Part shown: positions 1 through 64,000 of the stretch, in pieces
Layout: every line of letters begins with the position of its first letter
Position numbering within the stretch: position 1 is the first letter of the stretch
Origin: Protonemura montana
Taxonomy: Eukaryota; Arthropoda; Insecta; Plecoptera; Nemouridae
Direction: 5' to 3'
Assembly: GCA_947568835.1 (NCBI GenBank)
Contig: OX387606.1
Span: 4,278,001 to 4,342,000 of the forward strand
DNA length: 64,000 bases
Translations under genes and position numbers: made by a program
Notes under the pieces: generated by a model
The model's database searches: none
Told to the model about the DNA's origin: nothing
The model's input: the letters and a program-made list of their open reading frames with translations, nothing else

Positions 1-440
1 GCTCCCAACGGGCTGCACGCCCTGGCACCGTGCTAAAAAATTACATGCTATTTTCTTAGACACACCAAACCAGCTAAAGGATCCCTTAAAATTTTAATAA
101 GTATTTAAGATAGGATGCTTCCGCGTGGAAAATAATCTCTTTAAAAATATTATCTTCCTCTTATGCCTACTCCCTGTTTCTCTCTTCTCTCTGTCCCTTC
201 TATCTTTCTCTCTCTCGTGAGTTAAAGCTCTGTGCGCAAGCGGAGATCGCCGAGTTTATGAAGCTGGATCCGCCTGGAGTAATGGGCTAGCCAAGTCACG
301 TATTACCCCGTGTAATTGTAGAAAACAACTCGGGAACAGATGCGAATGTGATAGCAAGCCATGCGGAAGGTCCTGGCTTCGATGTCTGCAGCTGGCACCG
401 AGCAGACCATTGCATTCGTAGTCGGCAGGGTTGGGAGGGG

Positions 441-505
441 GTCGTGGCTCGCTCAGATTCAAGACTTATCAAGCCAAGAAAGGTTCGAATCCTGACAGGC
501 TCGCA
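441..505 (+). repeat. tRNA-like (SINE-type) fragment
   Basis: A perfect pol III B-box-like motif, GGTTCGAATCC, lies at 482-492. About 37 bases upstream is a weak A-box-like string (TGGCTCGCTCAG, from 445). No acceptor stem can be closed, so this looks like a SINE head or tRNA relic, not a working tRNA gene. Confidence 0.45.
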
Positions 506-1083
506 ATTCTTCTCGCGAGGCACTTCTCTCTGGCAAGACGATCTAGATTTTTTAGACTGTTCGGATCTTTCGTCTATGTCTTATGAAAGCACGTGCCAAT
601 GCTAAATAACCAATGTGTGATATCTTAAAAAAGGGGTAGTGGTGTCAGGTCTGCTGTGTGCTGTTTACTTTTCTCGTGACCGAACAATGAGTGACACTGC
701 GTAACAATGCCTTGCACTTGCAATCGACGCTGCATTAATCTGGAAACTGAATGATGCTTTTATCCTCTTTGGCAGTGTGCAATTTTCTTCGTTTGGATGC
801 GAATTGAGCAGTCACTGCGAAACCATGGGGTTCATTTGTCCTGACGAGCGAATCGCTTGGACCGAGCCAAAGGTGTATGAAACGCGAGTACCGTTCTTAA
901 TTACGAAATGGGCCAGCAATTCTTGGCAACTGCATGATGTCTCGCTCGGAGGGCGCGCACGCGAACGCGAATGGCTTTCCCGATTTCAAAAAATAAAAAA
1001 AGGAGTTGCGAATCCTCCAGAGAGTGATATTAATGGCAGCGCCCGCGTGCTCGTTCCGATCTACGCTACGCGTGTAAGCGCCA

Positions 1084-1101
1084 CCCCCCCCCCCCCCCCC
1101 C
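1084..1101 (+). repeat. Cytosine homopolymer with CT-rich flank
   Basis: An uninterrupted run of C followed by a C/T-rich and ACC-rich stretch to about 1122. Such runs recur in the window (21838-21862, 23450-23463, 36870-36886, 43565-43590), some as G on this strand. Confidence 0.9.
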
Positions 1102-2322
1102 TCTCCCTCCCACCACCACCCAGATTGGGCGAACATCAAATAACCGAGCCACCCCTTACTCAGGCCACCCTCTTATAATTATTAGCTGAGATCTGAAGCA
1201 GCCTGATCCCGTCTCGCGGCTCCCAACTCCCTGCGGTACTTGAGACAGAACAGCTCCAAAGCCAAGAACTGCTCGACGCGACAGAAAGGACGAGAATAAT
1301 TATTTCGTTTGCGAGCTTTGAGTTAATCTTTTAATGATACTCGTTATTAACAGATCGTTAGAGCAGGAAATGTTATTTAGCTTAATAATTGTTATCGGCT
1401 TCTTGATTCAATTTTGTATAATCGTCAGTATTTCTTCATTCCGGTATATAGATCTATTTATATCGCTGGATTTAGCCACAGGAAATGGGAGATAAAAATC
1501 ATAAAATAGCTTTGCAGTTTGAATATTAGTTTGAAGCATGGCTGAAATGAAATGAATATTGGTGCTTGGACTATAGTGTGTCGGTCGATGCTTAGTGGCA
1601 CTTGGCGTTCACCGAGCCAGCGTCGCTATCGTGCGGGACCATCGCTGTCTCACGCTTGTTCCTGATGCCACGTCCTGGTTCCAGCTGCTTCCAGGCACAG
1701 AGAGCTCTTCAGCTTCTCGATACACAATAGGACTGCAACCGTGATGTATCATCTGAACACATCTCCGACTTAGACACGATTTATGCTCTTAAAACCCTCT
1801 CGGGAGAGTCATGAGAGTAAGGATTGCTGTCATATCTGTATTATACACCTCAGTAATAATTCTCGCGTCATTGTTTAGGTTTGTACACGCTCTAGGTGAA
1901 ATGCTTTTTGCGCGGCGAAAAGGGAAATCCGTTTGCGTGCGCCTGCTGTGCGTTGCTGTGCGTCGCGAAGCCTTAATAGAAAATGCAGATAAGAATTTTC
2001 GAACATGCCATACAAGTTTTGGTTCATTATTTAATTCTCAAGTTTATGGCATAAATTAGTCACGGAGCTCTCTGGAAGGCTAGTTTGTAAAAACTCTTAT
2101 CGTTAGAGGTTAATGGCAGCTCTTATGAAAAAGTTAAGCAGCAATTAACTGGGAGTTGGTGTAGTTATCACAAACCAGATTGTCCTTAATATTTTAAAAT
2201 TTTAAAGCTGAAGTCCGGCACCTCCACGCCTGCTTAGACGTTATGTCATTTGGCCTCCAGAAACTTGTCGGCGCCCGCTTAAATCGAGTCCGTGACGGAG
2301 ACGTGTCGTATCTTGCTTGCAG

Positions 2323-2993
2323 TGCCATTCGACGGCAACGTGACTTCTGAGACAGAGGAAAACCCAAGCGAAGACGAGATCTTCGTCAACTCGCTCGACC
2401 CCGACCTGGTGTGGGACACATTTGAAACGATCACAGCGCCCAAAGAAGGTCAAGGTTACGTGGAGGTCGTCATCGGTGTCCTCACCGCCATCATGTTGCT
2501 CCTTCTCGTCGCTTTTGTCGTCATCCTGATCCTGAGTCGACGGCAAAAGTTACAAGGCTCGCCGACGATCCTGCGAAACCCTTTCGGCGTGACGATAAAC
2601 ATGAAGGACCTTCTGATGAACTTGTCGCCCATGTCACCAAGCAACGGCGTGGTTAGCGCTCCGTCTCCCGTTGCGCACGACCCTCCACCGAGCGACCCGC
2701 CGTCTCTCAACCTCGAGCCGTACAAGTCGCCGCTGAGCTCGTACGCGACGCCTAATTACGCGACGCTGCGCACAAACACCGAGGTGTTGGAGCGTCGCGA
2801 CAGCATGGATGGCGCCGCGACGCCAACGGCCGTCACGGGGAGCTTCTCGTCGCTGCAGTTCAGGAGTCTGCAGACGACACCGGTTGTTGGGCCGCGTTCG
2901 GAGGTCGTCAATCTGAGCGGATACTTCCCGAGGGTGGGCACCGATCCGCCGAGCCGGAAGCGGTACCATACTGCTCCGAGGGAAAAACATCGG
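2323..2993 (+). CDS. Ddr: DDR exon: transmembrane and juxtamembrane region
   Basis: The acceptor is TTGCTTGCAG, with the first two bases completing a codon; the donor is CGG|GTATGT in phase 0. It encodes PFDGNVT at the start, a 23-residue hydrophobic helix at about 2466-2534 followed by RRQ as stop-transfer, then a Pro/Ser/Thr-rich cytoplasmic stretch. Several tyrosines (EPYKS, NYATL, SGYFP) are plausible phospho-docking sites; the TPNYATL string resembles the NPxY-like juxtamembrane site of DDR1, but that is only a likeness. Confidence 0.88.
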
Positions 2994-5900
2994 GTATGTT
3001 AACACATAGATAGGGTGTGAGTGTATTGTTTTTAAGGTTTTTGGAGGTGGCAGGAGTTGGGAGAGGGGACAAATATGTTAGTGTAGGGAGATTGCTTCTC
3101 TCTATTATGTGGTGAAAACGGGACAAGATCTTGTGTTTTTTAATTGCTAACAGTATATAAATGAGAATTGATTGCGACCCAAATCTTGAAATAATCAGAA
3201 AACAATGCGTGTGCTTACTATAGTAAGGTACTAGAGGTACGGCTAGGCTCACTTTCGTACGATCAGATCATTTAATTGGGTAACAGAGAAATAGCATACC
3301 TACGCTTTTTTCTTTGGAGGCTGTTCAAAATTAGTTTCACAATGGACCGGTCGGTCGCAGCAACTAGCAGTTAAGTACTTCAATGATGACAGTTAATTAA
3401 TAGGCGGTGTCTATTCAAGTTGCCCTCCACGTTGTCTTAGCTAATAGTTAGCGAACTCTCACTGAACTTGCCCAACTTGGAAACAACGAGCCCTAAGATT
3501 GAGCCTAGTAATATTGCGTAAAGTAGACTTCGGAGAAGCAGCGCTACGACGTTCGCCCGAAGTTTTAGCGCCGGCCCCCTTTGGCGCCATCTACCTTGTG
3601 ATGCGTACAATAAAGCTCGCTCAATTTCGCCGTGTGAAAATATCTGACAGGGTTCCGCTCAGTCTATGTACCGTAGCTTGTTGTGTTTTATTGAGCGAAC
3701 ATGTTTACTTTTAATCAACATTCACTGTTCTGTTAGTCTATCACCAAACCTAATCACCAAACCAAGTCTATCAGCTGTCCCAGAATATGATTGCATAGCA
3801 TTTTTAGAATATCGGGGTTTTTTTTCAGCAAAAGGACCAGAATAGGACTGTGTAGATCACGCAACCTTTGCTGACAAAATCCTAATGCTCTAGGCCCCGC
3901 CCCCGGTTGTGACATGGAACATCGCCCCCAGCATGGGGCACTCCTACAAGTGCCGGGAGGCCGAGCTGGTGCCGATACCACGATACTGTCTGCGCATGGT
4001 GGACAAGGTCGGAGCATGCCATGCAGGCGAAGTGATCCTCTGCGAGACTGACGGCCTCAACGACATCATCCCTGACGTCGGGCGAATGGTCGCAGTCAGG
4101 ACCGCCAGTACCAAGGCTGATGGTGGCACAGCGGACGCGCTGCGCGAGGTAGGCAAAGATAGGGTTGCTCATTTTCTCATTCGGGTCATTTCGGTCAAGT
4201 AAAAATTTAATGCCTGGGCAAAATCAGCATTTCATTCATAGTTTGTCACTGATATTCATAAACAGTTTGCGTTGAATGCAGTGTTTCACGACCATGTTTT
4301 ATTTCCCGGGGGCTTTTCACAGTAAGCTTAGTTTTCCAGCTAAGCGAATAAAACGTCAGGTGCCTGTCAGTTAGCTTTCACGGCTTGTTATGGAAAGCCC
4401 GGAGATCGGTTGGTACGCTAACGTCTAGTCGATTAACATCCGAATTCTCGATAATCGATGCCTATTGGCTCTTGCCGTGGTTACCTCTGATTCGCCGAGT
4501 CAATTATGCATACCACAATGCATACCAGCATTGCAGCTAGCTGAAGCATTTCTGATCGCGATAAACATTCCGAGAAAATTATCAGAGAAGTTTCTAAATT
4601 CTCGTCGTCCTGCTCAGGTGCGGTTCCTGGCGAGCCTGTCTGACGCCAACGTGGTCCGAGTGCTCGGGGTGTGCACAGCCGAGCAGCCAGTCTGGACCGT
4701 GCTGGAATACCCTGAGATGGGCGACCTGGTGCACTATCTGCAGTACCGGTTACCTATGTCTGCCTCGCTGCGGCCCAGCGAGAAGTTACAGGCCCTCAGG
4801 TATGCTTTGTCACACTCTACACTCTACACCAAACGTGAAAATCATGTCGCTTTTAGCTGGCCAAGGGCGAACTGTATTACCGTATATACTTCTGGTTTCA
4901 CCGCAATGCAACATTGCTCCAGGGCCATAGCCAGTGCACTTTTCTTACACCATGGTTTTTGGCGGTTCGAAAACAAAATCCCCAGTCAGCTGAATCGAGT
5001 GGGACCGCGTCCTTACACAATTTAATTCTCATCCATACATACTAATTAGATTCAGGAACAAAATCGCCTTTGACAGACAAAGATCCTGTGAGGGAAAACA
5101 AGCCATTCTTGATGTCTCAGTTATCTAACGGCAGATTGTTTTGCAACAGTTACGGATGTCTGATCTTCATGGCGACGCAGATCGCATCGGGAATGAAGTA
5201 CCTCGAGTCGAAGAACGTCGTCCACAAGGATTTGGCAGCAAGGTAGCAGACTTTCGATGTTGTACCATACCTGTACCCGCAATAACTAAGCCCAACTCAC
5301 AAGAGTTATACTACACAATGAAACCTTGCAAGTAACACTCCCTCTGGGCGAAATAGTCTTGGCACGTGTGCTAATTATTTCAATATAGCGCGGCCATAAA
5401 GGCGAGGGTTGCTAACAAGTCTGCCACGTGACAGGAACTGCTTGGTCGGTCGAGGCTACTTGGTCAAGGTCGCCGATGTGGCCATGTGCAGCCAGCGTCA
5501 TGCCCAGGACTACAGTGAGATCGGCGGGAGACCCCCGGCGCCCATTCGATGGCTGCCCTGGGAGAGCATCCTTTTGGTACTGTACTTAATCATTGCACGT
5601 AATAAGAGTTAAAATTGCATTTCACACCTTGATTATCCTTTATGATTATCATTTATTGAATTCGTTTCATAATGTGTAACACTTTCTTTTGAAATATTAC
5701 GGGATATTGCAGAAAAACATCACATACATGTTAGAATAAAAGCTGCTGCAATCTCCCTTTCTCTACAAATCGAACATACCTGTGAGATTTAAAAATACAT
5801 GTATTTTTAAAGGAAGAACAAACCTTACAAGTGGTCCACGATCATTTACCCTTCATTGAAATTCTGCAACAGACTCCAGACAACATTTTTCACTCTATTA

Positions 5901-7204
5901 GTTCACCAGGGTCCACGAGAGATGTTCTCTGTTGTTTAACGGCAAATTATCCTGCAGGACCGATACTCTAGCAGCGTCTGGGCGTACGGAGTGACCCTCT
6001 GGGAGATCCTGAGCCTCGCCCGGGAGAAACCCTATCAGAACCTATCCAACGACGAGGTGATACAAAATGCCGAGCGAATGTACTACGGGGAGGAGCTGCA
6101 GGTTTGTTTTGTTACCAATTCGCACTAATCGCCCTGCATACCGTGTTATTTCAGTATTTCAGCTGATCCGTTCGTTTGCTCAGAATGGCTTTTCATGAAA
6201 TGGTCGCAAGCACGCACACACAAGCGATATAATAATAATAATAGTTGAAGCAAATATTCTATTGCTGTCCGGTTTGCATGCACTCGACAAGTCAATCATT
6301 TTATATGTGCAAGCAACAGTAGCGGTTTGCAATTAGGTCAGTGTGTAATGAATGCTTTAATGAACGTGCCAATTGGCTGGCAAATTCATAATGAATTAGT
6401 CAAAGCAATTCCAATGTTGCGCTGGTATTTCAATCACCATTTCCGTAATTGCAGCATGAACTTGGTGTAAATCGATTTCATTATCCGTTTATTTTTATGC
6501 CCACTATGATGGGCAACAGCATATTCAGATCACAATATCTGCCGTTTGAAACTATTTATTATAGATGCATGCAGAATTGGTAGTTGACACTTACGAAAGC
6601 CATTAAATTTGCATGCACGTGATGCCGCTCATTATATGGCAAGCTAATAAATATTTACTAGACATTAATTAAATAATTTATAACTCGCGACCTAGGTGGC
6701 ATGTACTGGATTACGATGGAATATCGGCGTTTTTTAGGATGCATATGACAAGACGGCAACTGTTTTATCGGCCCGTGCAAGTGATATAACTATTTTGCAA
6801 GTACTCCTGAAAGAGAGACACATCAGACAGGCGGCACGCGTTTCGTGCATTTGCGTCAATGTTATATCTGCTATATCTTGATTGGGTTCGATTGCCACTG
6901 GATGCATGAGTTAGCGCAACTTTATTTTTTTGTTTTATCTTCAAGTAGTTTTTGTCTTTAAATTTCTCACAAAACCCACGCTGAATGGAGTGCCATGACG
7001 CACAACACAACACGCTTTGGTGTTCTGTTTCTAATGAATGCCATTTTGTGTCAGATTCTGTTGCCGAAGCCGACACTCTGTCCTGTCGAGATGTACGATC
7101 TGATGAGCGAATGTTGGCGAAGAGACGAAAGTTTGCGGCCAAACTTCAAGGAAATCGTCATGTTCTTGAAGCGACGGAACATCGGGTACCGCCCCGGCGA
7201 CTAG
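2323..7204 (+). CDS. Ddr: Discoidin domain receptor (DDR) tyrosine kinase-like, 3' part; probable pseudokinase
   Basis: Seven exons join in phase: 2323-2993, 3894-4148, 4618-4799, 5150-5242, 5435-5576, 5958-6101 and 7055-7204 (TAG). They give about 544 residues; the extracellular discoidin half lies off the left edge. Order: acidic membrane-proximal stretch with an NVT glycosylation sequon, one transmembrane helix, a Pro/Ser-rich juxtamembrane region, then a tyrosine-kinase fold ending soon after the alpha-I helix. DDR hallmarks are [28 protein letters not shown] and CWRRD..RP.F. In the family this is a collagen-binding plasma-membrane receptor kinase. Here the beta-3 Lys is Arg (VAVR), HRD is HKD, DFG is DVA and the glycine loop is GACHAG. 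The alpha-C Glu, catalytic-loop Asp and Asn and the DFG Asp remain. I infer weak or no kinase activity, with signalling by scaffolding or through a partner. Confidence 0.9.
3894..4148 (+). CDS. Ddr: DDR exon: kinase N-lobe start (glycine loop, VAVR)
   Basis: Phase 0 at both ends (TGCTCTAG acceptor, GAG|GTAGGC donor). It encodes [16 protein letters not shown], the degenerate nucleotide-binding loop (4011-4028), and MVAVRTAS, where the beta-3 Lys is Arg (codon AGG, 4098-4100). It is slightly shorter than vertebrate DDRs between the loop and beta-3. Confidence 0.88.
4618..4799 (+). CDS. Ddr: DDR exon: alpha-C to hinge
   Basis: The acceptor is CCTGCTCAG and the donor TCAG|GTATGC, ending after two bases of a codon. 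With the previous exon it reads [20 protein letters not shown], matching the alpha-C Glu region of DDRs, then [15 protein letters not shown] as the hinge. The open frame runs past the donor into the intron, so the donor is chosen by homology to the next exon. Confidence 0.88.
5150..5242 (+). CDS. Ddr: DDR exon: alpha-E and catalytic loop (HKD)
   Basis: It encodes [13 protein letters not shown], nearly identical to known DDRs, then VVHKDLAAR. The HRD Arg is Lys (HKD at 5223-5231), while the catalytic Asp is kept. Splice sites are TTTTGCAACAG and AG|GTAGCA. Confidence 0.9.
5435..5576 (+). CDS. Ddr: DDR exon: activation segment with DVA in place of DFG
   Basis: It begins [22 protein letters not shown] sits at 5475-5483 where kinases carry DFG. 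One activation-loop tyrosine remains in QDYSEIGG, where vertebrate DDRs have a Tyr cluster. It ends [12 protein letters not shown] in phase 0 at a TTG|GTACTG donor. Confidence 0.9.
5958..6101 (+). CDS. Ddr: DDR exon: alpha-F to alpha-G
   Basis: Phase 0 at both ends, 48 codons. It begins [18 protein letters not shown]. Relative to the DDR pattern it is two residues short before VWA, and the invariant alpha-F Asp of SDVW is absent. [20 protein letters not shown] follows, as expected for the DDR alpha-G region. Confidence 0.88.
7055..7204 (+). CDS. Ddr: DDR terminal exon
   Basis: After a TTTTGTGTCAG acceptor it encodes [20 protein letters not shown] and RPNF, the end of the kinase fold with the conserved alpha-I Arg kept. 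A short tail (GYRPGD) precedes TAG at 7202-7204. Confidence 0.9.
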   Translation: MLLPKPTLCPVEMYDLMSECWRRDESLRPNFKEIVMFLKRRNIGYRPGD

Positions 7205-7890
7205 CGGTTCCCAAAACAACGTCACCGAGAGGCGAGCGTGAAAAACAGTTTGGAACGCGAGGCAGTCTGGTGCGGTGGCGTATCTTTTTGAAAATGTGGT
7301 AATCGAGACCAAAGTGTAGACATTTCATGTATTTGATTTTCACCTACCTTCTCTCAAGACTGTTCATCTAGTTTGTATGCATTCTAACTGATGAGTATTA
7401 GGTAAAGAAAATTATAAGCGCAATATTTGGGTTTTAACGACGACTAGCTCCAGCTAAAGGACCAAGTGCGCAGAAAATAACCTGCTTCGATCACGTCGAA
7501 GCTTTTGTTGATCACGTTTCTGACTTTGTGTGGGTTCTTCCAGTGAGTAATCCTTGTCGAAGAGTGGGCAGACTGACAGTTCGCGAGGGTCCACATCAGT
7601 GGGCGTAATTCCTCGCAATGAGGTAGATTGAGGTTACGGAAACTCTTGTCGCTTATACTACCCAGTTAAGCTCTCCGAATGACGGACGTCTTATCTTTTA
7701 ACTGAGATGTTTTGCAGCACAATCAAGCGCAATTGGAGTTTCGATCGGATGTACGTTCAATGAGAGAACGGCTGGCAATTCAATTATTGAGAAAATGTTT
7801 GTCTCTCACTTACGGTCTAAAAAGTTACCAAAACCTAGCCAATAATTAAGTGTTATAATTGATGTTGACTATGAGAGATCAGTGATTCGC

Positions 7891-7896
7891 TTTATT
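7891..7896 (-). terminator. Candidate poly(A) signal for the exchanger gene
   Basis: The first minus-strand AATAAA I find downstream of the exchanger stop at 8922. If used, the 3' UTR would be about 1 kb and would overlap the DDR 3' UTR. Confidence 0.3.
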
Positions 7897-8190
7897 ACTG
7901 ATAAGGACAGGCTAAATTTTATCGCCAGCTGTGTTTAAATAGATTCGCACATTATAATCTGTTCAAGTCAAATCGATACTTTATAAACGTTTATCAACAT
8001 ATGGTTATGAAATAATTCGATGGCTAGTCAGGAGCATCTTTAAACTCTCAAAATATTTTCTAGTGTTGAAATTGAATCAAGAAGTACTTAGAAGTGCAGT
8101 TTTGTGAGCAATTGAATGCTTTTCATATAGCTGGCTGGCAAAGGAACCAAAAATGGCTACAGAAAAAAAATGTGATACAGATATTTTTAT

Positions 8191-8196
8191 AATAAA
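8191..8196 (+). terminator. Candidate poly(A) signal for DDR
   Basis: First AATAAA downstream of the DDR stop, about 1 kb away. It is chosen only by position; cleavage could equally use 8655-8660 or 8686-8691. Confidence 0.35.
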
Positions 8197-8921
8197 AGAA
8201 TAATGGAGAACGATATAATATGAAACCATACTTATAGAAAAAGCCAAAGATGTGTTAGATTTTTGTATGACGCTAGATGGAAATAGATCGAGATTGAAAA
8301 AGAAATATCATCTGAAAATGTAGAGCCGTAGTCATATTGTATGCTTTCGTTGAAAACATTGTTGAACACATGGGGCATCGGAAATAGAAGGCGAATTTGA
8401 GTTTAATCTGCTTAAGCTTACAGAAAACTTGGACTTAAAGTTAGTTGTTCATGAATGATGAAAGACAATAATACAAAAGTATGTTATACAGTTGTTTGCC
8501 TATATGAATGATTCGTGTGATCAGTGGTGAAGAGACCTATTTACAAGATCGACCCTTATTTTATACTACTATCTAGAAAATGACTGTCAGTGTAAATCGT
8601 TGTGTCAGAAAGCACCCTGTCTTCGTGTTAATGGATACACCTACTAATCATGTAAATAAATTAATTAAATCTCGTAACCTAGCACAATAAACCATGTGTG
8701 TTCACTTACAAACCTAGCATCCACAATAGTAGATACAGCACCCTACAGCAGGTTATTTTGATTTGGTCTCAGACAAGTCGTTACTTTGTTGAAATTTAAA
8801 AAAAAACACCATATAGTTTTGTAGTCACAGGGAAAAACCAGCGTTGCACTTTTCGGTTTTCTTGCATGCGCCTTTGTTCTGAGACAAATGTGACCGAGTC
8901 GATCGAACACCCCTCGGGTCA

Positions 8922-9143
8922 CTACTGTCTTGTTATTACATTACTGTAATCAGGTAATGAGTTTTCGACGACGGAGAACACTGGTGCCAGAGGGTCTTCT
9001 GGGTTGTTCTGCACCACGATGTTGGCTAGTGGCTGCCGACCCACCATCTCCGTGATCCTCCGCGCAGTCAGCTGACGTTGCGCCAATAGGTGATCCGTTC
9101 TCGCTTGAAGCTCCTCGCTGCTCAAAGGTTCCTCTCCAGAAAA
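8922..9143 (-). CDS. Nhe: NHE exon 16, stop at 8922-8924
   Basis: Acidic, Gln-rich end of the tail (EEPLSSEELQARTDHLLAQR), finishing SNVITRQ before TAG. Codon use looks coding throughout. Confidence 0.85.
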   Translation of the reverse strand, partial: FSGEEPLSSEELQARTDHLLAQRQLTARRITEMVGRQPLANIVVQNNPEDPLAPVFSVVENSLPDYSNVITRQ

Positions 9144-12100
9144 CTGCAAGACAAAGACAAATGATGATTATGCGCAGTCCGGTCTTGAGAACACGGACAC
9201 AACAGCTTGTCGTGATGGAAAATCAGTTTCTTTCAAGATCACCGAACACTGCTCTGGGGCATTAGCCCCAGTTCAATTAGTTCTGTTCGGGAGTGAAGTT
9301 GGAGGGTGCTAAGTCAGTACCACAGCTTCACTTGCCTTATCACTTGGCCATGCTATCGAGAGGTTGATCACAATTGTAATACATGTATATAACCTCTTGA
9401 TAGCAGATTAGAGGAGGAATCTTGTTGTAACGTCCTTGTAAGTCGTCGGTGCACCCATGCTTACATGCCTACACCGGGTTTTCTCCGTTCTAGGCTACGT
9501 TCATGAATTCTTTCATTTTTTCAATCGCCTATTCATTGACCGACGACAGAAGACCATTGCCACATGTTCTGTTTTCTAAACAGTGCGTCATTAAGGACCT
9601 CAATCGAAGGAAACAGCCACTCAAATAATTAAGACCACAAAATTTCTTATTTGTCCTATTTGCAGTCATAGAAGCTTAATGAAAAATTAAGTGAAACTGC
9701 TCACCTTTTCGTGTGGGTAATTTCTGAAGGACCGGCGCAGTATATCGGCGCTCAGAATATCTGAGCTGTCACTGTTGGTGAATGTGCTACCTGATCGTGA
9801 CCTGGTCTTCGGGTTCAGATCGGGTACCGTAAGCGAGTAGATGTCCCCGTTGTGGACGGACACGTTATAAAGCGACCCGTTGGCGGACAGTGGTATCGGA
9901 GTCATCTGCAGGCCTTGGTCATCGCCGTCGGACTCGGGACGGAATATCCGAGCCCTGTTCTCCTCACCCATGTGCACAGCGCCGTAGAGGTGGGCAAAGT
10001 GGTCTCTGGAAAGAAAATCAAATTGTATATGAAAAGGAAATTAGATTTCGTTTCACGTTGTAAAAATTTGAATGTTTTATGGTCCATCATTAGTTGAGGC
10101 ACTTACGTAAGGAACAACTTTGTGTTGAGCCTAGTCAGTTTGTTTTTCGGCTTGTTCACCAGAAATATCCTTTGCATGAAGGTCTTGTCGATGTAGGTCA
10201 GTTTTTTCTAGATCACAAAATCAATGTCATGCAAAGTTCTGTAAACCACGCAAAAATCACTGGCCTTTGAGCGTACGTCGCCGTCGTGAACGACTTACCT
10301 TGATAAAGTGGTCTCGCCGCACTCCCGTTATCTCTTCGATGCCGGCTATCACGTTGCTAATGAGCTAAAGAGTAAAAAAATGTGCAATTAGTGACCTTCC
10401 TTCTCATTAGTGCGGCCTGCAGTTAGGAAAAATCTCCACCTTGACTTACATTGTCGTTGATTTCTTCACACATTTGTCTTTTGTCTGTTCTGTCTCGCTT
10501 GATGCTCAGCCACCCGACTATTGGCTTGATTGTACCTCCCTGAAAAAGTGCACTCTTTATTTTGTTTATCTCTATGTCGGCATTGAGAGTATCCCATCGA
10601 AATCTCTCGCGTCGTTGTGTAGGTCAAGGAAAGAGAGTACTTGAAACGCATACAGTAAGTAGCAGTGTAAATAATAGTTGGCTATTTCTGTGACAAGTGT
10701 TCAGCGCGTAGTAACTTTGGATTACCATCAAGGTGCACCATGAATGACCCTGTGGTTATTATGCTGATAGCTAAATATCTTAACGGAAAATTTTTGCAAT
10801 GGACTCTTACGGCACTATTTAATCCTTTTTAGACCGACTTGACTACAGCGTAAAAATTGCATTGAGAAATAGACATTTTCAAATCTCCCTACTTTTTTGG
10901 TGTACAATTCACCAAATTTTAACTATCAGCACACATTTTCTTGTCGTAACAACTTGCGAAATACAATAAATCAATACCTGGACGAAGACGGTGAAGAATA
11001 TGACGACCAGAGTAGTTGTCACCAACAGTTGTTTAGACTGGATGTCATTCTGGTCGATGGTCTGCACCAGTGAGAAGGCGATGGCACCGCGCAGACCCCC
11101 GTACGCCAGGATCAACTGCTCTTTGAACTTGATGGGCGTCGAGCGGACGAGGTTGGCCAATGCAGTCAAAAGGTAGACTCCAGCGAAGCGGCACACGAAG
11201 CAAAGGAATAGCGACCACAGGACGAAACCAGTGCTCCAGACGTGGTTATCGCTCACGATTACAATGCCCAGGAACAAGAAGATTATCGCTTCGCTGGTAG
11301 CACTGGAAATAATAAACTAATTATTCTTCTGAAGAGTCAGTCAAAGTTGTATAGGGCGCTCACAAAACTCCAGGAAGTTTTTCTCATGTTTTACCGCTAG
11401 CATCAAGCTTTTGGGAGAATAGTTTAGGTAAGGCTATTGTCAATACCATTGGTAAATACCAGTGATGGCTATGAAACCTGGACATACGTGGAGTCCATGA
11501 CAGAGACTTGAGGCTTTTCGTAGAGGAAATTAATTAATAACAACCGATCAAATACCCAGATTTTTAAATCAAATCTTAATTCCACGAACTGTCAATCAAT
11601 CCTCAATCAATAGCATGATTATCGCTAATCCATTGTCTTTATCTTCATGTTAGTAGGGCGTGCACACTGAAGAATGTCCCAAACATGGTCCTATCAGATA
11701 TACAGATAAAAGAAGCTTGTATTTGATGATTATATCATGCCCATGTTCTGCGAGTGGCATCATTACCTTATCATCTTCGTGAAATAGATGACAGTAGTTT
11801 GCGATTTTCGGGACATATTTTTTAGCGCGTAGTGTGCTTGCATCAGGCCGCACGCGATTATGCTGGAAACGAAAGCATTAATTAGGTTGTTTTTTTACAG
11901 TACGTTTTCCCACGAGGATATTTCATAAATACTCGTTGTTTGTGACAGTATGTACCTTAGGATTCCAGAGAAATGGAACAATTCTGCGACGAGGTACGAG
12001 AGATATGCGACCCCCAAAACCGCCAATGGCTCCACCACTAAAAACCAGAAGCGCAAAGGGTCAAGGACGAAACCTCAAGGATGGAGACGTGGATGAATTT

Positions 12101-15100
12101 CAAGCAAATTCTTGATGTTGCTCTAGGTCGAATTCTTTGCAATCATCGATGATTATGAGAAACTTATTGAATTTCTTCGATTGCTTGAGCCAACTTCGAT
12201 GTGTCACTGATGTTGTCAAAAAAGGAAATGAGTCACAAAGAATAACCGACTATCGCCGCTGTGGCTCTTTTATGTCTTATTTCAGTATACCTCGTATTTC
12301 GTTCTGCTGGGTAGTGCGGGTGATCAGCGCCGTGAGGAGGCCGAAGACTGCCCCTATGACTGACCCTCCTATGCTGGACGCCAGGAAGGCGGCCACAGCG
12401 ATGCCGTACTGCTCTCCGGGGATGTGTGACATGCCGTGGAAGGTGACCATGGTAGCATAGAGCACCACTGTCACGGCGTCTGCAAGCATCGCGATTGTAT
12501 AAGACTCGGAAGCGTGGGTCACAAGTCTTCTTACATTCTAGCCAGCGAGAGAAGATATCAAAACATGGACTGCCCCATCGACTAACCCATTAATTACATT
12601 TCAGTAGTGATTTCAGAGGAGGCGTTTCAAAATACTTATTTCGCATGAATATCGTATGAATTTTGTTTGCAATAGCCTGGAAATCGACCCGTTTTTAGAC
12701 GACAAAGCGTTGGAGCAAAACCGAAATAGCAGATATCGAAAGAGGCTATTTTAGTGTTGGGCCGCCCCAAAATATTGGTGACGCCTCTGTCCGAAAAACA
12801 TTTTATCTAAAAAAAAAAAAAAAAATATCGTGAAGCCATTCTATTAGAGCCAGTTTTGGAATGTTATTACAGCTTAGGGAAACGCAACGGAACAAGTGTG
12901 TTTCATGCGTTTCAACTAGCACTATTGATGAAACCTGTTCAAGGAGATTTCTTTTCAAGGAAAATTATACAAAGTGAGCTATTTGGATATGAAAATTCAA
13001 TGTCGATACACACTTGTTTAATTGTTCTTCTATGTCCCCCTCCCTCTCCCTTCCTGGTTGGCTGATGATCACCAAACTCCCACTTTTTTTAACACTAGAC
13101 CACTGCTCCCATTTAAACAGACTTTTAATCACTTTGTGCGACTTACATAGTTTTGAAACATTATTATTTGTTGACAATGGTCGCAGTCAGATATTATTGC
13201 CATTGAATTATTTTATAACACCGCGATAACCTAAAAATGAATTAAGGTACATATAGACACAATAATCGTTCAGCGTTACCGAGAAAGAGAATATTGTGGG
13301 TTTTCTGCAATGTCAAAAGCTTATTGGATAATGACCATCGTGTCTCGTCAATTGATCTCTGATCGGTGTGTTTCGCTTAATCGCTTGTGCCAAATCTTGT
13401 TGTCGTAAAGATAAGATGTTTTACAAGCCTCTGAATCGGCGATAGAACGCAATAAGATCGGCCAATAGCTCGCGCTAATTCGATGCCAGATTAAGAATTA
13501 AGATGGTATCTCGATCGAAAGAAAGCAAATCGATGTTATTCGCAGCAGTGTATTGGCTCCATCACCAGTTGCCAATCTCTACCGGCATTCTCTGATTGTT
13601 TTTATTGACACACTATTATGATTGATAACAATTTGGCTTCATTTAGAATGATCGATCGCCTTAGGATTTATTTTTTGCTTTGCACATCTCTACATTTTAC
13701 ATCTCATCTCATACAATTTCAGATTAATTGTTGCACTCTATATCATTTTTTTTCGTGCAGTTATACAAGTGCAAAATGGAGATTAAAAAAAACCGAAAGG
13801 GCAATAAATCATTGCATTGGAAGTGAATTAATGGAACGCGGATTGTTTTCTGGGCTCATTATTTTATATTTAGAAAATTGTAAGTAATTACCGGTTGCTC
13901 TCCAGGTAAAAAAAAAAAAAAAAAACAAAAATCACTCTAGCACAAATATTCAAAATTGGTGTTTTTTGAAGATTACACCTACATAGAAAATGTTGTTTCA
14001 ATGCTCAGGACATACCGTTAAAGAGTGACTCGCCGAAGACAAGATAATAGAGGTCTTTGTTGATGCCGATCTCCTGGAAGATTGCGAGGACGGCAACGGG
14101 GTCGACTGCAGCAATCAGCGTCGAGAACACCAGGCAGTCGATGAGGCGCAACTCAAAGGGCAGCCAGCCCATCGCCCCAATCGATGCCAGTCCGTATAGG
14201 AGAGGTCCTGGACCAAAATCAGGAACTATGTCACCTATTGAATTTTCATTCAACCTCACGAATGTTAGCTTTAAGAAAACTATGTGTTCAAAAAGCACAG
14301 TTTAATCGCATTATATCATCAGTCTTCCACAGTATTTCGCACGGAATTTTCATCGGATTACTTACCAATTGTGAATATGTTGAAAATTGTTCCCTGTAAG
14401 TAAAAAATAACAAATTGTATTAATTTTGCCTTGTAAGTGGTATAGGTAATATGATGAGTGATTTTCTATCTGTTAGAATCGTGACTTACGACGACGGCGA
14501 AGAGCAGAACTGTGCCCATATTGTCAGCAAACGCCTTGTCATAAAGCGAATAGGCCGCTTCTAAAATCACACTGCAAGAAGAAAATTCATTAGCGGCCAA
14601 TTGCTGGCTGTTAACGACCACTAAGTCTACATATCTTAAGTGATGCTTACGGTGGCAGTAAGATGAAGAAGAAGGATCGCGGAGTGAACTTTGGCACTGC
14701 CACCGACTCTCGGAGCATGTTGACGATGTAGTCCGCGAAGTTGCCATCTACGGGCTGGCTCGAGAAGCTAAAATGGTGCAGGAGTTAGCATTGAGTCTAC
14801 CCTGGGAGCGTTGCTCAGTTGCTAAGACCGATGTACAGATCAGAATACTTACAAAATTATGGCGCCCACGGCAACACCGACCGTGATCATCAGGCTGTAA
14901 AAGGCGGATTGAAATTTAATTTTGAAGTTATTTTCTTTTAATGCTGAGCTAGAAATTAGGTTTAGAAACAATCTTACCATGACTCTGGTATTCTTGACGA
15001 CAGCCAATGAGCGTGATGAAAAGCTGCAAAGGAAATATCAGTTATTTTGAGTCTGAGATAATGAAAAGCATTTAAATCATGAAATCATGAGTGCTGCAAG

Positions 15101-15384
15101 CTTTCAGTATTTCTTTAGAAGCGGGTCGACCACAAGAAAACACAAAACCAAACGCCATTACTACAGCAAATATCCGCTAGATAAGTTTCTTGCTAAAAAT
15201 AGGCACTACTTTGCCAAGCATGCTCACCAATCCTCGCGAGGCCGCACACAATGGTGAAGGAAGTGAAGGTGATGAAGACGCCGACTTCCTCCCAGCGCCA
15301 GGTGGCGATGTGCACCCCACTGTGGTCGTTGGCCAACGCACCCTGCGTTACCACGCTCAAGACGAGCAGCGCTGCGTGCCACAT
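8922..15384 (-). CDS. Nhe: Na+/H+ exchanger (SLC9A, NHE2/NHE3-type), complete
   Basis: Sixteen exons join without phase conflict into 711 codons. In order of transcription: 15384-15228, 15023-14978, 14894-14853, 14767-14651, 14571-14490, 14393-14366, 14207-14016, 12479-12291, 12037-11956, 11862-11767, 11302-10978, 10539-10450, 10364-10299, 10207-10107, 10005-9705, 9143-8922. It is an electroneutral plasma-membrane antiporter by family. Residues 1-20 form a signal peptide, followed by about 12 membrane spans. Transport hallmarks are AAVDPVAVL (190-198), FGESLFND (215-222) and AYGGLRGA (410-417); the cytosolic tail follows from about residue 453. The ATG has G at -3 and an in-frame TGA 27 bases upstream. 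The tail is shorter than that of mammalian NHE3. No key transport residue appears lost. Confidence 0.93.
9225..9345 (+). repeat. SINE-like element sharing its tail with the 5S-derived element at 24.2 kb
   Basis: Lies in the last NHE intron, on the opposite strand. GTTCTGTTCGGGAGTGAAG and the following ~60 bases match the tail of the minus-strand 5S-derived element at 24245-24165 (GTTCTATTCGGGAGAGAGG). The upstream part, GATCACCGAACACTGC, may be a collapsed 5S remnant. Confidence 0.5.
9705..10005 (-). CDS. Nhe: NHE exon 15
   Basis: Regulatory tail rich in Ser/Thr (RSRSGSTFTNSDSSDILSAD). No strong family match beyond position; the phase and splice sites fit on both sides. Confidence 0.85.
10107..10207 (-). 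CDS. Nhe: NHE exon 14
   Basis: Basic tail segment KKLTYIDKTFMQRIFLVNK, corresponding to the W..FD...L.R.L part of NHE tails. Acceptor TGATCTAG, donor AC|GTAAGT. Confidence 0.85.
10299..10364 (-). CDS. Nhe: NHE exon 13
   Basis: LISNVIAGIEEITGVRRDHF matches the amphipathic tail helix (IL.GIEDI.G) that binds CHP-type calcineurin-like proteins in mammals. Phase 0 at both ends. Confidence 0.88.
10450..10539 (-). CDS. Nhe: NHE exon 12
   Basis: GGTIKPIVGWLSIKR marks the end of the last membrane span and the start of the cytosolic regulatory tail. Phase 0 at both ends. Confidence 0.9.
10978..11302 (-). CDS. Nhe: NHE exon 11
   Basis: The largest membrane exon, from SEAIIFLFLGI through EQLILAYGGLRGAIAFSL to IFFTVFVQ. 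It holds the conserved Arg of GGLRGA that stabilises the transport core. Confidence 0.93.
11767..11862 (-). CDS. Nhe: NHE exon 10
   Basis: Encodes SIIACGLMQAHYALKNMSRK followed by SQTTVIYFTKMI, matching the C.....Y...N.S..S.TT..Y..K segment of NHEs. Confidence 0.9.
11956..12037 (-). CDS. Nhe: NHE exon 9
   Basis: Encodes VVEPLAVLGVAYLSYLVAEL and FHFSGIL, matching EP.......YLSYL.AE....SGIL of NHEs. Confidence 0.9.
12291..12479 (-). CDS. Nhe: NHE exon 8
   Basis: Begins DAVTVVLYATMVTFHGM, completing the ND motif begun in exon 7, then IGGSVIGAVFGLLTALITR. It is separated from exon 7 by the longest intron of the gene (about 1.5 kb). Confidence 0.92.
14016..14207 (-). CDS. Nhe: NHE exon 7: ion-translocation core
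   Basis: Carries STLIAAVDPVAVLAIFQEI and LVFGESLFN. The Asp-Pro pair and the Glu/Asn-Asp motif are the cation-coordinating core of the antiporter. Confidence 0.92.
14366..14393 (-). CDS. Nhe: NHE exon 6 (28-nt micro-exon)
   Basis: Encodes GTIFNIFTIG, matching GT.WN..T.G. It is the shortest exon in the gene and is needed to restore phase between exons 5 and 7. Confidence 0.87.
14490..14571 (-). CDS. Nhe: NHE exon 5
   Basis: Continues LPP with VILEAAYSLYDKAFADNMG and TVLLFAVV. The LEA.Y......F..N.GT pattern is diagnostic of eukaryotic NHEs. Confidence 0.9.
14651..14767 (-). CDS. Nhe: NHE exon 4
   Basis: It encodes an extracellular loop (SSQPVDGNFADY) and then FTPRSFFFILLPP, the conserved F.LLPP start of the next membrane span. 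Confidence 0.88.
14853..14894 (-). CDS. Nhe: NHE exon 3 (42 nt)
   Basis: A micro-exon encoding CLMITVGVAVGAIIF across its junctions: a hydrophobic helix matching the conserved LLI.LG...G segment. Confidence 0.88.
14978..15023 (-). CDS. Nhe: NHE exon 2 (46 nt)
   Basis: It encodes AFHHAHWLSSRIPES, aligning with the KIGFH..S..PES motif of NHEs. Acceptor CTTTGCAG, donor TG|GTAAGA. Confidence 0.88.
15228..15384 (-). CDS. Nhe: NHE exon 1: signal peptide and first segment
   Basis: It starts MWHAALLVLSVVTQGALAND, a typical cleavable signal, then WRWEEVGVFITFTSF, matching the conserved W-containing start of the NHE membrane domain. The donor is ATTG|GTGAGC, phase 1. Confidence 0.9.
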
Positions 15385-17169
15385 TGCCGACAGGCAGAAA
15401 CAAGTTTCCGAAGAGGGTCACTACTCTGCAAGACCGTTAAAACTGCACATACGATCAACAGTAGGGAGGGAAACAAAACAAAGAACTAGTTGTCACCACT
15501 GGAAGTCACGGGCCGGTTCAAGAATCAAGTCACAAGGGAGTTGGGGCTCGCGGAATGACCGTCTTGCCAAATGCCAAATGAAGTGCTCCGCGAATTGAGC
15601 TAGTCTTATATCAGCCCAGTGGAGATATGCTACTGAACTTGAGCCATTCGAGATAAGCAAACCAATAGAGGACGGCGCATAGCTCGACAAAGGCGCGAAT
15701 CATTTCGAGTGATTGATTAGCCAGCAATATTAGCGTGGGTCATTTAAGATAGAAAAATTGTAGCCGCCAGGTCTTTGACCACAGATATTTGACCAAAGTT
15801 TGAAAATTTTTTTGATATGCTCTGATGAGAACCACTCTTGGCGTCAATGAAGTCAGTAGCAGCAGTAGCAAAGGAAACGGGTGAGGCCATCGTAAGTTGT
15901 GGATTAGACCTGTACTGGGACATGATTTTTGGGACTTTATAGAGCACTGTTTCGGGATGTGAAGAAGTGAAGAGGGAAGAATTGAGGGAAGTAAACATTG
16001 GCTGTACTGTGATTTCGCAGCGCAATTTGAGTTCGCAACGCAAGCGTATTTTATTTTGTTCTTTATTGATGAGCGAGTGGAGCGAAATCTTCCATTTCAC
16101 AAACCCCAAAAAAAATCTGTGTTCACAAATTAGACCCCCTGGCGGTTTTTAGTAAAATTGGAAAATAGTTTTGTAAAAAATACAAAATTTACGAAAATTT
16201 TTAGATTTTGTAAAAAACCTTTTGGAGTTGTACCTCCTATAGTATCGAATTGATGATCGAAGCGAAATCTTCAATTTCACTTACCTTATTTTATTGTTGC
16301 AAGATGGAGATGTGTCTATAAAAAGATAAATAAAACTGGCTCAAAAACTTCACAACAAACGTTGAAAATTGCAAGTCTGTAACTTTATTAGTATTTTAGA
16401 TAACGGCGTTGAACTGTGCACGCTCGGACCGCTGAAAGAGCCCAAAGTTAGAAGGTCATATTTCCCAAACTAGTTGGCATAAAACTTTCCAAAAAAAATC
16501 CTTTCGCGCGTTTGGCGACAAGTGCTGAACTAATGCTGAAATTTTGAAAAGGGTCGCAGGGGTGAAGGTAAAAAATATTCCCAAACAGGAACGACCTCAC
16601 TACAATTACTATAATGCTACAATACTACTTTAGGTTACATACGGTTACTCAAGGTAAGCAAAGTAGTATATCTTTAACACTTAACATTAAAGAGCTAAAA
16701 TCCTTCATTTTGCTTTACTTTCTCCTCACAATGCTTCAATATAGCGGTGAAAATTTGAATGGGACAAACACGGAAATTCAGTGTCAGACACTATCGCCAT
16801 CTACACCGTTAATTGTGTACTTCTGTGAAACTCTAGCGTTCGTTAATTTGCCGCTAGATGGCGTAAAAGGTTAGTTGAGAAGCGGGTATGTTCGCGAATC
16901 AATAAAGCATTTGTGGATACTTAGCTAGCAAAATCAACAACGAAATCTACAGGAACCCAGTCAACATATCGCATCCACAAAAGAGCCTACAAAACTCATA
17001 GGATATTGTTTGATATTGCACCGGGGCTAGACTAGCGTTCCTCTAATAAGGCTTGTTGCTAATGGTAAAAGCCCACATTTTTTAGTTGTCGAGTGCTTCC
17101 GCGCTGCAAGGTGAAGTGACCTAGTAAACGGTCCATGATATTTTAATATTAAAAAAAAAAAAATCCCGG
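15385..17169. other. NHE 5' flank and intergenic sequence, no gene seen
   Basis: It should contain the NHE promoter and 5' UTR, but I see no TATA box or clear initiator. AT-rich sequence with short repeats follows: a 19-base string GCGAAATCTTC.ATTTCAC occurs at about 16082 and 16262, and two oppositely oriented AGATGGCG motifs lie at 16792-16864. Confidence 0.5.
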
Positions 17170-17633
17170 ACTGCCAACGGGCATGCGATTTAACAATTCA
17201 AATAAGTTAACTTTTCTGTTCAAGAATAGCCGTTTGCGTGGCGTATTGAAATACAATTTACACCCGTGAAACCTGTAGCCAGAAGACTTGCATGTCCCGA
17301 AATTCCACAAAAAAGCGAATGTCCGCGTGGTCTCTCGGTTAAAGGCATCGAAACCACCAGTCAACACGTCATAGAAATTATGAAATTCTGGGTGCAGATC
17401 ACGTTCGTTCTATTACGCAGTATCACACTTTTTTATTGCGTATGATTAGAACAGTAGCGAAATCGCCGAACGCTCATAGCACTTCGCGCCAGTCACACCC
17501 GGCAATTTTGCGGGACGAAACCCACTACCCCAAACCCCATTTATACCCCGTGTGCAGCTCCTAAGTCTAGCATCAAGTATATAGGAATGTTATAGGAATG
17601 TTATATAGGTTAGTACTTAATGTTAGCGTCAAT

Positions 17634-17649
17634 CAGCGCCTCCTGTTGG
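17634..17649 (-). promoter_or_regulatory. CTCF-core-like motif, left arm
   Basis: Minus strand reads CCAACAGGAGGCGCTG. The known CTCF core is CCASYAGRKGGCRS; this fits except at two positions. Binding is not shown by sequence alone. Confidence 0.35.
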
Positions 17650-17668
17650 TGGGTAGTTGCCGATTCTG

Positions 17669-17684
17669 CCAACAGGTGGCGCTG
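17669..17684 (+). promoter_or_regulatory. CTCF-core-like motif, right arm
   Basis: Plus strand reads CCAACAGGTGGCGCTG, one mismatch from the CTCF core consensus. It diverges from the partner motif 20 bases away. Confidence 0.4.
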
Positions 17685-18411
17685 ATTGACGCTAACACTA
17701 AGTACCTATCGTTCCTATATACTTGATGCTAGACTTAGGAGCTGCACACGGGGTACGAGTGGGGTTTGAGGTCGTGGGTCTCATTCCGACAAAATTGGCG
17801 GGCGCGACTGGCGCGAAGCGTCAGGAGTGCCCGGCAATGTTGCTACTGTCTTAACCCCACGCCCAAACTTAAAATGGCAATAGTTGACGACTGCGTCGTC
17901 GAACACACGTAGTTTGAGAAAGGTAACGCGTCAAAGATATCAGCTACCGGCATCAAAAGCCACTCGACGGAGAAAGCTTTTGACTATTAAAATGCATTTT
18001 CCACCCGTGTTCGTTGGAGTCAGGAGACTTATATATAAAAAAAATTATATAACTTATATGTTCGATCAGTCGTGCGTTTTAAGGCATTGAATTCATCGAT
18101 CACATGTATATAAAATTGGTGAGGTACTGGGGTCGAATCACGTTTGTTTCTAAGCGGAGTTCCTCACTTGTGCTTTTTTTTTGGGCGTTTGTTTAAGACA
18201 AATAATTTAAGACAAATTGTTTAAGATAAATATAAATTTCTTGGTTGCTAACAGTTCTAAAACGAACTAAACAGAGCGTGCAGTCGATGTCATGTGGCGA
18301 CCAGGAAACCGGATTTTTCAACATGCAATTCAAAAAGGTTCATCTTTCTCCCACATCCATAAATGTAAGCGGTGCACATTGGTACCGTCGCTGCTTTGGA
18401 AGCGTCTAAGG

Positions 18412-18752
18412 TATCCGCTACCGGGATCAAATCCCGCTCGACAGAGGAGCTTTTGACTGTTGGAATGCATTTTCCATCCGTGTTCAGGAGTCAAGAGACT
18501 TATATATCTCAAAAATGCAAACGATAGCTTGTGTCCACTTGGTCTTGTGGTTAAAGGCATCGAATTAATCGATCACTTGGCCAGATGAATGTGGAGAATT
18601 TAGGTACGAATCACGTTCGATCCTCGACGCAATTTCATACTCTGACCATTTTCTTTTTTTTTTCTTTTGGGCATTTGATTAAGACAGTAGCAAAACTTCC
18701 GGGCGCTCCTGGCGCTTCGCGCCAGTCGCATCCGCCAGTTTTGCGGGCCGTT
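18412..18752 (+). repeat. Composite tRNA-like SINE unit, copy 1
   Basis: It is a direct repeat of 19061-19402. It carries two B-box-like motifs (GATCAAATCCC near 18427; GTTCGATCC near 18616), a tRNA-like GTCTTGTGGTTAAAGGC segment, a T-rich linker and a GC-rich block TGGCGCTTCGCGCCAGTCGC that can form a hairpin. More diverged relatives lie at about 17240-17450 and 17905-18150. Confidence 0.75.
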
Positions 18753-18805
18753 GGGCTTATAAACATTTTGATTGTTTGTGAGACTTGCTGTAGTTCCCAA
18801 TTCTG

Positions 18806-18821
18806 CCAACAGGTGGCGCTA
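18806..18821 (+). promoter_or_regulatory. CTCF-core-like motif in dispersed repeat
   Basis: CCAACAGGTGGCGCTA, in the same repeat context as the 17.6 kb pair. A damaged minus-strand copy, in which GGCG is replaced, sits at 19502-19517. Confidence 0.35.
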
Positions 18822-19060
18822 GTTGACACTTAACACTAAGAACCTATCGTTCCTATATACTTGGTGCTAGACGCAGGAGCTGCACACGGGGTAAAGTTGG
18901 GGTTTGGGGTCGTGGGAACGGCTCGCAAAATTGGCGAATGGCGCGGAGCGCCAGTCGCAGCCGCCAACCTCCCTACCGTCTCAAACCTTTGCCTTAACCT
19001 AAAATGATAAAAGTGTACAACTGTGTCGTGGAACATTCGTGAAAGGTAAAGCATCAAAGA

Positions 19061-19402
19061 TATCCACTACCGGGATTAAATCCTACTCGTCGGAGGAAGA
19101 ACATGACTGTTGGAATGCATTTTCCACCCGTGTTAGTTGGAGTCAGGAGACTTATTTATCTCAAAAATGCGATTGATAGCTTGTGTCCACTTGGTCTTGT
19201 GGTTAAAGGCATCGAATTAATCGATCACTTGGCCAGATGAATGTGGAGATTTTAGGTTCGGATCACGTTCGATCCTCGACGCAATTTCATACTCTGACAC
19301 TTTTCTTTTTTTTTCTTTTGGGCGTTTGATTAAGACAGTAGCAAAACTTCCGGGCGCTCCTGGCGCTTCGCGCCAGTCGCATCCGCCAGTTTTGCGGGCC
19401 GT
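19061..19402 (+). repeat. Composite tRNA-like SINE unit, copy 2
   Basis: Near-identical to 18412-18752 in order and spacing, with only scattered substitutions in the second half. It continues rightward into the CCCCGTGTGCAGCTCCTACG block seen in the inverted repeat at 17.5 kb. Confidence 0.78.
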
Positions 19403-19599
19403 TCCCACGACCCCAAACCCCACCTATACCCCGTGTGCAGCTCCTACGTCTAGCATCAAGTATATAGGAATGGGAACTAGAGTTAAGTACAAAACTAGCA
19501 TCAGAGACACCTGTTGGCAGAAATTGGTACTACACTCTGGACTTATATTAATTTTTCATTTTTGGTTAAGTGTTATCTAGTTTGATGGTAAGTTACCAA

Positions 19600-19682
19600 A
19601 AAGCTACTTCGCCGGGAATCGAACGCTGTCCACGCGCGACACGAAGCACATCGCTTACCATTGAGCTACGCTCCACGAGCTG
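19600..19682 (-). repeat. tRNA-like SINE head or tRNA pseudogene
   Basis: Minus strand has an A box TAGCTCAATGGTAAGCG and a B box GCGTTCGATTCCC with tRNA-like spacing. The presumed acceptor-stem ends do not pair, so I call it a tRNA-derived repeat, not a working tRNA gene. Confidence 0.55.
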
Positions 19683-19830
19683 AATTTGCTGGAAATTAAC
19701 CAACTAAACTAAACTTAACTGTTGTCGATACAATTCTCACCCGAAGTAACCAAGATCTCTCCTAATCACCAACATGTTTCTTCTCCATAATTTAGCAATT
19801 TATATTCACAATCAAACTTTCCAAACGTTC

Positions 19831-19902
19831 GTCTGCTCTCGTGGTCGAGCGATTAAAGCATCAGTTAGTTGTGCAGATATGCCCGCGATCAAGTCCAGCC
19901 GT
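19831..19902 (+). repeat. tRNA-like SINE head
   Basis: GTGGTCGAGCGATTAAAGC resembles a Ser/Leu-type A box, and GATCAAGTCC fits the B-box consensus about 45 bases later. The 134-codon minus-strand frame across this area is not gene-like. Confidence 0.45.
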
Positions 19903-20314
19903 CTTTTTGTTTTGTAATAAATGGTATGGTCAAATATCTGAACGCCATCAAGCGAGTAAAGTAAGCCAGTAACACCGCCGAAAAAAGCACTTTCCGTGCT
20001 TGCGATACTTGCAAATGTCCCACAAATGAGCATCCCTGCCTGAATATGGCTTTCACAATTTAGTAATTTATAGCGCGATAATGCAAGCATGACAGCCCGA
20101 CTGAAGGAACGCCAGTCGAACTCAGATGCCTGATCAAGGTCCTCCAGGTTCTCATATTTGTTATGTTTCACCGAACACGCAGTCGTGTTAAGACGCACCG
20201 TGACCCCCCAGCGCAATCTGTTGGATATTATGTTTCATATAATGCATATTATCCAGAGGAAGAAAGAAGTATATTGTTCCCAGGATGGGCTAATTACATT
20301 GTATTCAATAGTTG

Positions 20315-20400
20315 ATGCTGTAGCACTGAGGATAGCGGGCGTGCTGAAGTTCCAGAAAAGATGCGTTCAATTCCCGCCCGGGTAGCTTTTTGGCTGCGCC
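20315..20400 (+). repeat. tRNA-like SINE head
   Basis: B box GTTCAATTCCCGCCCGGG at about 20365 with a weak A-box-like string upstream (TAGCACTGAGGATAGCG). Confidence 0.4.
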
Positions 20401-20460
20401 AAGCTCGAGTCGCTCTGGTATTAAATCATTGAACTAAGATGCTGTAAGTGCCAGATTCTG

Positions 20461-20476
20461 CCAACAGATGGCGCTG
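20461..20476 (+). promoter_or_regulatory. CTCF-core-like motif
   Basis: CCAACAGATGGCGCTG preceded by AGATTCTG, the same flank as the other copies. A related CTACCAGATGGCGCCA lies at 20982-20997. Confidence 0.3.
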
Positions 20477-20845
20477 ATTGCAACAAAAATGTCAAACTGA
20501 AGCGCTACAACCCGATCCGATATTCCTACGTGATGTCATGAAGGCCCGGCGGCGTTTCTATCCATGCGGCCGTGGTTGGTATCGTGAAATGCAGTTATGT
20601 GCTTCGCCGCTGGCGGCGCCGGCAAGATTCGTGTCACGTGGGTAGTGCGGGTACTGAGCAAGACTTCGAAAATATTTCGTATGTTCCACAATGATGGGCA
20701 ATATTGAAGCTGATGAAATATACTAATGTCGTCGAAATATTTTCTGATTAAAATCGTCGATGCTGTGGTCGAGATTTTCTCGAATTTTTCGACGCTGTCG
20801 TCACAGTTCAACAGTTTGTTAATCCCAACAACCCATTCAATTCAT

Positions 20846-20922
20846 AGCAGCTCAAGTGGTTGGATGTTTGGAGTGCCCGACTGATGTGCAGAAGGTCCCG
20901 AGATCGATCCTACTGACCGTTA
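20846..20922 (+). repeat. tRNA-like SINE head
   Basis: A-box-like AGCTCAAGTGGTTGGATG and B-box GATCGATCC about 45 bases apart. Confidence 0.45.
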
Positions 20923-21596
20923 TTCCTTTAGATTCTCCTTTTTTTTCGAATATTACCTAGGCTTCGTTAGTTCCAGCCTGGCTACCAGATGGCGCCATTG
21001 TTGTCGCGACGCTACCCAAAGCCATGAGAAAATTCTTTCGATTGCAGATTTGTATGCTGGTGTTGATGTCGTAAGCAAAACCCTCGCGGCAGAATGGCCC
21101 CAGGCGATACATTACATGCACTTAGCATGTGACGTATGCGTGCTTTGACCACGAATCACATCTCAACTTAATTTAAATGCAAAGGACACTTTCAACAATT
21201 CCCGCACTAACATCAAAGTTAGTGAAAAGTCTGTTCATGAATCGGACCTTGCCTCCAGTGAGAGAGGGAGTTATTGTTAGCCACACCAAAAATGGGACTT
21301 CCATCGCTTGCCAAAATCCGATGTGAAAAAGCAAGACAATGGAGCCCGACTGGTGGTGAGCCAGCCGATGCAAGATTATGATCACTCGCCCCCCTCGTCT
21401 TATGCCAAGTATAACCGAACCCGCACTAGAGTGTGCACCGTGATCGTTAGCGGTACCTGTCGGGTATCAAACGAACTTGTTCAATTAATATTGGACATCG
21501 ATCGGTAACAGGATACTACTTGCTCGGCTGTCGCAGGCTGGCATTGTCACGTACCAATTTAAAGGCACAAGAAAACACCATTTTAATCAGCGATTG

Positions 21597-21665
21597 CTTA
21601 GTGGCAAGGCGGCTGAATCATCGCTTCAAGCGCAGAAGGTCCTGGTTCGCATCTCGGCGGATGAG
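21597..21665 (+). repeat. tRNA-like SINE head
   Basis: TTAGTGGCAAGGCGGCTGAA followed by GGTCCTGGTTCGCATC. It leads into the TTTGCGCCAGTCGCGCCCGCC block shared with the 17.4-19.4 kb repeats, so it is another member of that composite family. Confidence 0.45.
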
Positions 21666-21767
21666 CTTGTTTTTGGTGGGAAAAAAGACTTCTTGGTTGC
21701 TTTGCGCCAGTCGCGCCCGCCAATTTCGCTGGCCGATCCCAAGACCCCAAACCCCTATACCCCGAAC

Positions 21768-22568
21768 CATAGGCGTCCGCAGGATTTTTTCCAGGGGGGT
21801 GCAAATCTTCCGAGGATATCGACAAAAGGGCTTCAACTGGGGGGGGAGGGGGGGGGGGGGGTGAGGTTGAGTCCTGATTCATAAAGTGGCCAATATCCAA
21901 AGCAGCTTGAGGACCAAAGATCACATTCAGTTTCAAAGGATGGTATTGGATTTTCGGAATCCGCCGTCGTCGATGTAGATGCACATGCACTTTCAATACT
22001 GCGATCGCTGTTGCCATGGCTGTGCGAAATTTTACGCGCGTCATCGTTCGCCTTTCTCTTCTCACTCGCACTAAAAAATTTGCGTATATCCATCCTCCCA
22101 CAATCAACACACTTAACTAAAACGCTCGGGCTAACAAACCACCCTACTCGAGTCGCTCCAGACACATAACTGACTAACGTAAAGTTGGGTTCGTCCGGTA
22201 GGAAAAGTAAAACTTCTTTAAGTGTAAAATTCTGTTCGCGGAATCGGAATCACGAGGGAGAATTTTGGGGAAGTAGGTTCCTGCAAAGTTAAACTCTTGT
22301 AGGATCCCAGTTTCATAGAATTATGCCACGATTTTTTCGCTGGAAAGGTTGAATGGTCACACACCTTTCCTCTCTAGAATGCAATACAAATTCAGCGCTT
22401 TCCGTTTAAATGGCACTATTTTAATAAATTAATTGAGAGAGTTTGTTTAACTTGCCCTTTGAATGATGAACCAACAAATCCTTTATAGAGCGTTCATTTT
22501 TTAATGTTTGAAGATTTCCTGGGGGGTGCAAGCGCACCCCCCTTTGTACCCGACTTCGGACGCCCATG
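21768..22568. mobile_element. Element with short inverted termini (MITE-like)
   Basis: The left end CCATAGGCGTCCG and right end CGGACGCCCATGG are inverted, each followed inward by a G/C homopolymer block (CCAGGGGGGTGCAA and its mirror). No transposase is visible in the ~800 bp between. A further right end of the same type occurs at about 25050-25108. Target-site duplication is unclear. Confidence 0.5.
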
Positions 22569-24160
22569 GCTGCAAGTGTTATCGTGTAGCACCTGCCGTT
22601 ACCACGTGTTGCCGGCTCGTTTGCTCAGCAGACAGTTCAACAGTAAGGCTCTGACTCTGCAGAACTATACTGTCATATAAATCTACTTTATGAAGATATC
22701 CTATAGCTCTTCAATATAAGAGCCGATTTTTCAGTGTTCCGTTATAAACCTAACAGTTCTTTAAGTTGTGTTTATTTTTTTGCTTGGCAACGGCCAATAA
22801 GGAAATGTTTTTGTTTGTTAACTCTAAGAGGAATGGTGGTAAGACACCATAAGCACCATTTCTGGATTTTTTTTTTGCCGATCCCAAGGGCGGTAAAACT
22901 TACGCATACCTCAAATCGCTTGCGCTTAGATTTGTGTATTGGCGGTAAAAGAAGCTACATATTATTACACCACAATAATCAGTTAACTCGCTCGCTGCCT
23001 TTGAGGGCATACCGATGCATGTGCGCTTTAATTTTCGAAGACCAATGAATGTTTAGCTAAGCTGATATATCTACATACCATTTCCGAGCTTTCAAACAGT
23101 ATTTTCATAATTATTACGAGTTCTATTCATAAAAAAGGGTGGTAATTTGCCCTTATACCACCATGCAGTGTGAGTACTGCATGGTCTAGTACGAGGGTTG
23201 AAAGTTGTTTTAAAAAGTGAAGCATTATGAGAATTATTTTAATATTTGTGTCTGAGATGTATCACCCAATGGGTCTGTCAGTGACCAGGTGCTAAAGCCA
23301 CACTTGATAAAACCAAATGAACAGAAATTCCTTCTGACGACGGTTCATTTTTGGATGGCAGTGAATTTAAAGGTGACTTTTGATGATAAAACATTGTAAT
23401 TTTGCTATAAATACAAGAGAAATTGGTGGAAGACCTCAGTGAATACAGGGGGGGGGGGGGGGGTTACTGCAGGGTAAACTAGTGTAATTGAGCTCTTTAA
23501 TCGCGCAATGATAACGACATAGCGTCCAGAAGACGACCGTCGTTATTTTATTTTGTTTATTTATGTCTATAAGAGTATTATATTATGTTCATATTGATTT
23601 TAAATTATTGTATCTTATATTTTTCCGTCATTAATACTTTTTGAAGCATATCTTATCTTTTCGCACTGAATAAGGTAAACACGCTAGCTACATGGTAGTA
23701 TTGTATTACCACTCCATAGGGATGGGAGAGTTGGTGATAAAAATTTCCTACACGTATTGTAGTGTTTGCCATTCAATAAGCATTAAACCCATCAACTTTA
23801 AAAGATAAAAATAAAAAAGAGTTAAAAGTTTGGAAACGGTTTGTTTGTCAACCTTTGACAAAACTGTGAATCTAATTTCTTTCCTTCATGACATTTACTT
23901 GGTAGTTCATATACAACTTTGGGCAAAATTTCTGCTAACGGGCAGTTTTAATATCTCCAACTTAATTTATGAGATTCATCCCCATGGTTACACCTAATCA
24001 GATACTTCTATTTTCATCTTAACCTGCTAATTTAACTGGCATTTAGCATTGTGAAAACGGTGAGAATAGAAATGGAGAAGTTCGGCTGAAATGTAGGTAT
24101 TTTCTAGGAAGGCATTCAGGAAGGTACAACTCGAACAGCAGGATTCCTCCACAAATCCAT
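22569..24160. other. Intergenic sequence, no gene seen
   Basis: Low-complexity and AT-rich DNA with a G homopolymer at about 23450-23463. Short open frames here lack coding codon use and splice signals. Confidence 0.5.
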
Positions 24161-24164
24161 GCAG

Positions 24165-24355
24165 TCGAGTGTTTGATAAGCAAGGCTAATGAAGTTGCTG
24201 TACTAACTTTCATTCCTCCGACCTCTCTCCCGAATAGAACTGATCGTGTGTATGATGGTCACCCATCCAATACCTGACTCAGCGCAGTGTTGCTTAACGT
24301 CGATGATCTCACGAGAACCGGTGTTTCCAGCACGCCAAACCGTTCGGTGTGGCGA
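24165..24355 (-). repeat. 5S rRNA-derived SINE-like element
   Basis: The minus strand is clearly 5S rRNA-like: ACCGGTTCTCGTGAGATCA, GTTAAGCAACACTG (box A region, 24299-24285) and TTGGATGGGTGACC (box C, 24270-24257), in the right order and spacing. The 5' end is degenerate. It is followed by a non-5S tail (TTCTATTCGGGAGAGAGGTC) shared with 9268-9345, which makes it a SINE3-type retroposon and not a 5S gene. Confidence 0.8.
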
Positions 24356-25049
24356 TTCGAGGAGGACTCGTAAGCAATTGGACCCGCCGTGTGACTTGAT
24401 TTGGTCAAGAACACTCACATCTAACAAATGCTAACATAGTTAAAATGAATCTAATTCAACATCCGCAATTAACAAGTACGAGAATTTGCAATTGTTTAGC
24501 ATCTGCATGCCTGAAAACATTTTGTCTGTGATAGCAGCCGTGGACGCCATTGCTGTTATCACCTCGATCCACTTCGAAAACCGGTCAGCCAATGGGAGCC
24601 GAGCTTCAGTCAATCGATAGTACGAGGCGGGGTCGATCGAGCACGTGTTGTGACGTCACTTGCACAGCGATGCGGCGGTTTCAGGCGATACTCTTCTGTC
24701 GGCTACTCGCCTGATACGAAGAGACAAATTTTCGCCTCGTTTTAGACGATTATTTCAGTTGAAACTTGTCATGGTTGAATTAACCGTACGTATAGGCAGT
24801 CCCGTGGCACTCACGCGTACCACGAGTTGCTTCAAAGTTTTCACAGGCAAACTAAATTTCCTGACAACGTCATTCGTTTCGTTTCTGTAAGATAGTCGTC
24901 AATAACAAGGTGTAAGCTTACCAATTCTTTTGAAATAAGGAACCAGGACCAATACTTTGTTCGCTGCCAGCAAAAATAAAAAATTGATCTCGTTGCGCGG
25001 AGCGAAACAAGCACCCTGTTACGGAATGTCCTGCACAGAGGCGACGGCG

Positions 25050-25108
25050 AATGTTATTTCCAGGGGGAAGCAAGCGCACCCCTTGCACCCCCCTCCGGAC
25101 GCCCATGC
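25050..25108 (+). repeat. Right end of the inverted-terminus element
   Basis: Matches the right end of the 21768-22568 element (GCAAGCGCACCCC, then CGGACGCCCATG). It abuts a CCCCGAACCTATACCCC block of the dispersed SINE-like repeat. Confidence 0.45.
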
Positions 25109-25299
25109 CCCGAACCTATACCCCTTGTGCAGCTCTTACGTCTATCATCAAGTATATCGGAAAATGGGGTTCCAACGCGTATAATGTAATTTTTGACCGA
25201 AGTAACTATTATCTCTTTTAAATACCAACATGCATGGGGTCATTGGATGGGTTATACCACTAATTTGTAAATTTTTGTGATATGTTTTAGACTGGCCAC

Positions 25300-25437
25300 A
25301 TGCTTGAGCATATAAATGTTATACATACTGCCTCTTGCCTTTCACAGCAAGCTAGTTTGTGGGGATGCCATTTGAAGTTCTGGTCTATTGTAATTCCCAA
25401 GCATTTAGCAGACTTTTTCATTTTAATTATAGAACAG
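25300..25437 (-). mobile_element. Non-LTR retrotransposon reverse-transcriptase fragment
   Basis: The minus-strand frame reads IKMKKSAKCLGITIDQNF then KWHPHKLACC. This matches the K.LG..ID..L.W..H motif that follows the catalytic core in LINE (Jockey/CR1-type) reverse transcriptases. No catalytic YADD motif was found nearby, so it is a short dead fragment. Confidence 0.65.
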
Positions 25438-25819
25438 TTTTGTCCACAATATTTCTGACAGTTTCTTTTGTGTATTTCTGAACCGTTCCCGTGTCCCTGT
25501 TGTGGTAGTTGGTAGCCCCTACTTGTCTATCAGCATCTACCTTAAATTTAACCATTACATATTGTTTACGGTAAAAGATGCGATAAAGCACAATGGCTGA
25601 CAAAATGGCTGACACCCAGAATTTTGATCTTTAAGCTCTTTTAAGGAAATTTTGCCACAAGTCTTTCTGTCGGCAATTTTAACTGGTGGTTCTGAAAATA
25701 CTTGAGATGTATAGGAATGGTAAATGTGGCAAACTACACAAAAACGTACTAACGAGTTTTCTGGATAGTTTTTGCCTGAAGAAAACGGTCCAGGTGACGG
25801 AGGTATATGAGGATACGTA

Positions 25820-25903
25820 CCTGCAGACGTGACAATTCCAAGGTTGGAAAGGGCAAAGAGCCACACGCCACGTGAGTCCATGGAGTTTTGATTCCACAGA
25901 GAC
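25820..25903 (-). other. Orphan exon-like segment
   Basis: A strong acceptor (TTCTTATTTGCAG) and strong donor (CTGCAG|GTACGT) bracket 84 bases encoding SLWNQNSMDSRGVWLFALSN then LGIVTSA. The frame stays open past the donor for about 60 codons. I found no partner exons and do not recognise the protein; it may be retrotransposon-derived. Confidence 0.25.
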
Positions 25904-26589
25904 TGCAAATAAGAACTAATCTCTGAAGGGTTTCTTCCTCTCTGTACCGGTAAAATTTGTATTACCCGCTGTTACTCCAGCGCTATCTGCGTGCTTTTGT
26001 AGTAACTTGATGGCTATGTTTGTGGCTAAGACTTTTAGCTGGACTCTTGTGAGAATTTGGAAATGATGAATTGAAAGAAATTTCTCGTGAGTCAACTTTT
26101 AATTTAAGTTCAGCAATTGAGATAAACGGAATGCTTAGAGTTTTTCTTGTTTACTTAAAAATGGGGTCTATGTATACTCTTTGAAATTATATTATTGAAT
26201 AATGAATCATGGCATACATCTTGAAAAAAAATACAAGTCTATCACTAGTTTACATACTCTTTTATAAATCAAAAAGTGCTAGATTAAATTAAATACTACT
26301 TTTAAGATAGTAATTGATGAAAATCAAGAATTCATGTTTTAAAAAAACATGAAGTTGACTTCATTACCTTTTGGAACTTACTTAGGTGCGAACTTACATT
26401 TTATGCATCTTCATTTCAAAACAAAATGAAACGATAAAAGGCACTGTACTTTATCTTTCAACTAAGTCATAGCTAAAAAATTATACCATATTACTCCTAG
26501 TTTGTTAGTCTAGTGAACACCTCAAAGAGGCCTCGATAAAGCTTTGAATCAACTGGGAATGATGGTAGTTATGTTAACCTAAAAATAAA

Positions 26590-26835
26590 TTAGAATGAAG
26601 TAGCTCGTCCAAGTCGAAGTCCCAAGATTTTCTTCTTCCTCTTCCTGCCCCTAACTTTGAGTCGCTTGAGCAGTGACTCAGTGCCCTCTTCGCACACGTC
26701 CATGAGGCGTTCGTCGGCGTCCTCCTTCAGAGAGGGGTCGCCGTCGATGAAGCCGCTCTCGGGGCGGGACAGGATTTGCGAGGACTGCATCTGTAGCACC
26801 TCGAACCAGCGACTCACTTTGGCGGCGGAACTCAG
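26590..26835 (-). CDS. NOS1AP: C-terminal exon, probably NOS1AP
   Basis: After a TCGTTTCCAG acceptor, 81 codons read [37 protein letters not shown] and a basic RGRKRKKKI stretch, ending RATSF-stop. Codon use is coding-like and phase 0 fits the preceding exon. I do not recognise it from vertebrate NOS1AP, which ends in DEIAV. The final TSF fits a class I PDZ ligand. It could also belong to an unrelated transcript. Confidence 0.65.
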   Translation of the reverse strand: MSSAAKVSRWFEVLQMQSSQILSRPESGFIDGDPSLKEDADERLMDVCEEGTESLLKRLKVRGRKRKKKILGLRLGRATSF

Positions 26836-29800
26836 CTGGAAACGAGCGTGCACAAATTGGTAACGAGGTTCCAACACGGGACTGTTTAGAAGTCGCATGC
26901 TTTGAAGTTGTTGAAAGCATTTGAAATAATTACTTATTTGGGAAAGTACCTATTGATTAGTTCACCGTTTGCATATAGTGATAGAATGAGAATAATATTA
27001 AATATTCACAACTCGTACAGGTTAGTTTTCGTGCATAGAACTTTTAGTGTCAAAGCCAGAAGAGTGTGTTTTTATTTGGAACCAACAAAGCAACCCTAAA
27101 TGACAGAGAGCAACCAGGAAAATGATATAGGGTTTGTGGAATTATGATATTACTTACAAAGGAAATGGTTTCATGGAGAAGGGAGGTAATTTCTAAACAA
27201 GCAAGCATTATGAACGATTGTGAGACAAACCTGATTTTTTATCTCAATTGGATTCCCAATCACCGACTCAAATACCCAATGTTCAGGACTTTCTTGAATC
27301 TACTGACAAACGTATCATAGTTAGGCTAAGTACCACGAAAATAACAACATTTGAAAAAATAACATACTACGAAAGAATTTAATAGAAATAAATTATATTA
27401 AAGTTCTTAAATTATACCGAACAACAATTGGGCACACAAAGTGAGGATCGCAATGCATCGTGTGCACTTCAAACATTCTTTCATTACATGCATTCCTTCA
27501 TTCTCTGTGTCATGTTCCTTTGCAAAAGGTAAAACATTGGACAAGGTATGAGTCTTCTCCATAACAAAATGATATTTACAACAACATAGACATGTCCTTA
27601 GACCAACCCCGTCTCGGTCCTCCCCAAACACAGTCACTTCGTCGTGTGACGTGCCCACGCCGTCCTCTGCACTTGCGACATCAACTCGCTCCTGTTTGGC
27701 ACCTTCTCGCTGGTCGACCGCGTGATGGCGCCCACATAGGGGGGCCCGTTCGACAACCCTCCGCCTCTTCGGCCCACCACCGCCGCCCCTTCTTCGGGGT
27801 GGCCAGACACACGCAAAGATCCCATCGAGGACAGTGCCGCCGCCAGCTGCTGACTCTGCAACTTGCTCGTCGCCGTCGGCGACGTCTCAGTCTGGTTCTG
27901 TACTCGCTGCTTGCTGCTGGACCCCAAAGAGTCGAACATCAGATAGGTGTCGCCGTCGTCACCGCCCACTCTGCTGTCAAAGTTCTGCGAGAGTGGCCTG
28001 ATAAACTGCACTGGTTCGTCGTTGGAATCCCCGTGATTGCTGTCTGCCATTGAGGTGTTGAGGGGCCGCGTCAGTACCGGGGAACCTGAGTAGGAGGACG
28101 CTTGCGAGACCCGCAGGCCAACTTGCGTTGGTGATATGTTTTGCATTTGCTGCTGCTGCTGTTGTTGAGGCTGCTGTTGATGCTGATGTGAAAGCTGTTG
28201 CTGTTGAAGTTGCGGCTGGTAAAGCGAACTGATTGTGGCGTTCGGCGATTGGAACATGTTGAATTGCGATTGAGGTCGTCCCGGGGCAGGGTAGCCTCCT
28301 AACGTTTGGAGTCTTTGGAGGAGTTGTTGTTGGAATTGCTGCTCGGGTGTGGTGGGAAAGCCGAAAGTGAAGATGCCCGGCGTTGAGTTCTGATGCTGCA
28401 GCATGGACTGTCGCTGCTGGGGCGACCCGGGTAGAGGAGGGAGGTAGGACGAACGGTTCTCTATCAGCGGCGCTTGCTGCTGATGCTGAATCATTTGACT
28501 GAGGGCGTCGATCTCCTGGAAGTCGGGCAGGTAGGCTGGCGCCATTGACGGCGTCTGAGGGTCACACAGTATGGACATCTGCTGTGGCGGCCGAATGGAA
28601 AGGATGGGAGGATGAGAAACAAGAACATGTTATAAGTTGTGAATAGTTTTCCACCAACGTAGGTATATTATGTATGATTATATAACACCGCAAGATGTAT
28701 GCGTGTTTAAACATGATGATATGCTTCAACTATTTCACCAGGAAATAATTTTGATTTGCTACATATTTAATACTTCAACTGTTTTAAAAGTCCAGATCCA
28801 GTAAACTATCCTTAGCAAAGACCTGGAAGAATAATGCGAAAATGTTACTAACATCCAATTAGTTCTATTATCAAGTACTAAATTTGTAATTCCAAGGCAA
28901 AAATCAATAAGTGTTGTTTGTTAAGGCTTAATAAACTACTCAGACGTGTACCAAACAGATCCTGCTACTTACTAGTGAACATTCAAGTCATTAGACAGGC
29001 ACAAAACAGACAGGCTCTGCATTACATCAATCAAACCGTGCTGCTTTTCTTAGTTTTATCTTAGAAAACACAGAAGGATGCAATTTATCACTTATCATAA
29101 GTAATCTTTAAGTTTTGATGGTACAAATAACAACAGAACAATACAAAATGCATTCACAAACTGGTATTGATTTAACAAACTACTCAAGGATTAAAAACAT
29201 TACTGGTTAAAATACAGCAACTAGAGTATACAAAAGGTAGCGTGCAAACTGCCGCTAGCTTCAATTGTTTACAACTCGATCGCTCATTAGAAGTTTCTAA
29301 CTCAAAATAAACATCACTGAGATGCAATTTAGGTTTGTCTACAAAAATATACATTTTAGAATTTAGACCATTAAATGCAGAAGGACATGGTTGGTTTGGG
29401 AGACGTGTGCACGAATGATGGATTATTGTGTTAGAGCAAAACTACAAACAGCATGCAAATAGGTACGAGCAATCAAAGAATGCAGAAAAGTGCATGCACA
29501 GCAACGGAAGTGGACTCCCTTCGCAATGCGACATGCACTATTAAATCAACAATTAATCTGTTGGCAGACATCCAATGGCTGGGCCATCGATCATGGCAGT
29601 TTGACATACCTGAGGCATCATTGTTACTCCATGCTGGTTCTGTCCCTGGTTGTGCTGTCGCTGGTGTAACCTCTCCTGGTCTTGCAGATGAGCTACTAGC
29701 GCGGTGATGTGGTCCAAGAGCTCCTTGTTGTGTACTAGAAGTTGATGGGTGCGGGCCTGCCAGAAAAAATTGGGAAAATGTCAAAACTGTTTGACAACTA

Positions 29801-32800
29801 TTGGGTGTGTACTTCTAAAATGGCATGGTCGTAGAAACCATTAAAGTTAGGAGCAAATAAATCGTCTATCTTTAGATATAAAAACGGGATATAAAAACGG
29901 AAAAGTGACAGCCCATTCTGTCTATGTGGCCGTTGAATTAGCATCCTATTCTAAAGTTGCTAAGAACTCGTCTAAAACGAGTCGCCTCGACCTCTTCCCC
30001 CTGGTGGTGATCCCATATCCCTACCCGCAAAAGCTGGAATATGTGTGCCCCGATAGCTCAGTTAGTGAAGCAACCGACCGGCAATTGGGAGGTCCCGAAT
30101 ACGTATCCCGGTTCGGTTGCAGTCTATATTCAGTTGTGTATTGCATATTTTCAGTCTAGCTTCCTTTCCAAATAAATATGTGTCCAATCTAATTGTACAT
30201 TTTTTCCGTTGATGTTTGCTTTGGTGGCATTTATTTGTGTCTTTATTCAGCAAAGACTGTAAGTTTCAAAAAGTTTCGCTGGAAAACTTCACCACCGCTA
30301 CGGTTCAAAGCGAGGGAAATTTGCAGGTTTACCAGTGATTTGCCACAAAGATTTTCACACTCAGTTCATGTACTCAAGATAGCTCGGTGCCAGCGATAAA
30401 GCTGCTGTAATTGCAGCTCTGAAGTTTATTGGAGCGCTCATGTCTGTGTCACCTAACATTATCTCGCTTCGCACCCGCCAAGAATGTCACGTTCGGTTGA
30501 TAACCAAACAGAGAACGGTGTAGCTCCACAACCCGCAAATAACATCTTAGAAATAAAATCACTGTAAAGCCCTAAAATGCACCGGGTCTACACTGTAATA
30601 AGGTTCAAACGATCCCTTATGTAAGTACCTGAGCCTCGAGTCTGGCCGCGGTCTCAGCCGCTAGCTGGTCGCGCAGCAGATGAACCTGCGCGACGGCGGC
30701 CTGTGTCTGCTGCGCCTGCTGCTCGAGTTGCTCGCGCAGCAGCTGCATCTCGTGGTGCGAGCTGAGCGGCGTTCCTGCCGTCGGCAAGGCGTCGCTCGTG
30801 TGCCGCAGCGGTTCGGTCATCGGAGAGGTGTACGTCTCGCCCCCGCTCTGCGCACATTGAAATCGCATTTGTCAGCTAAATCATGAGGGTCTGAGTCTGA
30901 CGCAGCAATAAAACAATTAGTAATTACCAATATCAACCAATTTCAAAGATTTTATGAACTCCAAGTTTTCTTTTATAGCCAGCAGTAAAATCCACGCGTG
31001 TTTCTAGCTAGTAAACTTCTGCAAAGTTTTCTTGACCTACATAGTGAAACTGGCGGACAAAGTTAAAAGGTTTAAAAATGATCGGTGTGGACGGTCAAGT
31101 GCGAGCGCTCATCGTACGCCACAGCTTGACTTTAGTGAACTGTGAAATGATTTTGCCAATTTCACACAGCTGTGTTTTTTCTTATCGAAAATGAAAATCT
31201 TCGATATTTTCAGGATACAAAGCAATGAGAAAATCCCATGCGCGGTCGAGCATGTTACCTTCATCGCTATGGTTATAAGAAAAAGAGACGCGGGTGCGAC
31301 ATTGGCTCGAAGTTGGGAACATAAGGTTTGTTTTCGAGATAACGCTGTCGAGAAGACACGTCTATTTCTAGAATATATTCTCAAGACTCGTTTCCTGTCG
31401 AACTGGAATGCTTCAGAGATCAGTTTGACTCGATATTCTGACAGTTGACAGCCGAACACTGCGATAGAATGGAGCGTGAAACATGACGAAATGGAGATGG
31501 GATAAAGTTCTTTAATGATCGCGTCTGAGAGAACCACAATTGTGTGGCGAGATCAGAACTATTTAAAGGTCCGCATTAGATGATATCTAATCAATCTAAT
31601 ATCTAATGATATCTAAATCCCAAAAATGTAAGTATTTTTTTTCTATCCAGAATGTGGAAATCGATACCTTATACCCTCTGCGAAACGGTCCAACGCGATC
31701 CCTGACTTACCATAGGCGATCTCCTCGTGGAGTTGTTGGGCGGGGGCGGCAGTATGTCCAGCCGAAGTGGCCGCTGGGCCTGCGTTGGTTGAGCCTGGGC
31801 CTGTCCCTGGGCCTGTGGCAGGGGGGTGGACGTCGTCAGCGCCGTCTCGGAGTGCGCGTCGTGCAACGACGCCGTGTCGTCGGCGGCGAGAGTGTCGCAG
31901 CTTAACGGATCGGACAACGTGTCTACGACAAAGCAGAAGAAAATCCACGTCAGACATGAACGTGAAAGCGACAGTGGAAAAGAATTTGCCGGCTTGTTAT
32001 TGAAATTATTTTTATCGAGGGGTTGTGGATGAACGGTGGAAACGAAAGACGTGCTCCGCAGCGCGGTTTCGAGCTCGTTCGGCGGTTTTCCTGACACTCG
32101 ACCGCACGATGCGGTTTGGGAAATGCCCGTAAAAAAGTAATTACCGGCCATGCTGCAGGCACCCGCCCGGGACGCCAAGTCACGAGCTTCGTGGAAATCT
32201 TCACACCATTACACCGCTGAACGGTAATTAAAAACAGGCGCTAGTCGCGTGGGACGAGCCGTGAAAATGTGGACGATGCCGCCGAGCCAATTTTGAAAAC
32301 GCCGTCTGCATGATTTTGAGCTTCGCAGAGCAAGAACTGCAGTTTAGGTTAGGTAATATTGCGGCGTTCACTGGTTAGACACTCCTTCGCTGGTAATCGT
32401 TGTTGACTTTGTATCACAACAATCTTCTTGGTTCTTATCGAGTATTAAAGCCAACCTGGATCTTGTGGAAAATTAAAAAAGTAATGGATATAAGTATCCA
32501 GGTCGTGGAGGCGTTGATCTATCGTGAAAAAAATATCTAACGCGTCGCTTGATGTCCCATTTCAATAAAGAACATATGCTCACAGTTTTTTCTTGTAGCA
32601 AGAATTTAGAATTAATCTTTCTATTTGTATTCCGTGTGATAAATAGTGTCATTCCATCTAATGGCAGGCACATGGGGCATTAGGAGGAAGGGAGGGTGGA
32701 CAGGTCGAGTCCCTCGCCATGCATGCATGAAACAAGCAAGGTCTCAACAGCTCGATTTTTCCACCCAAAGTTATATTTCATACCAACACTGAAAGGCGTG

Positions 32801-35800
32801 AGTAATAGCTGTATAAATAAATTTTCTAGGACAGATGAAAACATGCTTTGACCCAATAGAAAAAATAATAAAACAAGCGAAACATCGACGATTCTCATAA
32901 AAGTTAAAGAGTTACAGAGTTGGCTAATGCGATTTGATCAAAAGAGTTACGAAGTTGAAATGAAATTCTATCAACAAATGTTCTCGCAGGAAGCGAGCAA
33001 TTTAATTGATGTGTAATATCGGCGACAGTATCGCTCCAATCTTCTTGACCCATAGATCTGAGATTTGCGACACTCAAAGGCGCTGGCTGTGAGTTACTCG
33101 GCACTTCCACGCATCGCAGACGCGTCGCTAGCGCCGGCAAATGACAGCAGACAGCGTTCAACACTCGATTGCATCAGACCTCACTGTCGACACTGCTGTT
33201 CACACAGGCGCGGACATAGGGGATGCCGTCGACAAACAAGTGTGCATTGACATGAATGGCACTTGTCGGGAACAAATGACCATGATCAGAATGTATCTAC
33301 AGGTAAACTACCGAGTGTGCAGCATGGTTGAACAAGAGACCGATTTCCTTCCACTGCTTGTTTGTGCAAGGACGTGTGCCAGCGAATGTACATTTTCAAA
33401 GAACAATAAAAACCAACAAATATTTTTTATATGATGATACGGCCACTAAGCATAATTCCGGAGTGTTGTAATTACATATATCAATTGCATTTAAATGCAA
33501 CAGTTTAAATGCAACTGCTTAAATGTCCGTATGTATGTACGCAATGCATTGCCAACAACAGTTTGAAAACGTAATGGATGGGTTTTATTCAGAAAGGAGC
33601 GAAGCAGCCAAGCAAAGATAGTCGGATCGAAACAATAGCTTTGTCACAGGCACCGGTCGCGATGTCTATACATCATCGGCATGTGATCGTCATGTTATGT
33701 TGACTCTGCAAGGTTAATGTGTTAAGATTAACATGACGACGCCGTAGCGTCGGGCGCGTCGCGACGCTGTGTACGTCGGCGTCGTGCCAGACGCATGTCG
33801 TCAAGGTATTGTAGAAGAGACAGGCACAATTGCCAAATAGCACTGGCTCGGCCGACGTACCTCATTGACGTCACAAAGGAACATGCCACACTAGCGACGC
33901 CGACGTCGACGCCGCGGCGATACAGACTCGACGTATTTTACGAGCGAATAAGCGGCGATAGAAATCTGGATGTGGTTTCACTAGAGTTCAGCAGGTTTGC
34001 ACAGGAATATACAGCGTATTTTTGAAGTGCATTCCGTGTTTGTTAAATATCGGATGGTCTAATGCTTAAATAAAAGTTATTTGTGCATTACTCTCAATTC
34101 CTAAAATACTTTTCCTCAGTTACGGCGACAAAGCAACAAAGGTGGCACGTGTCAGATATTTTCACCCAACAGCACTTGGTAAAAAGGTTGAAAACTGGAT
34201 TTTAATGTCTTTGAAATGACTTTGAACGCTATTTTTCTAAAAGTTTCTTCGGCTTTTCTACCGGCGTCCTCACGGGTATAAAAGCTAGCAGCACAAGGAA
34301 TTATATTCCAGTGCCGCTTCTATCTTTCGAACTTTGTAGCGCGAGAATACTAACTGACACGTCCCATGGCTCCTCGCTGAAATTGGGCAGCACAGTACAA
34401 GGTCTGGTCCGGCAAAACCCCATACAAGGTCTGAATCTCAAAAACAAGGATGCACGCCGTTGATAAATTACAGGGAACTCCATAACAAGAGCAAAACGAG
34501 ACCGTTGAACTTTTAGCCTTGCAAAAGAACAATGCGAAGATGAACGCCGGACAATGACAATAATTGCATAAATAATTGTCAGCCGAAATTAGAGGAGGCC
34601 GCCAGTGGCAGCACCTGCTGTGTCGCGCAGGAGCAATGCACTTTCGGGAACACATGCGGCACGAGAGCGGCTCTTGCCGCCGCTGTGCAATTAAAGTGAT
34701 ACACTAGATTATTTTATTCGACAAATAAATACGAAGCTGGTGCCAAAGTTAGAAGGACAAAAAAGCAACTAAAAAAATTGGCAAAAAAAAGTCGGCAAAC
34801 GGGTCTACGTCTTGCAGTGCAATTGATGTGGGATTTTATAAAACACACTAATAACGCGAGATGAAAAAACGTCTAAAAAATTCGCCCACATCTGAATGGA
34901 ATATTAATAGCATTACAAAACCAGTTAAAAATCGGCGGGAGTGCCTCGACTTGCGGCCGGCAGATAACTCACCTTTTCTCTGTTTATCACTGATAATCTC
35001 GCTGTCCCTCTCGCTGCCGGCGGCGTCGACGTCGGCCATGAGAGCGTCGCGTTCTTCGTCCTCGGGGGAAGGCCCGGTGATGGACAGCTTGTGGCACACC
35101 TCGAATGCCTGGCCCACGGTGCGTACGATTCGCATCGCCTGGCTCTGCAAAGACAAGACGCGCCGTGACGCAGGCGTCGGCGTTAGCACATGGCCCACAG
35201 GGGCGTCCTATAATCGGACATGGGTACACCAAGCAGGCTGACAGGTTGAGAAATGCATGTCCCATGAGGTTCATGGTAAATTTGATGCGCCTCGGGGCTG
35301 TTTAACGCGCGCGCAAACAAATAGCTGAGAATTCTGTGAAATCTGGTGGGAAATCACTGGGAAATAGAACTGGTCAAAAGATTCACGAATTTCTAACTGT
35401 AATTTTTGTATAATGAGCGAATTGAAGTTAATTATTAGGTATATCAGCTATACTGCACTCGGAAGTAATCTGGGCAACGGAAGAGATTGAGGATCTGAAG
35501 AAGTTCCAGAAAGTGAATCTGGCTGCGTGAGTCATCGTTCCGTTATGAGCATCGGAGTTCCCGGAAACGGACAGGCGCCATTTTCAGCACGAATATTTTG
35601 AAGCCAGCGCTCTGGAGCGTGTCTCGGCCGCGTCAATATTCAAATCCCGGGCGCACAAGCCAGTGACCAAGAGGCCGATGGCCGATGCCGACCACGGCGT
35701 CCCTCGCCGCGCACATGGTTCACCGCCTCCAAGCGCCGGCGGCGCCACGCCTCGTCGATCCCAAGCCGAGTCCTACCTCGAGGTCGAGGTCTTCACAGCT

Positions 35801-36822
35801 GACGCCGACGGCGAGATTCCGTCGCGGCGGCGTCGTCGGATCGCCGCCGACCGACGTCGAACGCGGCAGCGTCTTCGACTTCCGCGTCAGCGCCATCGCG
35901 TTGTCTTTCCGCATCTGCATGTAGCAGCCCATGATTTCAGGCTCTCGGAATGACAGTTTCTTCCGAGGTCGGTCAGTGTCGGTCGGGGTGGCGGCGCCCG
36001 CGACGCCCGCCTTGCCTTTTAGCATCACTCGGCGTCGTCGGTGCTGCGCCGCGGAGAGACGCCGCTGCCGACGGCGTCGAGGGCAAAGATGCACTCTCCG
36101 ATCGAGCCCGACGAGCTGACATGTGCTGCGCAGTGCTAGCGACGCCCGTCTGCTACCGAAATACAATCGCCGGCGTCGACGCTCGTGAAATTTGCATAAT
36201 TTAGTGTTCTCGCCGTCGCTGTAGTCGAGCCAATGGCATCCGCTTGATGCGCTTGTCCAAACTCGATCAGTGCTGATCGCCGCCGCTGGGCAAAGCAGAG
36301 CGAATGATTGCACGAAAACGTTCACGTGGGCAGCTTCAGTATGCACTGGCTTCAGTTTGAACGCATTTTATCACTCGACGTCGAAGTACTTCTGTTCGGT
36401 CATCGTGTGTTCGCACTCGAGACGTGTCTCCCCGTCACGGAAAGCATGGTTTGTGCAAACGCAGTCCAGAGCCATACGCATCACGCGTCACAACGCAAAC
36501 ACGTATCCAAAGTCAGAGACGGTAACCGAAGCGTCACTGTTCACCCCTCGACATCGGAGACCTCGCATCGCCGTTATTGCCTAAAAAATTTCTGCGTTAC
36601 CTTTCCGATGCGAAGCCAACTTGTAAATCACCTACTAATTGTTAATCGCCAACGCTATTCACCGTGTTACGTGAAAGTTAAGTTTGATTTATGGGACAAT
36701 TCCGAAGCGAACTGCTCAACGTGTTCTGTTCGCCGTTGAGCGGCGCAATGGCGGGCAGCCAGCGTCGGGACAAGCGACGCCGGCCGGGACGTGTAGGCGT
36801 CACAACAAGTGCACCGTGCCCC

Positions 36823-36861
<39 letters not shown>

Positions 36862-39800
36862 TGGTGCTGCCTCCCCCCCCCCCCCCTGAATCAAAACACC
36901 CGGGACTGGCGCGGCCGAGTTGCGACATGCGGAAGGTCGCTCTTCAAAGCAACACGTGCGGGGTGGTCGCTGCGTGTGCATGCAAAAGCTCGAGAAAGGT
37001 CGATTCGTGGTTTTATATAATATTTACGTTTCGGCGCGAGGCTCGTTTCAGAAGTGTTTTGTTTCGGTCGCTCTCTCTGATTTGTATGTTTTCGAGCAGC
37101 TTTTTCGTGAACATTTCCCGCTCTCCTAAGTCAACTTTAAGGTCGCCATCGCGGGGCAGTAATAAAGCAGATGCAAGAGACGTTTCCAGTCAATTTCGGG
37201 TTTAAATCTCGCGAAAGATAAACACGATACATCACGGCAACAAATTCTCGGCGCTGCTCAGCACGCCTGCGCTGATGGCATGTGCCAAACGAAAATATGA
37301 CGCGTCGGACGACAGCATCATTAATCACTTGCAGTAGCCAAGCAAAATAATTATGAGTGATTACACTATTTAAACTCATTAGACACCATTCTGAAATGCA
37401 CGCAGTTCTGCAGCAAATAAAAACGCACCCGCAGGACAAACTAAGAGAACTTTGTACGGTTGCTGTGCAAACTGCCCATGGCTAAGTTAGGTGCTGACAG
37501 TCAGCGGAGGGTCTCGTCGACGCTTGAGCGATTTCACTCGGAAGTTTAGGGTGCATTTTGATGAAATCACGGGGTTTTGACTCGCTTAGATTGTTAATTA
37601 CGCGGTCGGCGTTGATGAGGTCGAAGGAAGCCTCGTGGTTGCCGTGGCCGGTTATTTGCGTCCCAGGATGACCCGGTGTAGTACGACTTCCGAGCCAGCG
37701 TAGCCAAGTGAAACGGACCGACGCCTAAACTTAGGCTAATCTTTGCTAGTTTATGACGTCACAAAGCGATGGATGCGTAACAACTATATGGAAATAGAAT
37801 TGTTCAAGGAATTGGACATGGGCGAGGATATAAATTTAGCGCGCGTGGTTCGCTATCGCGACGGCGGAGCGACGACGACGTCGCCGTCTCATGTCCGAAG
37901 GCTGATGTCGCGACGATCGTGTGGATGTCGATGGTGGACAGCCGATGATTGGTGAAAAGAGCGGGCTTAGTCTTATCAATCAAAACGATTTGCATATTGA
38001 GCATGAGCGGCATTATAATGCTTGCTGTCTATCTTGTTTAAAATTTTAATTAAAAGAGTCGAGACGCGGATATGAAATAGTACGAGATTAGATTATGTAT
38101 TACTGGAAACGTGTACGCGAAAACAGATCTCGATTTTTGCATAAAATGGGGTATAAAAAAGAACGCAACTAGTAAGCGACAATTGCGAATAAAGTGGGTT
38201 TAACAGAGCCGTCGCTCATTGGCGTAAAATAGTGTAGGTGTTGTAAATAAGGAATGATATGGAGCACTAAAATACAATTGATTGCTTTTCTAGCATGACA
38301 GAGGACAGCGTGTACGTTGTATTGTTAGAGATGGAAAGCAGAATGTTCGTATGTATCCAGGGGAGGGAAATTAAAATTGAAATTAGTTTTATGGTGCTCT
38401 ATATCCGACTGAAAAGTGGTTACCGTGAGATGCGACACCTCCACCGACAGTAGCTGCATGACACTCTGCGCCGTAAAAATAATTAGCAATTTCCCTGTGC
38501 ATTAGCAAATTCAGGACTCATCGAATGAATAACAGATAAAGTGTAATCGAATTATTGCATAATAAAGTGAGCTAAACAAAACACTTTTCATACCAGGAGC
38601 ATAAAAGTTGAATCCCTCCATTGACAATCAGAATCGAATCTTGAAACATTGATATTGGACATTGAGAAGTTGGTCATTGAGCTACTTCTATAACAGTGTT
38701 TAAAATGTGGGCAGCTTACAGTTTCCTTATATTGAATCCAAAAACCATTTTATAGCATGTGTTGAGATCATTTACATGTGTACAACAAACATATTACAGC
38801 GATCAACCTTGGCTAAGTGGCACAACTATTGACGCGCATTGTAAGGAAGTGCATTGAAATCTTCTAATTGTAATGCACCAACGACATCGGTAATTACTTA
38901 GGCGAAATATCTGGATGTTCACGACATCGTTCGGTCGCACGCTTTGTGTGGCACTCCGCTGACTCTCGGCCTTCGGTTACGCCGCGGGAAATCGCCTCTA
39001 AGTTTCCTCCGAAGCCACCCGTGTATCGCTATATTTCACCCAGGTTTATTTTTATTTAGATTTATACTTTTTTATGTTCCTTTTGTTTTGAATTGTAAAG
39101 CGAACCGCGCGGCAGGACGAATTTAATCTGCGAATCTGGAGCCAAGAGCCGCCAGTCGCGATTGTGCCAAACTGGCAAGAGAATTCCCTCGATCCCCCTT
39201 CCCCCCACAGCCCAACCCGTCGGTCTCCTTCGCTGGCAACGGTCAAGCTGCCAAGTGTCAGTCTATTATCCAGACCGAGCAAGCGACGATTTTTCCACGA
39301 TATTTTCACGTTATTTAAACTTTGTTTTTTTTTTAAATCACAGTAAAAAATAAAAAAAAAATCCCTCGCATCTTTGATCGTTTAGCTGGATATGTTTATG
39401 GTGGAATGGATCTGATATCGAATCGAGGTTAGTTGTTATCGATGCTATGCAATAGTCGTAGATCACAATACAACCCCACTATTTACAGTGATAATATTTA
39501 AACAGCTTTTTGCAGCAAAAGGTATTTTCAGTTCACGTTTCGCGAGTCCATCGCGTGTACACTGTACAGACAGCGAATAAACAATCGACCGTCGTGTACA
39601 TTAATAACATTAAAAGGTCTAGGTAACTACTCTTCAACAATGCACCCATAGTTTACGATAAATTAGCAAACAGATGAGAAACCCAAATATTATGCACAGA
39701 CTACCAATAATCTCCTGTTGTACGATATTATGCGTTGGCGGTCACGCAAGATTGCTAATAAAATCTCAGAATAGAGCTATTAATCAATACAGCTAACATG

Positions 39801-42800
39801 TCGATTCATTCACATCGGTCTAGTTGCAAGTTGGCTTCAAACATCGAGACCCAATTTTATTTTAAATCCACGTCAAAACACTGAACGCACAAGGTTCTTT
39901 ACCAAAAAAAATGCGTATTCGTAATCTTGCAAAACCGAAACAATCACTAGATCACTGCGTCGACCACTTGATTGACCACGCACTCGATTACCGGTCGGCG
40001 CTCGCGGACTTCCGAGACCGGGGGGTCGAACACCGTGCTCGGCGATAGACTGCTGTCGGTCCACTATCGCCGAGCGTCGGCCGTCCGACGCCTAGCGTCG
40101 AAACTCACAACGACGCTATTTTCGGTGAGGTAGTACCATTGGTCTCGATCTCGACGCAGGGCAGACAATATTTATAGTGTGTTGGGACGACTTCTAATGA
40201 CAATTTCAAATGGTTTCCGTACACGAAGTGCACTGCACAGTGTAATTATAATGGCGTATTTCTATTTTCGACACCTTTGAACTTGATATAATTAATTGTA
40301 ACCTTGTCACGGTTGGAGAAGCTCGATGATGCATTCTAGCTGTTAATAAACTGCGTTTCACGGTGCAACAATCATTGCTAAAAAGGCTTTCAAAATTGCC
40401 AAACGCACCGTTACACGCGAGTTTGCAGCGAATATATATTATATTTCGTAACGAACGCGAAAGCACATTGAGTCCGCTAACGTTCCACGCGAGGCCAAAC
40501 TTAACGTAATTATTGCTCAAAGTAAAAACTTAAAAGAAGCCTCTCGGGCATATTCCCATTCGATTTGGAGACAGCTGATTAGGTCCGCCGATGCGAAAGA
40601 GCAGACACTTAATGTCAAAGAGGTCCCGCCGAAAGAACTACGATACACTTTAATGGACGAGTAAATTATAAAACAAAGTCCAGAGACTCGAATATCTAAA
40701 AAAAGCCTCGCCACTAAAAGGACCGAGAGATATAAAAGTGTCACTGAATCCTTGTGTGTATATATTCGCGCTGGGCAGATAATTTATTGCAAGTCGGGGT
40801 GGCTGACGGTGGCCATGGTGGGCCCCCCGTCGACGTCGTCGTCGTCCAAACGCGAGGGTCAAACTTCGGGTCGCGACGTCGGCGTCGTGGCGCGGCGCGG
40901 GCGACGCAGGTACTAATGACAGGCGTCTTGCCAAATACCTGTCGCACATACATTGTTCGCTCTTTTTGTCTCCATTTTGTATTCCGAGTAAACCAAATGG
41001 GGCGTAGAGCGAGCGAAAGAGAGCGACAGAGCGACCAGGGTGTGCACTTTATATACCTATAGCCGCCGCCAGCGCCGTTATCGCCGGATCGACGTCGGTC
41101 TTTACAAAACACATCGGGCCTCTCTGCACACACACAAGACGTCGTTAATTGAAAGAGCTAGATTAAATATACTTTAATGAAGCATGCGAAAGAATTCACT
41201 TTTATACGCCTACGTGAGGTAATTCATTGTGTCCGATAATCATCTCTCTTTGTTGGTGTTCTTCTTTCTAAATGCCGTGCGCATCTTTCTTATTTCGCAA
41301 GCGATCGCAGCATCCCAATGTGTAGCTTGCCGCGCTGACGCAAATGAAAAGGAATCATTCACGATTCAATTCACGCGCAGGAAACTACAATCAGCGTTTG
41401 TATAAGAAAAGTTAGTTGGAAAATACTTATAGAAAACTAATCAGAAACTCGTCAGGGATTGGTGATTGCGCGTGTTTGCCTCATTGTGTATGCCGGGTGC
41501 TCTTTTCTGGCAACACGACGCCGCCTCCGCCCTCTCCTCGCGGCTCGTAGCGCCTCCATGTTGCGTCTTCAAGATCCAGCGAGTCGAGATTTGCGTTTGC
41601 AGCTCGAGCGACGAAAACCAATTTCCCTGCCATTTGCAAGACAAATCCAATGTCTCGAGCTTAACGCTCACTTCTCGTCATTACTCAACTTAAAAAAAAA
41701 AAAACATTTCCTTAGCGTTGGAAATAGATTTTCTCCACGTTTGCGTGGGCTGTGGCCCAGTTTATTCATTTTTTCACACCATTCCACGTACGGTCACGAG
41801 ATGAATAATGAACATTTTCGCCGCGATGTTTGTCTTCGTCTTCGGTGATGAGAAGCAAACTTCGGACGAAGTTATGACATCCTGCTTACGATTCTTAACT
41901 TCTTGCGCCGACTTTGATATTTAAATCGCTGCATTCTGTTCGCCCATGGCTTTTGAAGCGGTCGCCTCTAATCGCTTTCGTTGCAAACTAAACACAATAT
42001 CCTCCCCATCCTGATATTCTGTGCAATTCGTTTTTTTGAAACGCTTCTTCACTTTCCGTCTCCCGATTTTGCTCAGCGCTCCAAGCAAGGACGGAAGTCG
42101 ACATTAGTTTTCCAAAATCGAGGCGAGCGCGCGTTCCATTTCGTCGACAGCTCGCAGCGTCGGAGTCCCAGCGACGGCGTCGACGCCTGTTATTTAATTA
42201 CGGGCTGTCGTCGTCGAAAAACCGGAGTGAATTCCTTTTATTTGACTTTTGCCGCACTTGATTGAAGGGCACTGGGATGTGGGAAGGGGAGCTTTTAGCA
42301 CGTGACGCCCACGATCTAAAGGGTGAAGGACGTTTTTGAGCAGTTTAAAAATATTTTTTAAATATATTTTACAGCAAGTGAAGCAAGATCTTCGATTCAT
42401 TTCAGCGACTGCCGTGGAGTGCACACATGCGCTGTATCGGTCACGAATCTCTCATCTTGTGATAGGCCTTTTTTCATAAAAACTGGCCCAATAGATGTTT
42501 AACTAATAACACATATCGGTATTGATGCACTGCTGTTTAGATACATGTTATTTTTATTTTTCAATCACATTTTGTTTTTAATATTGACGCAACGCTATCT
42601 TGGACTTTTCAAGCTATGTCAACAAATTGATATTGACTTTTATTATACGCTTTGATTTGTGTGATCATCTCTTAACGCAACTAATCAAGCGTTTGTGAAC
42701 AACGCCAACGAATGTAAATGAATACAATATTTATTATCGCATGAATATGTTCGTTTAGTCTTTCAATCGTGTTTGAAGCCCCAGATACGCTAATTAGTTT

Positions 42801-45800
42801 TGATCCAACTTTTGAATGCAAAGTTGGTGGCTAGCGTTTTACAGAAAGGCATTGCTTCCCGTGCAATTAGAGCTTTCAGGGGAAAAAAAAGAAGTGCATG
42901 TTACTCATCTAATTAAATTTCGTTTTTTGCACCGAAAATGTAAGAGAATTTAATTAAAACTTCTTTCTGTTCAGCGAACGAGTAGCGTTCAGTATATGCA
43001 CAGCCAGTGAGGGACAAAATTTGCACACCCAATTAGTTCTACAATACAAGTTATTACGCGCAGGAAATGTTAGCCTTACCTTTTTATTCGACTTGAACAC
43101 GTTGCATTTAAAGGAATTACTGGCGCCATCTCTTGCAATGTAACTGAAAATCTTCAGATCTTGGGAATCGTGGGACACGTAAAATATCCTGAAACAAACA
43201 CAAAAACAAGGCGATAAACAAAATAGACAATCACATTTGGCGCCCTGCAGAATAACACTGCGACGGCGCATCTTAGCCATTTCAATTGCACAACCTTGTG
43301 TATTCAGCGAGTGGGTTGCGAGCCGGCATTAAAACACCAGTGTTGTACGGGGTATAATGTTACGATGTGTGTAGCCTCCCAGTATCCCATTCTCTGGGGG
43401 CGATGTCGCAGCTCTGGCGTCCTTAGAGGCTTGCCGAGGGCTCTTTCACTTCCCGTTCACGTGCCGACTACGTTCAGCACTTTATTCCAAACTTTCTTGG
43501 AGGTGAGAAGCGACCAGTCAGCTCACAAGTGTCGCGAATATCCTATGCAAAGGATTCAGTCTGCACCTAACCCCCCCTCCCCCCCCCACCCCTCGTTGAG
43601 AGCGAAAATAAGAAAGGAAATCCCTTGGAATAATGGATTTGATAGTTTCAAAGACAAAAGACTAAGCAACGGCTGGATAGGAAAATCTTTTAGTATGTAG
43701 TAGAAGTGGTGTTCCGCTCCCTTGCGACTTGCAGTCGATTTGAAAATCCGACATCAGTGTCGGTTTTCCCGCCACAAGCGCGGCGATAGGTTCTTGGTCC
43801 TTGACTGACATTTGAAACATAATTTTCGTGTCAATATAACGATTCCGTTTCAGAAGACCGGAAGCAAAGGTAATGACAGCGAGTTTCCGCAACTAATACA
43901 CCTTCCGTCGAGGCGCATCCTAATAAAATACGACAACGAAATATGCCATTGGATGAAAAGAGATACCAATAGAGCCTGGCTAACCTCGTCAGTGCAATCA
44001 ACAGAGACAGCACGTGCAGCACGGAAAGGGCTTCCACGCGAAACCTTGATAATTCAATCCAATTTCCAACTAACCACACCCCGATCGCTGCGTGGAGGGT
44101 CTTTGTTCGCGATTCTACGCGACAGGTTAATTTGATTAAAATTGCATGTACATGCGGAGAGATTACGCAAAAGATGTGTTTGAGTTTCACAAATTAACTA
44201 ATGAGCTTGCATGGAAACATGCCAGCGTGACGTTAGAAGCAGGCGACGAGACTGCGGAGCCACTGAACAGAGGTTTCCCGACCCAGCGCTCTTGGCGCCA
44301 GTGAAAAGCATTTTCCGAGAACACCTTTAAATGTATTTTCTTGGAAGTCGCGCACATATAGACGGCGAGGCAACGAAATGGTGCTACGAGATGTTGAGCC
44401 ATCTCAGATCGCTTGCTAGCGTCTTCGGATGCGAGCCCAATGTCAGATAGGAGCCTGAGACGGAGAATTTGAAATTGCTTCTTGTGTCGGCGATGCGGTT
44501 TGTGACTGTTTCCTGTATGTTATAGACTTGCATTTCCCAGGGGGACATAAAGCAAATACAGGTGAGTGACAGCGACAGCGACAGCGACAGCGACAGAGAG
44601 GTGATCTGCTGTCGGAATCTATCAGGTAGCGCGATCGAAGGGAGGAGTTCCGGGATCATCTGACGCTGCCAGGAAGTCGCGGCTTAAAGTGGGGAATGAA
44701 TTTGAATTCAAGACAATGTTTTATATATTAAATTTCGTACATTTATGAAATTCAATTGCACATTTCGGCGTCATTTTCAAATAATATGTATCGTTGATAG
44801 AAAAAATAAGAAGCTAACTGAAATGTGCGTATCTGGAATGAGATTTTGGACAAAGCGCTTGTATTAATAAGGTATGTCCCATTAGTATTGTAAAAAAAAA
44901 ATTAGCAACATGAAAAACCAATGCAACAATTGGGCGCAGAGCTGAAGTTTTTAATTCGGACATCTTTTATAATCTTGATATTGTGGTTTTAAATGAAAGT
45001 GCTGTGGCATCCTCCTATTGTGTAACCACTACATGCTGTACTTTTTTTATTTGGTTAAATACGAGCGAATTGTATGGAAATGTTGGTGTGTAACTCACCG
45101 GTAGACTGGGTGTAGCATCAGCATCACGTTGTTCTCGTCCACCCACTGTTTTTTCTGCAACACAAACAATTCACGTCAAGGACATGCGAATTCCCTGCCA
45201 GGCCTAAATTCGCGTATCCTCGTCTGAGAAGATTCCAGATCCGTAGATCTGATCTGACAGTACAAACGTGATTTTGCAAAAAAAAAATTGTGTGAAGAGG
45301 GCAGCAGAATTTGAAGATGCGTAAAAACCGCGATGAAATGGTAAGAAAAAACTGTGGACACTGACGGGTCTCTAAAACTGAATGGCTTGACCTTCTACCT
45401 CGAGCTAAAAAAAAGGTTCTTCAGTACTTTTAAAAAAGTGTCCAGTCACTCGCCAACGAGAAGAATGAAGTACCTACTCGATGCAAATTAATTTCGAGTT
45501 GATTGAAAATTATTTTTATATACACGGCAGCGTTATGATTTCAATTTAAAGCAGGATAGAGAAGTATTAATTTCGATAGCAACACAGTTTGATACGATTA
45601 TAAAAGAGCTCTCAAATGTTACATCGTCGCTTGCAGAGCGCTACAAACTCTGGTAAAGCTCTGCTGAAACTTTCAAGCGGTTCCATTAAAGTTGCGTCGC
45701 TTTTTCAAGCTTTCCGCCAGGTGAGACTGGCGTTGAAACTGCTTCTAATTGATCGTCATTATAAATTAATAATGTATGTACCAACTTTGCTAAATCTCGT

Positions 45801-48530
45801 CGCTCCTTTGTTTTCACTAAACGACGCAGTTAACAAATTCTCGAGTACTTAGAATTCTACGACGTCAACCGTTATTCAGCTGATCGTTGCGATTTTACTC
45901 CCCCACCCCTTGATCTAACCCGACCCACACTAGAACATATTTAATCAATTTCTCAATTCTCCACGAGTCCCCCCACTCCCAATTAGAGGGCTCTCGATTC
46001 GCCCCAACCGGGGTTTACACCCACCCACAAGCGGTGGTGAAATTATAAAACAGAGAATTCATTCGCAAAGCTATGGATTTCTGGGAACAGTTCGGTCGCG
46101 CCGGGCGGTTCCCGTCAAGAGGTTTTGGGAGCAGAAGCGGCGCTGTTCGGTGACACGTTTTCATTTCGACGGAGGGAATTTTGATCAAATGAGGCGACCA
46201 TGTGACCACTGCTATGAGGGCTTTCTCGACGTTTTAAAACAAAGGAAACGACTGCAACGTTTGACGTCGACCATGTTTTTAAATAAGACGGTTGACATTT
46301 CAATTATGAAGTACCTTTTGTTAACTGCATGCACTTATTATTTACTTTTTATAACAAGAGTTGTTGTCTATTAGACTCGCTATAGATGCTATGATGCTGC
46401 TTACCGCTTTTTAAGGAAATTGTATATTTTATAACATAGAGACTGAAACTGATTAAGTTTTTAAAAAGAATGCCAGTTATAGAGCAAGTCTTTGTCGAAA
46501 GAAAACAAAAAAAAATAACAGCGTGCACTACAACGTCGAGCTACGATAGAAATGAGCTCCCCACTCTAGAATTTAGTCGTCCCGTTGTTCCCAACCACCA
46601 TTAGGACACCACATTCAAAACAGGACAAGAGAAAACACCAAGTTAGTCTTGTCGCTACGCCATCAACCCTCCCGATGCGATCCTCGGAGTCGGCGGCGAC
46701 GGTGAAACTTTCCAATCCCAGATACACATCCCGTCTGAAGTTTCGCTGCTTTCGGATTAGCGCCGAAGTGCGAAATAAAGCATCGATTTTAGCTGCATGG
46801 GTTGTGCCAAGCAAATCGACTTTGCCCGCGAGTGTAAAGTTCGACGACGCATACGCCGAGCGTCGAGTGTATTACACGAAGCATTTCAAGTGATATCGCG
46901 AGTAGTCCAAGCTCTATGGGGTGAGATCTCTTTAGTAAGAGCTGCACGAGAACTTTTCGAGGAGTTGATCAAATATTCTACTCTCTCTCTCTCTTATTCA
47001 CTCGTCGTTCGTTTATAATGATTCCTAGTTTCATCATCAAGTAATTATAGTCCTTCGTTAGAATAGCCCGCTGAATTATTCAAAAGTGCAAGCAAAAACA
47101 AACGCAGGCAGCAGATTTTCTCGGGAAAAATTAAGGCAAAAATGAAATAAGAGGAAATTACCTTTTTCTTCTTGCGCATTGTGACTCGAACCCCGTCCAC
47201 GGATACGTCGATCGTTACTTTCTTTTTCTTGATTCCTTTCGCTTTGAACTCGTACTGTGGAAACAGAGGGAAACCAACAAGCATTATTAATGTGGTCGAT
47301 TTTGTGCAAAACAAGACTGATTATTTTGCTACCCATCTCTTTGCGTCGGCGTTTGCTAGTATTTGTTGTTCTGTTGGTCCCAGTATGAACCCAGTGTTGC
47401 AGTGAATTACATTTGGGAATAAGAAGTGCTGGCGCCTTCGCGTCAAGCAACGCGCGTTGCTCGGGGGACTTTCTGGTTGTATAAAACCAAACTTCTGCAC
47501 TCTCACGGCACCGTCGACAGAGACCCTAGATCTAAATTTAGACGCCATGTTTCGACAACAGTGACCCATTACCATAGAGGTGGAGGTGCCGGGTACGCTT
47601 CATGCCAGCTTACAGCTCGTTGGTTACCGGTGAATTCGTTAATGCGATAGACCTAGTGTCTGGTGTGTTCACTTCCTGGCTAATAAAACTGTTGAAAGAG
47701 TGGTGAATAGGTATGGTTGATTGAAATGAGATAGACGTTTGTCTAGAACCTGAAACAATGTCTTAAAATCAATAAACATGGGAGGATTCCAAGCTAGCAG
47801 AACTAGCTACACCTTGTGGCAGGAAGAAAAACGGCTATAAAACTATGTTTAAACGGCATGCAACTGTTATTCCTTGAGTATTGACATTCACACTAGAAGC
47901 GATGAGGGACTTGAAACGGATCAACTACATAACATTTGTCTGCTCAACTCTGAAATGGTGAAATGAATTCCACTTTTGAAAGCCTCGAATTGCCTGCTAC
48001 ATGCGTGACTCAATTATCTGCCCCGCAAAAAAATAATACTTTCATTAAAAGATTCAATTAGCGCCATTATATACAAGCGAAAACGTTAGAATTCAGACAA
48101 GAAAGGTTATTTTATCAAGAAGTTCGTTTTCATTTTTTGCACACAATCAATTTGATGCAATTAGTCATCGTATGAAAGACAAGATCAATTAAAAAATCAA
48201 GCAACAATCTGTTCAAGTGTTCAGAACATGATAAATTATATAATAAGCATGAGACTAATTAGAAGAGACTTCCCTGCAAGTAAAGTGATTAATTTCCCTG
48301 CCGAGCGCGCGGAAAACGGTGCTCGCTGCTCGCTACAGGGACTTGGGGGTGAGGGCACTGGCAGCACTTAGCAGGGACACGTCGAGCCTGTTCTCTTTTG
48401 AGCTGTAAGGTGATGCCGAGGGTGGTTTAGAGGGGATGGGGGGGAGGCGGCAACTTACTCTAATTCGTCTCATCGCTGCAACGATCTCGACCCGGCTCGT
48501 AGGCCGTGGTACGTCCAGGGTGCCGATGTA
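26590..48530 (-). CDS. NOS1AP: NOS1AP (CAPON) PTB-domain adaptor; N-terminal exon not found
   Basis: Ten exons in transcript order: 48530-48459, 47254-47162, 45154-45099, 43188-43080, 35144-34973, 31922-31711, 30847-30629, 29756-29610, 28581-27673 and 26835-26590 (TAA). They give about 744 residues. The PTB domain is strikingly like vertebrate NOS1[54 protein letters not shown] and [21 protein letters not shown] coiled coil ([20 protein letters not shown]) and ILCDPQTP follow. In mammals this adaptor links neuronal NOS to Dexras1, Scribble and other partners. The first ~35 residues were not found and may lie right of 64000. The Gln-rich exon and the C-terminal exon differ from vertebrates. 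Confidence 0.93.
26836..27672 (-). other. NOS1AP last intron
   Basis: AT-rich; nothing else seen. It would be the intron joining the Gln-rich exon to the C-terminal exon. Confidence 0.55.
27673..28581 (-). CDS. NOS1AP: NOS1AP exon: ILCDPQTP and Gln-rich region
   Basis: About 303 codons. It starts with a tandem CAGCAG acceptor, then [10 protein letters not shown] (vertebrate VLCDPTTP), a long Gln/Pro/Ser region with poly-Q at about 28130-28210, and a Gly/Arg end. The donor is uncertain: CAA|GTGCAG (end 27673) or AAG|GTGCCA (end 27703), both phase 0. Reading through instead gives a stop at 27634-27636 and a C-terminus RHTTK. Confidence 0.85.
29610..29756 (-). CDS. NOS1AP: NOS1AP exon: end of coiled coil
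   Basis: [20 protein letters not shown] continues the heptads, matching AR.HQLLLQNKDMLQHI.LL of vertebrates, then a His/Gln-rich stretch. Phase 0 at both ends. Confidence 0.93.
30048..30135 (+). repeat. tRNA-like SINE head in NOS1AP intron
   Basis: GATAGCTCAGTTAGTGAAGC is a good tRNA A box, with CCCGGTTCGGTTGCAGTC as the B-box region about 50 bases later. It lies antisense to NOS1AP. The ends do not form a cloverleaf. Confidence 0.55.
30629..30847 (-). CDS. NOS1AP: NOS1AP exon: coiled coil
   Basis: [20 protein letters not shown] then [20 protein letters not shown], very close to vertebrate NOS1AP ([30 protein letters not shown]). Phase 0 at both ends. Confidence 0.95.
31711..31922 (-). CDS. 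NOS1AP: NOS1AP exon: linker
   Basis: 70 codons of low-complexity linker: [16 protein letters not shown], then [14 protein letters not shown] and [12 protein letters not shown]. There is no vertebrate match; it is included because the phases fit on both sides and codon use is coding-like. Confidence 0.8.
31923..34972 (-). other. NOS1AP intron, about 3 kb
   Basis: Contains a CpG-rich patch at about 33735-33920 with the palindrome GCGTCGCGACGC at 33756-33767, and a plus-strand TATAAAAG at 34277-34284 without a supportable exon downstream. Confidence 0.6.
34973..35144 (-). CDS. NOS1AP: NOS1AP exon: PTB C-terminal helix
   Basis: Starts [20 protein letters not shown], the C-terminal PTB helix, then an acidic linker ([20 protein letters not shown]). 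Phase 0 start, phase 1 end (AAAG|GTGAGT). Confidence 0.95.
35777..36025 (-). CDS. Candidate alternative 5' (or cassette) exon of NOS1AP
   Basis: 83 codons from an ATG at 36025 to a CTCGAG|GTAGGA donor, phase 0, matching the phase-0 start of the next exon at 35144. The product is coding-like: [19 protein letters not shown], then [16 protein letters not shown] and [14 protein letters not shown]. It is basic and Ser-rich, with RKKLS and PRSTS as likely kinase sites. The frame is open upstream too, and an in-phase AG (GGCGCAG before HRRRRVM) could make it a cassette exon instead. An octamer ATGCAAAT lies at 36197-36190. If used as a first exon, the product would keep only the C-terminal helix of the PTB domain plus the coiled coil and tail. 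Confidence 0.5.
36824..36860 (+). repeat. TG dinucleotide microsatellite
   Basis: Uninterrupted GT/TG repeat followed by a C homopolymer at about 36870-36886. Open frames crossing it (PPPP and cysteine-valine repeats) are artefacts. Confidence 0.9.
38424..38465 (-). CDS. Candidate 42-nt cassette exon in NOS1AP
   Basis: A stretch between an AG acceptor (TTTTTACGGCGCAG) and a GT donor (ACG|GTAACC) encodes [14 protein letters not shown], phase 0 at both ends, so it could be inserted between the two neighbouring phase-0 exons. It stands out as GC-richer than its AT-rich surroundings. The donor is weak and no homologue is known to me. Confidence 0.2.
40939..40975 (-). CDS. Candidate alternative first exon, [12 protein letters not shown]
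   Basis: An ATG in strong context (AAAATGG) opens twelve codons and ends at ACAG|GTATTT in phase 1. A minus-strand TATATAAAG lies 80 bases upstream (41055-41047). Phase 1 would join the NOS1AP exon at 31922, which starts with the last two bases of a codon, but not the one at 35144. There is no homology support. Confidence 0.25.
41047..41055 (-). promoter_or_regulatory. Candidate TATA box in NOS1AP intron
   Basis: TATATAAAG on the minus strand in a CpG-rich patch, followed by a C/T-rich stretch (GGTCGCTCTGTCGCTCTC). The spacing to the candidate ATG at 40975 would allow a start about 30 bases downstream and a ~50-base 5' UTR. Confidence 0.3.
43080..43188 (-). CDS. NOS1AP: NOS1AP exon: [23 protein letters not shown]
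   Basis: The most conserved exon, continuing with CNVFKSNKK. Acceptor TTGTTTCAG, donor AAG|GTAAGG, phase 0 end. The intron that follows is about 8 kb and contains the alternative-exon candidates. Confidence 0.96.
44566..44597 (+). repeat. CGACAG hexanucleotide repeat
   Basis: About five tandem units of CGACAG, ending GACAGAGAGG. Confidence 0.9.
45099..45154 (-). CDS. NOS1AP: NOS1AP exon: [20 protein letters not shown]
   Basis: 18 codons plus two bases; it corresponds to the WTWDESK..VMQDPIYR segment of vertebrates and is the least conserved PTB exon. Acceptor GTTTGTGTTGCAG, donor CG|GTGAGT. Confidence 0.92.
47162..47254 (-). CDS. NOS1AP: NOS1AP exon: [16 protein letters not shown]
   Basis: 31 codons, phase 0. 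It encodes the Lys-rich loop of the PTB domain and [18 protein letters not shown]. Acceptor CTGTTTCCACAG, donor AAG|GTAATT. Confidence 0.95.
48459..48530 (-). CDS. NOS1AP: NOS1AP exon: PTB strand 1, [10 protein letters not shown]
   Basis: 24 codons, phase 0 at both ends; acceptor TTTCTGTTCCAG, donor AGA|GTAAGT. It is nearly identical to the vertebrate sequence after FEAK, so the missing upstream exon should end there. Confidence 0.95.
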
Positions 48531-50032
48531 CTGGAACAGAAAAAAGAAACCGAGAAAATTAGTCCACGCATTTTTTTTCGAAACGCTTGTTTGCCAACGC
48601 TTGGTAAACGCCCGGCAAGTCAAACAAGAATATTGTTAAAGTTGGAGTAAAAAGTACCAGGCCATGTGAAGGATTATAAAGGTGGCACGAATGAGAGTGG
48701 GGATGAATTGCACCCATCACGTATGTTATACAAACATGTCTGCAGAAATTATATGTCAGCAAACACATGCATCATTTGCATTTTCCTTGTCGGCAGAAGA
48801 CATAGGGCGCTATACTGCGCGGTGTGCTTTTGGCAGAAATGCCAGGAAGAGCAGAGATACCTATATTTGAAAACATTTGCTCGAGTAATATAGTACATGC
48901 TTTCTCGACCATCTAATTCATGCATAGTGAAATTGCTTGCTGGCTAGAGTTAATGGATGCACTTGCTATTTCGGAATCGAAGAAATAGCGATATTTTCTT
49001 TGGTTACGGCGGTGACAAGTTATCTTATGGCATCGTAAGGGAGTGTATTACACAACCTATTTATTCTGCTGTAAATGAGTCGAGAGATTCAATGAACAAA
49101 TCCATGAGTCTCAGTCAAAATGGAGACGTTGATTTATCGGCAATATGCTATAAACCAGAAAGCTTAATCCAACTTGAAAAGCAGCGTGAAGCTACTGGAA
49201 AATTCTCGCTGGATGTCGTGCAGATCGAAACCAATTACATTTCAGCGCGTTTTTTAAAAAACAGTCAATTCCGGTTAAAAAATCACAGATATTTTCATTT
49301 GAAATCTGGTAAAATTGCCAGCTTGGGTTGTTGGTGCTTGAATGAAATACCATAATGTTCTCCGCATAGATATGCAAATAGGGCGGCGTCTGCGGCTTCG
49401 TCTGTAATTCAGAATGTTAACATTCTTCTTGGATGATAGCTATTGAAATTATTCCGAAATGCTCTCGAGTTTATCATTGGCTGTAGAGGAGCGAAGTTGA
49501 CGAAGAGGTTGCCGCCCCATGGAACAGAGCACAGTGGTATTATAGTGTTTCAGTTCCAAAGCACCTAACTTTCACGTTCGCAACGTCTCTGAAGCTAAGC
49601 TCAATATTTAGATTCACAATTAAGCAATTTTCGCACCGTTTCGTTAACTTTGATATCTTGCAAGCCCGAGTTTCCACGAAATTCACAAATTTAATGTAAT
49701 TTCGCGTCGATAACGCGTAGCTGTGGGATATTTTCTACATCTGCACGACGCACACACACATATATATTCATTGCACGCTCCGATGTGCTCTGATTTATTT
49801 CAACTTTTTTTATAATTCAGCGTGATATTCCAAGAGATATTAAAATGGACAGACGACGACACTGCCAGAACTTTTACCGCAAATAACCATTCCGCTAATC
49901 AATTCTTCACGCCAGTCTGCCCTCCCCCCTCCCCCCTTTCACAAGACAAATTTGTTGGAAACTGCTTTCTGTATCGGCGTCCACTTATCGTACGTAAGAC
50001 CGATATCGACGTCGCCTCCGGCTGACGGTCGG

Positions 50033-50042
50033 CGTCAGCGTT

Positions 50043-50092
<50 letters not shown>

Positions 50093-50095
50093 GGT
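50033..50095 (+). repeat. GGCGTC hexanucleotide array 1
   Basis: About eight near-perfect units of GGCGTC, with diverged units at both ends, in a CpG-rich patch. A minus-strand TATATAC sits about 110 bases to the right (near 50200), so the array would be downstream of that candidate promoter on the minus strand. Confidence 0.9.
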
Positions 50096-53000
50096 CGGGC
50101 GAGTGAGTCTGCTCTGCCGTGCTATGTGGAGGTAAGAGTGATGATGATCAAGATGGAGTTCCGTGCCTCTTAATCCGTTCGCGCGGCTGCGGTGGACCGT
50201 ATATACTCCACAAAGAAGCCGGAAAAGCCGCGAAGCAAATAAAACCTTATTAATCGACATCATAAAAGACGGAGCTGACGGAAAATTGCCGAGGAAATTC
50301 CCCAGCAGCGGCTAATTCTGACATGTACGACCCATTACGTTGCGGGAGGCAAACCATGCAACGCGGTGACATACATCTAATATCGCGCTCATGGCAATCG
50401 AAGCGAACAAAAGCAATAAGAAAACCGCTACGCCGGAAAAGTCCACAAACTCTGATTTTATTTTCGCTAATATCATATATTGAATTTTCCAGTCGAGCAT
50501 GAAAGTAGAATGAGAATTTTTTATTGGCTGCTTGGTTGTTTCGTAGACACACAGTGCGAGATTCGCTTACAGTAAAAAGCTGAAAGGGTTTCGCATTTAT
50601 ATTTGATTCGCCCGGAATTCCCAGCACCCAACAAAGAACCCACGTCGCCGACTTGTATAGTTGAACCTTGGGTCAACACGCGCGTTTAACAACCACTTTT
50701 TTTTCTTAGCAACTTCACAAACGTCAATGCGTGTTCATCCATTATGAACAACGTGAGTACGAACATTTTTGCCACGTGCACAATATGAGTGTCAGTGTGC
50801 AAAATAATCAACATAAGCCGAAAGGTGAAGTGCATTGTCCTTCACTGAATTTCCTAACACACGGCATGTAGTGCTATTGTGGATATCATCATAGGCCGGG
50901 GGGAGGGGAGGGCGATCTCGCGGTCGGGTGCAAGAAACCGCGAGGCGGGGTTGCATCGTTGTTCGCCAGCACATGGCATTCCCCTTCGGATGCCGATGAA
51001 ATATTCATGATCGCCGATCGGAAGTCTCAACGCTGGCGGGAAGCTGCGAATCGTGCCCGCGATGGTAACAAAAACGACAAGGCACGGGCGTGATTCGTGC
51101 GTGATTTGCATACGCAGTTGTGCGTTGACTCTTATTGCTGCGCCAAACATTAAGTTCGGTGTGACCGTGTGGTTAAGGAAGGAGCATTACGGAGCCGTGT
51201 ACATCACTCGGCTTTTACCGTCGGTTGCGAATAAATTCGATACTAATGCTAAGCAGACGCTTTTCAACGAACACACGATGAATAGTTGGTCTGTTGCTAC
51301 ATGGTTACGACGATTACACCCGTTTGTTTAATCCAGGTAGATTGTGTGGTTGTGTTATTTACACAATTGGTAAAATAGGTGTATCTACGATTGTGTTTAA
51401 ATATGAAAGTCCGCTTGTGTGTGCTTAAAGCGTTTACACAAAGTGTTCCTCGGAGCTTCGCGTAGGCTGCGTTTGATCGTAGTGTGCGCTGGCTGCCGGC
51501 AACAGATTGGATCTCGCGAGAGGGAAACTGTCGGTGGTCTACTCGTGTGGGAACACGTCTGGTCGAGAACACACAACACGTGCCTGGGAACGAGTGTGTA
51601 AGAGTGCCCTACTGTTAAGGGAGCGTAATGGTATGTAGGCAATGTCATCCCTGCTGAAGGGAAGACCAGTGATAACGAGGACTGCAGTGCTATAGGATGA
51701 AGCTGCAGCGATAAAATGTAATATGGTGCCTTGGCATGGTGTAAAATCTGTCTTACTTATATAGAAATATGGACAGTAAGAAAGGGCGTTAAAGATAAGA
51801 TAGCCGAAGGAAATGCGAGAAAGATAGGGGAATGAAAATTATGTGAAAGTTAGAATGTGGAAAAATGAAAGCATCGGGCACGAGGTAGAGAATAAGTGGG
51901 TGATATGAATTTCAAAACAGGGATTCCTCTGGGTCCAGTCGACCGGGTTGTGGGAAGCTGGAGCTAACAAGATAGTGTGGAGATAGAAAGTTGGCTACGT
52001 ACGGAGGATGGGTCGAGGTGATTGGAATTGGTATCGAGGCCTCAGGTCCTCCTTTTATATCTACAGAATAAAAAAAAGCAAATCCCTGGCGACCTGAAAG
52101 GAACGACTCGAGACGGAAGCAGCGCATGATGGGGCTGGAGAGAAGATAAACGGCGTGGATCGCACTAAAAAGCGATGGCAAAGTTCACCTCGATTTCTCT
52201 CGCCGATTCTGGAGGACGCCAGACGTCGGGATTTTGGAAGTCACGGGGTAAGAAGGCGAGACAGACAAGAAGGAGAAGATGTCAAGTCGAGCGGTTACGT
52301 AGAAGAATGGTCTGCACAATTCCTTCCGCTCGCTAGCACCAGGGCAATCAGCTGAGCAATGGAATCAGATCACAAAAAAAAACAGAAAATGTCAATTACG
52401 ATAGCTGCCTGCTCGCTGCCGCTAACAACGAATGCGACTAAAAAAGGAAGCGGGGAAAGATTTTCGCTGCCTGCAACCCGACACGCAACATAGGCATTGA
52501 TTACTCGGGTTAAAAGCGTGCGGATGAAAGGGAGGACGTAGTCACGGCAGGAAAAAGGACGCCTCGACTCTGGATTCTGTGGAACGCGTCGTTATAATCG
52601 AGATTAATATCAGACAGGCGCACAGCGCTACTTTCTAGCTGGCGGATGGACGCGGCAACTTCAGTGCTCATCTACTTGCAATCTGCACCCAACAGCGAAG
52701 TGGCCGTCGGAAAGGAAACAAACGTGCGATCTTTCTTCTATTCCAGGCTTGCAACTGCCGTTAGAAAATTGCTATGCTTGAACGAACTCTTTCAATTATG
52801 CAGCATTTGAAGACTGGAGATCATTCGAGCAGATGGAATAATTTTGTATTCAAATGATCTAACGAAGATGAGTCATGGAAACCGGCTATAGTCAGTCTCA
52901 ATTTGAAAAACAATGATTTTAAAGGTTTTCGCTCCACAGCTCCGACTCCACCGGATAAAATCTAGTTAGCGAAATCAATAGCGCGCGCAAATGTGAAGCG

Positions 53001-53125
53001 TTGTTCCCGCCGTCGGTACTTTGCGACGTGGTAAGTGGGTATCGGTCCACTGGGCGTGGGGTACACCAACCGAAAACGTCAGGCGTAATTGAAACGACAT
53101 TTAACAAGACAAAGCGTCCCCGAGT

Positions 53126-53156
<31 letters not shown>

Positions 53157-53157
53157 T
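53126..53157 (+). repeat. GGCGTC hexanucleotide array 2
   Basis: Five units of GGCGTC in the same orientation as the arrays at 50.0 and 59.6 kb. Confidence 0.9.
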
Positions 53158-56100
53158 GGGCCACAAGTTATTAGTCGTTTATCAAAAACTAGGCGCCCAC
53201 AGACGCCGCCATGCGTGGCCTTTTGGCGTCCGGGTAGCGAGCAAACGCCCCCCAGGGCGAAATTGTGTGTACGCGAAAGCACAGAGGGCAATTATAGAAT
53301 TGTTCGTTTCGGGGAATTGCCTTGGTGGATGGCGAGGGAGGCTTTTTGATTTACAGGCGACGTTTTGTTTTGTTACAACATCGGATGTAATTCATTAACA
53401 AAATTGTGACTTTTAAGAGCCACTTTTATAAAATATCCTCGAGTCTGCAACAAAAGAGTTGAATTCATGTATAAAGTTAATAAGTCCAAACATGCTCCAA
53501 GGGGAGAAATTCACTTTCAAGGCATGTTACCCAGAGCTTGAAGAGTGGTAAAAGTAGCGGGATATTATCGACTTCTTGGATCAGAAAAACACCGGTACGA
53601 ACAGACAGGGAGAAAAATCGCAAGACATGTTTTTATATTCTGTTGTTATCCATGGGGCGTGGGAACAATAATGAGATTCTGGTTTGACTCATTTCTCAAG
53701 AGCACCAACTGCAATTTAAGCAGGCTTGCTACCATCTCACAGACCCCTTTCATTCAGCGCCCCAAAGGGTGGCTCTCTACTCTCTAGCAGTGGAATTCTG
53801 CGACGAGCGATGCAAGCCTACTTCAAACTCCAGTAATGAGTTAAATAGAATCTCGCAATAAGAGAGACGCATTAGTACGTTTACATAAAATTTTGCTTTG
53901 ACATGCAAAAACCGAACCATGTAAAAATAAAAAAGTGAAGAAGGAAACTTGCGCTCGCGGTGTATAGGTTCTATACCCACATATTTAAAAATCGAGTTCT
54001 AGAGTGTATTAAATTTAGATACAGCTGAGTGTTATGGAAATATGAAAATATGGTTTGCTCAAAACGCCACAATAGCAAGTAGCGCAGCACACAGAATTGT
54101 GAGCTCATTGAATTTCAAATTAAAATTCCACAAGAGCTTTCATAATTTACAGCCCTCTGACAAAAAAAACCGCCCGCAACGTTTCGCCGCAAGGCAAGAG
54201 ATGAAGTAATTTTGATGTGATGTTTTTAAGTCACTAGTAGCTTTGGTTGAGAAGAGAAAAACATTAATGTACGCCAATGTGCTGCGTACCCGATCGTTAC
54301 GCATCGTGGCCACCCCAAAAGAACGAAACTATTGAGTAGAAAATGGTATTTTACTCAGAAAACGTGGTAGAAAGGTGCACCATCTTTCTGTGGTAGTATT
54401 ACTTGAAAACGCTCACGCAAGGACAAAGGATGACATTATCCCCGAGGTTCCAGTGTGCGAGCCGAGTCTAAGAAGGTTTCCTGCAGAGAAAACACTAAAG
54501 AAACTTTGAGACTCCGAATAAAACGTTGCTAAAAGGTAAGATGAAAGAAAAGCTTGGTTTCTTTCAAACTAGCTTCACTGTCACAGAATCACTGAGGCGA
54601 TGTCAAGAAAGAGGATGGAACACATTGGTTTAGTTGGTAGAGGGTTTCTCGATCCGATATCCCATGATGGAAGCAACGAGCTGTGCGAACAGCAAACGAG
54701 TGCAATTAATTGATGTTTATTGGGCCAAAAAAAAAAACCCAGCAAAGTCATGAACATTTGTTGTAGTTATGCCGAAGACATCCAGGCTAAGGTCGACGTC
54801 GTCAATAAACCATTGGCGTAACTGTTTCGAAGAGATTAAGCCACCAATAAAAACTTTCTAAATTGAGTTTTATTGACTTTTCCGATTGAACAACTTATGA
54901 AAATAAAAACAAAAACAAAAGCAAACGTCAAAAAAAGAACTTCGAGACGTCCCCGTCGCCGTGAGTATCAAGAATTCGCCAAGATAAACTGAAATTACAA
55001 ATTCATGAGCTTGCTCCCCACCTTAATAGACTCACGAGTCCTGCTCGTCCTGAACGCTCGCTCCTGGCTGCCTGTTTGCTCGCCTATTCTACGCTAACGA
55101 CGCCTCTCCTTATAATGAAATATCCTGATCACGAGCTTGCACAGTTGCCCGAAATGGCGCACGGCGAATTATTGTTGTATCACGGGTCACGAGACTAGCG
55201 CCGGTGCTACACACAAGGGATGAATGCGACAATAGAACTCTGGAATAGTAATTGGTGAGCTTCGCGCGTGCAGCGAGTTGTGTCTACTGGTGTGGATGTG
55301 GATGGGGATGTAAATATGGATAGGGTGTGGATACGAGACGTGCAACGTGACCAAGTACAACCGAGCACGAAGTTTAATTAGCCACTTAACCAAAGCGCGA
55401 GAGAGCCGACATGTGTATTTACAATATTACATCTGGTCGTGGTGGAGGTGCCGGGTTTTAAGCGGGTATGCTCCGAGCATGGCATTGCTGATTTAAGTTA
55501 TCTAGCGAATTAAACTGAAATTACTCAACGGAAAGAAAACGAATTACAAGAGAGTAATTAAAAGCGTCTCTGCCAGTCCCGGCTTCCAACCCCCCCTAGC
55601 AAGTTCGATAAGCAAAACGGTGTAAAACAAGGTGCGACTCCTCCCGCTGCACCCGCAACACCCTTACGAATTGGGTCAGAGCGTTATTACTGTGTCACAA
55701 ATGTACAACGCAATACGTCTCATTGTTTGTCGTTTTAGATATATCAGATATAGAATAACAATAGTTCTCAGTAACGCCTTTTCGGACGAGAAGTATAAAG
55801 CAGTTCGCGCGTGGGTTATCTATCTAAATTCAAATTTATGTTTGTTTAGTTGATCGCAGTGGCAAAGATGATCCTCGGTGATGCTCTTGTATTCCTGTGC
55901 ACCGTCACCCGAGGTACAAAGCATCCAACTCGAACAATGCCCTGGCTGCAAGCACACTGGTGATAATGCATATGGACACATACAGAACTCCCGGGACTTC
56001 CTTCCGCCCTTGGCGACGACTTGCATGTAAATTGAATGTTGTTATCAGTTCGAAAAGATCACCAGTAACTAGCAACGAAAATTATTGTTCGGCAACAAAA

Positions 56101-59100
56101 ATATGATTTAGGGTCACATCTGCATGGCATTCAATTCAAATTCCTGCTTTGGGCCTCTGAACTTTGTGGTTGAATTCACGCCGAGCTTCCAACTCACAGT
56201 TAGTCAGTTCGCAAAATCGCTCCATTCGTTGAACCCATTTTGTGGTCCATATAACTTCTCGCTGCAAACTTGCAATGGCATTTAGATCAAATTCCGATTT
56301 CATCACCGCTCTGACCGGGCAGGGTAGGGCTTGCATTTGAAATGGATGCGGTCTAACTTGACACGCCGCATCTCTGCCAGAGCCGCCATGTTATCGCGCT
56401 CTCTTCGTGGCATCCCTCGGCTCTGTGGTTTGGAACAAATTGCATTGCCCGCGTCTTCACCCGTGATTATGGTCCGTAAGGCTGATGGTGATTACCACCA
56501 TCTACGCACACCATGTATACTGAGCTCACCGCCGAGCCGAGAGCTGGAGTCACACCCGACCACAAACCGTTGGTACTGAAGTTAGGTGCCGGCCCCCGGA
56601 ACACACAAAGATATTTAGTGGACGCTCCTTTGAGAGTGCCTTGCTCTTATGTCGGTGCGGTGGGAGAGACATGTGCGTTCGAAAGGTAATAATATTTTAG
56701 CCACAGGGCAATTGCTTGTTCGCATTTTTTTCCGTCCCGAGTTGCGAGAATTGCCTACCGACTGAGGTAATTACAGTAAGTGTGCTCAAGTTCGTTGTAT
56801 TAGGTCATGCGCCCATAAAGGTGGTTTACCTTTTTCGGGTACATGGCCCGCCTAATTGCAAGTGTTGAAATGTAATATTTTGCTTGTGTACGAATTGTAG
56901 AACCGTTTTGATGCATATGGTATAGGTGCAGCGTTAGACTTGTGCAGTACTCTCTGTTGCCTTGGGTAGATTTTCTTGAGAAAAATGAGTTGGAACTTTC
57001 CGTTGGCACCATTCAAAAGTTGTGCTGCTTCCTCTATTTTCATCAAATCTAGTTTTTAAAGTTTCGGAAGCTGGAGCTGTTATAACTTTATTCTTATATC
57101 TTAGTGAGACAAAGTTCAAAACTTTAAATTGCTTATGCACCTCTAAAGATGTATTCTTCTATTTTGGTTCTTCCAGAGTTTCTAATGTAAAAAAAATGCA
57201 ACCTAATCTCAGATAACAGCTATTGACGTTATCATTACCGTTACATAAGCTTATCTTTAAATATGCAACAAAATGTCCTGATAAGGAACAAGGATATACA
57301 TTTCCTCCTCAAGAATGTCCCGACCAGTATGAGCAATTTGAAACACAAGAGCGGCATGCTCGGCGCTATCACTGCTTATCTTATATGCTGGCTAGTGGTT
57401 ATACACTCTCTGGTTACACTCGACAACGAATGCGAAACCAGTGAAGCAGACAAGTATTTGATGGTGCCAACGGCTTCACAAGTAGGGAGCGTTACACCGA
57501 GCGCACTGGAATATTTTCGCCAATATAGCTCCCGAGAGGTCGGGAATAGCGTTGAGCCGTGTCGTAGCATCGAGCGCTCGGTGGCGATTTGGCGAGGGGC
57601 TAGAGTTGCCGGCCGGGACCCGGCGAGTCCCAAATGGGCCCGAATCATTTAAGGTCCCAAATCATTGAAGGTGTTAGCAGTTGTGACATTACCAGGACAA
57701 CAAAATTATCTAATTTCGATTAGTTTTTTTTAACAATTATCATTGTTATTACTTAAATTATTTATTTAGTTGATCAAATTATTATTTAGCCGTATAATTG
57801 ATTGCTATTGATTATTTATTTAGAGGTTCACTCCTGGTTTACTCAGTCAAACCATCCAAAATGACAAGTATGTGTTTTTTTTTTTTATCTTATTTTTATG
57901 TTAAAACTAAGGACAAGCCCAATAGGCTTAGTAGAGAGTTGTATTTTAACGTGTTTGTGAAATAAATAGACATTAAACATAATAAAAAAGAATAGCACCG
58001 GGAATCACGGTGAGATAGAACCATATAAGGCGCCAGCACCCGATGGACCACTGATTTACGGAGAAAAAAGAAATTGGTGGGTCAAGTAAGAAATTCGTGG
58101 GCACGCAAACGATTTTCTATCTGTTGCAACTGCGATCGAAAGCTTTAGAGTGCCATAAAAATGATACCCCCTCGTGAGTGAGGATATCGATCACGAAACT
58201 TTATTAAATGGAGATCAAAGCGAATGAAACCGAGAATAAAAGTCCAATTCACAGTAAAGTAAACACGGGCAGTGAATTGAGTGTGAGAGGCCCGATGAAT
58301 TCAGCATCTGTGTTTGTTTACTCCCGAGAAGCCATACACTGCACTATGTAAGTGTCCCATCGCTCCCTGATCCGATCCCATCTATTATATTGATCGGCAA
58401 GTCAACATAAGTGAGTATCACCGATGCACCCGCGACCCTGCAGAGACTGACCGGGCGCACCTCGTCAACGCCACAATCCTGGACATGATTTCGCCCGGTG
58501 GCCGAACAGGTCGTTATAGCAGGCGACGCCGACGCCGAGCAATGTGAAAATCGTTCGGCGCCCCGCCTTTCAAGCCAGGGCTTTCTCTGCAAATTAGCGT
58601 GGCATCACTCCAAAAAAACCCAGTACGCCACCCCCAACTAAGGTTTGTGTTGAAATCAAAGGCGTGTAAGCGTTAGTTTAGAGTGATAAGGTGGGAAACA
58701 TATTTTTTTATCTCTTGGTTTCAATCGTGGATTTATGTGGTGTGGTGGGTTCTTTGGTGGTTCATTATTCATCGGCAGGACCGGAAGTTTGCCAAGACCG
58801 TCTATCTCCCTCGTTCGCGCTGTCCTGTGGACGATGACGGTGGGTCTCGCTCCTTCTGCTCGGTGTTTCCGTATTCAGTCGGCATGTCGTGTGCACCCAG
58901 TCAATGTCAATAACGTTCCCGATAGACCGTATCGCATGGAGGCCTGTCGTCGCAGAGCGAAGCATTAGCTGCTCCTCAAGGGCCTCGTTGCCGAAGCGAG
59001 TTGATCCAAGTTTCAAGATTTTTCTGTACACCTCAATGACAAGAAGGTACTCATGAATATATAGGTTGTATGCCTACTTCTACCTTGATTCTTGATCATT

Positions 59101-59632
59101 TTCCATCTCTGTCGTGAGAATGTATTCGACTATGGAGATTGAATGGAGAACGTGATATATTACTGTCTATCACTGATGCAAATTAGGTCAGCGTGAATAT
59201 AGTTCGACTCTCATATCAACTTAGCCTGAAGCTCACATGTACGGGATTAACCTCTCGCAGTAACATGCCCAGGTTTACCTAGCACATTGCATAAAATGTC
59301 TTCACCAACACAGAGATATATTATATCTCTGTGTACTTTTCTAGATGTTGAGAACAAATCTGATACTCCTGGCATTGAAGGTATCGCATGCCAACGACTT
59401 GCAGCAAGTAATATTAGAATCCTGAACCAATTATAAGTTTATTAACATTTCAGATCTAGATGAAGTTGTATGTTGTTACGGAAGGTGCGGCAAACCTAAT
59501 GAGTTTTAATCTCGAGCGGGTGACTCGAGTTAATGACGTTGTTTAAAATGAAAAATCTCGAAAATGATTCCAAAAAACTGTCGTAAATATTAATCAAACT
59601 CTGGTTCATTTTGCGAGCTATCTACCGTCGAC

Positions 59633-59663
59633 GTTGGCGTCGGCGTCGGCGTCGGCGTCGCCC
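59633..59663 (+). repeat. GGCGTC hexanucleotide array 3
   Basis: About five units, preceded by CGTCGACGTT. Frames across it encode poly-Arg/Trp strings and are not genes. Confidence 0.9.
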
Positions 59664-62600
59664 TAGCTGTGGTTATAATCCGTCCCCGCGTGGGCCGATG
59701 ACATTACCGAGACATCCGCGCCACGCCACGCCGGGGGAAGCTGTCTACTCGACTAGAGTGACATATCGATTTGCCCAAATCCAATCTTCCGATAGCAGGA
59801 GCAGGGAGCCGAATGAAGTGCAAGCCCAGAGCGCCATGGCAAGGAACTCATCCCAGCAGCTCAAGGGTCTGTCGACAAGAACCATAGCTACAAGAAACTG
59901 CCAGAAAAAGCGTAGTCGAGTCCTTGGTGCTAGAACGGAGGTGACATTAGAAGAGTGAATAATGTGGTGGATTTTTATATGAAATCGCAAGCCTATAAAG
60001 TGGCCGTACCTACTTGAGCAATATCGATTGATAGGCATGTACACGCGGGGTGTCACCGATATAGCTGGCTGGTGATTTTTTTTACTTTTTATTGAATGAT
60101 ATCGTGCCCACACTGTCGTTTTCATAACCCATACAATGGACGAGTCTCTGTGATTGATGAAAGGTCGCCAACTCTGATTGGTATGGGCACGGCGTTTCAA
60201 TACGTGCCAATTATGACACGGCGATGTGAACCGTGAAAATGGTCGCGATCTCTTTCCGTTATTTACTTTTGACTTGCGTGTAACGCGGCCTTTGTATGGG
60301 AAAGCATGTGGAACTGGAAAATTACTTTTTCAAAGGCGAATTGATTCGGCGCTGAATGTCGGCTTCTCGTCGAATGTGCAGAGAATTTGAAGTCTATTCC
60401 GATGATTGCAAATCATTTCTCACACTCGCTTTTTTTTCGTTTGAGTGGATCGGACACGTCTGATTCGATTCGGACACGTTTTCGGGTGTAATTCCTGCTT
60501 GCGCTGGGGAACCGAATTCACCCCCGCCGGTATACAACGATTCTGCGTCGCCTGTGTGCGCGATTGATTTAGCATGATTGATGGCCGCGGGCAATGATGG
60601 ATGATCCTGATCACGGTAGCAGAGAGTCAAACGAAAAGGAACCTTCGCTGTATTTTGCAACTCCCCCGGGGTGTGTGCGCCTATGATGAGCTAAAGTAAC
60701 TCGATCCACAATACCAAAACGTACCACACGAGTTGATCTGAAAATCGGCAATCGCCAATAGCGTATAGCCAGACGTAGTAAAGTGAATTATATCTGCATG
60801 GGACAGCCGCCGAGCGGGTGATGATGAACGGTGTTTGTCTGAGTAATTAAAATATGATTTATTTAACGCCACCTCCACCTATAATGATCGAGCTAGCATT
60901 GGTCACCGTGCCAAACGCGATTTGAGCCTTCTTCGATTTTGACGCAAAGAGAGCGCTTAGAGAGACATGGTTATATCCGTTTTTCTCTTGATGGTTAAGT
61001 AGCTTTCGACGAGACTGACAATGCAACAATGGCCGGTTGTCCAGGGTCGCCTCCAGGCTCAGAAAACACGAAACAATCGTCAGCAATAACACACGGCCGC
61101 CTGTCTCAAGTCACCGCCAGTCGGCCCCGCGCGTACGCAAATTCTATTAAAAAAGCAAAACATTTGAACTATTTCTGTATCTAGCCCGCGTCTAGCCCTA
61201 GCCATGCAGCCAGCCTCCATCCAATCACAGCGTACGTCTTGTGACGTCATTGTCTCCGACAAACCGAAACACAGAAGCAACACAATAAATTTCCGATGTG
61301 TCAGAACCCACGCACGCGACGTCGGTGCCGCTGCACGGGTCGAGCGAGCGACGTCCAGCGTCGCGACGCTCGGCCCGATCGCACAGGCCGCCGGCCAACC
61401 CAATTCGTCGGCGCTATTTTTAACTGGGAAAAATTAGGTTATATGTTTGTTTGTTCGCCGCATGTGTGTGTGTGTGTTGTGTGGTGGGGTCGAAACATCG
61501 TATGCAACGTTGAACAGGCCTCGTCGGCTGTCTGCACACACTGTCATTGTGATATGTGTTGAACAATCAAGTCTCATGTCTGCACGGCGAGCATGACTTA
61601 TAAGTGCATTTATGAGCCCTATGCGTTGTTAAAACTCAATGCTGGCAATTGGTATTTGTAATTTGCTTTGAACTGTTCGTTCGTCTTTGCTCAAATAGGT
61701 TCAGCACGTTATAAAGGTTTCTTCGGTGGATTGGAATGAGCATTAAGTTTATTACTTAAATGGATGTTTTTTTTTTTCAGAATTGCAAAGAGCTATTTCT
61801 TTGTGGATCGAGGCGCCAGGTTGTTTTATTCAATGCGTCCTCCGAGGGTCAGTGCACTCGAACGTTGCTTCGGCGTTGGAAAAGGTTGCCGACTGAAATT
61901 CGCAGCGTGCCCTTTTGGCGATGGGTTTTCTGCAGGGATAACTACAGGGTCGGAAAACCTCGTATTGGTTACGAGGGAAATGCAGAAAACTTGTCGAAAG
62001 CCTTTTGATACATCAAGGCAGTCGTGCACGGAAAAAACCCAGGGCATTCAGAAGCTAGAACTCAAGACTACGTACAAGAAACTGGCGAACAAAGAATGGA
62101 ACGCGAATGGAGGTACGTTTTCTTGGTTTGAACCACAAACGGGGTTCAAGCTTTAATTTGCGATTAAAGCATCGCTATGAGCCCCGTTTTTCATCGGCAC
62201 TAGCTTTTCCCGACGGCCGGGAAAACGCCCGGGATTGTGTTTCAAGTCGGCTTAAAAGCGCAGGAGCAATTTTCTCGGCCGCGCGAGCTCTCAGCACGAG
62301 CGGCGAAAATTTACGAAGCTCTACAAAATCCGAATGTTTATTTAATTGAAATTGAAAGTTAAATGGAAATGGCAGCGCTTGAATTTCGTTCGCTTGAGCT
62401 CTTATATTATTCACAGCGACATATAAAGTTGGAACCTAACGGTGTTCAACTGAATTGAAATGAATGGGAAATTTTGAGCGACTCTAGCGAGTGGGAAATA
62501 TGTGGGTCACACCCCCAAGCCGCGTGCAACTTGTCAAATTTGTGGTTGAAGTCAGCGGAAAGAAAACAAACAAATAATTCCACTCGAAAAAACACATGTC

Positions 62601-64000
62601 TTTCTGTTCGAAGCTTGTGTCGCTGTGAGATTGATGTTACTATTCTTGCACGCTGCTTTTTAAATTGAGTTAAATATACTTACGAGTTAAAAATAGTCGG
62701 GGTTATAATAAGTGTTCATAGTTCGTCGGATGTTGCTCCGCTGTACGCGAAAGAGATGATTGATTCACGTTTTGCCCATCATGCCAAACCATTGCCACGA
62801 TCCCATTTTTATCGCCGTTGCAACGCAATGGAGCTCAATGGCATTTCCGAAATCGAGTTGTGTTCCATTATTTCATTCTCGGAATCCTCGCGATAAATCT
62901 TTTTTAGAGAAGTGGATGCATTCTGGTTGCTTTATAAGGCGAAGTCAACTTCTTATGAGTTGTACCTAGTCTCAGGAATACCTGTTCAGTTCTTTCTCGC
63001 TACAAAGGAAGGCAGACTTTCAGCTTGACTGTCTACCATGAGACTGAACAAATGCAGCTTCACGAGGATTTCCACCAGACGATTTAAAATTGTTTCTAAT
63101 TGCTCATTCCTTTCCTTATCGCGGCTAATAAAACATGAAATTAGTCAATTATCAGTCAAAAATAGATCGTTTTAGAAATTACCTCTGAGCTAGATGTTTA
63201 AATGAGTTGAAAACTTTTTAGACTACCGAGAAATGTTTAAAGAATGCAGGTTCGGCAGGCTGCTGTCGATGCAACCGAAGGTGGCTGGCACTAAGTTTAA
63301 ATGCGGTTTAAAGGGCAGGTGTGGGTAGTGCATTTAAAAACATACTCGTGCCTGGCTATAGACTCCATTTAGATTGTTCGAGAGCGGCGTAGGACCTCGG
63401 ACAAAAGGGGTGGAGTAAGGGTAGTTTCGGTCTCATCGTGCTCCTATGGAATGTTACTCGATGGGCTCGAGAAGCAAAAAGAACAAGTGGAGCGAGTTTT
63501 TCTAGAAGCCGCTCCTCTCCCATGTAGCTCGCATCGCTCGAGAAGACAAAAGATAATATCGTAGACGAGAATAGGTGGAAAAAAATCAAACGCGGCAGAT
63601 GGGTCAGTACTACCGAGAAATATTTCAGCCTGAAGGTAAAAGAAGTCGACTGTAACGTAAAGATTGCAGTAGTGTGCACAATTTATTGGTCACGACTTAC
63701 GAAAATGTAATTTGTTCGGAACGTATGAATCGCAAATTTATGAAATAAACCTCAGTTCGAGGTTCAAAGCTCCGTGAAATCTGTACTTTACCATCATAAA
63801 GTGCACGGACAAGAGACTCTTACGTGTTTCTCCGCTGTCTGTACGCAGCATTCGACGACGATAAATGTATTCATAGATTCTAAATCTTTATTTGAAAAAC
63901 GTTTTGCGAGAAAAATCCATACTATTGAGATTACGGTGTTGACATTTTCCAATAAGAATGGAAGACAAAGACGAATTATATGCATTTTTTCAAAGTCCTC

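Follow-up and report, generated by a model that had tools for sequence, protein, structure and literature searches.

A discoidin domain receptor (DDR) gene whose kinase domain is altered at several catalytic motifs runs into a 64,000-nucleotide window of the Protonemura montana genome (positions 4278001-4342000 of contig OX387606.1, here C4), and the window carries the 3' half of this gene. The product is probably a conserved DDR that is catalytically dead or nearly so, and that would serve as a matrix-binding scaffold or as a dimer partner of a canonical paralogue, DDR-A. The labels DDR-A to DDR-D denote clustered DDR-type genes, DDR-B being the one in the window; searches beyond the window were made in its own assembly (258,480,905 bases in 34 contigs). 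DDR-B has the architecture of a DDR, an intact reading frame, changed catalytic motifs and signs of constraint, and the canonical paralogue lies on the same contig.

Inside the window, DDR-B comprises seven plus-strand exons, from 2323-2993 through a TAG stop at 7204, separated by six introns that are all GT-AG (Table 1). The first of these exons joins the last upstream DS-like exon in frame, and the first exon found for the gene, at C4:4254863, begins ∼23 kb before the window. With its exons joined from the second DS exon onward, the gene gives a frame of 845 codons (stop included) that crosses ten GT-AG introns without meeting an earlier stop, and this bears out a preliminary description of this DNA that had reported neither stop nor frameshift. 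That description had placed the receptor at 3894..5576; the frame reads as claimed over this span, but the span takes in just a portion of the kinase domain and omits the last two kinase exons. No ectodomain exons were found in window positions 1-2322, either by comparing three open frames with Pfam or with a DDR1 probe, whose best match there (E 0.16) fell outside the exon frame.

Table 1. Exons of DDR-B and extents of the clustered DDR-type genes. Positions prefixed C4 refer to the contig, all others to the window.
Feature	Position	Strand	Content
DDR-B, first DS exon	C4:4254863-4254961	+	upstream of window; placed by match alone
DDR-B, second DS exon	C4:4258194-4258425	+	upstream of window
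DDR-B, third DS exon	C4:4265854-4266001	+	upstream of window
DDR-B, DS-like exon	C4:4272183-4272359	+	upstream of window
DDR-B, DS-like exon	C4:4276148-4276489	+	upstream of window
DDR-B, stalk and transmembrane exon	2323..2993	+	stalk end of ectodomain, transmembrane helix, Tyr/Pro-rich juxtamembrane region; open frame, acceptor TTGCAG, donor GT
DDR-B, kinase exon	3894..4148	+	GACHAG 4011-4028; VAVR 4089-4100 (Arg codon 4098-4100); alphaC Glu is last codon
DDR-B, kinase exon	4618..4799	+	from after alphaC Glu to alphaD; hinge LEYPEMGDL
DDR-B, kinase exon	5150..5242	+	alphaE and HKDLAAR; HKD 5223-5231
DDR-B, kinase exon	5435..5576	+	NCLVG; VADVAMC 5469-5489, with DVA 5475-5483 replacing DFG; activation loop; PIRWLPWE
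DDR-B, kinase exon	5958..6101	+	alphaF; SSVW 5970-5981 replacing SDVW; two-residue deletion; DDR-type insertion
DDR-B, final kinase exon	7055..7204	+	RPNF; stop TAG
DDR-A	C4:4143718 (first exon found) to stop 4180772	+	GHGQFG, VAVK, HRD, DFG, SDVW; some ectodomain exon ends tentative
DDR-C	C4:3937875-3946295 (protein match 3939367-3946289)	+	GEGGFG, FIVK, HRDLAARN, DHA, SDVW; start of second kinase exon tentative
DDR-D	C4:3989438-3984938 (protein match 3984944-3986839)	-	SHVANS, VAVK, alphaC Glu to Asp, HSDISTRN, DFG, SDVW

The rest of the window holds a few features of other kinds. Exons of a Na+/H+ exchanger, convergent with DDR-B, lie on the minus strand at 9000-16000 (PF00999 at 10909-11316 and 14008-14301). 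The same strand carries a 5S rRNA match at 24228-24348 that covers the full length yet scores low (53 bits against a gathering score of 38), perhaps a pseudogene or 5S-derived repeat, and a Gln-rich open frame of 331 codons at 27637-28629 that has no Pfam match at E 0.1. Elsewhere in the assembly, arrays of TTAGG, the usual telomere repeat of arthropods, occur deep inside contig C1 as interstitial telomere-type repeats (for example at 916562-916656 and 11637666-11638095); the five-unit TTAGG pattern has 15,571 overlapping exact matches genome-wide (7,938 forward and 7,633 reverse), and the reversed pattern has one.

The assignment of DDR-B to the DDR family, already made in the preliminary description, was upheld by kinase and ectodomain alike. 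In a phmmer search the kinase matched human DDR2 best (246 bits, E = 4.4e-72, too strong to be a chance match), followed by a DDR2/DDR1 chimera and by DDR1 at ∼227 bits; a chain named EGFR (9p9u), with 216.5 bits spread over two stretches, ranked below DDR1 and above TrkA (174 bits), the first of the next families, after which came TrkB, ROR1, MuSK and PTK7. Pfam identifies the domain as PK_Tyr_Ser-Thr at 210 bits, and MAFFT alignment gave kinase identities of 43.3% to DDR2 (122/282) and 39.8% to DDR1 (113/284). DDR-B has two insertions in common with DDR1 and DDR2, a single residue before QP and seven residues further along the C-lobe. Neither occurs in TrkA, MuSK, ROR1 or RYK, and PTK7 is one column off these four in the second. 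Taken together with the first DS exon, the ectodomain aligns to residues 6-341 of the 351 in the DDR1 structure 4ag4 (E 1.3e-59), thereby reaching through the DS-like domain, where 8pe9 also matches query residues 160-332, and the DS domain matches that of DDR2 (2z4f) at E 7.8e-38. A single transmembrane helix and a long juxtamembrane region are read directly from exon 2323-2993; for the latter, no homologue emerged from a comparison with solved structures (best E 0.58). DDR-B is thus a DDR by architecture as well as by kinase sequence. Its placement as a relative of PTK7, RYK or ROR was considered and rejected on scores, insertions and ectodomain. A pattern search for relatives gave no match in viral contigs, and among prokaryote contigs it gave 50 pattern-matching stretches, none of which was confirmed.

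Mapping to bases placed the glycine loop GACHAG, the change of beta3 Lys to Arg in VAVR, the change of HRD to HKD (HKDLAARN starts at 5223) and the change of DFG to DVA exactly where the preliminary description had read them. As it also reported, the alphaC Glu, the catalytic Asp, the loop Asn (its codon split by the 5242/5435 intron) and the DFG Asp are retained. The earlier observation is right and understated, having missed the replacement of the alphaF Asp by Ser (SSVW, as compared to SDVW in DDR1 and DDR2), which is preceded by a deletion of two residues. The activation loop keeps one of the three DDR tyrosines, and several tyrosines are present in the juxtamembrane region. Restoration of the motifs by alternative splicing was considered and rejected: motif and tblastn scans of the window found no canonical VAVK, HRD, DFG or SDVW exon in or near the gene, and the few motif matches in the window lie on the minus strand, from 25547 onward. 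The DVA exon aligns to DDR2 without gaps, so a shift in splicing cannot restore DFG.

The HKD change by itself is not inactivating, and it leaves the catalytic base in place. The pseudokinase call is based instead on five losses taken together, namely the beta3 Lys, the alphaF Asp, the second Gly of the glycine loop and both the Phe and the Gly of DFG, in an open frame (GxCxxG, VAVR, HKD, DVA, SSVW) whose alignment indicates an intact fold. These motifs predict little or no kinase activity. Weak activity is conceivable, since DDR-B has kept the alphaC Glu and the two catalytic Asp residues, and the retained residues, the loop Asn among them, might allow slow transfer with an altered mode of nucleotide binding. 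We consider a weakly active DDR-B quite unlikely, as the five residues named above are gone together and all five are intact in DDR-A.

Conservation was scored over the 86 columns that are identical in DDR1, DDR2, TrkA and MuSK. DDR-A keeps 78 of these, none of its eight changed columns falling at a catalytic motif residue, whereas DDR-B and DDR-C keep 63 each, DDR-D keeps 70 and the accepted pseudokinase ROR1 retains 69. An alternative alignment with 85 such columns gave nearly the same counts (DDR-A 78, DDR-B 62).

A rival reading is that DDR-B is a gene only lately released from selection and still unbroken. The check over the kinase domain that the preliminary description had proposed gave, by the NG86 method for DDR-A against DDR-B, a dN of 0.46, a dS of 2.61 and a ratio of ∼0.18. 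Third bases agree at only 18 of 55 fourfold sites, a sign of saturation in dS that makes the ratio rough; the ratio is also an average over the two copies. With a dN totalling 0.46 for the two genes, a DDR-B that had been neutral since the duplication would be expected to show more amino-acid change. GC3 is 0.77 over the DDR-B kinase exons, as compared to a GC content of 0.34-0.46 in the introns, and DDR-B looks constrained on these grounds and on the low dN beside a saturated dS of 2.6, as would be expected of a gene kept as a protein. Its changes have nonetheless accumulated faster than those of DDR-A, with 55 unique changes against 18 in the kinase and 38 against 20 in the ectodomain (p 0.025). 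The excess is larger in the kinase but does not differ significantly between the two regions (Fisher p 0.25), so relaxation extends beyond the kinase. DDR-C and DDR-D, too, have changed faster than DDR-A (46 vs 17 and 55 vs 21, respectively). Although the faster ectodomain and the long branch of DDR-B (0.90, against 0.36 for DDR-A) are what decay would produce, the eleven joined exons are free of internal stops, their ten introns are GT-AG, GC3 stays at 0.72-0.82 in every one of the six kinase exons, and dN is far below dS. In a simulation that let the present sequence decay, by substitutions only, until an equal share of residues had changed, just 1 of 300 runs was free of stops. Decay is accordingly a highly improbable account of DDR-B.

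The canonical paralogue and DDR-B are members of a cluster on C4, within 3937875-4285204 (∼347 kb), that contains four or more DDR-type kinases. DDR-C and DDR-D were recognised in a protein search of the assembly that returned at least 67 matches at a cutoff of E 1e-3. The second, canonical DDR that the preliminary description had suggested looking for is DDR-A, which lies upstream of DDR-B on the same strand with its kinase exons ∼101 kb away. The two have homologous ectodomains, and three of their kinase introns are identical in position and phase (between S and Y in phase 2, between R and N in phase 2, and after LL in phase 0). The first kinase intron is placed elsewhere in DDR-A, which also lacks the last intron of DDR-B, and the kinases are 47.2% identical, with GHGQFG, VAVK, HRD, DFG and SDVW all canonical in DDR-A. 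In DDR-C and DDR-D the analysis covered the kinase regions, which are open, with five GT-AG introns each. Of the four kinases, DDR-A alone is canonical, and the other three carry changes at different motifs: DDR-B at the Lys, DFG and alphaF; DDR-C at DFG, which has become DHA; and DDR-D at the glycine loop, where three glycines are lost, and at HRD, which has become HSD. DDR-B and DDR-C have D-x-A in common in place of DFG.

Trees were built from few sequences. The largest (LG+G4, 1000 ultrafast bootstraps) included six DDRs and five other receptor tyrosine kinases, PTK7 and RYK being represented by the C-lobe alone, and separated the DDRs from the other receptors with an ultrafast bootstrap of 92, the human pair with 97 and the four paralogues with 89. 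Within the paralogues, DDR-B grouped with DDR-C at 75, and DDR-D joined these two at only 56; branch lengths for DDR-C and DDR-D were 0.64 and 0.69, in addition to those given above for DDR-A and DDR-B. Two smaller trees reached only 64-76 on the splits that matter, separating the DDRs from other receptors at 76 and 74 and placing DDR-A with DDR-B at 64.

The function we propose for DDR-B builds on these features. Residues that a kinase needs for holding and using ATP are gone from DDR-B, namely the beta3 Lys, the HRD Arg, the alphaF Asp, the second Gly of the glycine loop, and both Phe and Gly of DFG. Its DS domain most likely still senses matrix collagen. At the equivalents of DDR2 W52 and D69, which with R105 and E113 are collagen-site positions, alignment gives Tyr and Gly in both DDR-A and DDR-B, and the equivalents of R105 and E113 are retained in DDR-B. 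Because the two paralogues are changed alike at W52 and D69, DDR-B would be neither a better nor a worse collagen binder than DDR-A at these sites. DDR-B may pair with itself or with canonical DDR-A and signal without phosphotransfer, its kinase fold acting as an allosteric partner or a brake, and its juxtamembrane tyrosines may become docking sites once phosphorylated by DDR-A or by Src-type kinases. DDRs dimerise without ligand, and DDR-B has an ectodomain and a transmembrane helix alongside a canonical paralogue, so it could also be a decoy or dominant-negative receptor that attaches to matrix and sequesters DDR-A in inactive dimers without giving any scaffold output itself. A pure decoy would have no need of a conserved kinase fold, yet the C-lobe and the DDR-type insertions are kept and the juxtamembrane region has several tyrosines, and we regard this alternative as rather unlikely.

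The scaffold or partner role preferred here for DDR-B may be one part of a wider arrangement. As a more speculative and somewhat doubtful extension, the cluster could consist of one active receptor, DDR-A, and three sisters that are pseudokinases or nearly so, each disarmed differently, forming mixed matrix-reading dimers in which dead partners tune the live one, as a counterpart of HER3 for collagen. If DDR-B is indeed a preserved dead-kinase DDR beside a live one, collagen sensing can make use of a non-catalytic receptor, and a cluster of one canonical and three altered kinases in a single genome would provide a natural test of DDR roles that do not require phosphotransfer.

In literature on discoidin domain receptors and pseudokinases, the titles and abstract openings listed, including those of PMC3135232 and PMC3117856, mention no DDR pseudokinase, and those listed when the topic was narrowed to arthropods concern Schistosoma alone. 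The novelty of DDR-B is limited mainly by Drosophila CG34380, a second fly DDR gene beside Ddr that is compared here by its description alone and that is a possible orthologue of DDR-B, DDR-C or DDR-D. CG34380 is recorded as lethal in a CRISPR set whose listing gives its orthologue as DDR1,2 (PMC7193564), while the table of one review gives Ddr alone as the fly DDR (PMC6982143).

DDR-B resembles human DDR1 and DDR2 (5sau and 6fer for the kinase, 4ag4 and 2z4f for the ectodomain) in its order of DS, DS-like, transmembrane and kinase regions, and differs from them in lacking VAVK, the HRD Arg, DFG, SDVW and two of the three activation-loop tyrosines. Its motif pattern resembles that of other receptor pseudokinases, eight of which are compiled in Table 2 of the review PMC13259870, none of them a DDR. 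According to Section 5 of the same review, such proteins may switch on a live kinase by dimerising with it (HER3), become substrates phosphorylated in trans, or serve as scaffolds. According to its Table 2, PTK7, ROR1, ROR2 and RYK have HKDxxxxN, a degraded glycine loop and a changed DFG, as does DDR-B, and their ATP site is occluded; the GXCXXG loop of DDR-B is of the ROR1 type, its HKD is found in PTK7, ROR1, ROR2, RYK and STYK1, and its D-x-A resembles the DNA of RYK. While PTK7, ROR1, ROR2 and RYK belong to other receptor families and keep the beta3 Lys in that table, DDR-B has lost it, as have EphA10 and EphB6.
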